A DNA stretch of 64,000 nt from an uncultured Rubrobacteraceae bacterium. GTDB taxonomy: Bacteria; Actinomycetota; Rubrobacteria; Rubrobacterales; Rubrobacteraceae. The DNA lies in assembly GCA_902806085.1 (NCBI GenBank), contig CADCVH010000079.1, forward strand, positions 1 to 64,000, given 5' to 3'. Shown piece by piece: positions 1-64,000 of this stretch. The stretch's first letter is position 1; the number at the start of each line of letters is the position of its first letter. A program made the position numbers and the translations under genes. The notes beneath the pieces were generated by a model. That model was not told the origin of the DNA and ran no database searches. It worked only from the letters and a program-made list of their open reading frames with translations.

Positions 1-357
1 GCCCGAGGAGACGAAGAAGGTGCTGTTGAGGTCCCCGGGGGCTATCTCGCTTATCTTGGCGGCTAGTTCCAAACTCCTCGGGTGCTGGAAGCTCCAGTTG
101 GGGAAGAACCCGAGCTCCTTCATCTGCGAAGCTGCGACCTCGGCCAGTTCCGTCCGGCCGTTTCCGACCTGGGTGGTGAACAGGCCCGCGAGACCGTCCA
201 GGTAGGTGCGGCCCCTGTCGTCGGTGACGTAAGACCCTTCGCCTGAGACGATGACCGGCAGCCTGGACCAGTCCTCCGCGTAGGGCGTGAAGTGCAGCAT
301 GAGGTTCTCTACACCCGCGAGGGGTGTGCCATCTCCGCTTTGCTCGAAACCCCTCAT
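1..357 (-). CDS. Class III aminotransferase, N-terminal part (runs off window)
   Basis: The minus strand from the ATG at 357-355 reads without a stop to the left edge, giving 119 codons of an incomplete protein. The N-terminus fits PLP-dependent class III transaminases of the omega-amino acid:pyruvate / aspartate aminotransferase-family type: an aromatic-rich opening, then VTDDRGRTYLDGLAGL, then NGRTELAEVA, and the run STFFVSSG that leads into the PLP-phosphate loop. The catalytic lysine would lie outside the window. The ATG has only a weak ribosome site; an in-frame ATG 19 codons later is an alternative. Substrate cannot be inferred from this fragment. The family call is secure, the specificity is not. 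Confidence 0.85.
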   Translation of the reverse strand, partial: MRGFEQSGDGTPLAGVENLMLHFTPYAEDWSRLPVIVSGEGSYVTDDRGRTYLDGLAGLFTTQVGNGRTELAEVAASQMKELGFFPNWSFQHPRSLELAAKISEIAPGDLNSTFFVSSG

Positions 358-553
358 AACGTCCACGCGCCGACCGACCTTTCCTCTATCAGAGTTGCCC
401 GTTTTCTGTGGTCCCCACGAGGTACCGAGGTCCCGGAAGCTTCCGTTTCATCCCCTGGATAGTCTCACATGCCGGGAGGAAAGACACCAGGGGTCGCCAC
501 GAGACCGGCCGGAGAGGTCCTAGTCCTCGGCACAGAGGGCCGGGCGGGGGGTT

Positions 554-1311
554 CTAGGTTTTCAGGCGGTAGCCCGTTTTGAAGATCCACCAGACAGCCG
601 TCAGGCACAGGGCCAGGAAGAGGACCGTCATGGCCATGCTCAGGCCGACGCTCACGTCGGCGACCCCTAAGAAGCTCCAGCGGAAGGCGTTTATGAGGTA
701 GACGACGGGGTTGAAGAGGGTGGCCGTCTGCCAGAACGGGGGCAGCATATCGATGGAGTAGAAGCTGCCGCCGAGGAAGATCAGGGGCGTGACGATGAGG
801 AAGGGCACGAGTTGGAGCTTCTCGAAGCCGTCGGCCCAGATGCCGAGCACGAAGCCGAAGAGGCTGAAGGTGAAGGCGGTGAGGATCAGGAACATCAGCA
901 TCCAGAGCGGGTGCATGATCTGGAGTGGCACGAAGAGGCTCGAGGTGGCGAGGATGATGAGGCCCAGGATCACCGACTTGGTCGCCGCGGCCCCGACGTA
1001 GCTGATGACGATCTCGACGTAGGAGACGGGGGCTGACAGGATCTCGTAGATCGTGCCCGTGAACTTCGGAAAGAAGATCCCGAACGAGGCGTTGGTGATG
1101 CTCTGCGTCAACAGCGAGAGCATGATGAGGCCCGGCACTATAAAGGCCCCGTAGCTGACCCCGTCGATGTCGGAGATGCGCGAGCCTATGGCCGCCCCGA
1201 AGACGACGAAGTACAGGGAGGTCGAGATGACGGGCGAGACGATGCTCTGCAGCACCGTGCGCCAGGTGCGGGCCATCTCGAAAACGTAGATCGCGCGGAT
1301 CGCGTGAAAGT

Positions 1312-1315
<4 letters not shown>
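554..1315 (-). CDS. ABC-2 type exporter permease (DrrB-like)
   Basis: A 253-residue integral membrane protein with about six hydrophobic segments, matching the ABC-2 permease family (DrrB/NodJ type) in length and pattern. It carries the family-typical stretch with [13 protein letters not shown] after the first helices and [13 protein letters not shown] near the C-terminus. The start ATG (1315-1313) overlaps the stop of the ATPase gene as ATGA, so the two are translationally coupled and surely form one exporter. A longer open frame upstream of this ATG runs through the ATPase gene in another frame and is not coding. Substrate is unknown; drugs, lipids and polysaccharides are all exported by such pairs. 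Confidence 0.93.
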
Positions 1316-2238
<923 letters not shown>

Positions 2239-2590
2239 GATCAGGCCCCCCGTCTCTTGTCGTGGGCCAAAGATCCGACGCCCGCCCGCGCCGAACGGGA
2301 CGCGACGCGCCGGCCGGTGTCGCCGGTTGCCCCGGTATAAAGAATCAAACCCTGATCTCCTCTCGTACGTTACGATCGGGCCCGACGGACCCTCCTATAG
2401 TCTATGCGGAAGACGCCGGGGTCCCAAGCACCTCTTTGCCCGATTCGTCCCCGGCAGCGTGTTCGCCCCTATGGTCGCGCGGCCAAAGACTCCCCGCACC
2501 GGACGCAAGTACGGTTCTCCGGCACGTACCTTCGTACAGGAGGTCTCCTGACGACGGCTTCCCGGTGGCTGCGCGGATACCCTTGGGGTG
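2239..2590. other. Gap without a recognisable gene
   Basis: This 352-base stretch lies upstream of the exporter operon and downstream of the methyltransferase gene. Short open frames exist on both strands but none has a ribosome site together with a protein-like composition. An AT-richer patch near 2336-2350 could hold the promoter of the exporter operon on the minus strand. No hairpin terminator stands out. Confidence 0.4.
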
Positions 2591-3223
2591 TCAGGCCGTC
2601 TTGTAGACGAAGAGGCGGTTGAGGTGCGAGGTGTTGCCGGCGGGGAAGGGTTGGAACGCCTCGCTCATCGTCACCCGGCCCCACCTACCATCGTTCTCCA
2701 GCGACGCTTGCTTCTCCTCGAAGCCGCCGTCCCTGTACACGTCGTCGCGGACGCTGAAGATCACCCACCCGCCCGGCTCGACGACCCGGACGAGCTCGTC
2801 GAGCGCCCCTGGCGGGGCGTGGTTGGTGGTGAAGACCCCTACCGAGACGGCGGCCGAGAAGAAGCCGCTGTCGAACCCCAGGGGCTCGCCGAGCACCATG
2901 CGGCGCAGGTCGCGGTACGCGCCCTTTTTGGCCGCCCTCTCGAGCATGCGCCCGGAGATGTCTATGCCGACGAGGTCCCCGTAGCCGAGCACGCGCAGGA
3001 TGCCCCCGAACATGCCGGTGCCCGCGCCAGCATCGAGCAGGCTGCCGCCGGGCGCGACATGACGCCCGACGAACCCGGCCGCCACGGCCGGTAGCGAGTA
3101 ACCCAGGCTGAGCATGTCGTCTTCGTAGTCCTTCGCCCACAGGTCGTAGCCTTCCGCGAGCTCCCGGTTGTCCTTTGCCGAGTACACGCGCTGCAACCTC
3201 CGGGACCTCTCCGAACCGTCCAA
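2591..3223 (-). CDS. SAM-dependent methyltransferase (METTL27/WBSCR27-like)
   Basis: A 210-residue class I methyltransferase. Motif I reads LLDAGAGTGMFG at about residues 62-73, followed by the acidic end of strand beta-2 in VGIDIS and a post-motif aromatic region. The N-terminal VYSAKDNRELAEGYDLWA is characteristic of the METTL27 (WBSCR27)-like group. The start is a TTG at 3223-3221 supported by GGGAGGGAAGG about 7 bases upstream. The gene stands alone. Substrate of this group is not established, so only the general reaction (methyl transfer from S-adenosylmethionine) is claimed. Confidence 0.88.
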   Translation of the reverse strand: MDGSERSRRLQRVYSAKDNRELAEGYDLWAKDYEDDMLSLGYSLPAVAAGFVGRHVAPGGSLLDAGAGTGMFGGILRVLGYGDLVGIDISGRMLERAAKKGAYRDLRRMVLGEPLGFDSGFFSAAVSVGVFTTNHAPPGALDELVRVVEPGGWVIFSVRDDVYRDGGFEEKQASLENDGRWGRVTMSEAFQPFPAGNTSHLNRLFVYKTA

Positions 3224-3362
3224 AACCTTCCCTCCCTAGAAAGCCCAACAGCGCCGCTACAGGCGCCGTGGATGTGAGCCCCTCGAACCCACGGCGACGG
3301 GCCCGGTGCCACGTCTATCCTACACAAAGACGCCGGCAGGCCGCCGTTAGCTCCTTGGTTGG

Positions 3363-3605
3363 CGTCGGGTCGCAAGAAGAGCGCCTACTGGACCCCTACC
3401 TGGGCAACAAGCCGGAGACCTACCGCTACGAGTCCCGCATCGCCGAGATCGAGCGCTCCCGCCGGACCGTACAGGACGAGTTCACCCCGCATCCAAGACG
3501 GGGCCGCACACCTGAAACGGCTGGGATGCGACCGCGCCTACGAGACGCTGGACGTTACCGTGCTCGCCCACGGGGACGGCAATTTAGAGATCGGGACTCA
3601 CGCCT
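3363..3605 (+). pseudogene. Frameshifted coding relic, unrecognised family
   Basis: Two consecutive plus-strand reading frames each show strong G/C in third codon positions and protein-like composition, but neither has a start or a full length. The first segment includes DPYLGNKPETYRYESRIA and runs to about 3492. The second continues from about 3490 with AAHLKRLGCDRAYETLDV and VLAHGDGNLEIG. Together they read as one protein broken by a single frameshift near 3490 and truncated at both ends. The 3' end overlaps the stop of the minus-strand zinc-ribbon gene. I do not recognise the family. Confidence 0.4.
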
Positions 3606-3810
3606 CTTTCTTGAAGTGGCGTGCCTCTACCTCCTGGTAGTTGCCGCACTCCGGGCAGGTGAACGCCCGGACCTTTCTCGACCCGTAGGCCGGCACTATG
3701 GTGGTCTTGTTGAAGTCGTAGACGAAGCCGCAGCTCTCGCACTTCTGGCGGAAGGTGACGACCGTGCCGCGTTCGTTTACGATCTTGCCGCCCGTCATCT
3801 CTATCGCCAA
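3598..3810 (-). CDS. Small zinc-ribbon protein
   Basis: A 70-residue protein with two CxxC knuckles, CESC (Cys24, Cys27) and CPEC (Cys52, Cys55), separated by about 25 residues, which is the layout of a single zinc ribbon. The knuckle context (KCESCGFVYDF and FTCPECGNYQEV) suggests a nucleic-acid or protein-binding module. The start chosen is TTG at 3810-3808; an in-frame ATG four codons later (3798) is equally possible. It lies just downstream of the arylformamidase-like gene on the same strand. Function is unknown. Confidence 0.7.
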   Translation of the reverse strand: MAIEMTGGKIVNERGTVVTFRQKCESCGFVYDFNKTTIVPAYGSRKVRAFTCPECGNYQEVEARHFKKEA

Positions 3811-3845
3811 AGCGCGCCCCCGGAGAGTCGTGTGTTCCTACACCG

Positions 3846-4730
3846 TTATTTTAAGCCCATACGCCCCGAAATCTCGGAGAGCAGCGGGCTTCCGGCGTCG
3901 AGAAAGCCGTCTATGACGTCGTAGTGGTTTTTGCCCGGGAGGACGAGGCGGTCGCCGCAGAGGCCCCTCGCCCTCCACGCCCCCAGAAACGCCTCCGACT
4001 GGCGTTTGAACTCCTCCGTCTCCTCTTCCCCGTAGGCGACGAGCAGGGGCGGGGCCTCGTCCGGCAGGTGGAGGATGGGGCTGTTCCTGCGGACCTCGGC
4101 CCACGTGAGTTGGAGTTTCGGCTGCAGGAACGTGTACGGGAAGGGCGTCAGGTCGAAGAGGCCGCTTACGACGGTCGCGCCCTTGATGATGTCTTCCGGT
4201 AGCCCGTAGTCGCCGGGCCAGTCGGTCGCGAGCAGCATGGCGACGAGGTGGCCCCCGGCCGAGTGGCCGGCCACGTGGATGCGCCCCGGGTCGCCGCCGA
4301 AGCCCCGGGCGTTTTCGTAGGTCCAGGCGAGGGCGGCGCGGGTCTGGCGCACGATCTCGTCTATCGTCACCCGGGGACACAGCTCGTAGTTTGTGACCAC
4401 GCTTGCCACGCCGCGGGAGCCCGGGCCCCGCGCCACGAAACCGAACTCCCTGCCCGTCCGCGCCCGCCAGTACCCGCCGTGGACGAAGACGAGGACGGGC
4501 GCGTCCTGCCCGGCGGGGTACAGGTCGACGTGCTCGGCGAGCGTGGGGCCGAAAGAGACGTCCTGGCTGTGCTTCCTCTCCAGGCGCAGCCTCTCGCTCT
4601 CCCGCGCGTAAAACTCGGCGTAGACGCCCGGGTCGGGCACGGTGCGCCCGGGGTCGTACTGGGCGTCGAGCTCCTCCTGCGTCGCGAAGTCCCGGTAGAG
4701 CACCGTTACCTGCCCAGCACCCTGCGCCAC
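3846..4730 (-). CDS. Alpha/beta hydrolase, arylformamidase (KynB)-like
   Basis: A 294-residue alpha/beta-hydrolase. The oxyanion-hole motif HGGYW is at about residues 84-88, the nucleophile elbow GHSAGG puts the catalytic serine at about 157, and KNHYDVID near the end supplies the histidine. HGGYW plus this spacing is typical of kynurenine formamidases and related carbamate or formamide hydrolases. The annotated GTG start overlaps the preceding gene by about 25 bases; an alternative GTG at 4703 begins just after that gene's stop. It closes a minus-strand run with an acyl-CoA dehydrogenase and a DapA-like lyase, suggesting a catabolic amide or ester hydrolysis step. Substrate is not determined. 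Confidence 0.85.
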   Translation of the reverse strand: MAQGAGQVTVLYRDFATQEELDAQYDPGRTVPDPGVYAEFYARESERLRLERKHSQDVSFGPTLAEHVDLYPAGQDAPVLVFVHGGYWRARTGREFGFVARGPGSRGVASVVTNYELCPRVTIDEIVRQTRAALAWTYENARGFGGDPGRIHVAGHSAGGHLVAMLLATDWPGDYGLPEDIIKGATVVSGLFDLTPFPYTFLQPKLQLTWAEVRRNSPILHLPDEAPPLLVAYGEEETEEFKRQSEAFLGAWRARGLCGDRLVLPGKNHYDVIDGFLDAGSPLLSEISGRMGLK

Positions 4731-4909
4731 AGCGGACGCCGGCCGGGGGCTTCTGGCGCCAGCCGCGGGCGCGTCTCCCCGATATGGGGCAGTCCGTGCT
4801 CGCGGCGTGTGGCGTTCCGGCCCCTGAGGACCTCGGCGTCAGCCTCCCAGTTCTCGCCGACCTCGTTTTGCAGTTGGTCCTCTATGCGCGCCAGGGCCTC
4901 GTCCTCCAC
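4706..4909 (-). CDS. Small conserved-looking protein, start uncertain
   Basis: The reading frame from about 4969 down to the TAA at 4708-4706 is protein-like (for example SLLLGIKYEAAKLGGVEDEA, then DQLQNEVGENWEADAEVL), acidic then ending in an arginine-rich tail. It sits between the acyl-CoA dehydrogenase stop (4981) and the hydrolase gene. No ATG, GTG or TTG lies in the upstream coding-looking part except far inside the dehydrogenase gene. The first normal start is the GTG at 4909-4907 (67 residues), but composition argues that coding begins earlier, perhaps at an ATC codon at 4969. A frameshift near the junction would also explain this. Function unknown. Confidence 0.55.
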   Translation of the reverse strand: MEDEALARIEDQLQNEVGENWEADAEVLRGRNATRREHGLPHIGETRPRLAPEAPGRRPLWRRVLGR

Positions 4910-4980
4910 GCCGCCGAGCTTCGCGGCCTCGTACTTTATGCCGAGCAGGAGGGAGTTTTTGTCCTCGATGGCAGGCTCGC

Positions 4981-6222
4981 CTACGCGCCGTAGGACTGTT
5001 CTATGCCGACGCGGCGCTCCTTTTTGAGCTCCAGCTTGGCTACCGATGCGCGGTGTACCTCGTCCGGGCCGTCGGCGAGCCTGAGGATACGCGACTCGGC
5101 CCAGAAGGCGGCCAAGGGCGTGTCGCCGGAGACGCCCGCCCCGCCGAAGGCCTGGACGGCGCGGTCGAGGACGCGCAGGGTCGCGTTCGGGGCGACGACC
5201 TTTATCTGGGCGATCTCCGAGCGGGCCTCCTTGTTGCCAACCGTGTCCATCATGTGGGCCGCCTTCAGGGTGAGGAGCCTGGCCTGCTCGATCTCCATCC
5301 TGGAGTCGGCGATCCACTCCATGATCACGCCCTGCTCGGCGAGCGGTTTGCCGAACGCCTCGCGGCCCTTGACCCGCTCGCACATCAACTCCAGGGCCCT
5401 CTCGGCCACGCCTATCTGGCGCATGCAGTGGTGGATGCGCCCCGGGCCCAGGCGCCCTTGCGCGATGGCGAAGCCCTTGCCCTCGCCCCAGAGGATGTTC
5501 TGCTTAGGCACCCTCACGTCCTCGAAGAGGATCTCCCCGTGCCCGTGCGGGGCCTCGTCGTAGCCGAAGACAGATAAGGTGCGCTCTATCTCCACGCCAG
5601 GCGCGTCGAGGGGGACCAGGATCATGGACTGCTGCTCGTGGCGGGCGGCCTCTGGGTCCGTCTTGCCCATGAAGATCGAGATCTTGCACCGCCGGTTCCC
5701 CGCCCCCGTGGACCACCACTTGCGGCCGTTCACGACGTACTCGTCCCCGCCGGAAGTACGCTCTATCCTGGCCTGTATGTTGGTGGCGTCCGAGGAGGCC
5801 ACGTCAGGCTCGGTCATGCAGAAGGCGGACCGGATCTCCCCCTCCAGGAGCGGCCTGAGCCAGCGCTCCTGCTGCTCAGGCGTCCCGTAGCGGGCTAAGA
5901 CCTCCATGTTGCCCGTGTCCGGGGCGTTGCAGTTGAAGACCTCGGGCGCTATGAGGCTGCGGCCCATGACCTCGCACAGCGGCGCGTACTCCAGGTTCGA
6001 GAGCCCGGCGCCGTGCTCTGAGTCGGGCAGAAACAGGTTCCAGAGGCCGGCGGATCTCGCCTTCTCCTTGAGCCCTTCCATGATAGGCGGCGTGCTCCAG
6101 CGGTCCTCGGCGGCTTCTAACTGGTCCGCGTAGGTCTTCTCGTTCGGGTAGACGAACTCGTCCATGAAAGATTCGAGTTGTTCGCGAAGTTCGAGGACCT
6201 TCTGCGGGTGATCGAAGTTCAT
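4981..6222 (-). CDS. Acyl-CoA dehydrogenase (ACAD10/11-like)
   Basis: A 413-residue flavoprotein. The substrate/FAD segment reads [15 protein letters not shown], and the C-terminus has [21 protein letters not shown], the ADGPDEVH variant seen in the ACAD10/ACAD11-type branch rather than the YEGT form of classical short-chain enzymes. It therefore should oxidise an acyl-CoA with electron transfer to ETF, but the substrate may be unusual (the branch includes 4-hydroxyacyl-type users). The ATG at 6222-6220 follows AAGGAGACAACGG and overlaps the stop of the DapA-like gene as ATGA, so the two are co-translated. Longer open frame upstream of this ATG is antisense noise. Confidence 0.92.
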
Positions 6223-7130
6223 CCGTTGTCTCCTTCCGTCAGGCCCAAAAACTCGACGAGGTCTTCCAGCTCGCGCAAGGTCTCGGCGTCCAGGGGCGGG
6301 GCGGGGGAACGGACGTGCGAGGAGCCGATCATGCGGCGCATCTTGGATACCTCCTTGCGGATGCCCACGCCCCCGACGCCGAGTTGGGCCTCGAACCGGA
6401 TCAGGGGCAGGTAGCGGAAGAAGTGCTCCCGCGCTTCCGCCTCCCTGCCCTTTGTGAACAGGTGGTGGACCCGTACCAGTATCTCGGGGTACGCGAAGCC
6501 GGTCATTATGCCCACGGCACCCCGCGCCAGCTCCTCGTAGAAGTACATCCCGCCGAGGCCGCCGAAGATGCCGGCCCGTTTGTCCGGGTCTTCTATCTGG
6601 CCTATGAGGGCCGAGATCTTGATGGTCGTAGGCGCCTCTTCGAGCTTGACGTACCGGCAGTTCTCGACCCCGTTCATCACCCGGGATATGAAGGCGGCCG
6701 GCATCACCACGCCCGTGTTTACGGGCTCGTCCTGCACCACGACCGGCACGGAGAGGGCCCCCGCGACCTCCCGGTAGTGCCCGAAGACGAGGTCGAGGTT
6801 TTTCAGGTTGTTGGGCGGGGCGACCATCACCGCCGCGGCCCCGAGCCCCTCCGCCTCGCGCGCCCTCTCTACCGCCACCCGGGTCGCGGGCGCAGAGCAG
6901 CCGACGACCACGGGGACCCGTCCTTCCGTGGCCGCGACGTACCGCCCGGCGACCGCGGAGCGTTCTGCGTCGGTGAGCTTGTGGGCCTCGCCCATGATGC
7001 CCAGCACCACGAGGCCGTCCACGCCGGACTCCAGGTAGCCCTCGGCGAGGGCGTCTATCCCCACGAAGTCCACGTCCCCCTCGTCCGTGAACGGGGTAAG
7101 GGCGATGGGGAGGACGCCGTGTAGGGACAT
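6219..7130 (-). CDS. DapA-family lyase/aldolase with altered active site
   Basis: A 303-residue TIM-barrel protein of the dihydrodipicolinate synthase / N-acetylneuraminate lyase family. The Schiff-base lysine is Lys162 in RYVKLEEAP. The tyrosine normally at position 133 is a glutamine ([11 protein letters not shown]) and the GTTGE loop has become GIMGE at 44-48. Both changes argue against lysine biosynthesis. It heads the operon containing the acyl-CoA dehydrogenase. Likely a catabolic aldolase or decarboxylase acting on a keto acid, but the reaction is an open question. It is divergent from the FAH-family gene at 7192. Confidence 0.88.
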
Positions 7131-7191
7131 GGGGGCAGTATACAGGCACCTTTTTTCTCCCGCGGCCCCGATGGGCTACCATGTCTGGCCT

Positions 7192-8052
7192 ATGAGGCTG
7201 GCTTGCGCAGAGATCGGCGGCAACGAGGTGGCGGTCGTGGTGTGGGCCGGCCGCGCCCTCCCGGTGGCCGAGGTTCCGGACCCCGACGGATGGCCGGTTG
7301 GCCTGCTCTGCCTGCTAGAGGGCGGCCGGCTCGACGGCCTGCGCCGGAGGTGGGAGGGGTTCTCCGGGAGGGAATTGGAGGACCTGGCGGGGCGGGCCGT
7401 ACCGGCGGAAGATCTCGCCTACGCCCCACCGTACCGCCGGCCGCGCAAGATCTGGGGCATCGGATTGAACTACGTAGAGCACGCCGGCGACCTGGACGAG
7501 ACGGCCCCCGTGGAAGAGCCCGCAAGCTTCATGCGCCCGGACACCACGATCATCGGCCCGGGGGACGAGATACGTCTGCCCGAAGGCATCGGTCGGGTAA
7601 CGGCCGAGGCGGAGCTCGCCGTGGTCATCGGCCGCAGGGCGAAGGACGTCTCAGAAGCGGAGGCCCCCTCCGTCGTCGCGGGCTTCACGACGGTTTTGGA
7701 CATGACGGCGGAGGACATCTTGCGCAAGAACCCGCGCTACCTGACGCGGGCCAAGAGCTTCGACACCTTCTTCTCCTTCGGCCCGCACCTGCTTACGCCG
7801 GACGAGGTGGGGGAGGTGGAGGGGTTGGAAGTCTCGACGGTCCTCAACGGCGAGGTGCGCCGCACGAACACCGTCTCGAACATGACGTTCTCGCCGTACC
7901 GGCTCGTCTCGTTCCACTCAAAGGTGATGACGCTCTTGCCCGGGGACGTGATATCCACGGGGACGCCGGGGGCGGTCGGGATAAGCCCCGGCGACGTGGC
8001 GGAGTGCAGGATCGGCGGCTTCGGGCCGCTCGTGAACCCGGTCGGGAGGTAG
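7192..8052 (+). CDS. Fumarylacetoacetate hydrolase family protein
   Basis: A 286-residue protein. The C-terminal two thirds is a FAH domain, introduced by [13 protein letters not shown] and containing the metal-binding acidic residues in [12 protein letters not shown] and [11 protein letters not shown], with the [10 protein letters not shown] loop near the end. The N-terminal 70 residues form the small variable domain. The family includes acylpyruvases, oxaloacetate decarboxylases and 2-keto-4-pentenoate hydratases. The start ATG at 7192 was chosen because the protein-like sequence begins there; upstream in-frame codons cross the divergent promoter. The SDR gene follows after two bases, so they are probably co-expressed. 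Confidence 0.9.
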
Positions 8053-8054
8053 GC

Positions 8055-8843
8055 GTGGACCTCGGTCTAGAGGGCAAGACGGCGCTTGTGACGGCGGCGA
8101 GCAAGGGGCTCGGGCGGGCGATAGCCACCGAGCTCGCCCGCGAGGGCGCCCGCGTCGTGATCTCAAGCCGCGACGAGGAGGCGCTCGCCGCCGCGGCCTC
8201 AGAGATAGGGAAAGAGACGGGCGCCGAGGTGGAGTACCGGGCCGCCGACCTGACGAGCGGGGGGGACATAAAGGGCCTGGTGGCGCACGCCGTGGAGCGC
8301 TTCGGCGGCATCGACGTGCTCGTCAACAACACCGGAGGCCCGCCGACGGGCAACTTCGCCGACCTGGACGACGAGGCGTGGGACCTGGCCTTCCGCCAGA
8401 TCATAATGAGCCTCGTGCGGTGCGTGCGAGGCGTGATCCCCTCGATGCGCGGGCGCGGCGGCGGTCGCATCGTCAACGTCGCCTCCTCCTCCGTCAGGCA
8501 GCCCATAGACAACCTGCTCCTCTCCAACACCTTCCGCGCCGGCCTGGCCGGCCTCGCCAAGAGCCTCTCCCTGGAGCTCGCGCCCGACAACATCCTGGTG
8601 AACACCCTGGGCCCCGGCCGCATCCTCACCGGACGCACGGAGTCCGTGGACGCCGGCCAGGCCGAATCCCAGGGCGTGAGCGTGCAGGAGGTGCGCGAGC
8701 AGTTCGCCACCCGGATACCGCTCGGGCGCTACGGCACGCCGGAGGAGTTCGCGCGGGTCGCCGCCTTCCTGGCCTCCCCGGCCAACGGCTACGTGACGGG
8801 CCAGGCCGTCCTGGTCGATGGGGGTATGGTCCGGGCGCTTTGA
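8055..8843 (+). CDS. SDR-family protein lacking the YxxxK catalytic pair
   Basis: A 262-residue short-chain dehydrogenase/reductase. The cofactor motif TAASKGLGRAIA (about 13-24), NNTGG at 91-95 and the serine strand NVASSS are intact. At the place where YSASK normally stands the sequence is SNTFR: Ser157 replaces tyrosine and Arg161 replaces lysine. Similar substitutions are known in an SDR subgroup annotated as 3-oxoacyl-ACP-reductase-like. Cofactor binding is therefore likely but classical oxidoreductase chemistry is doubtful. GTG start at 8055 follows GGGAGGTAGGC. It is coupled to the FAH-family gene. Confidence 0.9.
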   Translation: MDLGLEGKTALVTAASKGLGRAIATELAREGARVVISSRDEEALAAAASEIGKETGAEVEYRAADLTSGGDIKGLVAHAVERFGGIDVLVNNTGGPPTGNFADLDDEAWDLAFRQIIMSLVRCVRGVIPSMRGRGGGRIVNVASSSVRQPIDNLLLSNTFRAGLAGLAKSLSLELAPDNILVNTLGPGRILTGRTESVDAGQAESQGVSVQEVREQFATRIPLGRYGTPEEFARVAAFLASPANGYVTGQAVLVDGGMVRAL

Positions 8844-9063
8844 GCCCGGCACCTGCGCCCGCGGCACGTTTTGTATAGGATGTAACGACGCGTTGGGTGG
8901 TGCGCCGGCCAACTCCCACCGCCGCGACGGTCGCCCGCGCGACGGGGGTTTGGTATGGCGGCATCTTCGGTAGCAACCGGGCCAAGACGCAAGCGTCGGG
9001 AGACGGCGGTCGGGGGCCGGTAGGCCTCGGCGGTAGGCGACCAACAGCCAGGAGGAGGAGAAG

Positions 9064-9525
9064 ATGGCCGAGCAGCAGAGGAACGCGTTTCGGGGCTTTC
9101 TGGACATGGCGAGCGAGATGAACCGGATACGCAACGTCGGCAGCTACGGCGGGGAGACCGGCGGGGAAGAGCGGGAGAGGACCCACGCCAACGCCTGGGT
9201 ACCGCCCGCGGACGTGTTCACGCGGGGGCAGGACCTCGTGATCCGGATGGAGCTTGCGGGCGTGGCCCCGCAAGACATCGACGTCTCGTTCCACGAGAAC
9301 ACGCTTACCGTCTCCGGCGAGCGCGGCAAGGACGTGGACGAGGTGGACTTCTACGTCCACGAGCGCTTCTACGGCGTCTTCCGGCGCAGCATGACCCTGC
9401 CCGCCGGTATAAGCGAGAACGACATAAGCGCCGAGTTCGACAACGGCCTCGTGGAGATCACCGCAGAGGGCGCCGCCGCCTCCCCGGAGCCCCGGCGCAT
9501 AGAGGTCCGCAACAGGACGTCCTGA
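9064..9525 (+). CDS. Hsp20 / alpha-crystallin small heat-shock protein
   Basis: A 153-residue small heat-shock protein. The alpha-crystallin domain spans about residues 44-140: it begins at WVPPADVFTRGQDLVIRMEL, has VSFHENTLTVSGER, and the conserved FRRSMTLPAGI followed by FDNGLVEIT. Such proteins form oligomers that hold unfolding clients in the cytoplasm. AGGAGGAGAAG immediately precedes the ATG. A 220-base leader precedes the gene and includes TATAGGAT near 8874 as a possible -10. I did not find a CIRCE or clear HAIR operator. Two hairpins follow the gene. Confidence 0.95.
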   Translation: MAEQQRNAFRGFLDMASEMNRIRNVGSYGGETGGEERERTHANAWVPPADVFTRGQDLVIRMELAGVAPQDIDVSFHENTLTVSGERGKDVDEVDFYVHERFYGVFRRSMTLPAGISENDISAEFDNGLVEITAEGAAASPEPRRIEVRNRTS

Positions 9526-9564
9526 CATCTCTCAGGACGCGTCGCCCCGGTATCTTTCGGGGCG
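9519..9564 (+). terminator. Double hairpin after hsp20
   Basis: Two adjacent stem-loops: GTCCTGA/TCAGGAC (9519-9525 with 9532-9538), which spans the hsp20 stop codon, and CGCCCCG/CGGGGCG (9543-9549 with 9558-9564). No uridine tract follows, so termination is probable but not classical. Confidence 0.5.
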
Positions 9565-9805
9565 TCGCACGCCCGGGCAAGTTGGTGTAACATGCGCCCG
9601 ACGTTCCTGAGCCGCTTCGCTCACGGAGGGCCATCGGCCCGGGCGTGGCTCGTAGCGTTTCTGCCGCGACGCTCTGTCGCATTCCCACTTCGATTGGGAC
9701 CAGGCTTACGTTTTTCTGTTTGGGGCGATGCCTGGTTTTGCGTAGGCAAGGCACCTTGCAGGTCCAGATAAAGAACATCCACGGGTTCGACGAAAGAAGG
9801 GTCCT

Positions 9806-11542
9806 ATGGCGCAACAGGTACGGGAACGGGAAGAAAGGTCCCAGGTTGGGATAGTTTTCTATGTCTCCGCGGCGTTCGCGGCGGGGTTCATATTGTGGGG
9901 CGCGCTCGCGCCGGAGAACTTCGGCGCCGTGACGCAAGGCATCTTCGACTGGGTGGTCACGAACCTCGGCTGGTTCTACCTCCTGGCGGGCAACTTCTTC
10001 TTGCTCTTCGTCGTGATCCTCGCCCTCAGCAAGTACGGCAAGCTCCGCCTGGGCAAGGACGGCGAGACGCCCGAGTTCAGCAACTTCGCGTGGTTCGCCA
10101 TGCTCTTCCAGGCCGGGATGGGGCCGTCCCTAATCTTCTGGGGCGTGGCCGAGCCGCTCGCGCACTACAATGCCCCGCCCTTCGGCCTGGCAAAGGCGGG
10201 CTCGGTTGAGGCCGCCCAGGTGGGGATGCAGTACACCTACTTCCACTGGACGCTCCACCCGTGGGCCATGTACGCCGTCGTCGGGCTCGCGGTCGGGTAC
10301 TTCAGCTTCCGCAGGGACGAGCCCGGTCTCATAAGCCCCGTCTTCAGGCCGCTCTTGGGCAGCCGGGTGGACGGGTCGATCGGCAAGACCATAGACGTGC
10401 TGGCGGTGCTGGCGGTCCTCTTCGGCGTCGCGGTCTCCCTGGGGTCGGCGGGGCTCCAGATGACCGCCGGGCTCGGCGAGACCTTCGGCACCCCGACGGG
10501 GATAGCCACGCAGTTGCTCGTCATCGGGGTCACCACGGTGGCGTTCATGATCTCCGCCTCGACGGCCGTCGAGAAGGGGGTCAACTACCTCAGCCAGATC
10601 AGCATGTACGTGGCCGGCGTCTTGCTGCTGATCTTCCTCGTGATGGGCCCCACGGCCACCCAGCTCGGCGCCCTCACTCAAGGGGTCGGCGACTACTTCG
10701 GCAACCTGATCCCCATGAGCATGAGGGTGCAGTCCTTCAACCAGGACTCCGCGTGGCTCGGCAGCTGGACCGTCTTCTACTGGTCGTGGTGGATCGCCTG
10801 GTGCCCGTACGTGGGCCTGTTTATCGCGCGCATCTCGCGGGGGCGCACCATCCGGCAGTTCGTCATCGGCGCCGTCGGTGGCCCGAGCGTGGTCACCTTC
10901 GTCTGGGTGGCCGTCTTCGGTGGGTCGGCCATCCACCTCGACCGGACGCAGGGCGGCGGGATAGCCGACAGCGTCGTCGCCGACCCGGCGAGCGGGATGT
11001 TCGTCTTTCTCAACCAGTTCCCGCTGGCCCTCGCCATGTCCGTCCTGACGCTCGTCGTGCTCTGGATCTTCTTCGTCGCGGGCGCCGACGCGGGGACGAT
11101 CGTGCTCGGCAGCATGTCAACCGGCGGACCCAGGGAGCCCAGGAGGTGGATCAAGCTCTCCTGGGGCCTCGCCATGGCCGCCATCGCGGGCATCCTGCTC
11201 GTGGCCGGGGGCCTCGGCGCCCTGCAGTCGGCCTCGGTCCTTACCGGGGTGCCGTTCGCCTTTATCATGGTCCTCATGTGCGTGGCCTTCCTCAAACACC
11301 TCATGAGCGAGGCCCGGGGAGGCGGCGAACAGGGCCGCGCTGACGTGGACCTCGCGGAGCGCGCCAGGGAGTCGCGGCCGTCGGTGCGCCGGACGCCGGG
11401 ACGCCCGGCGACGGGCCCTGCGACCGGCCAGGCGTTCTCGGCCGAAGACCCGATGCCGGGCTCCAACGTGCAACCGGGCGGCCGGATGCGGCCGGGCGGC
11501 CTGCCCGGGGACCAACCCCAACCCGGGATGGGGGGGCGGTGA
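9806..11542 (+). CDS. BCCT family betaine/carnitine/choline transporter
   Basis: A 578-residue membrane protein with about 12 hydrophobic segments. The BCCT signature region is clear, for example GMGPSLIFWGVAEPLAHY in the early part and SWTVFYWSWWIAWCPYVGLF near residue 330, which carries the aromatic box that holds quaternary ammonium groups. It imports betaine, carnitine, choline or ectoine by coupling to sodium or protons. The last 60 residues are a proline/glycine-rich hydrophilic tail that could be an osmosensing or disordered extension. The TGA overlaps the GTG of the binding-protein gene, so the two are co-translated. Confidence 0.95.
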   Translation: MAQQVREREERSQVGIVFYVSAAFAAGFILWGALAPENFGAVTQGIFDWVVTNLGWFYLLAGNFFLLFVVILALSKYGKLRLGKDGETPEFSNFAWFAMLFQAGMGPSLIFWGVAEPLAHYNAPPFGLAKAGSVEAAQVGMQYTYFHWTLHPWAMYAVVGLAVGYFSFRRDEPGLISPVFRPLLGSRVDGSIGKTIDVLAVLAVLFGVAVSLGSAGLQMTAGLGETFGTPTGIATQLLVIGVTTVAFMISASTAVEKGVNYLSQISMYVAGVLLLIFLVMGPTATQLGALTQGVGDYFGNLIPMSMRVQSFNQDSAWLGSWTVFYWSWWIAWCPYVGLFIARISRGRTIRQFVIGAVGGPSVVTFVWVAVFGGSAIHLDRTQGGGIADSVVADPASGMFVFLNQFPLALAMSVLTLVVLWIFFVAGADAGTIVLGSMSTGGPREPRRWIKLSWGLAMAAIAGILLVAGGLGALQSASVLTGVPFAFIMVLMCVAFLKHLMSEARGGGEQGRADVDLAERARESRPSVRRTPGRPATGPATGQAFSAEDPMPGSNVQPGGRMRPGGLPGDQPQPGMGGR

Positions 11543-12543
11543 TCTTCGGTTCGCGGGCGCGCAGGGTCTTGCCGTGGTTGCTCGTCCTCGCGGCGGTCGC
11601 CGCTTTGGCCGCCGGCTGCGGCCCCGGCGGGGGCGGCGGCTCGGGGGAGAACGGGAACCGTATCGAGCCGGACCAGTTCCGGCTGAGCGGCACGCAGCGC
11701 GACGCCCAGTTCGCCGTCGGGTCCGAGACCTTCACCGAGCAGGAGGTCCTCGGGAGCATCACCATGCAGGTCCTGGAGGCCGCCGACGCCACGGTCGTCG
11801 ACAGGACCGGGCTCGGCGGCAACGAGGCCGTGCGCCAGGCGCTGGAGGACGGCGAGATCGACCTCTACTGGGAGTACACCGCCACGGGCTGGCTCGTCCA
11901 CCTCTCAGAGACCCGCTCCATAACCGACCCGCAGGCCCAGTACGAGGCCGTCGCCAAGCAGGACCTCCAAGAGAACGGCATCCGGTGGCTCCCGCCCGCT
12001 CCCGGTAACGACACCTACGCGATCGCGGCGAGCAAGAAGACCCGGCAGGACCTCGACATCCGGAGCATCTCCGACCTGGCGCGGCTGGCCGAGGAGCGTC
12101 CCGAAGAGGCGACGCTGTGCTTCAACAACGAAGACGACTTCCGCACCCGCTTCGACGGGCTGCCCGGCATGCAGCGGGCCTACGGCTTCCAGTTCCCCGA
12201 GGAGAACCTGGTCGAGGTGTCCCTGGACGCGGTCTACGGGGCCGCGGACGAGGGCGAGATCTGCAACTTCGGCGTCGTCTTTACCACCAGCGGCTTTCTC
12301 CGGGAGTCGGGCCTCCAGCTCCTCGAAGACGACGAAAACTTCTTCGCCGTCTACAACCCCTCGCTCACCATCAGGGGCGAGATGTACGAGCAGTACCCCC
12401 AACTCCGCGAGCTCTTCGCCCCCATATCCAAAAAGCTCGACACGGAGACCCTCCTGGACCTGAACTACGCCGTCGAAGTCGAGGGCAAGGCCCCCGAAGA
12501 CGTCGCCCGCCGGTGGCTCCGGGAGAACGGCTTCATCGAGTAG
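11539..12543 (+). CDS. Glycine betaine-type substrate-binding lipoprotein (OpuAC/ProX-like)
   Basis: A 334-residue exported protein. An arginine-rich start, a hydrophobic stretch and a lipobox ending LAAGC predict lipid anchoring at the membrane. The mature part is an OpuAC-type periplasmic binding fold: QFAVGSETFTEQEVLGSI opens the domain and GEIDLYWEYTATGW lies in the expected place for ligand contacts. Members usually serve an OpuA/ProU ABC importer, but no ATPase or permease gene is adjacent. Instead the GTG start overlaps the stop of the BCCT transporter (GTGA). This pairing suggests either a ligand-capture aid for BCCT or an orphan whose ABC partners lie elsewhere. Confidence 0.92.
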   Translation: MIFGSRARRVLPWLLVLAAVAALAAGCGPGGGGGSGENGNRIEPDQFRLSGTQRDAQFAVGSETFTEQEVLGSITMQVLEAADATVVDRTGLGGNEAVRQALEDGEIDLYWEYTATGWLVHLSETRSITDPQAQYEAVAKQDLQENGIRWLPPAPGNDTYAIAASKKTRQDLDIRSISDLARLAEERPEEATLCFNNEDDFRTRFDGLPGMQRAYGFQFPEENLVEVSLDAVYGAADEGEICNFGVVFTTSGFLRESGLQLLEDDENFFAVYNPSLTIRGEMYEQYPQLRELFAPISKKLDTETLLDLNYAVEVEGKAPEDVARRWLRENGFIE

Positions 12544-12731
12544 CGGGCGGCCCCTCGACGACCCTTCGGCCTGACCACGGAGGCCCGATCTTCCAAACCG
12601 CATCCCCCGACCTCGCGGCGGGTTCTAAACCCGACCCGGCGAAGGGGCGTGCCCGAATGGGGGCCGAGGGGGCGGAATTCGCTATGATAGGAGGGGGTGA
12701 AAGAGAGTTTCGCGGGCAGAGGAGGAGAGGG

Positions 12732-13826
12732 ATGATCGAGAACTCCGTGGGCATCTGGGCGTTCGGGCCGGCCGTCACGCGCTTCGTACCGCCCGGCTAC
12801 CACCGCGAGGTCTCGGGCGAGCCGATGGTGGACAAGACCCGGAGGGTGTGCGAGGGCCTCTCGGACGTGCTGGAGGGCCTCGAGTACCACTACCCCGGCG
12901 AGGTCGACGAGGGGAACCTCGCCGAGATCCTGTCGGTCCTGAAAGAGCACGGGATGGATCTGCCCGTGGTGGCCGCGGGGCTGCACCCGGACCCGACCTA
13001 CGGCAAGGGCGCTTTCGTCAACCCCGACGAGGGGATCCGGCGCCAGGGGATAGACGCGCTCAAGCGCGGGGTGGACCTGTGCGGCGAGGTCGGGGCGAAC
13101 TTCATCATCTGGCCCGGCGCGGAGGGGTACAACTACACGTTCCAGAGGCCCTACGCCGAGACCTGGCGCCGCTTCGTCGAGGGCGTGGCCGAGGTGGTGG
13201 ACCACGCCAACGAGAGGAACGTCAAGGTCTTTCTGGAGCACAAGAACAGCGAGCCGGCGATGAAGATCCTGATGCAGAACATAGGGATGACGCTGTTCAC
13301 GATCCAGAAGGTGAACGCCCTCGGGGTGGACACCCAGAACCTGATGGTCAACATGGACTGGCAGCACCTGATCATGAACGGCGAGAACCTGGCCGAGTAC
13401 GCCGACCTCCTCGCCGCCGAGCACAAGCTCGGCCACCAGCACGGCAACGACGGCTGGGGCACCTTCGACGACGACAACGTGGTCGGCACCAACTTCTTCA
13501 TGCAGACTTTGGAGCTCGCCCAGACCCTGCAGGACGTGGGCTACGGGCAAGGCGGCGAGATCGTGGGCTTCGACCTCTACCCCTACACCGAAGACCAGGT
13601 GGCGGCGGTGAGGCGCGCGATTCTTCAGTGGGAGTTCATCTGGGACCTGGCCGGGAAGATAGACCGGGATGCTCTGCGGGAGGCCAGGACGAACGCGGAC
13701 GCTCTGGCCGGGCAGAGGGCGGTGTACGCGGCTTTGGGGATGGACGAGGGCTACGAGGCGGAGGTCGTGCGGCGTCGCGGCGAAGCCAGGGAGGCCAGGA
13801 AGAACCGCGCCGGGACCGGGGCGTGA
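12732..13826 (+). CDS. Sugar isomerase, xylose isomerase-like TIM barrel
   Basis: A 364-residue protein of the xylose isomerase-like TIM-barrel superfamily. Metal-ligand candidates appear in VFLEHKNSEPAMK (Glu), MVNMDWQHLIM (Asp/His) and GHQHGNDGWGTFDDDN (His and Asp), the order expected for the two-metal site. The ATG at 12732 follows GGAGGAGAGGG. A TATGAT hexamer at 12683-12688 gives a plausible -10 about 44 bases upstream. Its TGA overlaps the GTG of the xylulokinase gene, strongly suggesting an aldose-to-ketose isomerisation feeding the kinase. It differs from classical XylA in sequence, so the exact sugar is inferred from context. Confidence 0.85.
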   Translation: MIENSVGIWAFGPAVTRFVPPGYHREVSGEPMVDKTRRVCEGLSDVLEGLEYHYPGEVDEGNLAEILSVLKEHGMDLPVVAAGLHPDPTYGKGAFVNPDEGIRRQGIDALKRGVDLCGEVGANFIIWPGAEGYNYTFQRPYAETWRRFVEGVAEVVDHANERNVKVFLEHKNSEPAMKILMQNIGMTLFTIQKVNALGVDTQNLMVNMDWQHLIMNGENLAEYADLLAAEHKLGHQHGNDGWGTFDDDNVVGTNFFMQTLELAQTLQDVGYGQGGEIVGFDLYPYTEDQVAAVRRAILQWEFIWDLAGKIDRDALREARTNADALAGQRAVYAALGMDEGYEAEVVRRRGEAREARKNRAGTGA

Positions 13827-15334
13827 GCCCGCTCGTAGGGCTCGACGTCGGCACGAGCGGGGCGCGGGCCGTCGCGGTGGACGAGGCGGGTAACGTCGTC
13901 GCCGAGGCCTCCTCTGGGTACCCGCTCCACAGCCCGAGGCCCGGCTGGACGGAGCAGGACCCGGCGGACTGGTGGGAGGGGGCGAAGGCGGCGCTTGGGA
14001 AGGTGGCCGCGGAGGTCGGGGGGGACGTGGCCGGCATCGGGCTCACGGGCCAGATGCACGGGTCGGTCTTTCTGGATTCGGCCGACGAGGTGATACGCCC
14101 GGCCCTTTTGTGGAACGACCAGCGCACGGGCGAGCAGTGCGAAGAGATAACCGAAGCGGTCGGCGCGGAGCGCCTGATCCAACTGGCCGGCAACCCGGCC
14201 CTTACGGGCTTCCAGGCCCCGAAGGTGCTCTGGCTCAGGGATGAGGAACCGGAGAACTACGGCCGCGTCTCCCGCGTCCTGCTGCCGAAGGATTACGTGA
14301 GGCTCCGGCTGACCGGGGAGTACGCCACGGACGCCTCGGACGCGTCGGGTACGCTCTTTCTCGACGTGAAGGGGCGCGACTGGTCCGGGGAGATCCTGGC
14401 CGCGCTGGGGGTGCCCGCCGAGTGGATGCCGAAGGTCCACGAAGGCCCACAGAATACGGGCGGCCTGCGCGAAGAGGTGGCGGTAGAGCTCGGCCTGCCG
14501 GCCGGCATTCCCGTCGCGGCCGGCGGCGGGGACAACGCGGCGGCGGCCGTCGGCACCGGGATCGTCGCGCCCGGCCTGGTGAGCTCCTCGGTCGGGACGA
14601 GCGGCGTCCTCTTCGCCCACACGCAAGGTTTCAACCCGGACCCGTCGGGGCGGCTGCACGCCTTCTGCCACGCAGTACCGGGGGAGTACCACCTCATGGC
14701 CGTCACGCTCTCGGCGGGCGGATCGCTCTCCTGGTGGCGCGACGCCGTCGGCGGGGACTTCGACGACCTCGTCGGGGCGGCCTCCGGGGTGCCGCCGGGC
14801 TCGGAGGGTTTGATCTTCCTGCCCTACCTCTCGGGGGAGAGGACGCCGCACCTGGACCCGCGGGCGAGGGGCGCGTTCTTCGGGCTCACGGCCCGCCACG
14901 GCATCCCGCACATGACGCGGGCTGTGATGGAGGGCGTGGTCTTCTCGCTGCGGGACGGGCTGGAGATCATGCGCGGGCTCGGCGTCCCCGTCGAAGACGT
15001 GCGGGCGACGGGCGGCGGGGCTAGGAGCCCCCTGTGGCGCGGCCTCCAGGCCGACGTCTACGGCGAGCCCATCAGGCGCACCGCCGCCGACGAGGGGCCG
15101 GCCTACGGCGCCGCGCTCCTGGCCGGGGTGGCGGCCGGGACTTACGCCGACGTCGGGGAGGCATCGGCGGTGGTCAGGCTGCGCGAGGGGGTCACCGAGC
15201 CCGACCCGCGGCGGGCGAAGGCCTACGAAGAGCACTACGAGGTCTACCGCTCCCTGTACCCGGCGACGAGCGACGCGATGTCCCGGCTCACGGAGCTGGC
15301 GACCGCCGCGAGCGAAGAGGAGAAGCCGGGCTAG
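13823..15334 (+). CDS. xylB: Xylulokinase
   Basis: A 503-residue FGGY-family carbohydrate kinase. It opens with PLVGLDVGTSGARAVAVD (ATP-binding phosphate-1 motif), has GLTGQMHGSVFLD with the MHG signature typical of xylulokinases, WNDQRTGEQC, and AGGGDNAAAAVGTG in the second domain, then ATGGGARSPLWRGLQADVYG near the C-terminus. Length is normal for the family. It phosphorylates D-xylulose to xylulose 5-phosphate, which enters the pentose phosphate pathway. The GTG start overlaps the isomerase stop (GTGA), so the two genes form a compact aldopentose utilisation operon. Confidence 0.92.
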   Translation: MSPLVGLDVGTSGARAVAVDEAGNVVAEASSGYPLHSPRPGWTEQDPADWWEGAKAALGKVAAEVGGDVAGIGLTGQMHGSVFLDSADEVIRPALLWNDQRTGEQCEEITEAVGAERLIQLAGNPALTGFQAPKVLWLRDEEPENYGRVSRVLLPKDYVRLRLTGEYATDASDASGTLFLDVKGRDWSGEILAALGVPAEWMPKVHEGPQNTGGLREEVAVELGLPAGIPVAAGGGDNAAAAVGTGIVAPGLVSSSVGTSGVLFAHTQGFNPDPSGRLHAFCHAVPGEYHLMAVTLSAGGSLSWWRDAVGGDFDDLVGAASGVPPGSEGLIFLPYLSGERTPHLDPRARGAFFGLTARHGIPHMTRAVMEGVVFSLRDGLEIMRGLGVPVEDVRATGGGARSPLWRGLQADVYGEPIRRTAADEGPAYGAALLAGVAAGTYADVGEASAVVRLREGVTEPDPRRAKAYEEHYEVYRSLYPATSDAMSRLTELATAASEEEKPG

Positions 15335-15456
15335 GCCCCGGCGGGAGCGGGTAGGACCGGGGCCCGGCCTGGCGGTTCGCGGGCGGTTTCGAGCCCGGCC
15401 GGGCGGGCCGTCGTCCTGGCGCTTGGGGTACCTCCGGGGGGCCGCGACCCGCGTGC

Positions 15457-15471
15457 TATGATCGTCCGATG
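15457..15471 (+). promoter_or_regulatory. Probable -10 element giving a leaderless MFS transcript
   Basis: GCTATGAT occurs with the TATGAT hexamer at 15457-15462, only six bases before the ATG at 15469. Transcription would start at about the ATG itself, implying a leaderless mRNA, and no ribosome site precedes the start. An almost identical GCTATGAT stands before the sugar isomerase gene at 12681-12688. Confidence 0.5.
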
Positions 15472-16713
15472 CACCGTGACGCGGCAGGATCTAGCGCTTC
15501 TGCGGGGGGCGCTTCGGAAGAAAAGCCCTTGGATTACAGGCCGGTCTTGCTTGCGGTGGCGGTCGCGACTGCGGGGGTGCTGCCCGCCTTTCTGACGGGC
15601 GGGCTTGCGGTCCAGATCCGGGGCGAGATGGGCTTCGGGTCGGCGGCACTCGGGCTGGCGGTCGCCGTGTTCTTCTTCTCGGCCTCGACGGCGTCCGTGG
15701 TCATGGGGCGGGTGGTGGAGAGGATAGGGGCGCACCGCGGGATGCGGCTGGCGGTCCTCGGGAGCGCCGCTTCTCTGTTGAGCGTCGCCGTCTTCGCCGG
15801 CTCGTGGGCCGGGCTGGTGGCCTGCCTGGCGTTCGGCGGGTTGGCGAACGCCGTCACGCACCCGGCGACGCACCTGTCGCTCGCCCGCCAGGTGCCGCCG
15901 GAGAGGCAGGGGTACTCGTTCGGGATCAAGCAGGCCGCCATCCCCGCGGCGACCCTGCTCGCCGGCCTCGCGGTGCCCGGGATCGCCCTCACCTTCGGCT
16001 GGCGCTGGGCCTTCGCCGGCGGCGCCGCGCTCGCCCTGTGCCTGGCGTTTCTCGTCCCGCAGGAGAAAGTCGGGGGCATCCAGAAGGTCGCCGAGGCCCG
16101 GTCCTCGGACGCGCCGATAGGCCCGCTGGTGCTGTTGGCCGTCGGGATCGGGCTCGGCTCGGCGGCGGCGACGCCGCTCGGGGCGTTCGTCGTGGAATCT
16201 TCCGTGGAGACGGGGCTCCGGGTGGGCACGGCCGGCCTCTTGCTCGCGCTCGGGAGCGCCGCGAGCATCGTCGTGCGCGTGCTCTTCGGGCGGCTCGCGG
16301 ACGGGATGGGCGGCGGAAGGTTGCGGCTGGTGGCGGCGATGCTCGGGGCGGGGGTGGCGGGGTTCGTGATGCTCGCGACGGGGAGCCCGGCGCTGGTCGT
16401 GCCGGGGGTCCTGCTCGCGTTCGCGGCCGGGTGGGGCTGGCCGGGGCTCTTCAACTTCGCCGTCGTGAAGAGCAACCCGGGGGCCCCCGCCGCGGCGACG
16501 GGCGTCACGCAGACCGGGGCCTCGGGCGGGGCGGCCGTCGGCCCGATCCTCTTCGGACTCGTGGTCGAGGCCGCGGGCTACGGGACGGCCTGGCTCTTCT
16601 CGGGGGTTCTCGCCCTCGCGGCACTCGTCGCGATCCTGGCGGGGCGGCGCCTGGTGCTGCGCGGCCGGGCGCGCGGGGACGTGCCCTTTACAAACGCTCA
16701 CGAAAAGGGGTAA
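15469..16713 (+). CDS. MFS transporter
   Basis: A 414-residue membrane protein with about 12 hydrophobic helices and a short hydrophilic N-terminal tail. The loop between helices 2 and 3 reads GRVVERIGAHRG, close to the MFS GxxxDRxGxR pattern, and the equivalent loop in the second half is GRLADGMGGGRL. FGIKQAAIPAATLLAG in helix 5 resembles the cyanate/nitrate-like and general permease groups. Substrate is not predictable. The gene appears monocistronic or linked to the following glycosyltransferase, which starts one base after its stop. Confidence 0.88.
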   Translation: MHRDAAGSSASAGGASEEKPLDYRPVLLAVAVATAGVLPAFLTGGLAVQIRGEMGFGSAALGLAVAVFFFSASTASVVMGRVVERIGAHRGMRLAVLGSAASLLSVAVFAGSWAGLVACLAFGGLANAVTHPATHLSLARQVPPERQGYSFGIKQAAIPAATLLAGLAVPGIALTFGWRWAFAGGAALALCLAFLVPQEKVGGIQKVAEARSSDAPIGPLVLLAVGIGLGSAAATPLGAFVVESSVETGLRVGTAGLLLALGSAASIVVRVLFGRLADGMGGGRLRLVAAMLGAGVAGFVMLATGSPALVVPGVLLAFAAGWGWPGLFNFAVVKSNPGAPAAATGVTQTGASGGAAVGPILFGLVVEAAGYGTAWLFSGVLALAALVAILAGRRLVLRGRARGDVPFTNAHEKG

Positions 16714-16714
16714 C

Positions 16715-18025
16715 GTGGCCGCCATGAAATCCTTTATGCGCAGCGAGAACCCGTGGGCGTTCGGGGCCGTCCTGGCGACGGCCGTCGTGACGCTCGTGGT
16801 CGGGGTGTGGGGGAGGGTGTGGAGCCTGGGCTTCCCGCCGCAGACGATGTGGGACGAGATCTACTTCCCCGTCATGGCGAGCAAGTACCTGCGCGGCGTC
16901 GAGTTCTTCGACCTCCATCCCCCTTTGGGCAAGTTCATCATCGCCGCGAGCATCGCCCCTTTCGGCGACACGCCCCTCGCCTGGCGCCTGATGCCGGCGA
17001 TCTTCGGCTGCGTCCTTATAGTCCTCGCCGGCGTCGTCGGGTGGTTTCTCTTCAGGGAGACCGTGGCCGTGCTGCTGCTCGTCGCGCTCTTCGCCGGGGA
17101 GACCATCCTGATCGTCCACTCCCGGACGGGGGTCATGGACATCTTTCTCGTCTTTTTCGTGGTGGCGACCTTTCTCGCGGCGCTGTGGGCCCGCCGGCCG
17201 GGGCAGGCGATCTGGCCGGCCGTCTTGCTAGGCCTGGCCATAAGCACGAAGTGGGCCGCCTTTCCGGTCGCGATTCCCGCAGGATACGTGCTCTGGCGCA
17301 AGGGCCTCCTCAAGTACTTCGTCGCCAGCCTGTGGGTCTCGGTGGCCATGTACTTCGTCTTCGTGTACGTCGAGCGGCTCATCATCGTGACGTCCAACCC
17401 CTTGCAGGCGTGGGTCGAGGTGTGGACGTGGCACCTGGAGGCGTTTGACAAGGTCACGGCGGCCATCCCCCACCTGTGGGGCTCCCCGTGGTGGAGCTGG
17501 CCCATCATGCTGCGCCCGATCCGCTACGTGTACCTCGTCGACGCCGACTCCCAACTGCGGGTCATGCTCGCCATAGGCAACCCGCTCGTGTGGTGGAGCA
17601 GCACCCTCGCCGTCCTCGCCGGCCTCTTCGAGCTCGCGCGGCAGGCGATCACGAGGAGGCTCTCGCTGGACGAGCCCCTGATCCCGATCCTGCTCGGTTA
17701 CGTGCTCCTGTTGCTGCCGTGGATACCGGGGACCCGCATCCCGTACATCTACAACTACCTGCCCATGTACGCTTTCGCCCTGCTGGCGCTGGCCTACTGG
17801 CTGGTGAGGATCTGGCACGGTCCCCGCTTCGGGCCGTGGGTCGTCGTCGCCTACATGCTCTGCGCCCTGGCCGTCACCCTGTTCTTCCTGCCGCTCGCGA
17901 CCACCCTCCCGATAGACCGTGACGACCTCATGCAACGCATCTGGTTCGACTCGTGGTTCTACCAGCAGTCCCCGGTGCCGGGCAGCGGTTGCACGCCCCC
18001 TGACCCGGCGCCGCGCTGCGACTAG
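16715..18025 (+). CDS. Dolichyl-phosphate-mannose-type (PMT/GT39) glycosyltransferase
   Basis: A 436-residue polytopic membrane protein. The first extracytoplasmic loop has MWDEIYFPVMASKYL and HPPLGKFIIAA, matching the acidic motif and HPP segment of GT-C family 39 mannosyltransferases that use lipid-linked mannose to modify exported proteins. It is shorter than eukaryotic PMTs but normal for bacterial ones. Several further hydrophobic segments follow, ending in a proline/cysteine-rich tail. Start is GTG at 16715, preceded by AAAAGGGGTAAC; an in-frame ATG at 16724 is possible. Coupling to the MFS gene may be incidental. Confidence 0.82.
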   Translation: MAAMKSFMRSENPWAFGAVLATAVVTLVVGVWGRVWSLGFPPQTMWDEIYFPVMASKYLRGVEFFDLHPPLGKFIIAASIAPFGDTPLAWRLMPAIFGCVLIVLAGVVGWFLFRETVAVLLLVALFAGETILIVHSRTGVMDIFLVFFVVATFLAALWARRPGQAIWPAVLLGLAISTKWAAFPVAIPAGYVLWRKGLLKYFVASLWVSVAMYFVFVYVERLIIVTSNPLQAWVEVWTWHLEAFDKVTAAIPHLWGSPWWSWPIMLRPIRYVYLVDADSQLRVMLAIGNPLVWWSSTLAVLAGLFELARQAITRRLSLDEPLIPILLGYVLLLLPWIPGTRIPYIYNYLPMYAFALLALAYWLVRIWHGPRFGPWVVVAYMLCALAVTLFFLPLATTLPIDRDDLMQRIWFDSWFYQQSPVPGSGCTPPDPAPRCD

Positions 18026-18030
18026 AAGGG

Positions 18031-18082
18031 GAGGCGTCCCGGCGAGGCGTCCCGGCGAGGCGTCCCGGCGAGGCGTCCCGGC
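18031..18082. repeat. Four exact tandem copies of a 13-bp unit
   Basis: The unit GAGGCGTCCCGGC is repeated four times without interruption, from just after the glycosyltransferase stop to just before the end of the convergent MOSC gene. Unit length is not a multiple of three and the array is intergenic. It could be a variable-number tandem repeat arising by slippage. Confidence 0.95.
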
Positions 18083-18088
18083 GGGCGT

Positions 18089-18544
18089 TTACTCCGGTTC
18101 TATGGTATCCCCGGGCCGGATGGGGCCGGCCCGTACCACCCTGGCGCAGATGCCGCCGCGGTTCCTGAGCGCCCGGGTCATGCCCCGCTCGCTCAGGTCC
18201 TGGACGTGCTTGCAGGGGGGCCTCGACCTGTCGTACTCGAGGACGACCTCCCCGACCCTGAACCTCTTGCCCCGCAGGTCCGCGAGCGTGACGCCGCGGG
18301 TGACGATGTTGCGGCGGTGCTGGCCGGACTTTATGGCGAGGCCCTGCGCCTCGATCTCGTCGAGGTGCTCCCCCTCGATGAGGGTCACCTGGCAAACGTC
18401 CCCGTACCGCGTCCAGAAGCCCGTGCCCTCGCAGTAGCGGTCGCCCCTGATGCCGCACCCCTCCACGGTCTCCACTTCTTGCACGCTCTCCATCGCCGAG
18501 CTGCCCTCCCCGGTGACGAAGATCTCCTCTACCCTGCCGCCCAT
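18089..18544 (-). CDS. MOSC domain protein
   Basis: A 151-residue single-domain protein of the MOSC (molybdenum cofactor sulfurase C-terminal) family. The conserved cysteine appears in RPPCKHVQDL near residue 110, and the core has CGIRGDRYCEGTG and QHRRNIVTRGV, both typical. Members transfer or bind sulfur for molybdenum enzymes (YiiM-like, mARC-like). No molybdenum cofactor gene is nearby, so the partner is unknown. It is convergent with the glycosyltransferase and lies downstream of the tandem repeat. Confidence 0.9.
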   Translation of the reverse strand: MGGRVEEIFVTGEGSSAMESVQEVETVEGCGIRGDRYCEGTGFWTRYGDVCQVTLIEGEHLDEIEAQGLAIKSGQHRRNIVTRGVTLADLRGKRFRVGEVVLEYDRSRPPCKHVQDLSERGMTRALRNRGGICARVVRAGPIRPGDTIEPE

Positions 18545-18599
18545 CGCAGACTCCTAGCCGCTATACGACCCCCAACCTACCATCGGCAAAGGTTAGCAG

Positions 18600-20150
18600 T
18601 TAACGCCCATCATCGGCACGTCCGTACCCGCCGCCGCCCGGGGTCTCGACGGTGACGACGTCCCCTTCTTCGAGCTCCCGGCTCGTCTTGGGCGGTAGCT
18701 CTTCGCCGTTTAGCAGGTTCCGGCCCACCCTGCCCGGTTCGCCGCCGTCGACGCCGCGGGGGGCGTGGCGTCGGCGGTCGGTGAGGAGGGAGAGGCTGGC
18801 GGGTTCGAGGACGCGCACGGATCGGACGATGCCGTCGCCGCCGCGGTGCCCGCCGTCGCCGCCCGAGCCGTAGAGCAACTCGTAGCGTTCGACGCGCATC
18901 CGGTACTCCAGCTCGAAGGCCTCGGTCGGGGTGTTGAGGGTGTTGCTCATACCGACGTGGACGCCGGAGGGACCGGGGCCGCGGGAGGAGGCGCCCTGGC
19001 CGCCGCCGATGGTCTCGTAGTAGGTCCAACCCCGTCCGCCTATGACGAGGTTGTTCATGGTCCCCTGGCCCTGGGCCGGGAGACTTGAGGCCCCGGCTAG
19101 GGCCGAGAGCACGGTGTCCGCTATGCGGCTGCTCGTCTCGACGTTGCCGGCCACGACGGCCGAGGGACTCTGCGCGTTCACCAGGCTGCCCTCGGGGGCC
19201 TCTATCTCAAGGGGCGCGTAGGTGCCGGCGTTTGCAGGGACGTCCCCGGGCAGGAGGACGCGCAGGGCGAAGTAGCAGGCGGAGCGGGTCACCGCGAGGG
19301 GGCAGTTGACGTTGCCCCGCACGGCGCCCGAGGTGCCGGAGAAGTCTATGCTCATGGTGTCCGCCGCTATGCGCACCTTGGCCCGGATCGGGATGTCCTC
19401 GTCCACCGTCCCGTCCCCCTCCATGAAGTCCTCCGCCGTGTACTCGCCGTCCGGCAGGGCGCGGAGGACCTCGCGGGTGCGCCTCTCGGTGTAGGAGATG
19501 ACCTCGTCGAAGGCGGCAAGCACGGTCCCTTTGCCGCGACGCCTCATGAGCTCCCCGAGGCGCTCCTCGGCGATCTGGTTGGCCGCGATCTGCGCCCTGA
19601 GGTCGCCGCGCCTTATGGTGGGCGTGCGGACGTTGGCGAGCAGGAGGTCGAGCACGTCGTCCACGTAGACCCCGCCGCGCACCAACCTGACCGGCGGGAT
19701 GATGATGCCCTCCTGGTAGATCTCGCGCGAGTCGCTCGGCGCGGAGCCGGGGCGCATCCCGCCGACGTCAGAGTGGTGCGCCCGCGTGACGGCGTAGCCC
19801 ACGATCTCGCCTGACCCGCCCGGCGATACCGGCGAGACGAGGGTTATGTCAGGCAGGTGCGTCCCGCCGGAATACGGGTCGTTTATCGCGAAGACGTCGC
19901 CGGCTTCGGGATCCCGGCGCATGATCGCCGCCACCGCCTCGGGCATGGCGCCGAGGTGTACGGGTATGTGCTCGGCCTGGGCGACCATGCGCCCCCTGGC
20001 GTCAAAGAGCGCCGTCGAGCAGTCGCGCCGCTCTTTGATGTTCGAAGAATAGGAACCCCTGATGAGGACCGCGCCCATCTCCTCGGCGATGCCGGCCAGA
20101 GCGCTCGCCAGGACCGAGAGGGTTACGGGATCCAACCGCCCCCCGCTCAC
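18600..20150 (-). CDS. hyuB: Hydantoinase B / oxoprolinase family subunit (first copy)
   Basis: A 516-residue HyuB-type subunit. Typical landmarks are SSNIKERRDCSTALFDARG at the start, INDPYSGGTHLPDI, TRAHHSDVGGMRPGS, and the C-terminal LNGEELPPKTSRELEEGD and ETPGGGGYG. HyuB works with HyuA in ATP-dependent opening of cyclic amides (N-methylhydantoin, 5-oxoproline) or related carboxylations. The GTG at 20150 overlaps the HyuA stop (GTGA), so the two are made together. The true substrate cannot be told from sequence. A longer upstream reading lies within the HyuA gene and is not coding. Confidence 0.92.
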   Translation of the reverse strand: MSGGRLDPVTLSVLASALAGIAEEMGAVLIRGSYSSNIKERRDCSTALFDARGRMVAQAEHIPVHLGAMPEAVAAIMRRDPEAGDVFAINDPYSGGTHLPDITLVSPVSPGGSGEIVGYAVTRAHHSDVGGMRPGSAPSDSREIYQEGIIIPPVRLVRGGVYVDDVLDLLLANVRTPTIRRGDLRAQIAANQIAEERLGELMRRRGKGTVLAAFDEVISYTERRTREVLRALPDGEYTAEDFMEGDGTVDEDIPIRAKVRIAADTMSIDFSGTSGAVRGNVNCPLAVTRSACYFALRVLLPGDVPANAGTYAPLEIEAPEGSLVNAQSPSAVVAGNVETSSRIADTVLSALAGASSLPAQGQGTMNNLVIGGRGWTYYETIGGGQGASSRGPGPSGVHVGMSNTLNTPTEAFELEYRMRVERYELLYGSGGDGGHRGGDGIVRSVRVLEPASLSLLTDRRRHAPRGVDGGEPGRVGRNLLNGEELPPKTSRELEEGDVVTVETPGGGGYGRADDGR

Positions 20151-22138
20151 CGCTTCTCCAGCACGAGCGTCCCCACGCCGTCCACGGCGCCGCGCCAGCC
20201 GGGCCCCACGACGCAGGTGGACTCCTTGAACTCCACTATCGCCGGCCCCTCGACCTCCGAGCCTGCGCCCATCCGCCCGCGGTCCAATACTGGCATCTCT
20301 ACCCACTCGCCCCCGAAGTTGGCCTCCCTGCGCCCGGCCTCCGCCTCGCCCTCCATGCCCTCCTCCTTCGCGGGTTCCTCCAGCGTCGGCTTATCGACCG
20401 GCACGGTGGCGATGAGGCGGAGGTTCACCAGGTCGACGGGCTCGCCGTCCATCCGGTAGCCGTAGCGTTGCTCGTGGGCCGCGTGGAAGCGCTCCCCAAG
20501 CCTCCCGACATCGGGGTATTCCTCGGCCTCGACCGTGATCTCGAACGACTGCCCCCGGTACCGAAGGTCCGCCCGGCGGGTGTACTCCGCCCCTTCGAGG
20601 TCTCCCGCCGCCGCGCTCTCCATATCTTCGAAGGTTTCCTCCAGGTCTGTGGCCTCGACGCCCGAGAGGTCCGCGAGGTAGGGGCGCACGTAGTCGCGCC
20701 TGAGGTCGGAGATCGCGAGCCCAAGGGCGCTGAGCACCCCGCCCGCCCTGGGGACGAGCACGGTGCCCACGCCGAGCTCCTCGGCGAGCGAGCAGGCGTG
20801 CATCCCGCCCGCCCCGCCGAAGGCGAGCAGGGCGAACTCGCGCGGGTCCAGGCCGCGCTCGACGCTTATGACCCTGAGCGCCCGCACCATCTCGGCGTCG
20901 GCCACCCGCACGATCCCGAGGGCGACCTCCAGGGCGTCGAGGCCCACCTCTCTTCCCAGGGCCTCGAGGGCCTTCTTCGAGAGGTCCCGCCTGAGCACCA
21001 CCTCGCCGCCGAGCTCCGCCCCGTCGGCGAGGTAGCCAAGGAAAAGGTTCGCGTCGGTGACCGCGGGCTCCTCGCCGCCCTTGTCGTAGGCGGCGGGGCC
21101 GGGTTCTGCGCCCGCGGAGCGGGGACCGACCCTGAGGGCGCCGCCCGCGTCTGCCCAGGCGACGGAGCCGCCGCCGGCGCTCACCGTGTGCACGTCCACC
21201 ATCGGGAGCTTTATGGGGACGCCGGCGATCACGGTCTCGGTCGTCGTCTGGGCCTCCCCGTCCACGACGGGCGCGACGTCCGTGCTCGTCCCGCCCATGT
21301 CGAAGGTCAGGAGATCCCGGTATCCCCCCAGACCCGCGATGTAGGCCGCGCCCACGACCCCGCCCGCCGGGCCGGAGAGGACGAAGGCGGCGGCGTCCTC
21401 GACCGCGTCCTCTATGCGCACCACCCCGCCCGCGGACTGCATGACCAGGGGAGGGGGAATGCCGGCCTTCTCCACTTTGCTCCTGAGGTTGCCGAGGTAG
21501 GCGGCGAGCTTTGGGGCGAGGTAGGCGTCGGCGGCGGTAGTGGAGAACCGCTCGTACTCCCTGAACTCCGGCAGGACCTCGCTCGAGAGCGAGACGTGCA
21601 CGCCGGGCAGGGCCTCCCGCAGCGCCTCCCCAACCCTCTCCTCGTGCTCGGGGTGCATGAAGGCGAAGAGGAGGCACACCGCCACCGACTCCACCCCGGC
21701 CTCGCGGACGGCCCGGACGGCGGCTTTCAGGCCGGCCTCGTCGAGCGCGGAGATCTCACCCTCGGGCCCCATCCGCCCGCCCACGGTGAAGCGCAACTCG
21801 CGCGGGACCAGGGCAGGGGGACGGTCGCGGGTCAGGTCGTACAGCGAGGGCCTGTTCTGGCGCGCGATCTCGAGCACGTCCCTGAAACCTTCGGTAGTAA
21901 CGAGCGCGGTCCTGGCCCCGCGGCGCTCCAGCAGGGCGTTGGTGGCGACGGTCATCCCGTGGGCGAGGGCCGTGATAGCGTCCGGCGCGACTTCTGAGGC
22001 CCCCACGGCGTTCATCACGCCCTCGGACTGGTCCCTCGGGGTGGAGGGGACCTTCGCCGTGAGCAGGGTTCCCTCCGAGAGCGCCACGAGGTCGGTAAAA
22101 GTGCCGCCCACGTCCACCCCCAGCCGCAGCCCGCTCAC
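20147..22138 (-). CDS. hyuA: Hydantoinase A / oxoprolinase family subunit (first copy)
   Basis: A 663-residue HyuA-type subunit with an actin-like ATPase core. The phosphate-binding GVDVGGTFTDLVALS is at the N-terminus, HGMTVATNALLERRGARTAL follows, and the central LSGPAGGVVGA and FDMGGTSTDVAPV are the second nucleotide-binding elements. It hydrolyses ATP to activate a cyclic amide or similar carbonyl compound. The next gene downstream is its HyuB partner. The amidohydrolase gene at 22176 lies 37 bases upstream on the same strand, so all three are likely one operon. Confidence 0.93.
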   Translation of the reverse strand: MSGLRLGVDVGGTFTDLVALSEGTLLTAKVPSTPRDQSEGVMNAVGASEVAPDAITALAHGMTVATNALLERRGARTALVTTEGFRDVLEIARQNRPSLYDLTRDRPPALVPRELRFTVGGRMGPEGEISALDEAGLKAAVRAVREAGVESVAVCLLFAFMHPEHEERVGEALREALPGVHVSLSSEVLPEFREYERFSTTAADAYLAPKLAAYLGNLRSKVEKAGIPPPLVMQSAGGVVRIEDAVEDAAAFVLSGPAGGVVGAAYIAGLGGYRDLLTFDMGGTSTDVAPVVDGEAQTTTETVIAGVPIKLPMVDVHTVSAGGGSVAWADAGGALRVGPRSAGAEPGPAAYDKGGEEPAVTDANLFLGYLADGAELGGEVVLRRDLSKKALEALGREVGLDALEVALGIVRVADAEMVRALRVISVERGLDPREFALLAFGGAGGMHACSLAEELGVGTVLVPRAGGVLSALGLAISDLRRDYVRPYLADLSGVEATDLEETFEDMESAAAGDLEGAEYTRRADLRYRGQSFEITVEAEEYPDVGRLGERFHAAHEQRYGYRMDGEPVDLVNLRLIATVPVDKPTLEEPAKEEGMEGEAEAGRREANFGGEWVEMPVLDRGRMGAGSEVEGPAIVEFKESTCVVGPGWRGAVDGVGTLVLEKR

Positions 22139-22175
22139 GGTGTCACCGGAGGCGCTTCAAGACGGCGTTCTCGCC

Positions 22176-23366
22176 TCACGATGACCCCCTCGCCACTTCG
22201 GCCCCGTCGCGCAGCACCAGGAGCACATCTTTCAGGGCGCGGATGTCTTGTAGCGGATCTCCCGCCACCACCAGCAGGTCGGCCCTCTTGCCCGGCTCCA
22301 GGGAGCCCACTTCGCCGCCCAGGCCGAGCAACCGGGCCGCAGCGGAGGTGCCGAAACGCAGGGCCTGTTGCGACGTCGCGCCGGCCTCGACCATCAGCCG
22401 CAGTTCCTCGCGCAGCGTGCCGTGGGGATGACCGGGCGCGCCGCAGTCGGTGCCGGCCGCCACGGGGACACCCATCTCCAGCGCAAGCCGGAACGCCTCA
22501 CGGGAGGCTTCGAGCACCTCGGCGGTCTTGCGCCGAAGGTAGTCGGGGGTTCCAAGCTCCGGCCCCTTCGCGTCCATGGCCGCGTACACCGACATGGTCG
22601 GGACGAGGTAGGTCCCCTGCTCTCGCATCCGACCGGCCGTCGCCCGGTCGAGGAAGCTGCCGTGCTCGATGGAGTCCACCCCGGCCGAGAGCGCGTTCCC
22701 TATCGCCGCCACCGAGTAGGCGTGGGCCGCGACCTTCCTTCCGGCCTTGTGCGCCTCTTCGACGGCGGCGCGCATCTCCTCGACGGTGAGCTGGGGCGAG
22801 CCGGGCTCCTCGGCGTGGCCGTAGACCCCGCCAGAGGCCATCAGCTTGATGCAGGTGGCGCCCGACTTCATCTCCTCCCGCGCCGCGCGCCTGACCGCGT
22901 CGGGGCCGTCGGCCTCGCGGCCGAGAAACCACCCGTGCCCCCCTGTCATGGCTACGGCCCTGCCGGCCGCAATAACCCTCGGCCCAGGGAGGACGCCAAG
23001 CTCCACGGCCCCGGCCACGTCGACCGAGAGGCCGTCCGTGGCGCCGAGGTCGCGGACGGTGGTAACGCCGGCGCGCAGGTGCAGGGCGGCGTTGGCGGCG
23101 CAGCGCAGCACCGTGAGGGCGCGCGACTCGCTATCGACGAGCTCGTGGGGCTCGGCCGAGGCCGACCAGACAAGATGGACGTGGGCGTCTATGAGGCCGG
23201 GCAGGAGCGTGGCGTCGCCGAGGTCCGCGGTCTCCGCGCCCGCCGGTAGGTCCGCGGCGGGCCCCACGGAGGCGATGCGCCCGTCCTCCACGAGGACCGC
23301 GCCGTCCTCGATGACGCCGTCCGAAACCCCGTCGAAGACCCGCGCGGCCCGGTAGGTCGTCCTCAC
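22176..23366 (-). CDS. Metal-dependent amidohydrolase (prolidase/imidazolonepropionase-like)
   Basis: A 396-residue amidohydrolase-superfamily protein. The HxH metal motif is in LPGLIDAHVHLVWS, IKLMASGGVYG supplies the lysine position, HAYSVAAIGNAL and SIEHGSFLD the later histidines, and AAGTDCGAPGH the final aspartate. The pattern resembles Xaa-Pro dipeptidase-like and imidazolonepropionase-like amidohydrolases. The GTG at 23366 is chosen because GGGGGT lies upstream and the beta-sandwich strand TYRAARVFDG starts there; a TTG eleven codons earlier exists. With HyuA/HyuB downstream it could process the linear product of cyclic amide opening. Confidence 0.87.
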   Translation of the reverse strand: MRTTYRAARVFDGVSDGVIEDGAVLVEDGRIASVGPAADLPAGAETADLGDATLLPGLIDAHVHLVWSASAEPHELVDSESRALTVLRCAANAALHLRAGVTTVRDLGATDGLSVDVAGAVELGVLPGPRVIAAGRAVAMTGGHGWFLGREADGPDAVRRAAREEMKSGATCIKLMASGGVYGHAEEPGSPQLTVEEMRAAVEEAHKAGRKVAAHAYSVAAIGNALSAGVDSIEHGSFLDRATAGRMREQGTYLVPTMSVYAAMDAKGPELGTPDYLRRKTAEVLEASREAFRLALEMGVPVAAGTDCGAPGHPHGTLREELRLMVEAGATSQQALRFGTSAAARLLGLGGEVGSLEPGKRADLLVVAGDPLQDIRALKDVLLVLRDGAEVARGSS

Positions 23367-23436
23367 GGCGCGACCCCCTGCATGCGGGACGGCCCGCAAC
23401 GCCTGGGGCCTCTCATCGTTTCAGGCCGCACCTCCG

Positions 23437-24753
23437 TCAGGTCTTCCTGAGCGGGGTACGGGCCGTCTCCTTGATGGTAAGCAAGGTAAGGGCCGTCGCG
23501 ATGGCGGCGGCTATGAGGTAGAAGGCGGGGGAGAGGGGGTTGCCCGTCACGGAGATCAGGTACGTCGCCAAAAACGGCGCGGCCCCGCCGAAGATAGCGA
23601 CGGAGACGTTGTAGCCTATGGAGAAACCGCCGTAGCGCACCCGGGTCGGGAAGAGCTCGGTGAGGGCCGCGATGGTCGTGCTCAGGTATACGGCCAGGAG
23701 CGCGCCGAGCGTTACGTGCGCCGCGATGGCCGCGGCCAGGCTGCCCGCGTTCAGGACCAGGAAGAGGGGGTACGTCAGTATCGCGAAGCCGACGCACGAG
23801 GCCATCAACACGGGCTTGCGCCCGACGCGGTCCGAGAGGGCCCCGAGCGGCGGGATGAGGGCCATGCCCACGAGCAGGGTGAGCACGGTCGAGAGCGAGG
23901 CGCTCGTCGTCGAGAACCCCAGCTGCTCTGTGATGTAGGTCTGCATGTAGGTCAGGACGATGTAGAAGCCAGCGTTCTGGATGATGACCAGGCCGGCGAC
24001 CTGCAGGATCGGCCTCCAGTTCTGCGTCAGGGTCTCCCTGAAGGGGGACTGGGAGACCTCCCCGGCGCTCTCAAGGGCCCTGAACTCCGGGGTGTCGTCC
24101 AGCCTCAGCCTTATGTACAGGCCGATGAGGCCGAGCGGCCCGGCGAGTAGGAAGGGGATGCGCCAGCCCCAGGAGGTCAGGGCGTCTTCCGACAGAACCG
24201 AAGACAACAAGAGCACCGACAACGAGCCCAGGATGAACCCGATGAGGGTCGAGAACTCAAGCCAGCTGACCAGGAAGCCCCGGCGATTATCCGGCGAGTA
24301 CTCCGCTATGAACGCCGACGCGCCGCCGAACTCGCCGCCGGCCGAGAAACCCTGGAGCAGCCGGGCCAAGACCAGCAGGATCGGCGCCCAGATGCCGATC
24401 GTGGCGTAGCCGGGCAAGAAGGCGATGGCGAAAGTGGAGAGCGACATGAGGATGATCACCGTAGCCAGGGTGCGTTGGCGTCCGATCCTGTCGCCCAAGG
24501 GTCCGAAAAACAACCCCCCGAGCGGTCGCATGACGAAGGCCACGCCGAAGACCGCGAACGAGGAGAGAAGCGAGATCGTGGGATCCTCCGAGGGGAAGAA
24601 GACCGCGCCGAGCGTCACGGCGAGATACCCGTAGACGGCGAAGTCGAACCACTCCACCATGTTACCGACCGAGGCGCCGACGATGGCCCGCCGGATCGAG
24701 GTCTCCCCTACTCGCGGTACCGCCTGCTCCACCGCCCGCTCGTGCGAGTCCAC
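23437..24753 (-). CDS. MHS-family MFS transporter (ProP/ShiA-like)
   Basis: A 438-residue, 12-helix major facilitator. The N-terminal SVGNMVEWFDFAVYGYLA is the hallmark of the metabolite:H+ symporter group (ProP, KgtP, ShiA). GDRIGRQRTLATVI is the loop 2-3 motif, and LLQGFSAGGEFGGASAF and SDRVGRKPVL are also characteristic. It imports an organic acid, betaine or proline-type solute with protons. GTG at 24753 with GGGGG upstream is the chosen start; longer reading into the neighbouring gap looks non-coding. Lying between two HyuA/HyuB sets, it may import their substrate. Confidence 0.92.
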   Translation of the reverse strand: MDSHERAVEQAVPRVGETSIRRAIVGASVGNMVEWFDFAVYGYLAVTLGAVFFPSEDPTISLLSSFAVFGVAFVMRPLGGLFFGPLGDRIGRQRTLATVIILMSLSTFAIAFLPGYATIGIWAPILLVLARLLQGFSAGGEFGGASAFIAEYSPDNRRGFLVSWLEFSTLIGFILGSLSVLLLSSVLSEDALTSWGWRIPFLLAGPLGLIGLYIRLRLDDTPEFRALESAGEVSQSPFRETLTQNWRPILQVAGLVIIQNAGFYIVLTYMQTYITEQLGFSTTSASLSTVLTLLVGMALIPPLGALSDRVGRKPVLMASCVGFAILTYPLFLVLNAGSLAAAIAAHVTLGALLAVYLSTTIAALTELFPTRVRYGGFSIGYNVSVAIFGGAAPFLATYLISVTGNPLSPAFYLIAAAIATALTLLTIKETARTPLRKT

Positions 24754-24826
24754 AGCCGTCCCCCTGACCTTGCCTTCTTCGGCCCGTCTCCCTGACTCGC
24801 AGTATAGAGACTGCCGCCGTTTGGGG

Positions 24827-26581
24827 CTACTGGCCCGCGCCCTCTTGCGAATCGTCGCCGGGAGAAGACGCCGTCCCTGCGCGCAGCCGGGCCGTCTCCT
24901 CCGCATCGACGGCGTACTCCCCGTGTCGGGCGGTCCTGGTCAGGACTACCCCGTAGATTAGGCGGGCCCGCTCGGCCGAGACGAGGCCGTCGGTGACGTC
25001 GCGGGCCACCCTGGCGGGGTCGCGCTCGGTGGGGGCGCCGAAACCCCCGCCGCCGGGCAGGCTCAGGGTGACCCGCTCGTCGGCGTCTATGCGCTGCTGC
25101 CTCTTCGGGTGGAGGTCTTCGCCGTTCGAGGTGCGCACCATCCCGGGGGCGCCGGGGGACCCGCCGTTCACGCCCTGGGCCGGGCAGCGGGTCCGGTCGT
25201 ACATGGCGGAGAGCACCCAGGGGGACGGGCCTCGCACGCCGATCTCCATCTCCTGGCCGAAGCCGCCCCTGCGGCGGCCCGGTCCCTCCGAGTCGGGGCG
25301 GAGCTCGCGCCTGTGCATGAGGACGGGGGAGATGTTCTCGATCACCTCGGCCGGCACGCCGCGGATGCCGCTCGGGAAGGCCGTCGCCGAGAGCCCGTCC
25401 CCGCCCTGGCGGGCCCCCATGCCGCCGCCTGAGAAGAACACGTAGGTGAAGGGCTCGCCGCCCTCGCGGCGGCCCGTGATCTGGGTGTTCCAGAGGCTGT
25501 CCGCGCCCTGGGCCAGCACCCTGTCCGGGATCGCCCGGGCCAGCGCCCCGTGGACGAGGCCGGGGAGGAAGTGGCCGATGATGTGCCTGGCGCCGACGGG
25601 CGCCGGGTGCTGGGCGTTGAGGATGCTCCCTTCGGGGGCGGTCACGTGCACGGGCCGGAAGCTGCCGTCGTTGTTGGGCACCTCCGGGCTGATCGCGCAC
25701 TTCACCCCGAAGGTTGTGTAGGCGGCGGTGTAGTTCAGGACGACGTTGATGCCGCGCTCGCTCTGCGGCGCGGACCCGTCGTAGTCCAGGCGCATCTCGT
25801 CGCCCTCGACCCGGATTGAGACGGCGAGCCGGATCGGCTCGTCGAACCCGTCGGTGTACGCCTCGTTCTCGTAGAGGCCGTCCGGAAGCGCGGATATCGC
25901 ATCCCGCATGGCGCGCTCCGAGCGGGTGCAGATCTCGTCCGAGAGCGCCTCTATGTCCCCGAGGTCGAACTCCTCGATCATCTCCACGAGCCGCGCGCCG
26001 CCGACGTCGTTGCTCCCGGCCTGGGCGTGGAGGTCGCCGACCACCTCGAAAGGTGTCCTCACGTTGGCCCGAACGAGTCGGAACAGCTCCTCGTTGGGCT
26101 CTCCCTCCCGGAACAGGCGGGTCACGGGCACGAAGAGGCCCTCCTCGTAGACCTGGCGCGCGTCCGCCCCGAGGCCGCGGCCCCCGACGTCGAGGGCGTG
26201 GCAGGTGTTGCCGAAAAAGGCGACGATCTCGCCGCCGTGGAAGACCGGCGTGATGACCGTGAAGTCGTTGAGGTGGCCGGCCGTCTGCTGCGGGTTGTTG
26301 GTTATGAGCGCGTCCCCGGGCTTGAGGGTCTCGGCCGGAACCATCCGCAGGAAGTGGTGGACGGAGGTGGCCATCGTGTTGATGTGGCCCGGCGTGCCGG
26401 TCACGGCCTGGGCGACCATCCGCCCGCGCCGGTCGAAGACGCCGGCGGAGAGGTCGCCGGACTCCCGCACCACGCTCGTGAAGGAGGTCCGCATAAGCGC
26501 CCGCGCCTGCTCCTCGACGACGGAGACCAGGCGGTTCCAGAGGACCTCGAGCAGGATCGGGTCGGGCCGCGCCCCCCTCAC
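24827..26581 (-). CDS. hyuB: Hydantoinase B / oxoprolinase family subunit (second copy)
   Basis: A 584-residue HyuB-type subunit, distinct from the copy at 18600. It opens with PDPILLEVLWNRLVSVVEEQ, has TSFTSVVRESGDLSAGVFD, ALITNNPQQTAGHLNDF and GNTCHALDVGGRG, and ends with LSLPGGGGFGAP before a C-terminal extension of about 60 residues absent from the first copy. GTG at 26581 is chosen because it overlaps the HyuA stop as GTGA, exactly as in the first pair. The NNPQ.TAGH variant, where the first copy has NDPYSGGTH, suggests a different substrate. Confidence 0.92.
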   Translation of the reverse strand: MRGARPDPILLEVLWNRLVSVVEEQARALMRTSFTSVVRESGDLSAGVFDRRGRMVAQAVTGTPGHINTMATSVHHFLRMVPAETLKPGDALITNNPQQTAGHLNDFTVITPVFHGGEIVAFFGNTCHALDVGGRGLGADARQVYEEGLFVPVTRLFREGEPNEELFRLVRANVRTPFEVVGDLHAQAGSNDVGGARLVEMIEEFDLGDIEALSDEICTRSERAMRDAISALPDGLYENEAYTDGFDEPIRLAVSIRVEGDEMRLDYDGSAPQSERGINVVLNYTAAYTTFGVKCAISPEVPNNDGSFRPVHVTAPEGSILNAQHPAPVGARHIIGHFLPGLVHGALARAIPDRVLAQGADSLWNTQITGRREGGEPFTYVFFSGGGMGARQGGDGLSATAFPSGIRGVPAEVIENISPVLMHRRELRPDSEGPGRRRGGFGQEMEIGVRGPSPWVLSAMYDRTRCPAQGVNGGSPGAPGMVRTSNGEDLHPKRQQRIDADERVTLSLPGGGGFGAPTERDPARVARDVTDGLVSAERARLIYGVVLTRTARHGEYAVDAEETARLRAGTASSPGDDSQEGAGQ

Positions 26582-28674
26582 GCCGACCACCGCACGACGA
26601 GGTTCCGCGCCGCGTCGATCTCGGCCTTTCCCTCTGGGCCGAGTACGACCGTGGACTCGCGCTCCTCGACTACCGCGGGCCCCCCGAGGACCGCGCCCGG
26701 GCCGAGGAGGTAGCGGTCGTAGACCGGCACCGGCGCGAAGCCGTTCTCTTCGGGAAGGTAGATCTCGCGCTCGCCCTTTAGCGCCTCTTGCGGGTCCTCA
26801 GCACCCCCATCGCCGCCCCCGGGCCCGATCTCGGGCGGCGGGGCGGAAACCTCCAGGCGCCAGGTGATCGCTTCAAGAGGCACGTCGGGGCCCTCCCTGC
26901 TGTACAGCCGCCTGTACTCTTTGCGGTAGAGCGTGATTATCCGCCCTGTATGTTCGGGACCCAGGGTCCCGTCGGGCATGTCCACCGTAACCTCGTGGCC
27001 CTGGCCCACGTAGCGCAGGTCGCAGAGACGGCGCACCCTGATGTCTGACTCCTCGACGCCGGAGGCGCGCAGGAGGTCCCTTCCCTGCTCCTCCATCTCG
27101 CCGAGCGCCCGGTTGGCCGCCGCCCACTCGAGGTTGTCCAGCCTACCGTAGAGGCTGCGCACGAAGTCGAAGGAGAGCGGGGCGCACAGAAAGCCGAAGG
27201 CGGAGGTAGCGCCCGCGCCGAGCGGCGCGATAAACCCGGGCACGCCTAAAGCGCGCGCGACGCGGTAGGCGTGCACCGGGCCCGCGCCGCCGAAGGCGAA
27301 CAGCGGGTGCGCCCTCGGGTCTTTGCCCCGCTCGATGGCGTGGACCCTCGCGGCGTTTGCCATGTTCTCGTTCACGACCTGGTGGATGCCCCAGGCGGCC
27401 TCGACGGGATCCAGGCCCAGGGGACCGGCGATCCCCCCTTCGACCGCCCGCAACGCCGCCTCCCGGTCGAGGCGCATCCTTCCGCCGAGAAAGAAGTCAG
27501 GGTCGAGGTACCCCAGCACCAGGTCGGCGTCGGTTACGGTCGGCTCGGTGCCGCCGCGGCCGTAGCAGGCGGGACCGGGCGCCGAGCCGGCGCTCCTCGG
27601 TCCGACCTTCGGGAGGCCCATGGGGCCGACGGAGGCGATGGAGCCGCCGCCGGCCCCTATCTCGATCATCTCGATAACGGAGATCTTGACCGGAAGCCCC
27701 GAGCCCTTCTTGAACCGGTAGACCCGGGCGACCTCGAACTCGCTGCTGGTGAGCGGCTCGCCGCCCTCGATCAGGCACGCCTTGGCCGTCGTCCCACCCA
27801 TGTCGAAGGAGAGGACCTCCGGAAAGTCCGCCGTCCGGCCGTGGAAGGCGGCGGCCAGGGCCCCCGCCGCGGGGCCCGACTCGAGTAGCCGGATCGGGAA
27901 CCGGCAGGCCGTCTCGACGCTGGCCGTACCGCCGTTGGACAGCATGATATAGAGCGAGCCTTCGAACCCGATACGCCGCAACCGCTCCTCCAGGGAGCGG
28001 AGGTAGCCCTCGACGAGCGGCCTGACGTAGACGTTGGCGACCGTCGTCGAGGTACGCTCGTACTCCCGGATCTCCGGCGCCACCTCGGACGAGAGCGAGA
28101 CCGTGACCCCCGGCGCCTCCTCGGCGAGGATCTCCGCGGCCCGCCGTTCGTGCGCCGGGTTGCGGAAGCCGTGCAGAAAGCTCACGGCGACCGCCTCCAC
28201 GCCGCGCTCGCGCAGCTCCGCCACGATGGAACGAACCTGCCCCTCGTCGAGCGCGGCCGCCACCGAGCCGTCGTCGAGCACCCGTTCGCGCACCCCGTAG
28301 CGCAGGCCCCGCGGCACCAGTGGCTCCGGCTTCTCGATGAACACGTCGTACATGTCGTAGCGGTGCTCGGTGCCGATGGCGACCGCGTCGCGAAAACCCT
28401 CCGTCGTCAGGAGCGCCGTCTCGGCGCCCCTGCGTTCGATCAGGGCGTTCGTGACCAGCGTGGTGCCGTGAACAATGGTTCCCAGTTCTCCCGCCCCAAC
28501 GCCTTCGCGTCCGAGCAGCCCGAGCAGGCCCTCCTCGACGGCCTCGGAGGGATCCCCCTGGCTCGTGAGCACCTTGCCGACGGACTGGTCGCCGGTCTCG
28601 TCGTCTATCAGGACGAGGTCGGTGAACGTCCCGCCGATGTCTATGCCGACGCGATGGCGCTTATTCGAGCGCAA
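26578..28674 (-). CDS. hyuA: Hydantoinase A / oxoprolinase family subunit (second copy)
   Basis: A 698-residue HyuA-type ATPase subunit. VGIDIGGTFTDLVLIDDETG is the phosphate motif, followed by HGTTLVTNALIERRGAETAL, LESGPAAGALAAAF and FDMGGTTAKACLIEGG. The GGTTAK variant and the EYDMYDVF-like region near residue 110 separate it from the first copy, and resemble the N-methylhydantoinase/acetone- or acetophenone-carboxylase-type branch. HyuB follows with a GTGA overlap. The M24 peptidase gene lies 42 bases upstream on the same strand, making a probable three-gene operon. Confidence 0.93.
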   Translation of the reverse strand: MRSNKRHRVGIDIGGTFTDLVLIDDETGDQSVGKVLTSQGDPSEAVEEGLLGLLGREGVGAGELGTIVHGTTLVTNALIERRGAETALLTTEGFRDAVAIGTEHRYDMYDVFIEKPEPLVPRGLRYGVRERVLDDGSVAAALDEGQVRSIVAELRERGVEAVAVSFLHGFRNPAHERRAAEILAEEAPGVTVSLSSEVAPEIREYERTSTTVANVYVRPLVEGYLRSLEERLRRIGFEGSLYIMLSNGGTASVETACRFPIRLLESGPAAGALAAAFHGRTADFPEVLSFDMGGTTAKACLIEGGEPLTSSEFEVARVYRFKKGSGLPVKISVIEMIEIGAGGGSIASVGPMGLPKVGPRSAGSAPGPACYGRGGTEPTVTDADLVLGYLDPDFFLGGRMRLDREAALRAVEGGIAGPLGLDPVEAAWGIHQVVNENMANAARVHAIERGKDPRAHPLFAFGGAGPVHAYRVARALGVPGFIAPLGAGATSAFGFLCAPLSFDFVRSLYGRLDNLEWAAANRALGEMEEQGRDLLRASGVEESDIRVRRLCDLRYVGQGHEVTVDMPDGTLGPEHTGRIITLYRKEYRRLYSREGPDVPLEAITWRLEVSAPPPEIGPGGGDGGAEDPQEALKGEREIYLPEENGFAPVPVYDRYLLGPGAVLGGPAVVEERESTVVLGPEGKAEIDAARNLVVRWSA

Positions 28675-28716
28675 GGCTCGCCCCGGTTGCTTGCGCGTCC
28701 GTCGGGCTGACCGCGC

Positions 28717-29949
28717 TCAGGAGACCACGCCGAGCTCGTGGGGCAGTTTGTGCAGGCGCTCGATGCCGTTCGGGAGGACGTGAACGAGGTCCTCGATCAT
28801 GATCGCGCCCGCGTCGGTGGTGTACGCCGGCGTCTCGATGGCGAGCACCATGCCCTCTTCTATGAGCGTCCGTTCCCCCTCGGAGACGTATGGCGGCTCC
28901 TCGTGGAAGGTGTCGATGCCCAAAGAGTGGCCGTAGTGGCCGCGCCGGAAGCGGGGGTAGCCGTTCTTCGTGATGTGGTCCTGGGCCGCGCGGAAGATCC
29001 TGTCCACCTCTACCCCGGGCCGGATCTCCGCGCAGGCCCGATCGTGCGCCTCCTGCAAGACGCCGAAGAGGTGCTTGGCGGCGGGCTTCGCCTTCCCGTA
29101 CACGAACGTCCGGCCGCCGTCGCCCCGGTAACCGTCCACCGTCGTGCCGCAATCGAACTTTATGAGGTCCCCCTCCTGCAACCCCGCGTCGCGCTCCGAG
29201 TCCACCCCGATCCCGATCCCCGCCCCGACGGCCGGCAGGATCCAGTCGTCAGAGTAGGCCTGGTAGCGGGCGTTTCCAAGCGCCGCCCGCGCGACGCCCA
29301 TGACGTAGCGGTGGCGCACGTCCGTCGCCGTCATACCGGGCCTCAGATCCTCGACCGCGAAGCGCATCCCCGCCTCCGACAGCTCCGTCGCCCGCCGCAG
29401 CCGCTCGACCTCGGACGGGTACTTGATCCGCCTTAGCGCGTACATCTCTTCTGTGAAGTCCACCCACTCGGCCTCCGGGGCCACGGCGGAGAACCGGCGG
29501 TAGGAGTCTAAGAGCATGTAGCGCAGGTCGCTCCCGATCCGCGCGCCGAGCAACCCCCGGTCCCCGAGCAGGCCGCGCACGATCCCGTCCTGCTCGCCTT
29601 CGTCGAACTGGGCCGGCCTGGGGGCCTCCGTTTCCCCGCCCCCGAGCGGTTCCCGTACCGCCTCGGCGTCCCGGATCTCCGGCCACAGCCGGTAGGCGCG
29701 CACGTCCCGGATGCCTGAGACCCTTCGGGCCGGCCCGGCCTCGAAGTCGCCGATCATCATCCCTACCTCGACCGACTCGTCGGCGGGGATGACGGCGAGC
29801 ACGGTGCCCTGCATGCGCCACCACTGCATCAAGAAGTAGCTCTGGAAGCCCGTGGCGTAGAAGACGTTCGAGGGCGTGTAGGCGACGTAGGCGTCCAACC
29901 CGCGCTCGCGAAGCAGCCGCCGGATGGACGAAATTACCTGCTCGTTCAC
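28717..29949 (-). CDS. M24 family metallopeptidase (Xaa-Pro aminopeptidase-like)
   Basis: A 410-residue protein with a creatinase-type N-terminal domain and a C-terminal pita-bread catalytic domain. The two-metal site is complete: FDCGTTVDGYRGD (two aspartates), GHYGHSLGID (histidine), and glutamates in LAIETPAY and IMIEDLVHV. The family contains Xaa-Pro aminopeptidases, prolidases, and creatinase, which lacks metals. Here the ligands favour a metal-dependent peptidase. GTG at 29949 follows GGGGGGG at a good distance. It probably co-transcribes with the second HyuA/HyuB pair, hinting at breakdown of a cyclic or proline-containing amide. Confidence 0.9.
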   Translation of the reverse strand: MNEQVISSIRRLLRERGLDAYVAYTPSNVFYATGFQSYFLMQWWRMQGTVLAVIPADESVEVGMMIGDFEAGPARRVSGIRDVRAYRLWPEIRDAEAVREPLGGGETEAPRPAQFDEGEQDGIVRGLLGDRGLLGARIGSDLRYMLLDSYRRFSAVAPEAEWVDFTEEMYALRRIKYPSEVERLRRATELSEAGMRFAVEDLRPGMTATDVRHRYVMGVARAALGNARYQAYSDDWILPAVGAGIGIGVDSERDAGLQEGDLIKFDCGTTVDGYRGDGGRTFVYGKAKPAAKHLFGVLQEAHDRACAEIRPGVEVDRIFRAAQDHITKNGYPRFRRGHYGHSLGIDTFHEEPPYVSEGERTLIEEGMVLAIETPAYTTDAGAIMIEDLVHVLPNGIERLHKLPHELGVVS

Positions 29950-30159
29950 GGAATAACCCCCCCCTGTCCCGGACGAGTCTGCGCGAGTCCCCCGGTTTCC
30001 CCTCAAGCCTCCTGTCGGCAACACTTTAGTCAAGTTCCCTGGCTCGTTCAATCCGGCTCCCGACGCCTTCTGCCGGACGTTGACGTCGAAGGCGAGGCCG
30101 GACACGCCGGCAGAGCATAAATCCCCACCCGAACGGGGGGCGAGGCCGCGCCGGTTTCG

Positions 30160-30357
30160 GGGTTCGAACGGTAGGTGACGGGCGGGATCGGCACCGTCGC
30201 AGGAGCGAAGTAGAGCCCGGCATGATCGGTCCCCGCGTCTTCGACCTGGAGCAACCGTGCACCGCGGGGATGCCAGTTCACCCGGTCCATAAGCAGGCCG
30301 GCTACTCCCACCTTGTGCGCCGACGCCACGCCAACGTCGGGTAGAGTACCCGGCGCC
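30160..30357 (-). pseudogene. Possible C-terminal relic of an endonuclease/exonuclease/phosphatase-fold protein
   Basis: A minus-strand frame with coding-like codon use contains KVGVAGLLMDRVNWHPRG and then DAGTDHAGLYF. This resembles the last strands of the EEP fold, where an Asp-His pair in a SDHxxL-type motif ends the domain. No start codon, ribosome site or N-terminal catalytic half is present, so at most a decayed fragment remains. The surrounding bases from 29950 to 30366 hold no other gene I can support. Confidence 0.3.
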
Positions 30358-30366
30358 GAACGGGAC

Positions 30367-30699
30367 TCAAGCGCGCGACGAGGCCTCCAGCAGGCGTACC
30401 AGCAGCTCCAGCCGCTCGACCCCCAGCCGCGCCTCGTAGTGCGCAAGCTCCGCCCGGCGCTTCGCGCCCAGGAGCTCCGAGTGTTCCGGCGTATCCAGGA
30501 TGCCCTCGAGGTAGAGCGCGGCGGTTCGCTCGTTCTTCGCCTCCAGCAGGGTGTCCGCGTTCTCGACCTTCGCCCGTCGCTCGTAGTCCGATAGCGCGTC
30601 CGTTACGGCCACGAGCTCGCGGCGGGTCGCCCCCAGCCGCTCGTAGGCGGCCGGGATCTCCCGCGCCAGTTTCCCTGTTTCCAACCTGGTCTCGCCCAT
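30367..30699 (-). CDS. Small helical protein, function unknown
   Basis: A 110-residue, charged, almost wholly alpha-helical protein (ELVAVTDALSDYERRAKVEN, later ELAHYEARLGVERLELLVRL) with no cysteine and no signal peptide. Heptad-like spacing suggests a coiled coil. It is the third of three small unknown genes on the minus strand (with 30950 and 31287). I do not recognise the family. Codon use and internal consistency support a real gene. Confidence 0.6.
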   Translation of the reverse strand: MGETRLETGKLAREIPAAYERLGATRRELVAVTDALSDYERRAKVENADTLLEAKNERTAALYLEGILDTPEHSELLGAKRRAELAHYEARLGVERLELLVRLLEASSRA

Positions 30700-30949
30700 G
30701 CGCCTATCCTCCGAAGAGCCGTCCGGCCGGGACGCATCTTACCCGCTACGGACACATCGTCCCTGCGCTTCGGAGGGCTTAGAGGACGCTCCAGGAATTT
30801 ACTCGAATCACCGCTGCCTCACACGCCGCTTCGTGCCGGTTCGGATGACCTCCCCCCGACCGTGCCGGGCGCGACGATCTCGACGCCGCCGCGCTCGAAC
30901 TTTCGTTGGTCGGAGGGCCGGAGCCCGGCGAGCTTCGATCGCGGTCAGG

Positions 30950-31165
30950 TCACGACGCCGTCGCGAGATCCGTCTGCCCCGGGTCGGGAAGCTTCTCGAT
31001 GCCTTCCGGGGCGTCGGCCGGCTGGAAAAAGGCCTCCGGGTCAACGGGAAAGACGAGGCGTGCCTCCTCCCCGGCGAGCTGCATGGCCCGCTCTATGGAG
31101 GGAGCTGTTACCCTCGATTTTACGGTCGCTGTCCCGTAGCGTCTCTCGGTGGTGACGTTGATCAC
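30950..31165 (-). CDS. Small protein, function unknown
   Basis: A 71-residue protein beginning VINVTTERRYGTATVKSR and continuing with APSIERAMQLAGEEARLVFP. The GTG at 31165 follows AAGGAGCACAGAAGCC, a good ribosome site, which is why it is preferred over the longer frame whose N-terminal part looks random. No known motif, signal or membrane segment. It is followed by roughly 250 bases (30700-30949) in which I see no gene. Confidence 0.6.
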   Translation of the reverse strand: MINVTTERRYGTATVKSRVTAPSIERAMQLAGEEARLVFPVDPEAFFQPADAPEGIEKLPDPGQTDLATAS

Positions 31166-31286
31166 GGCTTCTGTGCTCCTTGCTCTTCTCCAATAGGAAA
31201 CCCGAACCTTGCCGGACCCCCGTACAACCCCCCGACGGCCCGGTGAGGGGAACCCGAAGGTCTCACGGCTACAGATCCTGCGCCGG

Positions 31287-31700
31287 TCACGCGACCCCGA
31301 ACTCCCGGTCATACCTTCCCGCCCGGCGGAGAACGCACCCCCCGTCTACGATAGAGAGCAGGTCCCCCAGGTCGGCGTCTTCGAGCGTCGAGCAGCGGCC
31401 GTCCTCGCGGATGCTGATCTTCGGCGCCTCGGCGTAGGGGTAGAACTCCACCCAGACGGGGCTTGCGGCGCGGGTCACCCGCGGTCGGGGCTGGCTGCAG
31501 AGCACCAGGCGGGGGCCGAGGCGCAGCACCTCCGCGGCGAGAACGTCCGGCTCGACGACCCTCAGGTCCAATCCGGGCCTCATCCGTCCGATGACCTCGC
31601 CGATCGCGCCGGAGTAGAGGCGCGGCTGGATGGCCACGAGCACCACGGGGCGATCCCCCTGCACCCCTCCCACCGGGACTCCCACCGGGACGCCCATCAT
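31287..31700 (-). CDS. Protein of unknown function, possibly receiver-like fold
   Basis: A 137-residue protein. The core reads PVVLVAIQPRLYSGAIGEVI, then MRPGLDLRVVEPDVLAAEVL, then PRLVLCSQPRP, an alternating strand/helix pattern like a flavodoxin or receiver fold without the phosphorylatable aspartate. VWVEFYPYAEAPKISI follows. The double ATG at 31700/31697 was chosen as start because upstream frame composition is low-quality; a short VPVG repeat follows it. It is divergent from the histidine kinase at 32134 and might belong to that signalling context, but this is a guess. Confidence 0.6.
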   Translation of the reverse strand: MMGVPVGVPVGGVQGDRPVVLVAIQPRLYSGAIGEVIGRMRPGLDLRVVEPDVLAAEVLRLGPRLVLCSQPRPRVTRAASPVWVEFYPYAEAPKISIREDGRCSTLEDADLGDLLSIVDGGCVLRRAGRYDREFGVA

Positions 31701-32133
31701 CCGCCCTTCGCCCGCGCCGGATCTTCGGGGGATCGGAAGGGGGGCTCGGGGGCGGCTGCTGTGATGGGTGGGGAAGAAAGGAGGTGCCGCCCGGGTCCGA
31801 GCCCCTCGATGGCGCACCGGCGACGAAAACGCGGTACGTGCCGCTTCGTGTGTGTGCCGACGACCATCTCGACCCCGAGTATGGCCCGCCCGGACCGCCT
31901 TGCCATCGGGCTTTCCCACTATTTGCGACCGGGGAATAACGGCTAGGGATAACGCTTCACGCGACACCCGTCCGGCCGGGGAGCCTCCCTTGCCCGGCCG
32001 CCGTTCCCGGTCCCGCCGGCGTGCCGGTGGCGGCCTTGATCGGGGCGGATGCCGGGGTAGTAGAATGTACGGGAGTTGCGGGGCAGCGGGAAACCGTCCG
32101 CCAGACCGACGAAGTCTCGGAGGGTCGTGGTCG
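31701..32133. promoter_or_regulatory. Divergent intergenic region before the histidine kinase
   Basis: This 433-base gap separates the minus-strand unknown gene from the plus-strand kinase. TTGATC at 32036-32041 and TAGAAT at 32061-32066 form a possible kinase promoter with a 19-base spacer. GGAGG at 32119-32123 is the kinase ribosome site. Nothing else in the gap resembles a gene. Confidence 0.4.
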
Positions 32134-33546
32134 GTGTTGGGCGAGGAGATCTACCGCGCGGTGGTGGAGCACAACCCCATCGGGGTTTTGGTCTACGACC
32201 CGGATACAAGGAACGTCCTGTACGCCAACCCGGCCTTGGAGGGCATCCTCCTCTACGGGGCCGGCGGGCTGCGCGGGACGACGCTCGACGACCTCTTCGT
32301 CCGCGACGCCCGGACGGACCGGATCCTCGAAGCGGGGCAAGGCTCCGCCGGGGAGGCGTGGCTGCGACGTAAGGACGGCCCCCTCGTCCGCGTAGATGTT
32401 CTTTCGGGCGAGATCCCCCACGCCGGCCGCCTGGTTGCCTGTGTCCTGATCCGCGACGCCGACGACAGAGTTCGGGATGCGCCGCGCGGCTCCACGGCCT
32501 TCGCCCAGTCCGCCATAGACAGCCTCTCCGCGCACGTGGCCATCCTCGACGAATCGGGCACGATCGTCGCCACCAACAGGCCCTGGCGCCGGTTCGCCGA
32601 GGCCAACGGGGCCGCCCCGGATGAGGTCTCCGAGAACGCCAACTACCTGCGGGTCTGCGACGCGGCCGCGGGCCGGAACTGCGCGGACGCCGCCGCGTTC
32701 GCGGGGGGTATGAGGTCGGTGCTCTCCGGTCGGCGGGAGGCCTTCGAGCTCGAGTACCCCTGCCATTCGCCCACCGAGCGTCGCTGGTTCGTGGGGAGGG
32801 TGACGCGTTTTGCCGGCACCGATCCGCCGTGGGTGGTGGTCGCCCACGAGAACGTCACCGAGCGTAAGCAGGCGGAAGAGGAGAGGGAACGCCTGCGCGG
32901 CCAGGAGATCGAGGCCCGCACCCAGAGGGAGGAGCGTCGCAGGATCTCCCGGGACCTGCACGACATGGTCCTCCAGGACCTTTCGGGGGCGCTGCAGTCG
33001 CTGCGGCTCGCGCACCTGCGCGCCATGGGCGCAGGTGCGCCGCTCGACCTGGAAGAGGAGCTCGGGGCCCTGCGGCGGGCGACCGCGGGCCTGCGCAGCG
33101 CCATCTACGACCTGAGGCACGAGGAGGAACGCCCGTTCCTGAGGTCCGTCGAGGCGCTGGTCGAGCTCAACCGCCAGGCCGCGCCCGAACGCCGGGTCAC
33201 GCTCGACGTAGAGAGAGGGTTCCCGGAGGACCTTCCCGGCGCGGCGGGCGTGGAGCTGTTGCGCGTGCTCCAGGAGGCGCTCGCGAACGTCAGGCGTCAC
33301 TCCGGGGCCGAAAACGTGCGGGTGCGCCTGCTCATCGCGGGCGACGAGGCGCTGGCGGAGCTGGCCGACGACGGGCGGGGGTTCGAGCCGGAAGAGGCCC
33401 GGGTGGGCGTCGGGCTCTCGTCCATGCGCGAGCGGGTCGCGGGCCTGGGCGGCGGGATCGAGGTGAGCAGCCGCCCGGGCGAAGGGACGCGGATTACTGT
33501 GAGGGTTCCTCTGGGGGGCGGTACTCCAGGTCCTCGACCTCTATGA
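32134..33546 (+). CDS. PAS-domain sensor histidine kinase (NarL/DegS type)
   Basis: A 470-residue cytoplasmic kinase with no membrane segment. Two PAS-like sensor domains come first (about 5-120, with VVEHNPIGVLVYDPDTRNVLY, and about 125-245, with SLSAHVAILDESGTIVATNR). The HisKA_3 dimerisation segment has RRRISRDLHDMVLQDLSG with the phospho-accepting His in DLHD. The HATPase domain follows with LQEALANVRRHSGA and ADDGRGFEPEEARVGVGLSSMRER. Lack of transmembrane regions implies sensing of an internal cue such as redox or a metabolite. GTG at 32134 follows GGAGG. Its end overlaps the convergent regulator gene by 53 bases. Confidence 0.9.
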   Translation: MLGEEIYRAVVEHNPIGVLVYDPDTRNVLYANPALEGILLYGAGGLRGTTLDDLFVRDARTDRILEAGQGSAGEAWLRRKDGPLVRVDVLSGEIPHAGRLVACVLIRDADDRVRDAPRGSTAFAQSAIDSLSAHVAILDESGTIVATNRPWRRFAEANGAAPDEVSENANYLRVCDAAAGRNCADAAAFAGGMRSVLSGRREAFELEYPCHSPTERRWFVGRVTRFAGTDPPWVVVAHENVTERKQAEEERERLRGQEIEARTQREERRRISRDLHDMVLQDLSGALQSLRLAHLRAMGAGAPLDLEEELGALRRATAGLRSAIYDLRHEEERPFLRSVEALVELNRQAAPERRVTLDVERGFPEDLPGAAGVELLRVLQEALANVRRHSGAENVRVRLLIAGDEALAELADDGRGFEPEEARVGVGLSSMRERVAGLGGGIEVSSRPGEGTRITVRVPLGGGTPGPRPL

Positions 33547-34195
33547 CCCCCTCTTTTATGGCGTAGACGACCGCCTGGGTCCGATCGAAGATGTGCAGCT
33601 TGCGGTAGATGTTCGAGGTGTGGTTGCCCACGGTCTTCTCCGAGATGCCGAGCGCGTGGGCTATCTGCCGGTCGCTCATCCCCCGCGCCAGGCTCCTTAT
33701 GACCTCGAGCTCCCTCTCTGTGAGGGGCGGCGGGGCGGCGAGCCGCGAGACCGCGGACCCGCCGTCTTCGAAGGTTCTTAGCATCTTCTGGGCCAGGTCG
33801 GGCGCGATGATGGTGTGCCCGGCGTGCACCGTGCGGATGGCCCGCGAGAGGTCGTCGGGGTCCGCGTCCTTGAGCAGGTATCCGCGGGCGCCGGCCTTTA
33901 TGCCCTCGAATACGTGCTCGTCCTCCTCGTGCCCGGTCAGGATGACGACGGCGGTCTGGGGCAAGAGGTCGGTGATCTCGCGCGTGGCCGCGATGCCGTC
34001 GAGCTTGGGCATGGAGATGTCCATGAGCACCACGTCGGGCTCCTTCTCCCTGCACAGCCTGACGGCCTCCTCGCCGTCGTAGGCCTCGCCGACGACCTCC
34101 ACGTCGGGCAACATTCCCACGAGGCCCGAGAGGCCCCTGGCAAAGAGCCGGTGGTCGTCTACCACCACAACCGTTATGGTGCCTTCACCGCCCAA
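33494..34195 (-). CDS. NarL/FixJ-family response regulator
   Basis: A 233-residue two-domain regulator. The receiver domain begins ITVVVVDDHRLFARGL, with the phospho-acceptor Asp59 in VVLMDISMPKLDG. The C-terminal LuxR-type helix-turn-helix has PPLTERELEVIRSLARGMSD and ISEKTVGNHTSNIYRKL. TTG at 34195 is favoured: AAAGGAG lies ten bases upstream, whereas the GTG at 34204 is too close to that site. It is almost certainly the partner of the kinase at 32134, although the genes are arranged tail to tail rather than in an operon. Confidence 0.92.
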   Translation of the reverse strand: MGGEGTITVVVVDDHRLFARGLSGLVGMLPDVEVVGEAYDGEEAVRLCREKEPDVVLMDISMPKLDGIAATREITDLLPQTAVVILTGHEEDEHVFEGIKAGARGYLLKDADPDDLSRAIRTVHAGHTIIAPDLAQKMLRTFEDGGSAVSRLAAPPPLTERELEVIRSLARGMSDRQIAHALGISEKTVGNHTSNIYRKLHIFDRTQAVVYAIKEGVIEVEDLEYRPPEEPSQ

Positions 34196-34482
34196 GACCC
34201 CCACGCTCCTTTCCCGCCCGGCCGCCAGCGCCACTCTACCTCTTCGACGGATGCGCCGGGCAAACCGGGAGGAACCCGCCACCTCTATCCCCAAGCATCG
34301 CCCGCCGGGGCACCGGCTTCATCGGGAAATTCGGCCGCCGGCGGCTGGGGAATTCTAGCCAGACAATCCTCCCTAGCCTCCACGGCCCGGTGCCGGAAAC
34401 CCCCGGGCGGCGCCGCCAAGCGAACCGCGCCGGACCGCGCCTTCTTGGCAGCCGTCGGTAACGGGAGGGACGCGCGTGGGGC

Positions 34483-35619
34483 CTACTCCCAGCCGTCCCG
34501 TTCCGTGTGTTGCCCGTGGGTCGGCGGGGGGCGGCGCACGGGCAATCGCCCCCCGTCCACGAGCACCGGCGAGCCGAGCATCTTGAGCGTTCCGGCGGCG
34601 GGATGCTCCACCTCCTGCAACATCCCCGAGCCCTGGACGTGCCCGTCCTCGAACACGTCCGCCAGGGCGTTGACCGGACCGCACGGGACGCCGGCCTCCC
34701 GGACCTTCTCGACCCACTCTTCCGCGGTCCGTTGGGAGAACCGCCCTTGCAGTAGGGCGACCAGCTCCTCCCTGTTGGCGACCCGGTCGGGGTTCGTGGC
34801 GTAGCGTTCGTCGTCGGCCAGGTCCGGGAGCCCGAGGGCCCCGCACAGCCGCCCGAACTGGGCGTCGTTACCGACGGCTACGGCTATCTGCTTGTCGGAA
34901 GCGTCGAAGGTCTGGTAGGGGACGATGGTCGGGTGTCCGTTGCCCAGGCGCCCCTTGTCCTCTCCGGAGACGAGGAACTCCTGCCCGCGGTTGGCGAGCC
35001 AGGAGAGGGTGGACTCGAAGAGGGGGACCTCGATGCGCGCCCCCTCGCCCGTCTGGGCGCGTCGCCTGAGGGCGGCCAGGATCGCCGTGGCCGCGTGCAG
35101 GCCGCAGACGATGTCCGCTATGGCGACGCCGACCTTCGTGGGTTCGCCGTCCGGCTCGGGGAATCCGGTTATGCCCATGACTCCGGCCCGCGCCTGCACC
35201 AGGAAGTCGTAGCCCGGACGGTCTTCGTCCGGCCCCGGCCCGAACCCGGTTATCGAGCAGTAGACGAGATCGGGTTTCTCTTCTTTTAGCGCCTCGTAGC
35301 CGAGGCCCATCCCTTCCAGCGCGCCGCGTTTCCAGTTCTCGATCACCACGTCCGCCCCCACCGCCAGGTGCTTTACCCGGTCCACTCCGGCTTCGGTCTT
35401 CAGGTCCACCCCGACGGAGCGCTTGTTGCGGTTGATCGAGAGAAAGTACGCGGACTCGTCCCCGGCGAAGGGCGGCCCCCAGTGGCGGGTGTCGTCTCCG
35501 CGCTCCGGGTGCTCCACCTTGATCACGTCCGCCCCGAGATCCGCGAGCGTCATCGTCGCGTAAGGACCCGCCAGCACCCGCGAAAGATCGAGGACCCTCA
35601 ACCCTTCGAGCGGGAGCAT
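34483..35619 (-). CDS. CaiB/BaiF (family III) CoA-transferase
   Basis: A 378-residue protein. The N-terminus LPLEGLRVLDLSRVLAGPYA and DLGADVIKVEHPERGDDTR are strongly conserved in family III CoA-transferases, as is the catalytic-aspartate segment RPGYDFLVQARAGVMGITG. The end carries PCGPVNALADVFEDGHVQGS. These enzymes move CoA between carboxylic acids such as formate, oxalate, carnitine or (R)-2-hydroxy acids. ATG at 35619 overlaps the cupin stop (ATGA). Which acid it activates is not clear from neighbours. Confidence 0.93.
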   Translation of the reverse strand: MLPLEGLRVLDLSRVLAGPYATMTLADLGADVIKVEHPERGDDTRHWGPPFAGDESAYFLSINRNKRSVGVDLKTEAGVDRVKHLAVGADVVIENWKRGALEGMGLGYEALKEEKPDLVYCSITGFGPGPDEDRPGYDFLVQARAGVMGITGFPEPDGEPTKVGVAIADIVCGLHAATAILAALRRRAQTGEGARIEVPLFESTLSWLANRGQEFLVSGEDKGRLGNGHPTIVPYQTFDASDKQIAVAVGNDAQFGRLCGALGLPDLADDERYATNPDRVANREELVALLQGRFSQRTAEEWVEKVREAGVPCGPVNALADVFEDGHVQGSGMLQEVEHPAAGTLKMLGSPVLVDGGRLPVRRPPPTHGQHTERDGWE

Positions 35620-35969
35620 CAGCCCTCGGGAACGTCGTCTATGAGAAAGAGCCGGGTCGGGCCCTCGGAGGGGTTGCTCCCGCGGTGCGCCCCGCCGCCC
35701 AGGGGCGCCGGCGGGAGGAAGAACGCCTCGCCCTCCGAGGCCCGCAGGGGTTCGCCGCCGTCGTCGAACTCGTACTCGATCTCGCCCGCCAGGACGAACC
35801 CGCGATGCCCTTCTTCGCACCACTCTTCGCGCGCCGCCCCAGCCCCGTACTCGACCGTCGCCCACCGGGCCCCCCCGACGTCCACCTCGCGGGCGCGGAT
35901 GCCGGGCACGTCGTCGGCCCAGGGAAGCTCCCCGAAAGGCACCCTGCGCGCCCCTTCCATCTCCCTCAT
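35619..35969 (-). CDS. Cupin-domain protein
   Basis: A 116-residue single-domain beta-barrel protein. The cupin pattern is seen in REEWCEEGHRGFVLAGEIEYEF and SEGEAFFLPP; the metal site appears incomplete since only one histidine of the usual cluster is obvious. The ATG at 35969 follows GGGGGAGGCGCACGC. It is translationally coupled to the CoA-transferase downstream. It may be a small ligand-binding or isomerase-like accessory. Confidence 0.75.
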   Translation of the reverse strand: MREMEGARRVPFGELPWADDVPGIRAREVDVGGARWATVEYGAGAAREEWCEEGHRGFVLAGEIEYEFDDGGEPLRASEGEAFFLPPAPLGGGAHRGSNPSEGPTRLFLIDDVPEG

Positions 35970-36499
35970 GCGTGCGCCTCCCCCTTCTTCGGATGCCCCG
36001 CCCAGTCCGGCGAGAAGCGATACCATCCCGTCGCGTGCCGGGTCGCTCCAGGTTACACGAACCACGGGCCCCGGGCCCGACCCGCACGGGTCCCTTGATG
36101 CCCGTCCGCCCAGACTTCGCCGTAAACCCCGGGCCCTGGCGCGTTCTTGGTGATCCGCGAAAACCGGGCCCCGAATCCGTCGCCCAAGCGCCCTCAGAAG
36201 CCCGTCGAGCCGTAGCAATCCGTTGCTACTGTGCTGCGAGCGGTCCCTCACCCGGGCTTCCCGGTCGGTTTCGGACCGCTTTCACCAGGAACGATACTGC
36301 TGGCGAATTCCATCTGGTAATGTTTCGTCTCTCTGCGAGCTGTCGTTTGATGCCCGCCCGTCGACTTTTCGGAAGGATCTTCGCTGCCGGATGGTCGCCC
36401 ACGAGCGGATGTTCGAGCCGTTTCCGAATTCGCCAGCAGCATCAGGAACGCGCCAGGGCCCACACGTCGCGGCGAGGTTTTCCTTGTAGAGCACAATGA
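35970..36499. other. Gap with decayed transposase-like pieces
   Basis: No intact gene in 530 bases. An exact 14-bp inverted repeat, CTGCTGGCGAATTC (36297-36310) and its reverse complement (36426-36439), stands 115 bases apart. On plus, 36291-36317 can be read TILLANSIW, and on minus, around 36410-36450, LLANSETARTSA; both resemble TILANSIWRTQDVSA of the transposase relic that follows. The repeat is thus best explained as oppositely oriented, decayed copies of the same transposase segment. Confidence 0.45.
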
Positions 36500-36745
36500 G
36501 TCGTCTCCATCTTTGACAACTACAGCAGGACGATCCTGGCGAACTCCATATGGCGCACCCAGGACGTCTCCGCCTTCCTGCGCGCGCTCCACCGGGCCGT
36601 GGAGGGGCACGGCTTGCCGAAGGCGCTCGTCACCGCCGGCGGCATCTTCCGCGCCGAGCAGGCCCCGGTCGTCTACGGGACCCCGGGCATCCGCAAGGAG
36701 GAGATCGAGAGGCGCCAGCCCTGGCAGCCGTGCACAGCGAACCTG
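36500..36745 (+). mobile_element. Transposase relic (DDE/integrase-core fragment)
   Basis: The plus-strand frame reads VVSIFDNYSRTILANSIWRT, then ALHRAVEGHGLPKALV and later GIRKEEIERRQPWQ. This is the central piece of an integrase-core (rve-type) transposase, with the conserved D-N-Y-S-R element. Where the second catalytic aspartate should occur (LVTDGG-like) the sequence is LVTAGG, so even this fragment is dead. A stop lies just upstream and the remainder of the protein is missing. No terminal repeats or target duplication were recognised. Confidence 0.65.
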
Positions 36746-36809
36746 GCCGTAAAGCGCGCGACGCATAGAGGGACCGAAGATGTCGGCGAAAGCGCGAACA
36801 CGACCCGCG

Positions 36810-36832
36810 TATGTAGGGCCAAACACTACATA
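36810..36832. promoter_or_regulatory. Inverted repeat TATGTAG/CTACATA upstream of a hydrolase
   Basis: TATGTAG at 36810-36816 and CTACATA at 36826-36832 form a perfect 7-bp inverted repeat with a 9-base spacer, within an AT-rich patch that continues ACCACATAAATG. It lies 67 bases before the hydrolase ATG at 36899. The half-site matches those in front of PHA genes further on. Confidence 0.5.
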
Positions 36833-36898
36833 AAAACCACATAAATGCTACACTTCGCGCCGGCGGTGAACATGAGCGTCGGCGGGGAGGTAGTTTGG

Positions 36899-37615
36899 AT
36901 GAAGGTCGTCTTCGTGCACGGGGCTTTGGTCTTTGACGGGGCTTGGTGGTGGCACCGGATGGTGGAACCGCTCGCCGCCCTAGGTTTGGGCAGCCGGACC
37001 GTGGAGTTGCCGAGTTGCGTTGCCCCTCCGGGCGCCTCCCCGGAGGTTCCGGGGGACATGCACGCCGACGCCGACGCGGTAAGGGCGGCGCTCGACGAGG
37101 AGGACGAACCCCTGGCGCTCGTGGGGCACTCCTACGGCGGCGTGGTCATCACCGACGCCGCGGCGGGCCACGGGAACGTGCAGCACCTGGTCTACGTGAC
37201 CTCCGTGATGCCCGAGCGCGACGAGACGTTGGCGAGCCTCGGCGGGGGTCGGGAGCCGGGGCCGTGGATGGACCCGCGTCCGGCGGACGGCACGATGGGC
37301 GTCAAGGCCGAGTTCTTGCCCCGGGCCTTCATGCAGGACTGCGACGAAGAGGCGGTGGCTGGGGCTTTGAAGCGCCTCACCCGCCAGCCCCTAACGGTTT
37401 TTGGACAGAGCCCGCGCGCCGTCGCGTGGCGCGAGAAGCCCTCGACCTACGTCGTGTGCGCCGAGGACCGGGCGACCCCTCCCGAAGCGCAGCGGGAGTA
37501 CGCGGGCAGGGCGGATCGCGTGGTCGAGCTACCGACCGGCCACCACCCGATGCTCTCGCACCCCGGGCTGCTGACCCGGGCGATCGCGGAGGCGGCCACC
37601 GCGTCGGACGGGTAA
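36899..37615 (+). CDS. Alpha/beta hydrolase (EstC-like)
   Basis: A 238-residue alpha/beta-hydrolase. VVFVHGALVFDGAWWWHRMV opens the fold with the oxyanion region, LVGHSYGGVVITDAA contains the nucleophile serine, CAEDRATPP the aspartate and LPTGHHPMLSHP the histidine. Length and the VHGA..GAWWW pattern match plant salicylate-esterase-like and bacterial EstC-like proteins. ATG at 36899 follows GGGGAGGTAGTTTGG; the longer frame is less likely. A GC-rich hairpin follows. Substrate unknown. Confidence 0.88.
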   Translation: MKVVFVHGALVFDGAWWWHRMVEPLAALGLGSRTVELPSCVAPPGASPEVPGDMHADADAVRAALDEEDEPLALVGHSYGGVVITDAAAGHGNVQHLVYVTSVMPERDETLASLGGGREPGPWMDPRPADGTMGVKAEFLPRAFMQDCDEEAVAGALKRLTRQPLTVFGQSPRAVAWREKPSTYVVCAEDRATPPEAQREYAGRADRVVELPTGHHPMLSHPGLLTRAIAEAATASDG

Positions 37616-37618
37616 GGG

Positions 37619-37665
37619 CCCGCGACCCGGGGGCGTCCCGCCCGATTCCCCCTATGGGTCGCGGG
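37619..37665 (+). terminator. Hairpin after the hydrolase
   Basis: CCCGCGACCC (37619-37628) pairs perfectly with GGGTCGCGGG (37656-37665) across a 27-base loop, followed by GTTTG. The large loop makes this weaker than the other terminators in the window. Confidence 0.4.
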
Positions 37666-37769
37666 GTTTGTGGCGGGGTGTGGCCCGCCTGTAAAGGCGA
37701 ACGCGCCCGGTGCGCGCCTTTTATGGGACAATCCCCGTGCCGAAGGGCGGACACCGGGAGGGCGAGAAG

Positions 37770-38993
37770 ATGACCACATCACGCACGGAGGTCGGGCGGA
37801 ACGGGCGGCGGACGCAGGCCCAACCGGGGCACGACTTCCTGAACGTCGAGGCGCACCTCTCCGAGGGGGAACTCGCGGTGCGCGACCGCGTGCGCTCCTT
37901 CGTGCGGGAGAGGATCAAGCCGAACATAAAGGACTGGTTCGACCGGGCCGTCTTCCCGAAGGAGATCGTCCCCGAGTTCGCCGAGCTCGGCCTCCTCGGC
38001 ATGCACCTGGAGGGGTACGGCTGCGCCGGCGGAAGCGCCGTCGAGTACGGCCTGGCCTGCATGGAGCTGGAGGCCGGCGACTCGGGCCTGCGTACCTTCG
38101 TCTCCGTCCAGGGCTCCCTGGCCATGAGCGCGATCCACAAGTTCGGCTCCGAGGAGCAGAAGCAGGAGTGGCTCCCCCGCATGGCCCGCGGCGAGGCCGT
38201 AGGCTGCTTCGGCCTGACCGAACCGACGGCGGGCTCCGACCCGGCGAGCATGAAGACGTTCGCCCGGCGAAGCCCGGAGGGTTCCGACTGGGTCTTAAAC
38301 GGGGAGAAGCGCTGGATCGGGCTGGCCACCATCGCCGACGTCGCCGTGGTCTGGGCCCGCACCGACGAGGAGAAGAACCCCGTCCGCGGCTTCCTGGTCC
38401 CGACCGACGCCGAAGGATTCGTCGCAAAGGACATAACCCCCAAGCTCTCCATGCGCGCCTCCGTCCAGTGCGACGTCACGTTCGAGGACGTGAGGCTTCC
38501 GGAGGGGGCCAGGCTTCCGGAGGCGAGGGGTCTTGGGGGCCCCTTCGCCTGCCTCAACGAGGCGCGCTACGGCATCATCTGGGGCGCGATGGGCGCCGCG
38601 AGGGACTGCTACGAGTCGGCGCTGGCCTACGCGGGGATACGGGAGCAGTTCGGGAAACCCATAGGCTCCTTCCAACTCGTGCAGCAGAAGCTCGTGAACA
38701 TGCTTATCGAGGTGGAGAAGGGGACGCTGCTTGCCCTGCACCTCGGCAGGATGAAAGACCAGGGGACGCTCGGGCCCGAGCAGATCTCTTTAGGCAAGCT
38801 CAACAACGTGCGCGAGGCCATAGAGATAGCCAGGGAAGCCCGCACGGTCTTCGGCGGCAACGGGGTCACGCTCGACCATCCGCCGATGCGCCACATGGCG
38901 AATTTGGAGAGCGTGCGCACCTACGAGGGCACAGACGAGGTGCACACCCTTATACTCGGCAACGCCATAACCGGCATGCAGAGCTTCCGATAG
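37770..38993 (+). CDS. Acyl-CoA dehydrogenase, glutaryl-CoA dehydrogenase-type
   Basis: A 407-residue flavoprotein. The FAD/substrate region reads GCFGLTEPTAGSDPASMKT, the arginine-bearing helix has CYESALAYAGIREQFGKPIG, and the catalytic glutamate lies in RTYEGTDEVHTLILG. The extra N-terminal 20 residues and the pattern fit the glutaryl-CoA dehydrogenase-like branch, which oxidises (and sometimes decarboxylates) short acyl-CoAs to crotonyl-CoA-type products. GGGAGGGCGAGAAG precedes the ATG. The quinone oxidoreductase gene follows after 29 bases. In the PHA setting it may feed crotonyl-CoA. Confidence 0.92.
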   Translation: MTTSRTEVGRNGRRTQAQPGHDFLNVEAHLSEGELAVRDRVRSFVRERIKPNIKDWFDRAVFPKEIVPEFAELGLLGMHLEGYGCAGGSAVEYGLACMELEAGDSGLRTFVSVQGSLAMSAIHKFGSEEQKQEWLPRMARGEAVGCFGLTEPTAGSDPASMKTFARRSPEGSDWVLNGEKRWIGLATIADVAVVWARTDEEKNPVRGFLVPTDAEGFVAKDITPKLSMRASVQCDVTFEDVRLPEGARLPEARGLGGPFACLNEARYGIIWGAMGAARDCYESALAYAGIREQFGKPIGSFQLVQQKLVNMLIEVEKGTLLALHLGRMKDQGTLGPEQISLGKLNNVREAIEIAREARTVFGGNGVTLDHPPMRHMANLESVRTYEGTDEVHTLILGNAITGMQSFR

Positions 38994-39022
38994 ACGGTCC
39001 GACGAAAACGACTGGAGAAGAC

Positions 39023-40009
39023 GTGGCGCAGATGAAGGCGATCGTGGCGGAGGAGCCAGGCGAGCCGGGGGTGCTCCGGTACGTGGACGCCGAGCGACCT
39101 TCGCCCGGCGAGGGGAGGGTTTTGATCGAGGTGAAGGCCGCCGGCGTCAACTACGCCGACACCCTGCGCCGCATCGACCAGTACATCACGCACCAGGAGT
39201 TCCCCTTCACGCCCGGCTTCGAGGTGGCCGGCGTCGTGGCCGAGGTCGGACCCGGCGTGGACAACGTCTCCGAGGGCGATCGTGTCGTCACCACCCTCCT
39301 CGACACGGGCGGCTACGCGGAGTACGCCGTGGCCCCCGCCGCCTTCCTGGTACCGATCCCGAACGGTCTGGGCTTCGACGAGGCCGCCGCCATCCTGTTG
39401 CAGGGCCTCACCGCCTACCACGTGATCAAGACCTCGGGCGCCCTGAAGCCAGGCGAGAGCGTCCTCGTCCACGCCGCGGCCGGCGGCGTCGGAACCCTGG
39501 CCCTCCAGATGGCGAAGCTGCTCGGGGCCGGCCGGGTCATCGCCACGGCCAGCAGCCAGGAGAAGTTGGATCTCGCCCGCTCCCTCGGCGCCGACGTCAC
39601 GATCGACTACACCGAAGAAGACTGGCCCGAAAGGGTCAACGAGGCCACCGACGGCGAAGGCGCCGACGTGATCCTGGAGATGGTCGGCGGGGACTTCCCG
39701 GAGAAGAACCTCAGGTGCCTGGCGACCTTCGGCCGCATGGTCGTCTACGGCATCTCCAGCCGCGACCGGGGCCACCTCGTGCCTGCCGACCTCATGGACC
39801 GCTGCCACTCCGTCGTCGGGTTCTGGCTGGTCCCGATCACGCAGCGCCCCGACCTCCTGGTCCCGAGCCTCGAAGAGACCCTCGGCTGGATAGCCTCGGG
39901 CGACCTCAAGCTGACCATCGGCGCGAAGTACCCGCTCGAAAACGCCGCCGAAGCCCACGCCGATCTGGAAAGCAGGAAGACGACCGGGAAACTGATCCTC
40001 AGGCCTTAG
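39023..40009 (+). CDS. Quinone oxidoreductase / zinc-free MDR-family reductase
   Basis: A 328-residue medium-chain dehydrogenase/reductase. The N-terminal catalytic domain has VNYADTLRRIDQYI and PGFEVAGVVAEVG, and lacks the cysteine cluster and zinc ligands of alcohol dehydrogenases. The NADPH-binding domain contains LVHAAAGGVGTLALQMAKLLG. It resembles NADPH:quinone reductase (QOR). GTG at 39023 follows GGAGAAGAC; an ATG at 39032 is possible. It follows the acyl-CoA dehydrogenase gene and may reduce an enone or enoyl intermediate. The stop codon is part of a 16-bp tandem repeat. Confidence 0.9.
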   Translation: MAQMKAIVAEEPGEPGVLRYVDAERPSPGEGRVLIEVKAAGVNYADTLRRIDQYITHQEFPFTPGFEVAGVVAEVGPGVDNVSEGDRVVTTLLDTGGYAEYAVAPAAFLVPIPNGLGFDEAAAILLQGLTAYHVIKTSGALKPGESVLVHAAAGGVGTLALQMAKLLGAGRVIATASSQEKLDLARSLGADVTIDYTEEDWPERVNEATDGEGADVILEMVGGDFPEKNLRCLATFGRMVVYGISSRDRGHLVPADLMDRCHSVVGFWLVPITQRPDLLVPSLEETLGWIASGDLKLTIGAKYPLENAAEAHADLESRKTTGKLILRP

Positions 40010-40176
40010 GTTTTGAGGTTCTAAGGTTTTGAGGTTCTAGGTATGGGGTTGTTGCCCGGTGGGCCTTCTCGGTGCCGCGCTACGACGCGAGATCTCGTTC
40101 TTGCGAAAACGCCGTGAAAAGCGAAAGGCGGAGGGCAAACCCTCCGCCCCGCAGGCCTAAAGCCTCAAAACCTCTA
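40008..40176. repeat. Intergenic repeat element with inverted ends
   Basis: The left end is two contiguous exact copies of AGGTTTTGAGGTTCTA (40008-40039). The right end, 40155-40176, contains the reverse-complement-like CCTCAAAACCT. The interior has CTCGGTGCCGCG (40068-40079), which recurs at 54386-54397 inside a second element of the same build. The element bridges two convergent genes and includes the terminator at 40127. Confidence 0.6.
40127..40148. terminator. Bidirectional hairpin terminator
   Basis: GGCGGAGGG and CCCTCCGCC form a perfect 9-bp stem with a CAAA loop between the convergent quinone oxidoreductase and reductase genes. There is an A-rich run just left of the stem, giving a U-rich tail to minus-strand transcripts. 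Confidence 0.7.
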
Positions 40177-40941
40177 AATCACCGAGCTAGAAGGCCCGCC
40201 GGAGACGTAGATCGTCTCGCCGCTGATGTACGAGGCCTCGTCTGAGACGAGGAAGGCGACCACGTTGGCTATGTCCTCGACGCGGCCGAAGCGCTTGAGG
40301 GGGATGTTCTTGGCGAACCGCTCCTTCATGTCGTCCATGGTCATCCCGACCCGCTCGGCGGCCTCCCGGGTCATCTCCGTCTCGATCCAACCCGGCGCCA
40401 CGGCGTTGACGTTGATGTTGAACCGGCCGACCTCGAGCGCGAGCGTCCGCGCCAGCGCCTGCAGCCCCGCCTTGGCCGCGGAGTAGTTGGCCTGCCCCTT
40501 GTTGCCCAGAGCCACGATGGAGCTGGTCATCACGATCTTGCCGTACTCCTGCTCGACCATGTACTTCTGCGCCGCCTTGGAGCACAGGAAACTGCCCTTG
40601 AGGTGCACGTCCAGAACCTTGTCCCAGTCGTCCTCGCTCATCTTGAACGAGAGGTTGTCCCGCAGGAGCCCCGCGTTGTTGACGAGGATGTCCACCCGCC
40701 CGAAGCGGTTGTGGATCTCCTCGAACGCCTTCTCGACCTGCTGCGCGCTCGACACGTCGCACGCGATAGCTATGGCCTCGGACCCCGCCGCCTCGACGGC
40801 CTCCACCGTCTCCTGACACGACTCCGCCGACAGGTCCAGCACCGCCACGCTGGCACCCTCCTGCGCCAACCGAATCGCCTCGGCCGCCCCGATACCCCGC
40901 GCGGCACCCGTTACCACCGCCGTGCGTCCGCTAAGCCTCAA
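40174..40941 (-). CDS. SDR 3-oxoacyl/acetoacetyl reductase (FabG/PhaB-like)
   Basis: A 255-residue classical short-chain reductase. VTGAARGIGAAEAIRLA binds the cofactor, NNAGLLRDNLSFKM and the serine strand MTSSIVALGNKGQ lead to the catalytic NYSAAKAG (Tyr and Lys), and ETIYVSGG ends the chain. It resembles FabG and PhaB and should make (R)-3-hydroxyacyl thioesters from 3-oxo forms. TTG at 40941 is favoured because AGAGG lies at good distance; GTG just upstream is out of frame. A TATGTG-type inverted site stands 60-100 bases upstream, shared in style with other PHA genes. Confidence 0.9.
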   Translation of the reverse strand: MRLSGRTAVVTGAARGIGAAEAIRLAQEGASVAVLDLSAESCQETVEAVEAAGSEAIAIACDVSSAQQVEKAFEEIHNRFGRVDILVNNAGLLRDNLSFKMSEDDWDKVLDVHLKGSFLCSKAAQKYMVEQEYGKIVMTSSIVALGNKGQANYSAAKAGLQALARTLALEVGRFNINVNAVAPGWIETEMTREAAERVGMTMDDMKERFAKNIPLKRFGRVEDIANVVAFLVSDEASYISGETIYVSGGPSSSVI

Positions 40942-41000
40942 AGTGCACCTCTCTCTTTTGCCAAACACCAGAGCCCACACCCGAAGGTGTGGACTTTGTT

Positions 41001-41038
41001 ACATAAACCTTAATTGTAAACGAAACGCACTTATGTGT
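41001..41038. promoter_or_regulatory. Paired ACATAA...TTATGT sites upstream of the reductase
   Basis: ACATAA at 41001-41006 and TTATGT at 41031-41036 (within CTTATGTGT) form an inverted pair 24 bases apart in the leader of the minus-strand reductase gene. A small hairpin, CCACACC/GGTGTGG with a CGAA loop, lies at 40975-40992 between this and the gene. Confidence 0.45.
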
Positions 41039-41278
41039 CCAGTGGAGATAGATGCAACACGTGGGCGAACGAGGCGTGGCGCGGACCGGAGGGATTATAT
41101 GCCCTCGCGGGCGTCGCGTTTGCTTTAGGGTTCACAGAATCCCTCGCCGCGCTGGCGATTTGGGCATCGGAGTATCCGTGCCGCGGCTAACAAATATTGG
41201 CCGTTTTGGCGTATCGCGGCCCGGGCGGGGCGGGCATACTTGTGCCGAGCTTCCGGAGAAGCCTCGGGGTGAGGAGAG

Positions 41279-41667
41279 ATGGGTCCTGCTGGAAGACGCG
41301 TCAGGTTCGTCTGGCTCGCATTATTGGTGGTCGCGGTGGCGATACCGGGCGCGGCGGTGGCCCAGGAACCCGCCGTCTCTTCCCAGGGGTCATCTCCGAC
41401 ACCACGCCCACGATACGGGCCAACTTGGTGGACCTGCAGCAGATGCTGCCGAAGTCCGGCGTGGAGCTTTACGTCGACGGCAACCGCAAGACGGTCTTCT
41501 CCTACAATCGCTTCTCGGGCGCCCTCTCCCACGCGGCCGGGCCCCTCAAAGAAGGCCGGCACTCGGTGCGGATAAGGGCCACCGACCCGGACGGCCGGAC
41601 GGCCTCGAGGCACTGGATCTCCCGGGTAGAGTACACCGGGAACCACGTCCTTCGGGCATCGAACTAG
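41279..41667 (+). pseudogene. Secreted protein interrupted by a -1 frameshift
   Basis: The ATG at 41279 begins a clean signal peptide: FVWLALLVVAVAIPGAAVAQ with an AxA cleavage site. The frame then loses protein character at about 41389. The -1 frame takes over with VISDTTPTIRANLVDLQQML, YVDGNRKTVFSYNRFSG and SVRIRATDPDGRTAS, ending at the TAG at 41665-41667. That domain resembles a small extracellular beta-sandwich. The switch lies at a GGGG run near 41386-41389, so it is an indel, a sequencing error or slippage. GGGGTGAGGAGAG before the ATG and a strong terminator after the stop indicate a once-functional gene. Confidence 0.65.
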
Positions 41668-41694
41668 AGGGGGGCCGGACTTCCGGCCCCCCTC
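41667..41694 (+). terminator. Strong hairpin terminator
   Basis: GAGGGGGGCCGG and CCGGCCCCCCTC form a perfect 12-bp stem with an ACTT loop, starting at the stop codon of the secreted-protein gene and lying before the convergent end of the PhaB-like gene. Confidence 0.75.
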
Positions 41695-41728
41695 TCCCCT
41701 TGCCGAGCGCTAAAAGCGGATCGCTACG

Positions 41729-42478
41729 CTACGTCCTTATGTAGACCCCGCCGTTGATGTCGAGGGACTGGCCGGTGATGTAGTCGCCGTCTTCGACGAG
41801 GTAGCGGACGGCGCGCGCGATCTCGTTCGGCTCGCCGAACCGTCCGAGCGGTACCGACTTCAGGAGCTTGCCCTTCGCCTCCTCGGGGATGGCGGCGACC
41901 ATGTCCGTGTTTATGAACCCGGGGCAGATTGCGTTGACGGTTATGCCGTAGCGGGCGAGCTCCAGGGCCGCGGTCTTGGTGAAGCCGAGCATCCCGCCCT
42001 TGGCCGCCGAGTAGTTGGCCTGGCCGATGTTGCCCGCCTCCCCGACAAAGGAGCTCATGTTGATGATCTTGCCCCCGCCCGCCTCGGTCATGTGCGGCAA
42101 CACCGCGTGCACGGTGTAGAACGCGCTGTTGAGGTCCACCTGGATGACCTTGTCCCAGTCGTCCACCGAGAGCTTCCTTAGCGTCTTGTCTATGTTGATC
42201 CCGGCGTTGTTGACCAGAACGTCGATCCTGTTGAACCGCTCTATGGACTGGTCTATGAGCGCCTGCGCCTGCTCCGCGTCCGAGACGTCCGCCTGCACGG
42301 CGATGGCCTCCCCACCCGCCTCTTCTATCTTGGCAACCAACTCCTCTGCCGGTTCTTTGCTGCTCGAGTAGTTGACGACGACCTTCGCCCCGCCCGCCGC
42401 GAGCTCCTCGGAGATCGCCGCCCCAAGGCCACGGCTCGCCCCCGTGACTACCGCCACCGCCTCTTTCAGAGTTCCCAT
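41729..42478 (-). CDS. phaB: Acetoacetyl-CoA reductase (PhaB-like SDR)
   Basis: A 249-residue NADPH-type SDR. VTGASRGLGAAISEELAAGG binds the cofactor, NNAGINIDKTLRKLSVDDWD precedes the serine strand, and QANYSAAKGGMLGFTK contains the catalytic Tyr and Lys. NAGINIDKT..K and QANYSAAKGG are close to PhaB of PHA producers. It reduces acetoacetyl-CoA to (R)-3-hydroxybutyryl-CoA. ATG at 42478 follows GGGAGGGTGT. The gene is divergent from the PadR regulator, with TATGTG-type sites between them, and near thiolase and phasin genes. Confidence 0.9.
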   Translation of the reverse strand: MGTLKEAVAVVTGASRGLGAAISEELAAGGAKVVVNYSSSKEPAEELVAKIEEAGGEAIAVQADVSDAEQAQALIDQSIERFNRIDVLVNNAGINIDKTLRKLSVDDWDKVIQVDLNSAFYTVHAVLPHMTEAGGGKIINMSSFVGEAGNIGQANYSAAKGGMLGFTKTAALELARYGITVNAICPGFINTDMVAAIPEEAKGKLLKSVPLGRFGEPNEIARAVRYLVEDGDYITGQSLDINGGVYIRT

Positions 42479-42555
42479 ACACCCTCCCTTTTGCTGTCTT
42501 TTCCCTAGGGCCAGTTTATTGACCGCCCACACCCGCCGCAAACTAGATACCCGAC

Positions 42556-42564
42556 ACACATAAG
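42556..42564. promoter_or_regulatory. ACACATAAG half-site upstream of phaB
   Basis: ACACATAAG is the reverse complement of the CTTATGTGT seen upstream of the reductase at 41030-41038. It lies 78 bases upstream of the phaB start. Only one half is well conserved here. Confidence 0.35.
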
Positions 42565-42621
42565 ACCCGCGAGATCCCACCGCCAAACCGCTACAATGCT
42601 ACAGAAATGCCGCGAAAGACC

Positions 42622-42656
42622 TTGACTAATACATATATATATGTAGAATGCACATA
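42622..42656 (+). promoter_or_regulatory. PadR promoter with overlapping operator palindromes
   Basis: TTGACT (42622-42627) and TAGAAT (42644-42649), 16 bases apart, make a good promoter. The perfect 14-bp palindrome ACATATATATATGT (42631-42644) fills the spacer. TATGTA-N5-CACATA (42640-42656) overlaps the -10. ATGT...ACAT arrangements are the usual operator form for PadR-type regulators, so autoregulation is likely. Confidence 0.6.
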
Positions 42657-42675
42657 GAGTATGGAAGAGAGAGCA

Positions 42676-43086
42676 ATGAACAACGACGAAAAGGGGCAGG
42701 CCAACGGGGGCCGCGAGCCCGGTTTCCGGGGGGTCGAGGCGCGTCCCAGGAACTGGCTGGTGCCGGTGATCCTCCTGTCCCTGCGGGAGTGGAACTCCTA
42801 CGGGTACGAGTTGATGGAGCGGGCATCGAACTTCGGGTTCGAGGCGATGAACCCGGGGACGTTGTACAGGACCCTCAGGCAGATGGAGAAAGACGGCGTC
42901 GTCGAGTCCAGTTGGGAGACCTCCAGGGGGGGACCGGCCCGCCGGATGTACACCATAACGGACGCGGGCAGGGCCTACCTGGACTTCTGGGCGAGGTCGC
43001 TCGAGCAGTACCAGCAGACCATGGACACCTTCTTCCGGCTCTACACCGGAAGGCCTTTGCAGGACAAGCCGGACGAGAAGAAGTAA
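42676..43086 (+). CDS. PadR-family transcriptional regulator
   Basis: A 136-residue winged-helix protein. NWLVPVILLSLREWNSYGYE begins the DNA-binding domain, GTLYRTLRQMEKDGVVESSW is the recognition helix/wing region and RRMYTITDAGRAYLDFW ends it; a short helical tail follows for dimerisation. The ATG at 42676 is preferred over the ATG at 42661, since the promoter -10 would leave almost no leader for the latter and GGAAGAGAG precedes the former. It lies between phaB and a phasin-like gene, and so plausibly controls PHA genes in response to an acyl or aromatic ligand or to granule state. Confidence 0.9.
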   Translation: MNNDEKGQANGGREPGFRGVEARPRNWLVPVILLSLREWNSYGYELMERASNFGFEAMNPGTLYRTLRQMEKDGVVESSWETSRGGPARRMYTITDAGRAYLDFWARSLEQYQQTMDTFFRLYTGRPLQDKPDEKK

Positions 43087-43121
43087 GAGTTCGCGTCACA
43101 CGCGAGAAGGGGTTGGATCCA

Positions 43122-43457
43122 GTGCCTACCAACGTCGAGAGGGCGAACGAGGCCGCCGAAAAGCTGGCCGAGGCCACGCGGGATTCCTACAGGACCGTGG
43201 TGGACCACGCGGTCGGGCTGCAGGAGCGTAACGTCAGGTTCGCGCAGGGCGTGGTGGACGGTTCCATCGAGGAGCTACGCAACCAGGCCGAGAGCAACCG
43301 GGCGATGACCCGGGAGATCATGGAGCGGTTCGAGAAGCAGCGCGACGCCTACCAGACGCTCGTCGAGCAGTCCCTCGGCGCGTACATGGACCTCGCCTAC
43401 GCCCCCCTCTCCTACTACAAGGAGGGCCTGCAGGCCACGAAGAAGGCCACCAGGTAG
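43122..43457 (+). CDS. Phasin-like granule-associated protein
   Basis: A 111-residue, nearly all-helical, charged protein (ANEAAEKLAEATRDSYRTVV, later NRAMTREIMERFEKQRDAYQ), with no cysteines and an amphipathic, coiled-coil-type pattern expected of phasins that coat PHA granules. GTG at 43122 follows AAGGGG. It lies 35 bases after the PadR gene, likely in the same transcript, and before the thiolase. Sequence similarity alone would not settle the call; the context raises confidence. Confidence 0.7.
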   Translation: MPTNVERANEAAEKLAEATRDSYRTVVDHAVGLQERNVRFAQGVVDGSIEELRNQAESNRAMTREIMERFEKQRDAYQTLVEQSLGAYMDLAYAPLSYYKEGLQATKKATR

Positions 43458-43482
43458 GCCGACCAACGCGCGAGAGACGCAG

Positions 43483-43511
43483 GGGGCGGGCTCTAATAGG
43501 GCGCGCCCCCT
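43483..43511 (+). terminator. GC-rich hairpin after the phasin gene
   Basis: GGGGGCG (43483-43489) pairs with CGCCCCC (43505-43511) around a 15-base loop; the stem is followed by TTCCC. A likely terminator for the padR-phasin transcript. Confidence 0.45.
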
Positions 43512-43566
43512 TCCCGTATCTCTAGGGCCCTGGCGTGGAGACAGCGGTTCTCGGGGAGAAAAAAGG

Positions 43567-43602
43567 ATGCGTCGCGTGGGCCAGAAGCAGGCCAAGAGGT
43601 AA
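43567..43602 (+). other. Possible 11-residue leader peptide before a terminator
   Basis: ATG at 43567 preceded by GGAGAAAAAAGG opens a frame coding MRRVGQKQAKR and a TAA at 43600-43602. Half its residues are basic. A perfect intrinsic terminator begins 27 bases later, and the thiolase gene begins after it. This is the layout of a transcription attenuator, though chance is possible with so short a frame. Confidence 0.3.
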
Positions 43603-43628
43603 GAGGAAGCATCATCGCAGGTTTCGTG

Positions 43629-43659
43629 AGGCCCGGACCATATGGTCCGGGCCTTTTTT
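43629..43659 (+). terminator. Classical intrinsic terminator upstream of thiolase
   Basis: AGGCCCGGACCAT is followed directly by its reverse complement ATGGTCCGGGCCT (43629-43654), then a run of six T (43654-43659). This is the best rho-independent terminator in the window, yet it ends only 38 bases before the thiolase GTG with no clear promoter in between. Confidence 0.85.
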
Positions 43660-43697
43660 GATGTATGCTTCAGGCAGGAACAGCGGAAGGAGAAAAG

Positions 43698-44912
43698 GTG
43701 AGCTTCGGCAACGGAAACGGCAACGGCACAGAGATCGTGGTCTCGACGCCCCTCAGGACGGCCATAGGCACGTTCGGGGGTGCGCTCAAGGACACCCCGG
43801 CGACGGACCTGGGGGCGACGGTGGGCAAGGAAGTCCTCGGCCGCTCCGGCATAGAGGGCGAGCAGGTCGACCAGATCATCGTCGGCAACATCCTCTCGGC
43901 CGGCCAGGGCATGAACCCCGGCCGCCAGGTCGGCATGAAGACGGGCCTCCCGGTCACGACCCCGGGCATGACCCTCAACAGGATGTGCGGCTCGGGCCTG
44001 CAGGCGGTAATCTCCGCCGCCCAGGAGGTAGCCCTCGGCGACGCCGACGTCGTGATGGCCGGCGGCATCGAGAACATGGACCGGGCGCCCTTCCTGCTGG
44101 ACAAGGCCCGCTACGGCTACCGCATGGGGATGCCGAGCGTAGAGATGTACGACCACATGGTCTACGACGGCCTGTGGGACGTCTTCAACGACTACCACAT
44201 GGGCGTGACGGCCGAGAACGTCGCCGAGGAGTACGGCATAACCCGCGAGGACTCCGACGCCTACGCCGTGCGCAGCCACCAGCGGGCGGCCCAGGCCAAC
44301 AAGGACGAATACTTCGACGGGCAGATCGTGCCCGTCGAGGTCAGGCAGAAGAGAGAGAAGGTCCAGTTCACCACCGACGAGCACGTCCGCGATAACGCGA
44401 GCGTCGAGGGCCTCCAGAAGCTCAAGACCATCTTCAAGAAGGAAGGCGGCACCGTCACCGCGGCCAACGCCAGCGGCATCAACGACGGGGCGGCGATGAT
44501 GCTCGTCACGAGCGACAAGAAGGCCGAGGAGCTCGGCCTGCCCGTCGCGGGTAGGCTCGTCAGCGCGGCCGTGTCCGGCGTTGACCCTTCGGTGATGGGG
44601 ACCGGCATGATCCCGGCCTCCAGGATGGCGATGAAGAAGGCCGGCCTCTCGGTGGACGACCTGGACGCCGTGGAAGCCAACGAGGCCTTCGCCTCCATAG
44701 CCATCGCCGTCGGTCGCGAGCTGGAGGTGCCGGAGGAGAAGCTCAACCCGGTAGGCGGCGCCGTAGCCCTCGGCCACCCCGTCGGGGCGACGGGCGCCAT
44801 CCTTACCGTCAAGCTTCTGCACCACCTGGAGCGCACCAGGGGCCGCTACGGCCTCGTCACCCTCTGCATCGGCGGCGGCATGGGCATAGCCGCGATCTTC
44901 GAGCGGGTGTAA
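43698..44912 (+). CDS. phaA: Acetyl-CoA acetyltransferase (beta-ketothiolase)
   Basis: A 404-residue thiolase. The acyl-accepting cysteine is Cys97 in TLNRMCGSGLQAVI; NPVGGAVALGHPVGATGA holds the catalytic histidine and TLCIGGGMG the second cysteine. EANEAFASIAIAV is also conserved. It condenses two acetyl-CoA to acetoacetyl-CoA, the first step of polyhydroxybutyrate synthesis, reversible in fatty acid or ketone catabolism. GTG at 43698 follows AAGGAGAAAAG. A strong terminator stands directly upstream and another downstream, so it is its own transcription unit. Confidence 0.95.
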   Translation: MSFGNGNGNGTEIVVSTPLRTAIGTFGGALKDTPATDLGATVGKEVLGRSGIEGEQVDQIIVGNILSAGQGMNPGRQVGMKTGLPVTTPGMTLNRMCGSGLQAVISAAQEVALGDADVVMAGGIENMDRAPFLLDKARYGYRMGMPSVEMYDHMVYDGLWDVFNDYHMGVTAENVAEEYGITREDSDAYAVRSHQRAAQANKDEYFDGQIVPVEVRQKREKVQFTTDEHVRDNASVEGLQKLKTIFKKEGGTVTAANASGINDGAAMMLVTSDKKAEELGLPVAGRLVSAAVSGVDPSVMGTGMIPASRMAMKKAGLSVDDLDAVEANEAFASIAIAVGRELEVPEEKLNPVGGAVALGHPVGATGAILTVKLLHHLERTRGRYGLVTLCIGGGMGIAAIFERV

Positions 44913-44946
44913 GCGCAGCTTTCAGCTCCTGGCCAGAGGCACGCAA

Positions 44947-44984
44947 AGGAGAAGCCCGGGGCAATTACGCCCCGGGCTTCTCCT
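44947..44984 (+). terminator. Strong hairpin terminator after thiolase
   Basis: AGGAGAAGCCCGGGGC and its exact reverse complement form a 16-bp stem (44947-44962 with 44969-44984) with loop AATTAC. It can act on both strands, since the acetyltransferase gene converges from the right. Confidence 0.8.
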
Positions 44985-45046
44985 CTGCTGGCTGGCTAGA
45001 AGCCCTCGAAGAGGGCGTGCCGAAAGTCGCGAAGCGGCGTGCTCCT

Positions 45047-45568
45047 CTACGCGGCGCCGGACCTCAGGTCTATCTCGACGTGCTCGGCGCCGTCTTCCCA
45101 CCGCTTGCGCTCGGGGAGATCGAGGCTGCGCAGGAGGTGGAGCATCCCGGCGTTCTCGCGTAAGACGATGGCGTAGAGCCGCTTCAGGCCGTTGCCGCGG
45201 GCGGCCTCGATGAGGTAGCGGGTGAGCCCGATGCCCAGGCCCCGGTCCTGGAACCTGTCCTCCACGAGCGCCGCGTACTCGGCGTCGTCGGTGCCGGGCT
45301 CCCTCTCGTAGCGCACCACGCCCACTATCTCCTCGGGGTCTTCGGGATCCAGGGCCACCAGCGCGAACCTGTCCCGCCCGTCTACCTCCGCGAACCGCCG
45401 GGCCTGCTTGTCGGAGAGCGTCTTCAAGGGGCCGAAGAAGCGCAGGTGCACCGACCGGTCACTGGACCGCGCCACGAGGCGCTGCAACGCCCCAGCGTCC
45501 CCGGCCCGTACCCCCCGAACCGGCACGCAGACGCCGTCCCGCAACGCCAGAACCCCCGAATAGCTCAT
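45047..45568 (-). CDS. GNAT-family N-acetyltransferase
   Basis: A 173-residue acetyltransferase. The GNAT acetyl-CoA loop is in FQDRGLGIGLTRYLIEAARG (the R/Q-x-x-G-x-G/A pattern), with strand VGVVRYEREPGTDDAEYAAL before it. LRFFGPLKTLSDKQARRFA near the start resembles the acetyltransferase domain fused to protein lysine acetyltransferases of the Pat type. It is free-standing here. A TATGTG-N7-CATATA site lies 38 bases upstream of the ATG. It might acetylate an acyl-CoA enzyme of the PHA block, but this is conjecture. Confidence 0.88.
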   Translation of the reverse strand: MSYSGVLALRDGVCVPVRGVRAGDAGALQRLVARSSDRSVHLRFFGPLKTLSDKQARRFAEVDGRDRFALVALDPEDPEEIVGVVRYEREPGTDDAEYAALVEDRFQDRGLGIGLTRYLIEAARGNGLKRLYAIVLRENAGMLHLLRSLDLPERKRWEDGAEHVEIDLRSGAA

Positions 45569-45605
45569 CGGACATGACCCTCTACACGCAACCGTGTTTT
45601 GTACC

Positions 45606-45624
45606 TATGTGCGTATTGCATATA
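45606..45624. promoter_or_regulatory. Inverted repeat TATGTG-N7-CATATA upstream of the acetyltransferase
   Basis: TATGTG at 45606-45611 and CATATA at 45619-45624 are separated by 7 bases, one mismatch from a perfect inverted repeat. Spacing and half-site are identical to the site upstream of phaE at 52952-52970. Confidence 0.55.
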
Positions 45625-45665
45625 AAGATATTACCGCATCAGGTGGGGGAGGGTTTGTCAGAGGA

Positions 45666-46079
45666 TTAACCTTGCGGGTCTCTGGCTTCCGGTTGGGGGG
45701 TGTTCGGGCGGGCGAGTTCCAGGAACTGGTCCTGGGTGACCTCCAGGTACTCCGCGAGTTGTTCGGGCGTCAGGCGGCCGGACATGGCCTGCACGAGGGT
45801 TTCGCGTTGGGTTTGGAGGAGCATCAGGGCGCGGCGGTGGTCCTCTTCGAGGGATCCGGTCCAGGTCTCTGCGGCCTCTTGGGCGGCCTGGTCGAAGGGT
45901 TTGCCTTCGAGGACGAGGGCGGCGAGCTCGGTTGCCCTGTAGGTGGTCGTGGCGAGGCGGCGCTGCGCCCGGACGAGGCCGACGGCCGTGTTCAGGCTGA
46001 CGGCGTAGCGGAGGAGGTTGGCGACGTGGCGGGCCTCCTCTGAGGAGATCTCGAGTTTCGCGCGGTCGGCCTCGCGCAC
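45666..46079 (-). CDS. Small helical protein of unknown function
   Basis: A 137-residue acidic, helical protein. EARHVANLLRYAVSLNTAVG and LATTTYRATELAALVLEGKP are followed by RRALMLLQTQRETLVQAM and a proline-rich tail. There are no known motifs. The GTG at 46079 starts two bases after the stop of the acyl-CoA dehydrogenase gene on the same strand, so the two are probably co-transcribed. The helical, amphipathic character would suit a granule-associated or regulatory protein, but nothing proves it. Confidence 0.65.
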   Translation of the reverse strand: MREADRAKLEISSEEARHVANLLRYAVSLNTAVGLVRAQRRLATTTYRATELAALVLEGKPFDQAAQEAAETWTGSLEEDHRRALMLLQTQRETLVQAMSGRLTPEQLAEYLEVTQDQFLELARPNTPQPEARDPQG

Positions 46080-46081
46080 GG

Positions 46082-47332
46082 TTAGCGGGACTTCTCTTCG
46101 GCGCGGCCGTCGCGGGCCGCGTCCTTCGGGGGACGGGCGGAGAAGGCGCGGTGGCCGGTGATGGCCTGGCCCACGATCAGGGTGTTCACGTCGTTGGTGC
46201 CCTCGTAGGTGTAGACGCCCTCGATGTCCGCCATGTGCTCCATGACCCGGTAGTCGAGCAGGATGCCGTTGCCGCCCAGGACCTCGCGGGCCAAAGCCGC
46301 CGTGCGGCGGGCTTTGGCCACGTTGTTCATCTTGAACATCGAGACCGTCGGCGGGTCGAGGAGGTTATCGTCCTTCAGCCGGCCGACGTGGACGGAGAGG
46401 AGCTGGCCGAGCGAGATCTCGTTGACCATCTCCACCAGCTTCTGCTGCACGAGCTGGAACGATGCTATGGGTTGCCCGAACTGCTCCCGCTCCCCCGCGT
46501 ACGCCAACGCGACCTCGTAGCAGTCCGCCGCCTGGCCCAGGCCGTCCCAACCGACCCCGTAGCGCGAGTGCGTGAGCACGGACAGGGTGGACCCGAGGCC
46601 GGTCGCACCCGGCAACCGGGCGTCGGAGGGCACGTAGCAACCGTCGAGCTTTATGTGCGTCTGCCAGGCGGAGCGTTGGGAGGCCTTGCGGGGGAGGACG
46701 TCGGCGTGGTAGCCGGGGTTATCGCCTTCGACGAGGAAGCCCGAGATCCTGCCGTCTTCCGTACGGGCCCAGATCACGGCCACGTCCGCGAAGGAGGCGT
46801 TGCCGATCCACTTCTTCTCCCCATCGAGCACGTAGCCGCCGTCCCGCCCGACGGCGGTCGTCGAGAGGGAACCGGGGTCACTCCCCGCCTCGGGCTCGGT
46901 GAGGCCGAAGCAGCCGATCTTCTCGCACCGCGCCATTACGGGCAGCCAGCGTCGTTTCTGTTCCTCGCTTCCGAGCTCGTGGATGGCGGTCATCGCGAGC
47001 CCGCTCTGGACGTGCAGGAAGGTCGCCAAAGACCCCGAGCCGCGCGCCAACTCAGCTATGGCGAGCCCGTAGGCGACGTTGTTCCAGCCTGCGCAGCCGT
47101 ACTCGGGTGAGAAGGTGCCGCCCATGATGCCGAGCCCTCCCAGGCCCGGGAGAAGATCGAACGGGAACTCCGCCCGGTCCCAGTGTTCCGCGGCCTGCGG
47201 TATCACCGCCCGGTCCACGAACTCGCGCACGGTGTCCCTGACGCCCTTCTCCTCCTCCGAGAGAAGACGGTCCGCCTTGATGAAGTCCTGCGGCCGGATC
47301 TCGCTCCGTACCCTGCCGGGCGTAATGGTCAT
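46082..47332 (-). CDS. Acyl-CoA dehydrogenase, glutaryl-CoA dehydrogenase-type (second)
   Basis: A 416-residue flavoprotein related to the one at 37770. It has IGCFGLTEPEAGSDPGSLST, CYEVALAYAGEREQFGQPIA and the catalytic glutamate in GVYTYEGTNDVNTLIVG. The C-terminal extension of about 20 charged residues is specific to this copy. It should oxidise a short or dicarboxylic acyl-CoA with electron transfer to ETF. It lies upstream of the small helical gene, and is divergent from the class I PHA synthase with a long intergenic region between. Confidence 0.92.
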   Translation of the reverse strand: MTITPGRVRSEIRPQDFIKADRLLSEEEKGVRDTVREFVDRAVIPQAAEHWDRAEFPFDLLPGLGGLGIMGGTFSPEYGCAGWNNVAYGLAIAELARGSGSLATFLHVQSGLAMTAIHELGSEEQKRRWLPVMARCEKIGCFGLTEPEAGSDPGSLSTTAVGRDGGYVLDGEKKWIGNASFADVAVIWARTEDGRISGFLVEGDNPGYHADVLPRKASQRSAWQTHIKLDGCYVPSDARLPGATGLGSTLSVLTHSRYGVGWDGLGQAADCYEVALAYAGEREQFGQPIASFQLVQQKLVEMVNEISLGQLLSVHVGRLKDDNLLDPPTVSMFKMNNVAKARRTAALAREVLGGNGILLDYRVMEHMADIEGVYTYEGTNDVNTLIVGQAITGHRAFSARPPKDAARDGRAEEKSR

Positions 47333-48005
47333 CCTGATCCCCCACGGTCCGCCGACGCGTCTTCTCTGCGGCCAATATAGGTTCCACCAAGACCAGGGTC
47401 AATCCGTCGACCGGGTTGGACGCCGATGCCCGCCCGTGGGGTGAAAGGGAAAGGAGAAGACGCGGGCACCGGCTTGAGCCACCGATAACCGGTTCGCCCG
47501 ACCCGTCAACGCCGAAAACGCCCCACACCCCGAGAATGTGTCGAAGTGTGTAGCGCGCCCCCGCCCGAAGCTCCAAATTCCCCACGCCACCCCCATAAAC
47601 GCGCCTACTCTGGCCCAACAAAACGTCACCACCGCCTGATCTTTGACCAGGAATGGGTGGCGGGTAGCGACGCCCTGTAATTAGGTGCACTTTGACATTA
47701 TGTGCACCGCGAAAACAATCGAGCGAAGGTCCGAGTTGGGAGCCGAAGAGGACGATGGGCATCCGGGGGTGTCTACGGCTTCCGGGCCGGGAGGGATCGG
47801 CGAAGGCGGGGCGGGAGACTGTGGTGTCCGGACCCTGTGTTTACCCGTAGGGTGGCTGCGGGGCGCCACGAACGCCGTCGGGGTCTGGGTCTCCCGGGCC
47901 CCAAAGCCTGGATGGGGGTCTCCTGAGGTCTCGCGTCTGGGGGCGAACCAAAACGGGTAGACTGTGTTCCGCAGCACAAGAGGAGCGGCCTGTCTGGAGG
48001 ACGGC
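47333..48005. promoter_or_regulatory. Long intergenic region upstream of the class I PHA synthase
   Basis: No gene is supported in 673 bases. TTGACA at 47692-47697 and AACAAT at 47714-47719 (16-base spacer) form a plausible promoter. A perfect inverted repeat, GGTGCAC (47684-47690) and GTGCACC (47702-47708), embraces the -35, and TATGTG lies in it at 47699-47704. This leaves an untranslated leader of nearly 300 bases before the synthase ATG. A short plus-strand frame at 47685-47960 has no ribosome site. Confidence 0.5.
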
Positions 48006-49928
48006 ATGAACGAAGAGAGAACGGGCGGCAGCGGCACGATGGGGCCCGCGATGGCGCCCTTTGACCTGTGGACGCAGTGGATGCGGGCGAACATGGGCGC
48101 CATGACCTCGACCCCCGGCGCCAGCGTCCCGTGGCTCGCCTCTCCCGGTATCGACACCAGGGAGGAGACCAAAGACCTTCCGAGCGGGACGATCCTCAAC
48201 GACCCCCTGCTCTCCGTAATAGAGAAGCTCTGGGACGCGAACCCCGTCCAGAACGTCTTGCCCATAAACTGGGTCGAGATAGGCAAATCCCTCCAGACCC
48301 TCTGGCAGCGCGAGATGAGCGACCCCGCCGCCGCCATGCAGCGGGCCACGGACTTCAACGCGAAGCTCTGGGGCGCCACCTTCGATACCTGGCAGGACGC
48401 GGCCAACCGCTTCTGGGGCATCGAGGGCGCGAAAGAGGAGGAAGAGGGCCGTCCGGACAAGCGGTTCGCAGCACCCGGCTGGGCCGACAACCCCTTCTAC
48501 GAGACGCTCAAGGAGTCGTACCTGCTCGCCTCCGAGTACCTCCTCAACGAGGTCGAGGCGACCGACGGGCAGGATACCGACGAGCAGCGGCGCCTCAGGT
48601 TCCACCTGCAGCAGTTCGTCGATGCGATGGCCCCCGTCAACTACCTCCTTACCAACCCCGAGGCCCTCAAGCGGGCCTTCGAGACGGGCGGGGCGAGCCT
48701 CGCCGAGGGCGCCAGGAACCTCCTTACGGACCTCGAAGAGGGCCGGATGAACATGACAGATGCCACGGCCTTCCAGCCGGGGGAGAACCTCGCGATCACG
48801 CCGGGCAAGGTCGTCTACCGCAACGAGCTCATAGAGCTCATCCAGTACGAACCGACGACGGAGAAGGTCCACGAAGTCCCGGTAATCTTCTTCCCGCCCT
48901 GGATCAACAAGTACTACATCCTCGACCTGCAGCCGAAGAACAGCATGGTCAAGTACCTCGTGGACGAGGGCTTCACCGTCTTCATGACCTCCTGGAAGAA
49001 CCCGGACGCCTCGATGGAGAACATCCAGTTCGGGGACTACATGACCAAGGGGCCGCTGGCCGCCGCCGAGGCCGTCAGGGACATCACCGGCAGCGACAAG
49101 GTCAACCCGGTCGGCTACTGCGTCGGCGGAACGCTGCTGGCGGTCACGCTGGCCTGGCTCGCCGCGGGCGGGGACGAGAACCCGTTCAACGCCCTGACGT
49201 TCATGGTCTCGCTGCAGGACTTCACCGACGTCGGAGACACCGCGGTGTTCATCGACGAGCCGCAGATAGAGTTCATGGAGCGTCAGATGATGGAGCGCGG
49301 TTACCTCGACAACCGCAAGATGGCGAACATGTTCAACCTTCTCCGGTCCAACGACCTGATCTGGTCCGTGGTCGTCAACAACTACCTGCTCGGCCAGAAG
49401 CCGCCCGCCTTCGACCTCCTGTACTGGAACGCCGACGGCACCCGCATGGCCCGCGACGCCCACTCCTTCTACCTCAGGAACACGTACCTGGAGAACAACC
49501 TCATAAAGCCCGGAAAGGTCGAGGTTAAGGGGCGCAAGATAGACCTCTCCAAGATAGAGGGCGAGGCCTACGCCGTGGGGGCCGAGAAGGACCACATCGT
49601 GCCGTGGTACTCGGCGTGGAAGATCGGCCAGATCACGAACGCCAAGACCCGCTTCGCCCTCGCCAACTCGGGCCACATAGCCGGCATGATCAACCCGCCA
49701 AGCAAGGGCAAGGGCAAGCACTGGATCAACGAGTCCGGCGACGCCGGCTCCGCCGCCACCGCCGAGGAGTGGCGCGCAAACGCCACCGAGCGCGAGGGCT
49801 CCTGGTGGCAGGACTGGAAGAACTGGCTGGAACCCTTCTCCGGCGACGAGGTGGACCCGCCCCCGATGGGCAGCGAGAAGTACCCGCCGATAGTAGACGC
49901 CCCCGGTACCTACGTGAAGGAGAAGTAA
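48006..49928 (+). CDS. phaC: Poly(3-hydroxyalkanoate) synthase, class I-like
   Basis: A 640-residue synthase. The lipase-like box is GYCVGG with the catalytic Cys372; Asp529 in GAEKDHIVPWYS and His557 in NSGHIAGMINP complete the triad. PPWINKYYILDLQPKNSMVKY and WKNPDASM are hallmarks of class I and II enzymes, and the N-terminal 200 residues form the PhaC_N region. It polymerises (R)-3-hydroxyacyl-CoA into granule polymer. ATG at 48006 follows GGAGGACGGC. Length is a little over the usual 590 because of a glycine-rich N-terminus. A second, class III synthase lies 1 kb further on. Confidence 0.95.
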   Translation: MNEERTGGSGTMGPAMAPFDLWTQWMRANMGAMTSTPGASVPWLASPGIDTREETKDLPSGTILNDPLLSVIEKLWDANPVQNVLPINWVEIGKSLQTLWQREMSDPAAAMQRATDFNAKLWGATFDTWQDAANRFWGIEGAKEEEEGRPDKRFAAPGWADNPFYETLKESYLLASEYLLNEVEATDGQDTDEQRRLRFHLQQFVDAMAPVNYLLTNPEALKRAFETGGASLAEGARNLLTDLEEGRMNMTDATAFQPGENLAITPGKVVYRNELIELIQYEPTTEKVHEVPVIFFPPWINKYYILDLQPKNSMVKYLVDEGFTVFMTSWKNPDASMENIQFGDYMTKGPLAAAEAVRDITGSDKVNPVGYCVGGTLLAVTLAWLAAGGDENPFNALTFMVSLQDFTDVGDTAVFIDEPQIEFMERQMMERGYLDNRKMANMFNLLRSNDLIWSVVVNNYLLGQKPPAFDLLYWNADGTRMARDAHSFYLRNTYLENNLIKPGKVEVKGRKIDLSKIEGEAYAVGAEKDHIVPWYSAWKIGQITNAKTRFALANSGHIAGMINPPSKGKGKHWINESGDAGSAATAEEWRANATEREGSWWQDWKNWLEPFSGDEVDPPPMGSEKYPPIVDAPGTYVKEK

Positions 49929-50254
49929 GGCCCAAGGTTCTAGGCCCCAGGTCTTGAGGTTTTGGGTGTTGCGACGCGAGGCCCGTGGCGCACCAGGGCC
50001 CAGGTTGTTGGGAGAATGGCCCCGTCAACAACTACGTCGCCCCGTGGTGGCTACGGGGCCGGCCGTCTGACGAGACCCGGCCGGACACCATCCGCGTCGA
50101 CGAGGAGGTCAGCCAAAACGCCAGAGGGGGGGACCGTGATGGGTCCCCCCCTCTTCGTGCCTATTGCCACCGAGGCTCCCGCCTAACGCCGAAGCTCTTG
50201 GGCCGAGTGGTCGGCCATCGGTTGCGCGAAGGTCCGGCGGCCGGGAGCTCCGGG
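49929..50254. other. Gap after phaC with repeat fragment
   Basis: Right after the phaC stop, 49929-49965 reads AAGGTTCTAGG...AGGTCTTGAGGTTTTGGG, related to the AGGTTTTGAGGTTCTA units at 40008. The rest up to 50120 shows no gene. The terminator at 50124 and the end of the minus-strand gene close the gap. Confidence 0.45.
50124..50153. terminator. Strong hairpin terminator
   Basis: GAGGGGGGGACC (50124-50135) and GGTCCCCCCCTC (50142-50153) make a perfect 12-bp stem with a GTGATG loop, located between phaC and the convergent small gene at 50255. Confidence 0.8.
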
Positions 50255-50578
50255 CTACTGGTCCTTCGGCCGCTGGACCTCTTCGCAGACGACGTAGTGG
50301 ACGCGGTTGGCGGGGAGGAGCCACTGCCTGCTGGCCTGGGAGGTGATCCGCAGCGGCCTGTTCTGCTGCAGGTTGTCGCCTATCTCCGCGAGGGCGCCCT
50401 CGGCCTCTTCCTGGCTCTCGTAGACGCCGTAGCGCATCCGGGGCAGGGTGTAGCCGAGGTTGGCGCCCGTGGCCGCGCCGGGGGCCTCGTCGCGGCCGGC
50501 CGTGGCCCACTCCTCTTCCTGGTCCTGCTGCGGGTGCTTGCCCGGGTCCACCAGCCACACGATCACGCTGTACGCCAT
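50255..50578 (-). CDS. Small protein of unknown function in the PHA block
   Basis: A 107-residue soluble protein. AYSVIVWLVDPGKHPQQDQE opens with a strand-like stretch, RMRYGVYESQEEAEGALAEI gives a helix and HYVVCEEVQRPKDQ the end. No known motif. ATG at 50578 follows GAGGAGCCGGA, a good ribosome site. It lies between the class I synthase and the class III phaEC operon, transcribed in the same direction as phaEC but separated from it by a terminator. Confidence 0.7.
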   Translation of the reverse strand: MAYSVIVWLVDPGKHPQQDQEEEWATAGRDEAPGAATGANLGYTLPRMRYGVYESQEEAEGALAEIGDNLQQNRPLRITSQASRQWLLPANRVHYVVCEEVQRPKDQ

Positions 50579-50655
50579 TCCGGCTCCTCTCGAAGTTCGC
50601 TCTCCGTTCGGACGAATGTATACCCGCACGGCGCGCAATCATGTGTTCGGGGAGA

Positions 50656-50688
50656 CAAAAAGGGCGGGACCGCGGTGGTCCCGCCCTT
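50656..50688 (-). terminator. Intrinsic terminator of the phaEC operon
   Basis: AAGGGCGGGACC (50660-50671) and GGTCCCGCCCTT (50677-50688) form a 12-bp stem with loop GCGGT. On the minus strand it is followed by a T run from 50661 to 50657, giving a proper U tail for transcripts of phaE-phaC. Confidence 0.85.
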
Positions 50689-50727
50689 CCAGGCCTTTCA
50701 GCGATCAGGGAAAGCCGGCAGAGTTCC

Positions 50728-51828
50728 CTAGGCGCCCGACCTCTCGCCGAGCCAGGAGATCACCTTCGGCCAGAGGCCCCTCTTGGCGCCGCGGCCGGCC
50801 ATGAGGCCGACGTGTCCCGCGTCGAGGACGAAGAACTCCTTGTCCTGGCTGCCGACGAGGTTCATGGTGACCTCGGCCTGCGGCAGGGCGCAGATGTGGT
50901 CCTTGGTGCCGGCGATGTTGAGGAGCGGGACCTCAATGTTGGAGAGGTCCACGCGGCGCCCGCGGAGGACCATCTCGCCCTTGGCGAGCTTGTTCTGCTG
51001 GTAGAACTCGGTTATCCACTGCCGGAACGCGGCACCCGGGAACGGCGGGCCGTCGTTGACCCACTTGCTCATCGCCAGCCAGTTCTCCATCGGCTTGTCC
51101 TCGAAGATGCGCTCCCACATGTTGACGTAAGTGCCGACGTAGTTGGTGACGGGCTTTAGCATCCTGTTGCCGGTGTCGATCATCTCCCCCGGGATGTTCC
51201 CGAAGGCGTCGGCGAGCAGGCCCGGGTTCATGTGCTTCTCGCCCGTGAAGAGGCTGTAGAGTCCCATCCCGCCCTCGGGGAAGTCTATGGGGGCGGTGAG
51301 GAGCACGAAGTTTTTGATGTGCTCCGGGAACAGCGAGGCGTACATGGCGGCCATCGTGCCGCCCATGCAGTAGCCGAAGAGCGTGAATTCGTCCGAACCG
51401 GAGTGCCTCAGGACCTTCTTTACCGCCTTGGGAAGGTAGTCTATGACGTAGTTCTCGAAGTCGAGGTCCTTGTCCTCGTCGCCCGGGATGCCCCAGTCGA
51501 GCATGTAGACGTCGAAGCCCTCTTCGCTGAGGAACTCGATAAAGCTATTGCCCGGCATAAGGTCGAAGATGTAGGGGCGGTTGATGAGCCCGTAGACCAT
51601 CAGGATCGGGACCGGGTGCTTCTTCTCGGCGGCGGGCGCGTAGTGGTAGAGCTTCGCCTTGTTCTTGGTCCAGATGGTCTCCTTGGGCGTCTGGCCGGTG
51701 TCGGCCTGGGCGCCCTCGACCACGATCTTCATCCCGCGGCTGTACTTGTCGAAAAAGTTCTCGACGTCCGCCGGGACTGCCGCGTCGCCCGACGTCGGCT
51801 GCGCGCCGTAGTTGGCGGTCTCCGTCAT
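50728..51828 (-). CDS. phaC: Poly(3-hydroxyalkanoate) synthase, class III catalytic subunit PhaC
   Basis: A 366-residue synthase, the short length typical of class III. The lipase-like box is GYCMGG with Cys154; Asp310 in NIAGTKDHICALP and His339 in LDAGHVGLMAG complete the triad, close to the positions known in Allochromatium PhaC. PILMVYGLINRPYIFDLMPG and VYMLDWGIPGDEDK are highly conserved. It needs PhaE for activity. The ATG follows the PhaE stop directly (TAGATG), so the subunits are co-translated. A U-tailed terminator lies after it. Confidence 0.96.
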   Translation of the reverse strand: MTETANYGAQPTSGDAAVPADVENFFDKYSRGMKIVVEGAQADTGQTPKETIWTKNKAKLYHYAPAAEKKHPVPILMVYGLINRPYIFDLMPGNSFIEFLSEEGFDVYMLDWGIPGDEDKDLDFENYVIDYLPKAVKKVLRHSGSDEFTLFGYCMGGTMAAMYASLFPEHIKNFVLLTAPIDFPEGGMGLYSLFTGEKHMNPGLLADAFGNIPGEMIDTGNRMLKPVTNYVGTYVNMWERIFEDKPMENWLAMSKWVNDGPPFPGAAFRQWITEFYQQNKLAKGEMVLRGRRVDLSNIEVPLLNIAGTKDHICALPQAEVTMNLVGSQDKEFFVLDAGHVGLMAGRGAKRGLWPKVISWLGERSGA

Positions 51829-52884
51829 CTATCTCTCTCCCTTCTTGCGCACGTCTTCGACGGTGATCTGGCCGTCCGGACCCGTGCCTCTCACGCTCGT
51901 GAGGTCAACGCCCATCTCCCGCGCCTTGCGCCGCGCCGCGTCGGTCGCCCCGACCCCCACGGCCGCCGGGCCGTTGGCGCCGGCCGGGCTCTCGGCCCGG
52001 GCGCCGCCGTTCTGGCTCTCCAGCGCCGCGAGCAGGCGGTCGAGCTTCCCCTCGACCCCGTCGAGCCGGCCGTCGAGCGCCCGCACGGATTCGGCTGTGG
52101 CGGCCTGCGCCCCGGTCTCCGTGGCCCGCTTCAGGGCGCGCTCGAGACCGCCGATCCGGCCCTCCAGCGCCTCGACGGACTCCGCCGTGGCCGGTTTGGC
52201 GGGGGTGTACTCGAAGTCTTCGAGGACCTCCTCGATCCGGTCCACCTTGTCCTCCAGGTTGATGACGAGCCCGGCGACCCGCGAGATGTCCGACCGGACG
52301 GGCAACTGCAAGCTCTTGAGGTACTCCTCGGAGTTGCGCCTGAAGACCTTGTAGAAGCTGGCGTAGCTCTGGAGGAACTGGCTGGAAGGCTCCAGGAACT
52401 CCTCGCGCTCGATAACGTCCCCGACAAAGTCCGAGAAGGGCCCGTTGGTGGCGTTGTACCACCGGGTCGCGAACTGCAGGGGATCCGCCGGTAGGTTCTC
52501 GCCGGCGAGCAGGTTGTCCCGCGCCTCTTCGAGCATCTGCGTCCAGCGGGGCAAAAGGTCGATGGCGTTCTGGCCGAGCTCGGCGCCCTTCTGCCAACTC
52601 GCCGCCGACGCCTCGTACCACCGCCGCCACGCGTCCTGCACGCCCGGGGCACCCCCCGGAGTGCCCGCCGGGACCCCCTCTACGGCCCCGGACGCGGCCC
52701 CGATCATGCGCTCCTGCACCTCGCGCGCGCCGTCGAACCACTGCCGGTAGAGCCCGGTCGGGTCCGCGTTGCCGCCCTGCGCCCCTCGCGCCGCCTCGGA
52801 CCAGAGCCTCGTGCTCGTCTCGTACCACCGCCGCCACAGGTCTGTTGGATCCATAACGGACCGGGACCCTCTCTCCTCCGCCAA
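51829..52884 (-). CDS. phaE: PHA synthase subunit PhaE with C-terminal E3-binding (PSBD) domain
   Basis: A 351-residue protein. Residues 1-210 are tryptophan-rich helices of the PhaE type (WRRWYETSTRLW, YRQWFDGAREVQERM, SFYKVFRRNSEEYLKSLQLP). Residues 215-285 are coiled coil with two related repeats (TAESVEALEGRIGGLERALK and TAESVRALDGRLDGVEGKLD). An alanine/glycine linker follows, then residues 313-351 (ARRKAREMGVDLTSVRGTGP, then ITVEDV) that match the peripheral-subunit-binding domain of 2-oxoacid dehydrogenase E2 proteins. TTG at 52884 is preferred over the ATG at 52854, since GGGAGG lies eight bases upstream of it. It is the first gene of phaEC. Confidence 0.9.
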   Translation of the reverse strand: MAEERGSRSVMDPTDLWRRWYETSTRLWSEAARGAQGGNADPTGLYRQWFDGAREVQERMIGAASGAVEGVPAGTPGGAPGVQDAWRRWYEASAASWQKGAELGQNAIDLLPRWTQMLEEARDNLLAGENLPADPLQFATRWYNATNGPFSDFVGDVIEREEFLEPSSQFLQSYASFYKVFRRNSEEYLKSLQLPVRSDISRVAGLVINLEDKVDRIEEVLEDFEYTPAKPATAESVEALEGRIGGLERALKRATETGAQAATAESVRALDGRLDGVEGKLDRLLAALESQNGGARAESPAGANGPAAVGVGATDAARRKAREMGVDLTSVRGTGPDGQITVEDVRKKGER

Positions 52885-52930
52885 CCGGAAAACCTCCCTT
52901 ACATACGCTGCGTAGTCTGCTTTCAGGAAA

Positions 52931-52970
52931 ATTATACTTTAAAAAGAAACTTATGTGTTGTTGGCACATA
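52931..52970 (-). promoter_or_regulatory. phaE promoter with overlapping TATGTG inverted repeat
   Basis: On the minus strand TATAAT (52936-52931) is a consensus -10. A perfect inverted repeat TATGTG-N7-CACATA (52952-52970) lies over the corresponding -35 region, the right place for a repressor. The region is shared with the divergent transhydrogenase gene at 53053. Confidence 0.65.
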
Positions 52971-53052
52971 CCGGGTCCCGGGTTGCCGCTGGTCGGGGCC
53001 GGACGTATATTGCCCGGGCACAGGGGAAGAGGTGCCGAGGGAAGGGGACCGC

Positions 53053-54330
53053 ATGGCTGCCAACGGCAACGAGACCGTCTTTACCATGGAGGCCACGCCC
53101 ATAAAGTACGGGCGGGGGGCGGCCGAGGAGGTCGGCTGGGAGGTCAGACGGCTACGGATGAACCGGGTAATGCTCGTCTCCGACCCCGGGGTCATACGGG
53201 CCGGCATAACGGGCCGCGTCGTCGAGCTGATAGAGGCGGAGGGCGTCGAGGTGGAGGTATGGGACCGCTCCCGCGTCGAGCCGACGGCCGACTCGTTGCA
53301 GGCCGCGGCGGACTTCGCCAGGGACGGCGGGTTCGACGGGTTCGTGGCCGTGGGGGGCGGGACCAGCATAGACACGGCCAAAGTCTCCGACCTCATCGCC
53401 ACGCACGGCGGTGAGATCATGGACTACGTCAACGCCCCCGTCGGCGACGGCAAGAAACCGCCGTCCCCCCTGAAGCCGCTCCTCGCCGTTCCGACGACGG
53501 CCGGCACCGGGGCCGAGGCGACGACCGTGGCCATCCTCGACATACCGGACCAGAGGGTGAAGACCGGCATCTCCCACCAGTACCTCCGCCCCGACCGCGG
53601 CCTCGTCGACCCGTTGCTGACCATGACCATGCCCCCCGAGGTGACCTCATCCTGCGGCCTGGACGTGGTATGCCACGCCGCGGAGTCGTTCCTCTCCAAG
53701 CCCTACGACGCCCGCCCCAAGCCCGACAGCCCGGACGACCGCCCGCCTTACCAGGGGTCGAACCCCATCGCGGACATGTGGAGCGGCAAGGCGCTGGAGT
53801 TCGGCGGCAAGTACCTCCGGCGGGCCGTGAAGGACGGCGAGGACGTGGAGGCCAGGGGGGCGATGATGCTCGGGGCTTCCCTGGCCGGGGTCGGCTTCGG
53901 CTCGGCGGGCGTCCACATCCCGCACGCCTGCGCCTACCCCATAGCCGGCCTCAAGCACGAGTGGCAGCCGCCCGGCTACCCGACCGACCATCCCTTCGTC
54001 CCGCACGGCTGGTCCGTCATAGTCACGGCGCCCGCCGCCTTCCGCTTCACCTACGACGCCATGCCCGGGCGGCACAGAGAAGTGGCTGAGCTGTTGGCCG
54101 GGGAGCCCATCCCCGACGTCGACGAGAACACGCTGCCCGGGATCCTCGTAAGCCTGATGAAAGACGTCGGCGCCCCGAGCGGCGTCCGCGAGCTCGGCTA
54201 CTCCGAGGACGACATAGACGACCTCGTAGATGGCGCCATGAAGCAGCAACGCCTTCTGGTCGGCTCGCCCAAAGACGTTACGGAGGAGGATCTGGCGAGC
54301 ATCCTGCGCGAGTCGATGGAGAACTGGTAG
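53053..54330 (+). CDS. Hydroxyacid-oxoacid transhydrogenase (ADHFE1-like iron alcohol dehydrogenase)
   Basis: A 425-residue group III iron-dependent dehydrogenase. FVAVGGGTSIDTAKVSDLIA binds NAD, VPTTAGTGAEATTVAI and LDVVCHAAESFLSKPYDARP are the next conserved blocks, and HIPHACAYPIAGLKHEW then DHPFVPHGWSVIVTAPAAF carry the metal histidines. The last two blocks are those of mammalian ADHFE1, which transfers hydride between 4-hydroxybutyrate (and some other hydroxy acids) and 2-oxoglutarate with bound cofactor. ATG at 53053 follows GGAAGGGGACCGC; a GTG at 53032 is possible. Divergent placement beside phaEC suggests turnover or supply of hydroxybutyrate. Confidence 0.88.
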   Translation: MAANGNETVFTMEATPIKYGRGAAEEVGWEVRRLRMNRVMLVSDPGVIRAGITGRVVELIEAEGVEVEVWDRSRVEPTADSLQAAADFARDGGFDGFVAVGGGTSIDTAKVSDLIATHGGEIMDYVNAPVGDGKKPPSPLKPLLAVPTTAGTGAEATTVAILDIPDQRVKTGISHQYLRPDRGLVDPLLTMTMPPEVTSSCGLDVVCHAAESFLSKPYDARPKPDSPDDRPPYQGSNPIADMWSGKALEFGGKYLRRAVKDGEDVEARGAMMLGASLAGVGFGSAGVHIPHACAYPIAGLKHEWQPPGYPTDHPFVPHGWSVIVTAPAAFRFTYDAMPGRHREVAELLAGEPIPDVDENTLPGILVSLMKDVGAPSGVRELGYSEDDIDDLVDGAMKQQRLLVGSPKDVTEEDLASILRESMENW

Positions 54331-54340
54331 GGAGGTTCCG

Positions 54341-54481
54341 AGGCTTTAAGGCATTAGGTTTTAGGGGGGCAGCGCGAGGCTCCAGCTCGGTGCCGCGATC
54401 AGGATTTGCCGGGTGGCAGCGTGGTCACCGTACCGTTCCTCCGAAACACCTCAAAACCTTGAACCTAAAAACCTGAAGCCT
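54341..54481. repeat. Intergenic repeat element, second copy
   Basis: The left end AGGCTTTAAGGCATTAGGTTTTAGG (54341-54365) mirrors the right end CCTAAAAACCTGAAGCCT (54464-54481), preceded by CACCTCAAAACCTTGAA. The interior shares CTCGGTGCCGCG with the element at 40008-40176. The element sits between the transhydrogenase and the metallo-beta-lactamase-fold gene. Confidence 0.55.
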
Positions 54482-54500
54482 TATCGAAAGGAGAAACTCG

Positions 54501-55292
54501 ATGTCCGATGACCTACGCCTCTATTTCTTCGAGTGCGGCAGCCTCAAAACCCAAGTCCAGTTCATAAAGATGAACCAGGGGCTCGGGGACCCGTACGAGA
54601 TCCCGGTTCCTTTTTTCCTGATCACGCACCCCAGGGGGAACGTCCTCTACGACGGCGGCAACGCCCTGGAGGTCGCGCAGGACCCCCGCGGTCACTGGGA
54701 CGCCGTCGTGGACGCCTACGACCCGGTGATGACCGAGGAGGACTTCGTAGTCAACCAGCTTCAGCGCATGGACGTGGACCCGGCTTCGATACGATACGTG
54801 ATCCAATCGCACTTGCACCTGGACCATTCCGGGGCGATAGGCCACTTCCCGAACGCCGAGTACGTCGTGCAGCGGCGGGAACTCGAGTACGCCTACACGC
54901 CGGACTGGTTCCAGAAGCCCGCCTACATCCGCAAGGACTTCGACCGGGACGTGAAGTGGCTGTACCTGGACGGCGAACGCGACGACGGGTACGACCTCTT
55001 CGGAGACGGGACGATAAAGACGCTCTTCACGCCGGGGCATGCGCCCGGACACCAGTCCGTTTCGGTCGATTTGCCGGGTGAGGGGCCGATGATGCTGACC
55101 GCGGACGCCTGCTACACGATGGACCATTACAACGAGGCGGCGCTGCCCGGCCTGATCCACTCCGCCGCCGACGTCGCCAAATCCACCCGCAAGGTCCGCC
55201 GCATCGTCGAGGGCCACGGCGCAACCCTCGTGACCGGCCACGACCCCGAGGAGTGGCCGAAGTTCAAGAAGGCCCCGGACTTCTACGCCTGA
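54501..55292 (+). CDS. Metallo-beta-lactamase-fold hydrolase (AHL lactonase-like)
   Basis: A 263-residue protein. The zinc motif is in VIQSHLHLDHSGAIGHFP, the third histidine in FTPGHAPGHQSVSV, the bridging aspartate in MLTADACYTMDHY, and the last histidine in LVTGHDPEEWP. Length, N-terminal FFECGSLK and the arrangement resemble N-acyl-homoserine lactone lactonases (AiiA/AttM type). It may hydrolyse a lactone or thioester. AAAGGAGAAACTCG precedes the ATG. Its TGA overlaps the ATG of the next gene (TGATG), which makes quorum quenching less likely than a metabolic lactonase role. Confidence 0.88.
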   Translation: MSDDLRLYFFECGSLKTQVQFIKMNQGLGDPYEIPVPFFLITHPRGNVLYDGGNALEVAQDPRGHWDAVVDAYDPVMTEEDFVVNQLQRMDVDPASIRYVIQSHLHLDHSGAIGHFPNAEYVVQRRELEYAYTPDWFQKPAYIRKDFDRDVKWLYLDGERDDGYDLFGDGTIKTLFTPGHAPGHQSVSVDLPGEGPMMLTADACYTMDHYNEAALPGLIHSAADVAKSTRKVRRIVEGHGATLVTGHDPEEWPKFKKAPDFYA

Positions 55293-56278
55293 TGCACACC
55301 GAAGCAAACCGCAAAGAGTGGCCGCTGACCGCAGCGATCCTGGGCGCCGGCACGATGGGCCTCGGCGTCGCCGAGTGCTTTGCGGCCGCCGGCATGACGG
55401 TGCGCCTGACCGACGCCACACCCGAGCTCGCCCGCGAGGCGAAGGAGAGGCTGGTCCTTCGGGCGAGGGGCCACGCGGAGGCCGGGCTGCTGCCCGGGGA
55501 GGCGGCCGGGCGGGCGGAGGGGGTCGAGGTTGCGGAGGGCGCGGCCGAGGCCGTGGCCGGCGTGGACCTCGTCTTCGAGGCCGTGCCGGAGAGCGTCGGG
55601 CTCAAGGAGGAGGTCCTGGGCGTCTGCTCGGCCGGGGCTTCTCCCGGGGCCGTGATCGTCTCGAACACCTCGTCGCTGCCGATGGACGATCTGGCACGGT
55701 TCGTCCAGGAGCCGGGCCGGTTTTGCGGGATGCACTGGTTCAACCCGCCCGAGTGGACGCCGGGCGTGGAGGTGATACCCGCCGCGGCCACGGACGCGGG
55801 GACGGTCGAACGCCTCGTGGGCTTCCTCCGCTCCATCGGCAAGCGGCCGGCGGTCGTGGGCAGCGGGCCGGGCTTCGTCGCCAACCGCATCCAGAACGCG
55901 CTTTTCCTGGAGGCCGTGCGGTGCGTGGAAGACGGCCTCGCCTCGCCGGAGGAGGTGGACGAGGTCGTGCGCAGTTGCTTCGGGTTCCGGCTGCCGTTCT
56001 TCGGGCCGTTCGCGATCGCGGACATGGCCGGCCTCGACGTCTACGCGAACGTGCTCGGGGTGCTGCGGGACGGGTTGGGGGAGAGGTTCGGGCCGCCGCG
56101 GATGCTGCTCGACCTCGTCGAAGAGGGCCGGGCCGGAACCAAAGCGGGCGCGGGTTTCCTGGACTACACCGACGAAGAGCGTGGACGGCTGCTCCTGGAG
56201 CGGGACCGCCGGTACGCGGCGCTCCTGGAATTGCTCGACCGGATGCCGCCCGTGGAGGCGGGGAGGGGAGAGGGATGA
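55292..56278 (+). CDS. 3-hydroxyacyl-CoA dehydrogenase family protein
   Basis: A 328-residue NAD enzyme. AAILGAGTMGLGVAECFAAA is the Rossmann motif, EAVPESVGLKEEVLG and NTSSLPMDDLARFV follow, and CGMHWFNPPEWTPGVEVIP holds the catalytic histidine. The C-terminal helical domain is present (PFFGPFAIADMAGLDVY). The length and single-copy domain also fit L-carnitine dehydrogenase and lambda-crystallin-like enzymes. The start overlaps the upstream stop and its own stop overlaps the next ATG (ATGA), so three genes are co-translated. The acyl substrate could be a CoA ester or a free hydroxy acid. Confidence 0.9.
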   Translation: MHTEANRKEWPLTAAILGAGTMGLGVAECFAAAGMTVRLTDATPELAREAKERLVLRARGHAEAGLLPGEAAGRAEGVEVAEGAAEAVAGVDLVFEAVPESVGLKEEVLGVCSAGASPGAVIVSNTSSLPMDDLARFVQEPGRFCGMHWFNPPEWTPGVEVIPAAATDAGTVERLVGFLRSIGKRPAVVGSGPGFVANRIQNALFLEAVRCVEDGLASPEEVDEVVRSCFGFRLPFFGPFAIADMAGLDVYANVLGVLRDGLGERFGPPRMLLDLVEEGRAGTKAGAGFLDYTDEERGRLLLERDRRYAALLELLDRMPPVEAGRGEG

Positions 56279-57294
56279 TAGACGCGAGCGTCCTGGTCGT
56301 CGGCGCAGGGGCCATCGGTGGCGTGACGGCGGCGAAGATGTCGGGGGAGGTGCGGCGGGTCGCCGTGCTCGACGCGAACCGGGAGCACGTCGAGAGGATG
56401 CGGGCGGGCCTCGTTGTCGACGTGCTCGGTGGGGAGACCCGGGTGGAACTGGAGGCCCACGCGGACCCGGATGCGCTCGACGGCCCCTTCGACTTCGCCC
56501 TGGTGACGCTCAAGGCGCCCCACCTCGAAGAGGCGCTGCGTCCCCTGGTGGGGCGCGGTCTGGTTCTGACCTACGTCTCCCTCTGCAACGGGCTCGTGCA
56601 AGAGCGCATCGCCGGCATCGTTGGGGCGGGGGACCTGATCTGGGGCACCGTGGAGTGGGGCTCCACGAACCTCGGGCCAGGCCGATTGGCGCAGACCACC
56701 CGCGCCCCGTTCGTCATCGGGGAGCCCGACGGCGGGGCGCGGGACCGGACCAGGCTGCTGGCACAGGCCCTCCGTACCGTCGAAGACGTGCGCCTGACGG
56801 AGAACATCCGGGGCCAGGTGTGGTCCAAGCTGCTCGTGAACAGCTCCCTCTCCGGCCTCGGGGCCGTCTCAGGCCTGCTGTACCGCGAGGTGATGGATGA
56901 CCCGGACGGACGCGAGGTGGCCCTCTCCCTATGGCGCGAGGGCTACGACGTCGGGATGGCCCAGAGGCTGACGCTCGAGAGGGTTCTCGGCGTGGAAGCC
57001 GGGGACCTCGTCGTGCGCGGCCCCGAAGACCGCGGGCGCGTGGAAGCGGCCATCGAGGTCGCGATGGGTTACGCCGGCGCCACCAAGGCCTCGATGCTCC
57101 AGGATCTCGAACGGGGCCTGAAGACCGAGGTCGACGTCATAAACGGGGCCGTCGTGGACCGGGGGCGCGAGTACGGCGTCGAGGCCCCGGTCAACGCCCG
57201 CGTGGTGGAGCTCATGCACGCGATGGAGCGGGGCGAGCGGCGTCCGGGGCGGGACGTGTTCGGGGACCTGAGAAATCTCATCCGCGGCGCCTAG
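56275..57294 (+). CDS. Ketopantoate reductase-like (ApbA/PanE family)
   Basis: A 339-residue NADPH enzyme. VLVVGAGAIGGVTAAKMSG is the N-terminal cofactor motif, VYVSLCNGLVQE-like sequence holds the conserved asparagine, and QVWSKLLVNSSLSGLGAVSG provides the catalytic lysine. The end includes TKASMLQDLERGLKTEVDVI with the conserved serine and glutamate. Members reduce 2-dehydropantoate or other 2-keto acids. No pantothenate gene is nearby; coupling to the two upstream genes points to a catabolic paralogue working on a keto or hydroxy acid. Confidence 0.9.
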   Translation: MIDASVLVVGAGAIGGVTAAKMSGEVRRVAVLDANREHVERMRAGLVVDVLGGETRVELEAHADPDALDGPFDFALVTLKAPHLEEALRPLVGRGLVLTYVSLCNGLVQERIAGIVGAGDLIWGTVEWGSTNLGPGRLAQTTRAPFVIGEPDGGARDRTRLLAQALRTVEDVRLTENIRGQVWSKLLVNSSLSGLGAVSGLLYREVMDDPDGREVALSLWREGYDVGMAQRLTLERVLGVEAGDLVVRGPEDRGRVEAAIEVAMGYAGATKASMLQDLERGLKTEVDVINGAVVDRGREYGVEAPVNARVVELMHAMERGERRPGRDVFGDLRNLIRGA

Positions 57295-57379
57295 AGATAA
57301 CGAAGAGCGCTATACCACGAACCAAGGAGCGGAGCTGAGTTCGGAGAACCGACGGGTACAACGTTCTCCTGCGGCGCGC

Positions 57380-59044
57380 ATGACCTCGATGCGTCCCAAG
57401 ACGTGGTGGCTGGCCTCGGCCGTGGGGCCGGCGGTGCTCGCCCTGGTCGCGGTTTGCCTTCTCGCCGCCGGATGCGGCCTCCCGACGAGGGGCGTTCAGG
57501 ACGCAGATCGCCCGAACGTCGTCCTGATCCTCACCGACGACCTCGACGCCGGCCTCTTGCAGAGACACGGGGAGCTCTACCCCAACCTGCGCGAGCTGGC
57601 GGCCGAGGGTACGACCTTCGAGAACGCCTTCGTGACCGATCCCCTGTGTTGCCCCTCCCGGGCGACCACGCTGCGCGGCCAGTACTCCCACAACCACAGC
57701 ATAATCGGCAACTGGCCGCCGCAGGGGGGCGCCGGCAAGTTCCGGGATCTGGGACGCGAGAACTCCACGGTCGCCACCTGGCTGAAGGAGGATGGCTACG
57801 GGACGATGCTCGTCGGCAAGTACATGAACGACTACCACGGGAACCGCGTGCCGGCGGGCTGGGACGATTGGTACGGCATATCCGGCGGCCATCTGGACCA
57901 CGACCTGAACGAGAACGGCCGGATCCACCACTACGACTCGGGGCGCTACCACTTGGACGACGTGCTCGCCGAGAAGGCCGCCGGGTCCGTTCGCCGCCCG
58001 CCGGAGCACGGGGCGCCCTTCTTCATGTGGGTGGGCACCCGGGCGCCCCACGCCCCGGCCAACCCCGCGCCCCGCCACGAGGGGACCTTCTCCCACGCCC
58101 GGCTGCCGCGGCCGCCCTCCTTCGACGAGGGGGACATCTCCGACAAGCCAGACTGGGTGCGCGACAACCCCCGCCTGGAGCAGGGGCAGATCCCGCCCAT
58201 GCAAGACCTCTACCGCAACCGCCTGCGGTCGATGCTGGCCGTGGACGAGATGGTGGGGCGCCTGATGGACGAGCTAGAGGAGACCGGCGAGATGGACAAC
58301 ACCTACGTCTTCTTTACCTCCGACAACGGCTGGCACGCGGGGGAGCACCGGCTGACCACCGGCAAGTGGACGGCCTACGAGGAGGACGTGAGGGTGCCCC
58401 TGATAGTTCGTGGTCCCGGGGTGCCCGCGGGCCATACGCTGCCGCACCTGGTCCTCAACAACGACCTCGCGCCCACCTTCGCCGACCTGGCCGGGGTGGA
58501 CCCCCCGGGCTTCGTTGACGGGCGCTCCCTGGAGCCGCTCCTGAGGGACAACCCGCCACCCACGGACGATTGGCGCTCCGCCTTCCTGGTAGAGGCCGCC
58601 ACCGAGATGGGCCCCACCGCGGGCCCGCCGCTCAGCGGCGATCCGCCCCCCGAGTCCCGGCGCCACGTCCCGCGCGGGTACGGGGGCCGGCCCGGCCTCG
58701 TGGCCGTGAGGACCGAGGGCCGCCTTTACGTCGAGTACGAGGATGGTGGACGGGAGCTCTACGATCTGAGGGAGGACCCCCACCAGCTGGACAACCGGTA
58801 CGAGGAGGCCGACCCCGAACTCCTGCGGCGTTTGCAGGGACGGCTCGCGGCGCTGCGGGGGTGCTCGGGGTCGGGTTGCCGGGCGGCCGAGGGAGGGCCG
58901 GGCCGCGTCCCCGGCGTTGCCGCGGGCGTCGCCGCGGGCGTCGCCGTGGGCGGCCGGGACGAAGACCCCGCCTCCGAGGTCGGTGGGCCCGGGGAACGCC
59001 CCGGGGGTTGGCGGCTTCTGGGTGGAGAGGCCTATTACCCCTAG
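57380..59044 (+). CDS. Lipoprotein sulfatase (arylsulfatase family)
   Basis: A 554-residue exported sulfatase. The signal peptide ends in lipobox LLAAGC with Cys32. PNVVLILTDDLDAG supplies metal aspartates, and DPLCCPSRATTLRG contains the CxPSR motif whose Cys91 is converted to formylglycine. VGKYMNDYHG and FTSDNGWHAGEHRL are further active-site elements. It would cleave sulfate esters outside the membrane. About 50 extra residues at the end include a VAAGVAAGVAVGG repeat of unknown use. The final TAG overlaps the TAG of the convergent gene in the palindrome CTAG (59041-59044). Confidence 0.92.
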   Translation: MTSMRPKTWWLASAVGPAVLALVAVCLLAAGCGLPTRGVQDADRPNVVLILTDDLDAGLLQRHGELYPNLRELAAEGTTFENAFVTDPLCCPSRATTLRGQYSHNHSIIGNWPPQGGAGKFRDLGRENSTVATWLKEDGYGTMLVGKYMNDYHGNRVPAGWDDWYGISGGHLDHDLNENGRIHHYDSGRYHLDDVLAEKAAGSVRRPPEHGAPFFMWVGTRAPHAPANPAPRHEGTFSHARLPRPPSFDEGDISDKPDWVRDNPRLEQGQIPPMQDLYRNRLRSMLAVDEMVGRLMDELEETGEMDNTYVFFTSDNGWHAGEHRLTTGKWTAYEEDVRVPLIVRGPGVPAGHTLPHLVLNNDLAPTFADLAGVDPPGFVDGRSLEPLLRDNPPPTDDWRSAFLVEAATEMGPTAGPPLSGDPPPESRRHVPRGYGGRPGLVAVRTEGRLYVEYEDGGRELYDLREDPHQLDNRYEEADPELLRRLQGRLAALRGCSGSGCRAAEGGPGRVPGVAAGVAAGVAVGGRDEDPASEVGGPGERPGGWRLLGGEAYYP

Positions 59045-61032
59045 CCGGAGACGGTCACCCGTAGGATGCCGTCGGGGAACGCGGAGCGCAGCCAGTCCGG
59101 ATACCCCCGGTCTTGCGTCTGCCCGCAGCGCTCCAGGTCGGCCACCGTGTCGCGGTTCATCAGGGTGGGCACGGGCTTGGGGGTCCGGCCGGTGCTCTTG
59201 AGCAGCACGACCCCCTGGGTGCCCCGGCTTCCCTCCGAACGGACGATCTCGAAGGCGCCGCTCTCTTGCAGGACCGATGGTAGACCGAGGATGCCGGGAA
59301 ATTTGGAGCTGCCGGTGACCATCACGTAGTCGGAACCCGTCCGTCGTACCTGCTCCATCAGGTAGGGCATGGACAAGGAGATGACCGTGCAGCCCTCCTT
59401 TCTCTGGACCCAGACCGCTTCGGGCGGGATCCCGGAGATGGCGCCCTCGTCGGGGTCGCACTCCATCTGGATGTTCGGCTTCGACACGCACGGTTCCTGG
59501 TCCAGCCGCAGAAACGCCCACTCGTGCCGCCCGCCGTCCAGGTAGGCCAGGTAGTTGCCCTGCGCCGCGTTGACGAGGATGCGCTCCCCCTCGGGCACGT
59601 GCCCGGTCGTCCAGTCGATCATCCCGGACGCCTGGGGCGCCACCGTATGTTGTTCGGATAGCGCGCCCGCGGGATCCTCGGGGAGCATCGCTTGCACCCT
59701 CTGGACGGATGACACCAGCACGAGGATCACCAACGGAACGGCGACCGCGGCGCCCGCCAGCCGGGCGGGGTAACCGCGCCCGCGCCACGCCGCCCAGCCC
59801 GCCTCAACCACGAGGGCGCCCAGGGCGCAAAACAGCAGCGCCTGGGCGACGAGGAACTGGCGCGGGTCCCACCCCATCACCACGATAAAGAGGCAGACCG
59901 GCGCCTGGAAGAGCAGCGCGAGCCCCAGGAGCCTCCACGGCCCATCCCGCCGGAGCGACCCCCAGACCGCGTATCCGGCGGTCACCAGCAGCACGGGCAC
60001 GACGACGGCGGCGGGCGTCAGGATCCCGGCCAGATAAGGCCCCACGGTCTCCGGGGAGGCTCCGGCCAACGCGGGCCCTGCGGTGGCGAGCATGAGCACG
60101 CAGAGCGAGATGGTCCAGGCAGCCGCCACGAACCGCCCGGCCCACCGGCGCCGACGCTCCCCGGCCAGGAAGTGGGACGCCGTCCCGGAGGCGCACGCCA
60201 CGCTGGCGAGGCCCGCGAGGATCGCGGCCGCCACCGAGACCGGGAGCCCCAGCGAGGGCGGCAGGCGGTCGATCAGGTACACCTCTCCGGTGGCCGACCA
60301 CCTCCAGGCCCACCACGGCAGGCACACCAGGGCCGCGCCCAGGTAGTGCCAGAGGGCCGCGCGCGGGGACCAGCCGAGCAGCAGAACGGCGAGCAGGGCC
60401 AGGGGGAGGTTGGCGAACGCCGTCTCCTTGGTCAATACGGAGGCCCCCAGCAGGACCCCCGAGAGGAGGGCTAGCGCGGGAGACGAAGCGCCCCCCTTTA
60501 CGGCGGCAAGCAGCGCGAGGAGCGACAGCAGGGTAAACGTCAGTAGCAGGGCGTCTATGTTGAGCACGAACGTGGACTGGACGTTGAAACCGAAGATGGT
60601 GAGTAGCGCGGCGGCGAGCAGGCCCGCGGCCGGGCCCGAGAGGCGCTTCGCCAGGAAGTAGGCCAGGGGCGGGTTGAGAAGCGCCGTCAGACGCATGGCC
60701 CAAACCAGGCTCTCCGTGTCGCGCCCGAGGACGAGAATGAGGGAGCCGATCAGGGCCGGGAAAACGGGACCGTGACCGCCGTTGTAGTTCGAAACCCCCG
60801 CGAGGCTGTCGAGGCCGCCGCCGGAGACGAGCTCCGAGCCGGCGAAGAGGTAGCGGGGGGCGTCCTTGCCCAGGACCGTCCATGGGTGATCTCCGAACCA
60901 CAAGAGCGTGGGCAAGGAGAGCACCGCGACGAGCGGGACGACCGCCAGATCCACCCAGCCGACGGAAGACGACCCGGTCTCAGGCAACCAGGATCCCGAA
61001 GCCTCTCTCCTCCCAGAACGCAGGCCGGCCAT
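59041..61032 (-). CDS. Polytopic membrane glycosyltransferase (ArnT/GT39-like)
   Basis: A 663-residue protein with about 11-13 hydrophobic helices followed by a soluble C-terminal domain of about 180 residues. The first loop has DHPWTVLGKDAPRYLFAG and later NGGHGPVFPALIGSLILVLG, in the position of the acidic and HPP-like motifs of GT-C transferases that take sugar from a lipid carrier. SVLTKETAFANLPLALLAVL is the conserved KE-type region. It could modify a cell-envelope polymer or protein. The stop overlaps that of the sulfatase head-on. Confidence 0.82.
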   Translation of the reverse strand: MAGLRSGRREASGSWLPETGSSSVGWVDLAVVPLVAVLSLPTLLWFGDHPWTVLGKDAPRYLFAGSELVSGGGLDSLAGVSNYNGGHGPVFPALIGSLILVLGRDTESLVWAMRLTALLNPPLAYFLAKRLSGPAAGLLAAALLTIFGFNVQSTFVLNIDALLLTFTLLSLLALLAAVKGGASSPALALLSGVLLGASVLTKETAFANLPLALLAVLLLGWSPRAALWHYLGAALVCLPWWAWRWSATGEVYLIDRLPPSLGLPVSVAAAILAGLASVACASGTASHFLAGERRRRWAGRFVAAAWTISLCVLMLATAGPALAGASPETVGPYLAGILTPAAVVVPVLLVTAGYAVWGSLRRDGPWRLLGLALLFQAPVCLFIVVMGWDPRQFLVAQALLFCALGALVVEAGWAAWRGRGYPARLAGAAVAVPLVILVLVSSVQRVQAMLPEDPAGALSEQHTVAPQASGMIDWTTGHVPEGERILVNAAQGNYLAYLDGGRHEWAFLRLDQEPCVSKPNIQMECDPDEGAISGIPPEAVWVQRKEGCTVISLSMPYLMEQVRRTGSDYVMVTGSSKFPGILGLPSVLQESGAFEIVRSEGSRGTQGVVLLKSTGRTPKPVPTLMNRDTVADLERCGQTQDRGYPDWLRSAFPDGILRVTVSG

Positions 61033-61176
61033 CTCTCTATCCCGGAAACCGAACGCCCGACCACGCTTGTCGCGCCGCTGTGCTCACGTTCGGGGCATTC
61101 TGCGGCCGTCGGGGATTACTTTCAACCGGGCGGCACGACGTGGCCGTCTCATACGGACCCGCCCGGCTGGTCGGCT

Positions 61177-62109
61177 TCAGAAGGCGACGGCGGAGCGTCC
61201 CTTCAGGCCGAAGGTTTCGCGGGCTTCGGCCGGGGTGGCGGGCTCGCGGTCGAACATGGCGGCCAGCGCGACGGCCTTCTCGACGAGCTCGGCGTTGGTC
61301 TCGGCCCGTTTGGCGCGGCTGAGGCGGAGGTTGTCTTCGAGGCCGACGCGGACGTGGCCGCCGAGCATGAGGCACATGGCGGCGAGGTGGTACTCGGCCG
61401 GGTAGCCGACGCCGGCCGCCGACCAGGTGAGGTCGTCGCCGAAGAGGTCGGTTGCGGTGCGGCGCATGTGCATGAACTGGTCGATGGTGGCCGCGTTTGC
61501 GCCCATCACGCCGAGCACGAACTGGACGTGGACGGGCAGGTCCAGGAGGCCCCTGTCTACGAGGTATTTGATGTTGTAGAGGTGGCCTACGTCGTAGGCT
61601 TCGAGCTCGGGCTTCGCGCCCGCCTCGCGGAACATGGCGCAGACCTTTTCCATATCGGCGAAGGTGTTGCGGAAGATGTAGTCGCGGGTGCCTTCGAGGT
61701 AGTCCGTCTCCCACTCCTCGAAGCGGTCGCCGGGGTTTCCCCGCTCGGCGATGGGGAAGAGGCCGAAGTTGAAGGAGCCCGTGTTGAAGGTCGCCATCTC
61801 GGGTTCGAGCTCGGGGAGGACGGCGGCGCGTTCTTCCAGGGACATGCCCTTCCCGCCGCCCGTCGTCGGCTGCACGATCACGTCGCACCGCTCCTTGATG
61901 CCGGAGACGACCTCGCGGAAGAGGCCTATGTCCGAGCTCGGCTTGCCGGTCTCGGGCTCGCGGACGTGGAGGTGGACGATGGTGGCGCCGGCCTCGTGCG
62001 CCCCGACAGCGGACTCGACGATCTCGTCCGGCGTAACCGGTATGGCCGCGCTCTGGCCCGGCACCGTCATGCCGCCCGTGATCGCCGCGCTGATGATGAC
62101 CTTCTCCAC
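61177..62109 (-). CDS. Beta-keto acid cleavage enzyme (BKACE, DUF849)
   Basis: A 310-residue TIM barrel of the BKACE family. The zinc ligands His46 and His48 are in TIVHLHVREPETGKPS, and GGHVRVGLEDNL near the end carries the third ligand glutamate. VQPTTGGGKGMSLEERA and ATFNTGSFNFG are family hallmarks. These enzymes split a beta-keto acid with acetyl-CoA to give acetoacetate and a new CoA ester; 3-keto-5-aminohexanoate and dehydrocarnitine are known substrates. GTG at 62109 follows GGGAGAACGGC. No dedicated partner is adjacent. Confidence 0.93.
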   Translation of the reverse strand: MEKVIISAAITGGMTVPGQSAAIPVTPDEIVESAVGAHEAGATIVHLHVREPETGKPSSDIGLFREVVSGIKERCDVIVQPTTGGGKGMSLEERAAVLPELEPEMATFNTGSFNFGLFPIAERGNPGDRFEEWETDYLEGTRDYIFRNTFADMEKVCAMFREAGAKPELEAYDVGHLYNIKYLVDRGLLDLPVHVQFVLGVMGANAATIDQFMHMRRTATDLFGDDLTWSAAGVGYPAEYHLAAMCLMLGGHVRVGLEDNLRLSRAKRAETNAELVEKAVALAAMFDREPATPAEARETFGLKGRSAVAF

Positions 62110-62232
62110 GCCGTTCTCCCTTTCTCGCCGACTCCCCGACCAATAGTAGGCGCGGCGGCGGACCGCCGCAAACGGTCGCGTAGAATAGGACGGATCACCC
62201 CAGCGCCGCCCGTCGGCCGTTCCACAGGAGGT

Positions 62233-63135
62233 ATGAGAAGGTTGTCCAACCCCTACGCCCGGCACAACGAGGAGAGCAAGGCGAACTTCGACCACGTCTA
62301 CGACCTGCCTGACCCCAGGGGGTACTTCGAGGCCCTGGGATCCCTGGACTACCAGGCGCCCGAGCACGCCCGCCGCCTCTTCCCGGTCCTGTTGCGGGAG
62401 GTCCGCGCCGGGGGCGGCCCGTCCGGCATCCTCGACCTCTGCTGCTCCTACGGCGTAAACGCCGCCCTGCTCGGCCACGGCCTGACCCTCGCGGACCTCT
62501 ACGCCCGCTACGCTTCCCCCGGGCTCGGGAAGCTTTCGACCGAAGAGCTCCTGGAAGACGACCGGCGGTTCTACGCCGAAAACAGGCACGAGGCGGCCCC
62601 CGGCATCGTCGGCGCGGACTCGGCGGCGAACGCCGTCGGCTACGCGCTGGGGGCCGGGCTGCTGGAGGCGGGTTTCGGGGAGAACTTCGAGACGGACGAC
62701 CCGTCGGAGGGTTTCCGGAAGGCCGTCGGCAACGTCGGGCTCGTCACCGTCACCGGCGGCGTGGGCTACGTGTGGGAACGCACCTTCGACCGCCTCCTGA
62801 AGGCCGTCGCGGAGGCCCGCCCGGACGGCCGCGCGCCGTGGGTCGCGACCCTGCCGGCACGCCTGGTGGACTACGATCCGCTCTCGAATTTGTTCTCCGG
62901 CCACGGTCTCGTCACGGAGAAGCTCTCCGCCCGCACCTTCCCCCAACGCCGCTTCGCCGACGCCGGCGAGCGCAAACACGCCCTCGGGGAGTTGGCGAAA
63001 CTGGGCGTGGACCCGGCGGGCAAAGAGGAAGAGGGCTGGTACTACGCCGACCTCTACCTCTCGCGGCCGGCCGGGGAGGCTTCGAAGGTCCCGCTGGACG
63101 AACTGCTCGAAGCCTCCGGCATCCTGGATTACTGA
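62233..63135 (+). CDS. Conserved protein with methyltransferase-like motif
   Basis: A 300-residue protein. GILDLCCSYGVNAALLGHGL at about residue 65 resembles motif I of class I SAM methyltransferases but with CCSYG in place of the glycine-rich loop. The middle has GADSAANAVGYALGAGLLEA, like motif II/III spacing, and LVTVTGGVGYVWERTFDRLL. Function is unknown. AGGAGG is only one base from the ATG at 62233, too close for normal initiation; a TTG at 62242 would be ideally placed, so translation may start there. The gene stands alone. Confidence 0.72.
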   Translation: MRRLSNPYARHNEESKANFDHVYDLPDPRGYFEALGSLDYQAPEHARRLFPVLLREVRAGGGPSGILDLCCSYGVNAALLGHGLTLADLYARYASPGLGKLSTEELLEDDRRFYAENRHEAAPGIVGADSAANAVGYALGAGLLEAGFGENFETDDPSEGFRKAVGNVGLVTVTGGVGYVWERTFDRLLKAVAEARPDGRAPWVATLPARLVDYDPLSNLFSGHGLVTEKLSARTFPQRRFADAGERKHALGELAKLGVDPAGKEEEGWYYADLYLSRPAGEASKVPLDELLEASGILDY

Positions 63136-63243
63136 GGAGGCCCCGAACTCTCCGGTGCCGAAAGCGGCTCGCAAGGGAGGGCTAGCCCTTCCGCAGACGC
63201 TGCCAGCCGGCTTTACGGCCAATAGCGGGCCGCCCGGATCGCC

Positions 63244-64000
63244 CTAGATCAGGGGTTGCGGGGCAAGCGTTGCGGCGGCCTCCGGGAGCGTGCTGCCGAA
63301 GGAGCCTCGCCAGCGTTCGGGCAGGCCGAGGTCTACTTCGGCGACGCTGCGGTCGTCCGAGCGTCCGCAGAGGCGGTCGCCGTTCGGGCCGTAGACGCCG
63401 CCGGGGGCGTCGAAGCGGGCTTCGGGGTAGTCGCCCATTTGGTTGGCGCTCGCCAGGTAGACGGCGTTGTCGAGGGCACGGGCGGCGCACGCCAGGTCGT
63501 ACTGCCGGCCCCAAGGGTGCCGCCAGCCCGCCGGGGCCAGGATGAGGTCCGCGCCCTTTAACGCCGCCTTGCGCACGGCCTCCGGGGAGCCGAGGTCCCA
63601 GCAGATGACGAGCGCCACGCGCGCCCCGCCCGCGCGGACGACCGGGACCTCGCGGCCTGGGACGAACACGCCGGGCTCGTCGGTGGTCCGCACGAGCCGC
63701 CTCTTTCTGTAGGTCAGCAGGAGCCCCTGCGGCCCGATCAGGTTCGCGCTGTCCGAGACGCCGCCCGACCGCCGCCTCTCGGGGAAGCCGTAGGCCACGT
63801 AAAGGTCGAGGCGGCGGGCCAGTTCGGCGAAGAACGCGGCGCTCGGGCCTCGCCCCGCGTCCTCGGCGTGGCGGTGTATGTTCCCGAGGCCGGCGTACCC
63901 TGTGGTGAAGAGCTCGGGCAGCACGGCCCACCGCAGCCCGGGGTGCGCGCCCTTGGCCGCGGTCACGGCGCGTTCAGCAAGCAAGAGGTTCCCGAGGACG
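63244..64000 (-). CDS. Carbon-nitrogen hydrolase (nitrilase superfamily), start outside window
   Basis: The frame remains open to the right edge, reading VLGNLLLAERAVTAAKGA at its first visible residues, so the N-terminus is missing by perhaps 15-20 residues. The catalytic triad is present: glutamate in WAVLPELFTTGY, lysine in LLTYRKRRLV, cysteine in ALVICWDLGSPE. The family hydrolyses amides, carbamoyl groups or nitriles. Divergent or linked genes are not visible beyond the window. Confidence 0.88.
   Translation of the reverse strand, partial: VLGNLLLAERAVTAAKGAHPGLRWAVLPELFTTGYAGLGNIHRHAEDAGRGPSAAFFAELARRLDLYVAYGFPERRRSGGVSDSANLIGPQGLLLTYRKRRLVRTTDEPGVFVPGREVPVVRAGGARVALVICWDLGSPEAVRKAALKGADLILAPAGWRHPWGRQYDLACAARALDNAVYLASANQMGDYPEARFDAPGGVYGPNGDRLCGRSDDRSVAEVDLGLPERWRGSFGSTLPEAAATLAPQPLI

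Follow-up and report, generated by a model that had tools for sequence, protein, structure and literature searches.

Can a secondary carrier of the BCCT family be served by a substrate-binding protein? To our knowledge, no binding-protein partner is known for BetP or other BCCT carriers (BetP, BetT and CaiT need none), and LeuT-fold carriers are taken to work alone. The question is raised by a stretch of 64,000 nucleotides from an uncultured Rubrobacteraceae bacterium (hereafter the window), in which a BCCT gene runs directly into a gene coding for an OpuAC-type substrate-binding lipoprotein. Examination of the two proteins, their relatives and the ABC importers of the genomes that carry them supports best the reading that a binding protein of ABC origin has been recruited to a BCCT carrier.

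Results

A BCCT gene overlapping an OpuAC lipoprotein gene

The pair is preceded by an Hsp20 gene, probably a member of the same stress cluster, and followed by genes coding for a TIM-barrel protein and an FGGY kinase (Table 1). An earlier note on this DNA had claimed that the stop of the carrier gene overlaps the start of the lipoprotein gene, which is correct to the nucleotide. It had also claimed that no ABC gene is near, and this holds for osmolyte importers: neither ATPase nor permease genes of such a system were found among the neighbours in the window, and the ABC-2 exporter-type gene pair at 554-2238 (minus strand), about 7.5 kb from the BCCT-lipoprotein pair, is unrelated. A promoter scan found no sigma-70-like site.

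The overlap is a recurrent feature. A stop/start overlap of the form NTGA is present in 14 of 16 BCCT-lipoprotein pairs compared, including those of Nocardioidaceae and Propionibacteriales MAGs, and in the remaining two the lipoprotein start lies 2 to 4 bases after the BCCT stop. Such a recurrence is more than chance.

Table 1. Position of the gene pair and associated features in the window.
Feature	Position	Strand	Product	Evidence
BCCT-family secondary carrier gene	9806..11542	+	578 aa	PF02028, TIGR00842 matches
OsmF/YehZ-like OpuAC substrate-binding lipoprotein gene	11539..12543	+	334 aa, GTG start	PF04069 match
GTGA, overlap of BCCT stop and lipoprotein GTG start	11539..11542	+		sequence
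Codons for the Pro/Gly/Arg-rich C-terminal tail of the BCCT carrier	11321..11539	+	residues 506-578	
Hsp20 gene, upstream of the pair	9064..9525	+		PF00011, 1.1e-17

The lipoprotein is of the OsmF/YehZ type

Residues 60-329 of the lipoprotein match PF04069 (1.8e-54), and a lipobox-like LAAGC with Cys27 can be recognised by eye. The NCBIfam OsmF model matches at 1.2e-55 and 188.7 bits, below its cut-off of 400 bits, which places the protein outside the OsmF equivalog. The closest proteins by sequence (phmmer) are nevertheless YehZ/OsmF-type chains, and the AlphaFold2 model (pLDDT 87) finds its best PDB matches in YehZ (5teu and 4wep). The lipoprotein consists of the binding domain only, no signalling domain or regulator being present within the pair, and it evolves under purifying selection (dN/dS 0.15-0.28).

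Pocket residues Y113, T116, Y160, R204, Y215, Y233 and Y272 are all kept in the window lipoprotein. In a residue comparison, the first five are identical in 14/14 paired and 39/39 ABC-linked rows, while Y233 and Y272 are found in every paired row and in 37/39 and 36/39 ABC-linked rows, respectively. Two positions differ between the groups: position 69 is E in 12/14 paired rows versus L in 31/39 ABC-linked rows, and at position 63 all 7 rows of the sub-clade to which the window belongs have E, versus K in 39/39 ABC-linked rows. Cysteines C194 and C242 are invariant in the paired clade; they were rejected as its mark, being also present in 37/39 ABC-linked homologues.

Position 63 aligns without gaps with K13 of Archaeoglobus fulgidus ProX, a residue that, in work by Schiefner et al. 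of 2004, is said to contact the carboxylate of the ligand. In a wider table of pairs, E63 of the lipoprotein and a GMGP[AS] glycine motif in the carrier occur together in 9/9 pairs of the window's sub-clade. The other seven carriers, devoid of GMGP, have GMGIG or GVGLS instead, and their partner lipoproteins have K at position 63; the alignment row of the Nocardioidaceae lipoprotein L123 reads GSK at this site. BetP carrying G153D at its glycine motif is described as choline-specific (PMC6400524). Our hypothesis is that the window's sub-clade has shifted away from betaine as ligand. The link between E63 and GMGP goes back to one event in evolution and may be coincidental.

The carrier has a complete BCCT core

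Residues 17-501 of the carrier match positions 1-484 of the 485 in the PF02028 profile (3.9e-180), so that the full transmembrane core is covered, and the NCBIfam bcct model TIGR00842 is matched above its cut-off (3.6e-148). BetP and other BCCT carriers (TC 2.A.15) share with it the fold family, the aromatic box and the region of the glycine motif. The box is kept in TM4 and TM8 (FHWTLHPWAMY and FYWSWWIAW in the phmmer alignment to BetP) and the glycine motif reads GMGPS.

The Na+ sites of BetP are defined as Na1' (T246/T250) and Na2 (T467/S468) (PMC6400524). In the phmmer alignment to BetP these residues are V/V and A/G in the window carrier, which therefore lacks the residues of BetP-type Na+ coupling at both sites. 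Such residues are no general requirement for BCCT membership. Loss of the Na2 residues was rejected as a mark of pairing: A/G is also found in several unpaired relatives and TS in other paired carriers, so this change is not linked to pairing.

The earlier note had drawn attention to an odd Pro/Gly-rich tail of 60 residues. The tail is real, the last 60 residues being 38% Pro+Gly and residues 506-578 being predicted as disordered (pLDDT <50, in a structure model that is weak overall at pLDDT 63 and was used for the tail alone). It is not tied to pairing and was rejected as a mark of it, since the tail is Pro/Gly-rich in the window's sub-clade only (20-38% versus 5-22% elsewhere). It contains the motif GQAFSA, found as [GS]QAF[TSA]A in 7/9 members of the sub-clade. 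Several unpaired BCCTs (L013, L061:7311-8915, L079, L095 and L105) have C-terminal tails of another kind, in which MQEIM/MEEIM-like segments are repeated. A comparison of 15 paired with 13 unpaired BCCT rows for residues common to all of the former and absent from the latter gave nothing decisive, so that no docking surface is visible.

The pair recurs in five genera and beyond the family

As the earlier note would lead one to expect, the pair co-occurs in other genomes. Searches with both proteins, combined with inspection of the neighbourhoods, identified same-strand BCCT-OpuAC pairs in 11 of 39 Rubrobacteraceae genomes, many of which are MAGs, from five genera. The carriers of the pair are the window's own genome (G000), G003, G004, G005 (two pairs), G006, G008, G017 (two pairs), G020, G024, G047 and G048; the BCCT gene of G008 and the lipoprotein gene of one G005 copy were each read in two pieces. 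Outside the family, pairs were found in three MAGs, two of Nocardioidaceae (L123 and L125) and one of Propionibacteriales (L128), in the same Hsp20-BCCT-OpuAC order as in the window.

When the lipoprotein alignment was run against the GTDB species collection, 274 relatives were recovered, of which 80 were kept. Most of these 80 have the lipoprotein homologue within permease-ATPase-permease-binding protein operons, and the Rubrobacteraceae pairs recur among them. Around L125, a search of 392 genomes at the level of the order (up to 5 candidates scored per genome, cut-off 1e-85) returned only L125's own copy. In a phylum sample of 396 genomes, again with up to 5 candidates scored per genome, every full-length member of the paired clade has a score of at least 513 bits and a BCCT gene upstream of it. 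The next matches reach 432 and 423 bits; no new pair was seen in the remaining neighbourhoods that were inspected, which are ABC operons or the convergent case of L212. No paired-clade lipoprotein lacking an adjacent BCCT gene was found in the genomes sampled. Matches listed in a plasmid search are all below 60% identity.

One lipoprotein clade, several carrier lineages

In a 55-row tree with midpoint root, built like the others from rows picked by hand among the matches, the 14 paired lipoproteins form one clade (support 100/99) that adjoins or falls among OsmF-type binding proteins of ABC operons. An earlier quick tree, rooted on L014, had the paired rows nested within the ABC-linked rows. 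With a midpoint root in one tree and L014 as root in the other, the order of events is best worded as a suggestion that the lineage was ABC-associated first and BCCT-paired later.

The carriers behave differently. A single clade of paired BCCTs was rejected in a careful tree built without the longest branches (AU p=1.6e-5, at least 3 changes), as it was in the first tree that included the long branches (AU p 3e-95). The lipoprotein lineage thus stays with BCCTs of different lineages. Judging from the trees, the lipoprotein was either passed from carrier to carrier or belongs to an old pair that was lost beside many BCCT copies; in both scenarios it is still tied to BCCT genes.

ABC importers of the pair-bearing genomes

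The window's genome (4.4 Mb in 133 contigs) contains four BCCT genes. The premise of the earlier note, that a BCCT carrier does its work with no binding protein, continues to hold for the characterised ones, and three of these four genes are devoid of a same-strand lipoprotein partner.

Seven OpuAC loci were found in this genome, one of them (C84) broken by an in-frame TAA (L018:8247-9073). C8 is the only one with ATPase and permease genes. A search with the OpuA-type permease profile returned the C8 pair only, which has a binding protein of its own, about 30% identical to the window lipoprotein, and no ProU-type permease was found at E 1e-15. An orphan ABC importer, the finding that in the earlier note would have spoken against its reading, was accordingly not found in this genome by the permease profile search. 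No OsmF-type ABC permease was found in the pair-bearing genomes G000 and G047. Among the relatives, every ABC cluster checked in G003, G005, G006, G017, G020, G024 and G047 is accompanied by a binding protein; the G048 cluster (C526) reaches the contig end, with none beside it there.

Other solo OpuAC genes of the window's genome (C53, C73, C111 and C98) have no visible ABC partner, and solo genes with no adjacent ABC genes lie at L015:8469-9359, L016:11408-12256 and L017:8732-9571. The gene of an amino-acid-permease-type carrier (PF13520, L016:8031-9560) shares its strand with a solo OpuAC gene and lies three genes downstream of it. Sulfatase-like genes occur in the vicinity of solo OpuAC genes at two loci and of a BCCT gene at another (L015:5328-6761, L016:6236-7744, which matches PF00884, and L019:980-2437); as a mere thought, they hint at choline-sulfate use. 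In G047 and G017, three tandem OpuAC matches stand beside a ProU-type permease and ATPase (L188:2772-5578 and L195:5907-8396).

Hsp20 genes beside BCCT genes

Hsp20 genes stand beside BCCT genes with or without a lipoprotein, as in the window (9064-9525), L013:9251-9703, L019:7491-7952 and L061:6833-7294. Eight genomes have 24 Hsp20 genes between them, and 15 of these adjoin a BCCT gene by hand count, a proportion that is not an unbiased rate because the genomes were chosen as pair-bearing and are mutually related; the binomial value of 2.6e-30, which treats the genes as independent, means only that adjacency is far above random placement. Hsp20 side and strand vary relative to the BCCT gene.

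A second arrangement was seen in G000 (C53, L013:7598-10732) and G044 (C433, L094), where BCCT and Hsp20 genes share one strand and an OpuAC lipoprotein gene is convergent. These lipoproteins form a separate lineage within the ABC-linked part of the tree and represent a second, separate association.

Discussion

Proposed function of the pair

The best supported reading is that a BCCT has recruited a binding protein from an ABC system. It is backed by the conservation of the pair, the single lipoprotein clade, the exclusive pairing among the genomes sampled and the absence of an OsmF-type ABC importer from two pair-bearing genomes. In the mechanism we propose, an OsmF-type substrate-binding protein, formerly part of an ABC osmolyte importer, would have become the partner of a BCCT carrier. 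It would be lipid-anchored at the outer face of the cytoplasmic membrane, bind a methylated-ammonium osmolyte in its aromatic cage and deliver this ligand to the outward-facing carrier, which would gain in effective affinity or directionality, while translational coupling would allow both proteins to be made in step. The membrane anchoring, the ligand class, the physical contact, the hand-over and the energetics are inferred. We regard hand-over, or another direct functional dependence between the two proteins, as an evenly balanced proposition; the other BCCT genes of the window's genome, which have no same-strand partner, count against it, as would a C8 importer that could accept extra binding proteins.

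Three other explanations have to be weighed. The first, which we consider improbable while ranking it ahead of the other two, gives the lipoprotein a sensory or regulatory role: as a sensor of osmolyte outside the cell, or as a regulatory subunit, it would turn the carrier on in response to ligand, no hand-over being involved. Osmoregulation is a feature of BCCT carriers such as BetP, and the pairing data fit this explanation equally well. OpuAC-like solo lipoproteins near osmolyte genes are known, for example GbsU (PMC6207618). The pair has neither signalling domain nor regulator, which speaks against a sensor, and in sequence a sensor and a hand-over protein look the same.

Unlikely, too, and placed second, is that the lipoprotein serves as an extra binding protein for an ABC importer located elsewhere (of the C8 type in the window's genome), the carrier being a co-regulated second route for the same osmolyte. 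The position of the lipoprotein clade beside or among ABC-operon binding proteins, the complete C8 importer and the other OpuAC genes standing alone in that genome (L015, L016 and L017) would all be compatible with it. However, C8 and the ABC clusters of the relatives, G048 C526 at its contig end excepted, have their own binding proteins; the C8-type protein is only distantly similar, and the OsmF-operon importer that the lipoprotein does resemble is absent from G000 and G047. The exclusive pairing with BCCT genes and the conserved overlap would also be left unexplained.

Least probable is that carrier and lipoprotein are merely co-transcribed stress genes, along with Hsp20, and depend on each other neither physically nor functionally: Hsp20, which hardly acts in transport, does stand beside unpaired BCCT genes as well, but its side and strand vary, whereas the lipoprotein gene nearly always follows the BCCT gene directly and overlaps its stop, and the lipoprotein clade was not found away from BCCT genes in the genomes sampled.

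Comparison with known systems

Recruitment of the lipoprotein by the carrier would bring the pair close to the TRAP (TC 2.A.56) and TTT (TC 2.A.80) systems, ion-driven secondary carriers whose uptake depends on a binding protein that supplies them from outside the cytoplasm (PMC5812351). The membrane parts of these systems are DctQM or TctAB, with binding-protein families of their own, whereas a single BCCT protein stands here with an OpuAC/OsmF-type protein. The pair thus belongs to neither family and has at most a TRAP/TTT-like mode of working. Nor is it an ABC osmolyte importer of the OpuA, ProU or OsmVWXY type, the operon being devoid of ATPase and permease genes. OsmF/YehZ of the YehZYXW and OsmVWXY systems, the closest to the lipoprotein by sequence and predicted fold and a neighbouring group in the tree, is encoded after permease-ATPase-permease genes, whereas the window gene follows a BCCT gene and K63 has become E in its sub-clade.

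The nearest case described in the sources available to us is GbsU of Halobacillus halophilus and Virgibacillus, a solo osmolyte-binding lipoprotein with no adjacent ABC genes, for which Borrelia ProX served as modelling template and which resembles OpuAC of B. subtilis (PMC6207618). GbsU sits with glycine betaine synthesis genes, whereas the window lipoprotein sits with a BCCT gene, and coupling of GbsU to a BCCT gene is not described in the part of that source available to us. No description of a BCCT carrier with its own binding protein was found in the one open literature library searched, including the accessible part of PMC13300293, which does not prove that none exists.

Significance

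The widest reading, which we advance tentatively and hold to be a little short of even, is that the secondary transporters dependent on binding proteins include a third class, represented by this pair. In it, a LeuT-fold BCCT carrier would be fed by a lipid-anchored OsmF-type protein taken over from an ABC importer, and the lineage of this lipoprotein would have switched from one BCCT lineage to another. If true, a BCCT member would extend binding-protein-fed secondary carriage from TRAP and TTT systems (PMC5812351) to the LeuT fold, and the pair would show a part of an ABC importer being transferred to a carrier with a different energy source. Comparison of paired and unpaired BCCTs in one genome would then let the contribution of the binding protein, in affinity or in one-way transport, be asked directly. 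Relatives of Rubrobacter live in dry soils, where the capture of osmolytes at low concentration is a plausible need, and a pairing that, judged from gene order and sequence, is conserved across genera may represent a new way of feeding BCCT-type carriers.
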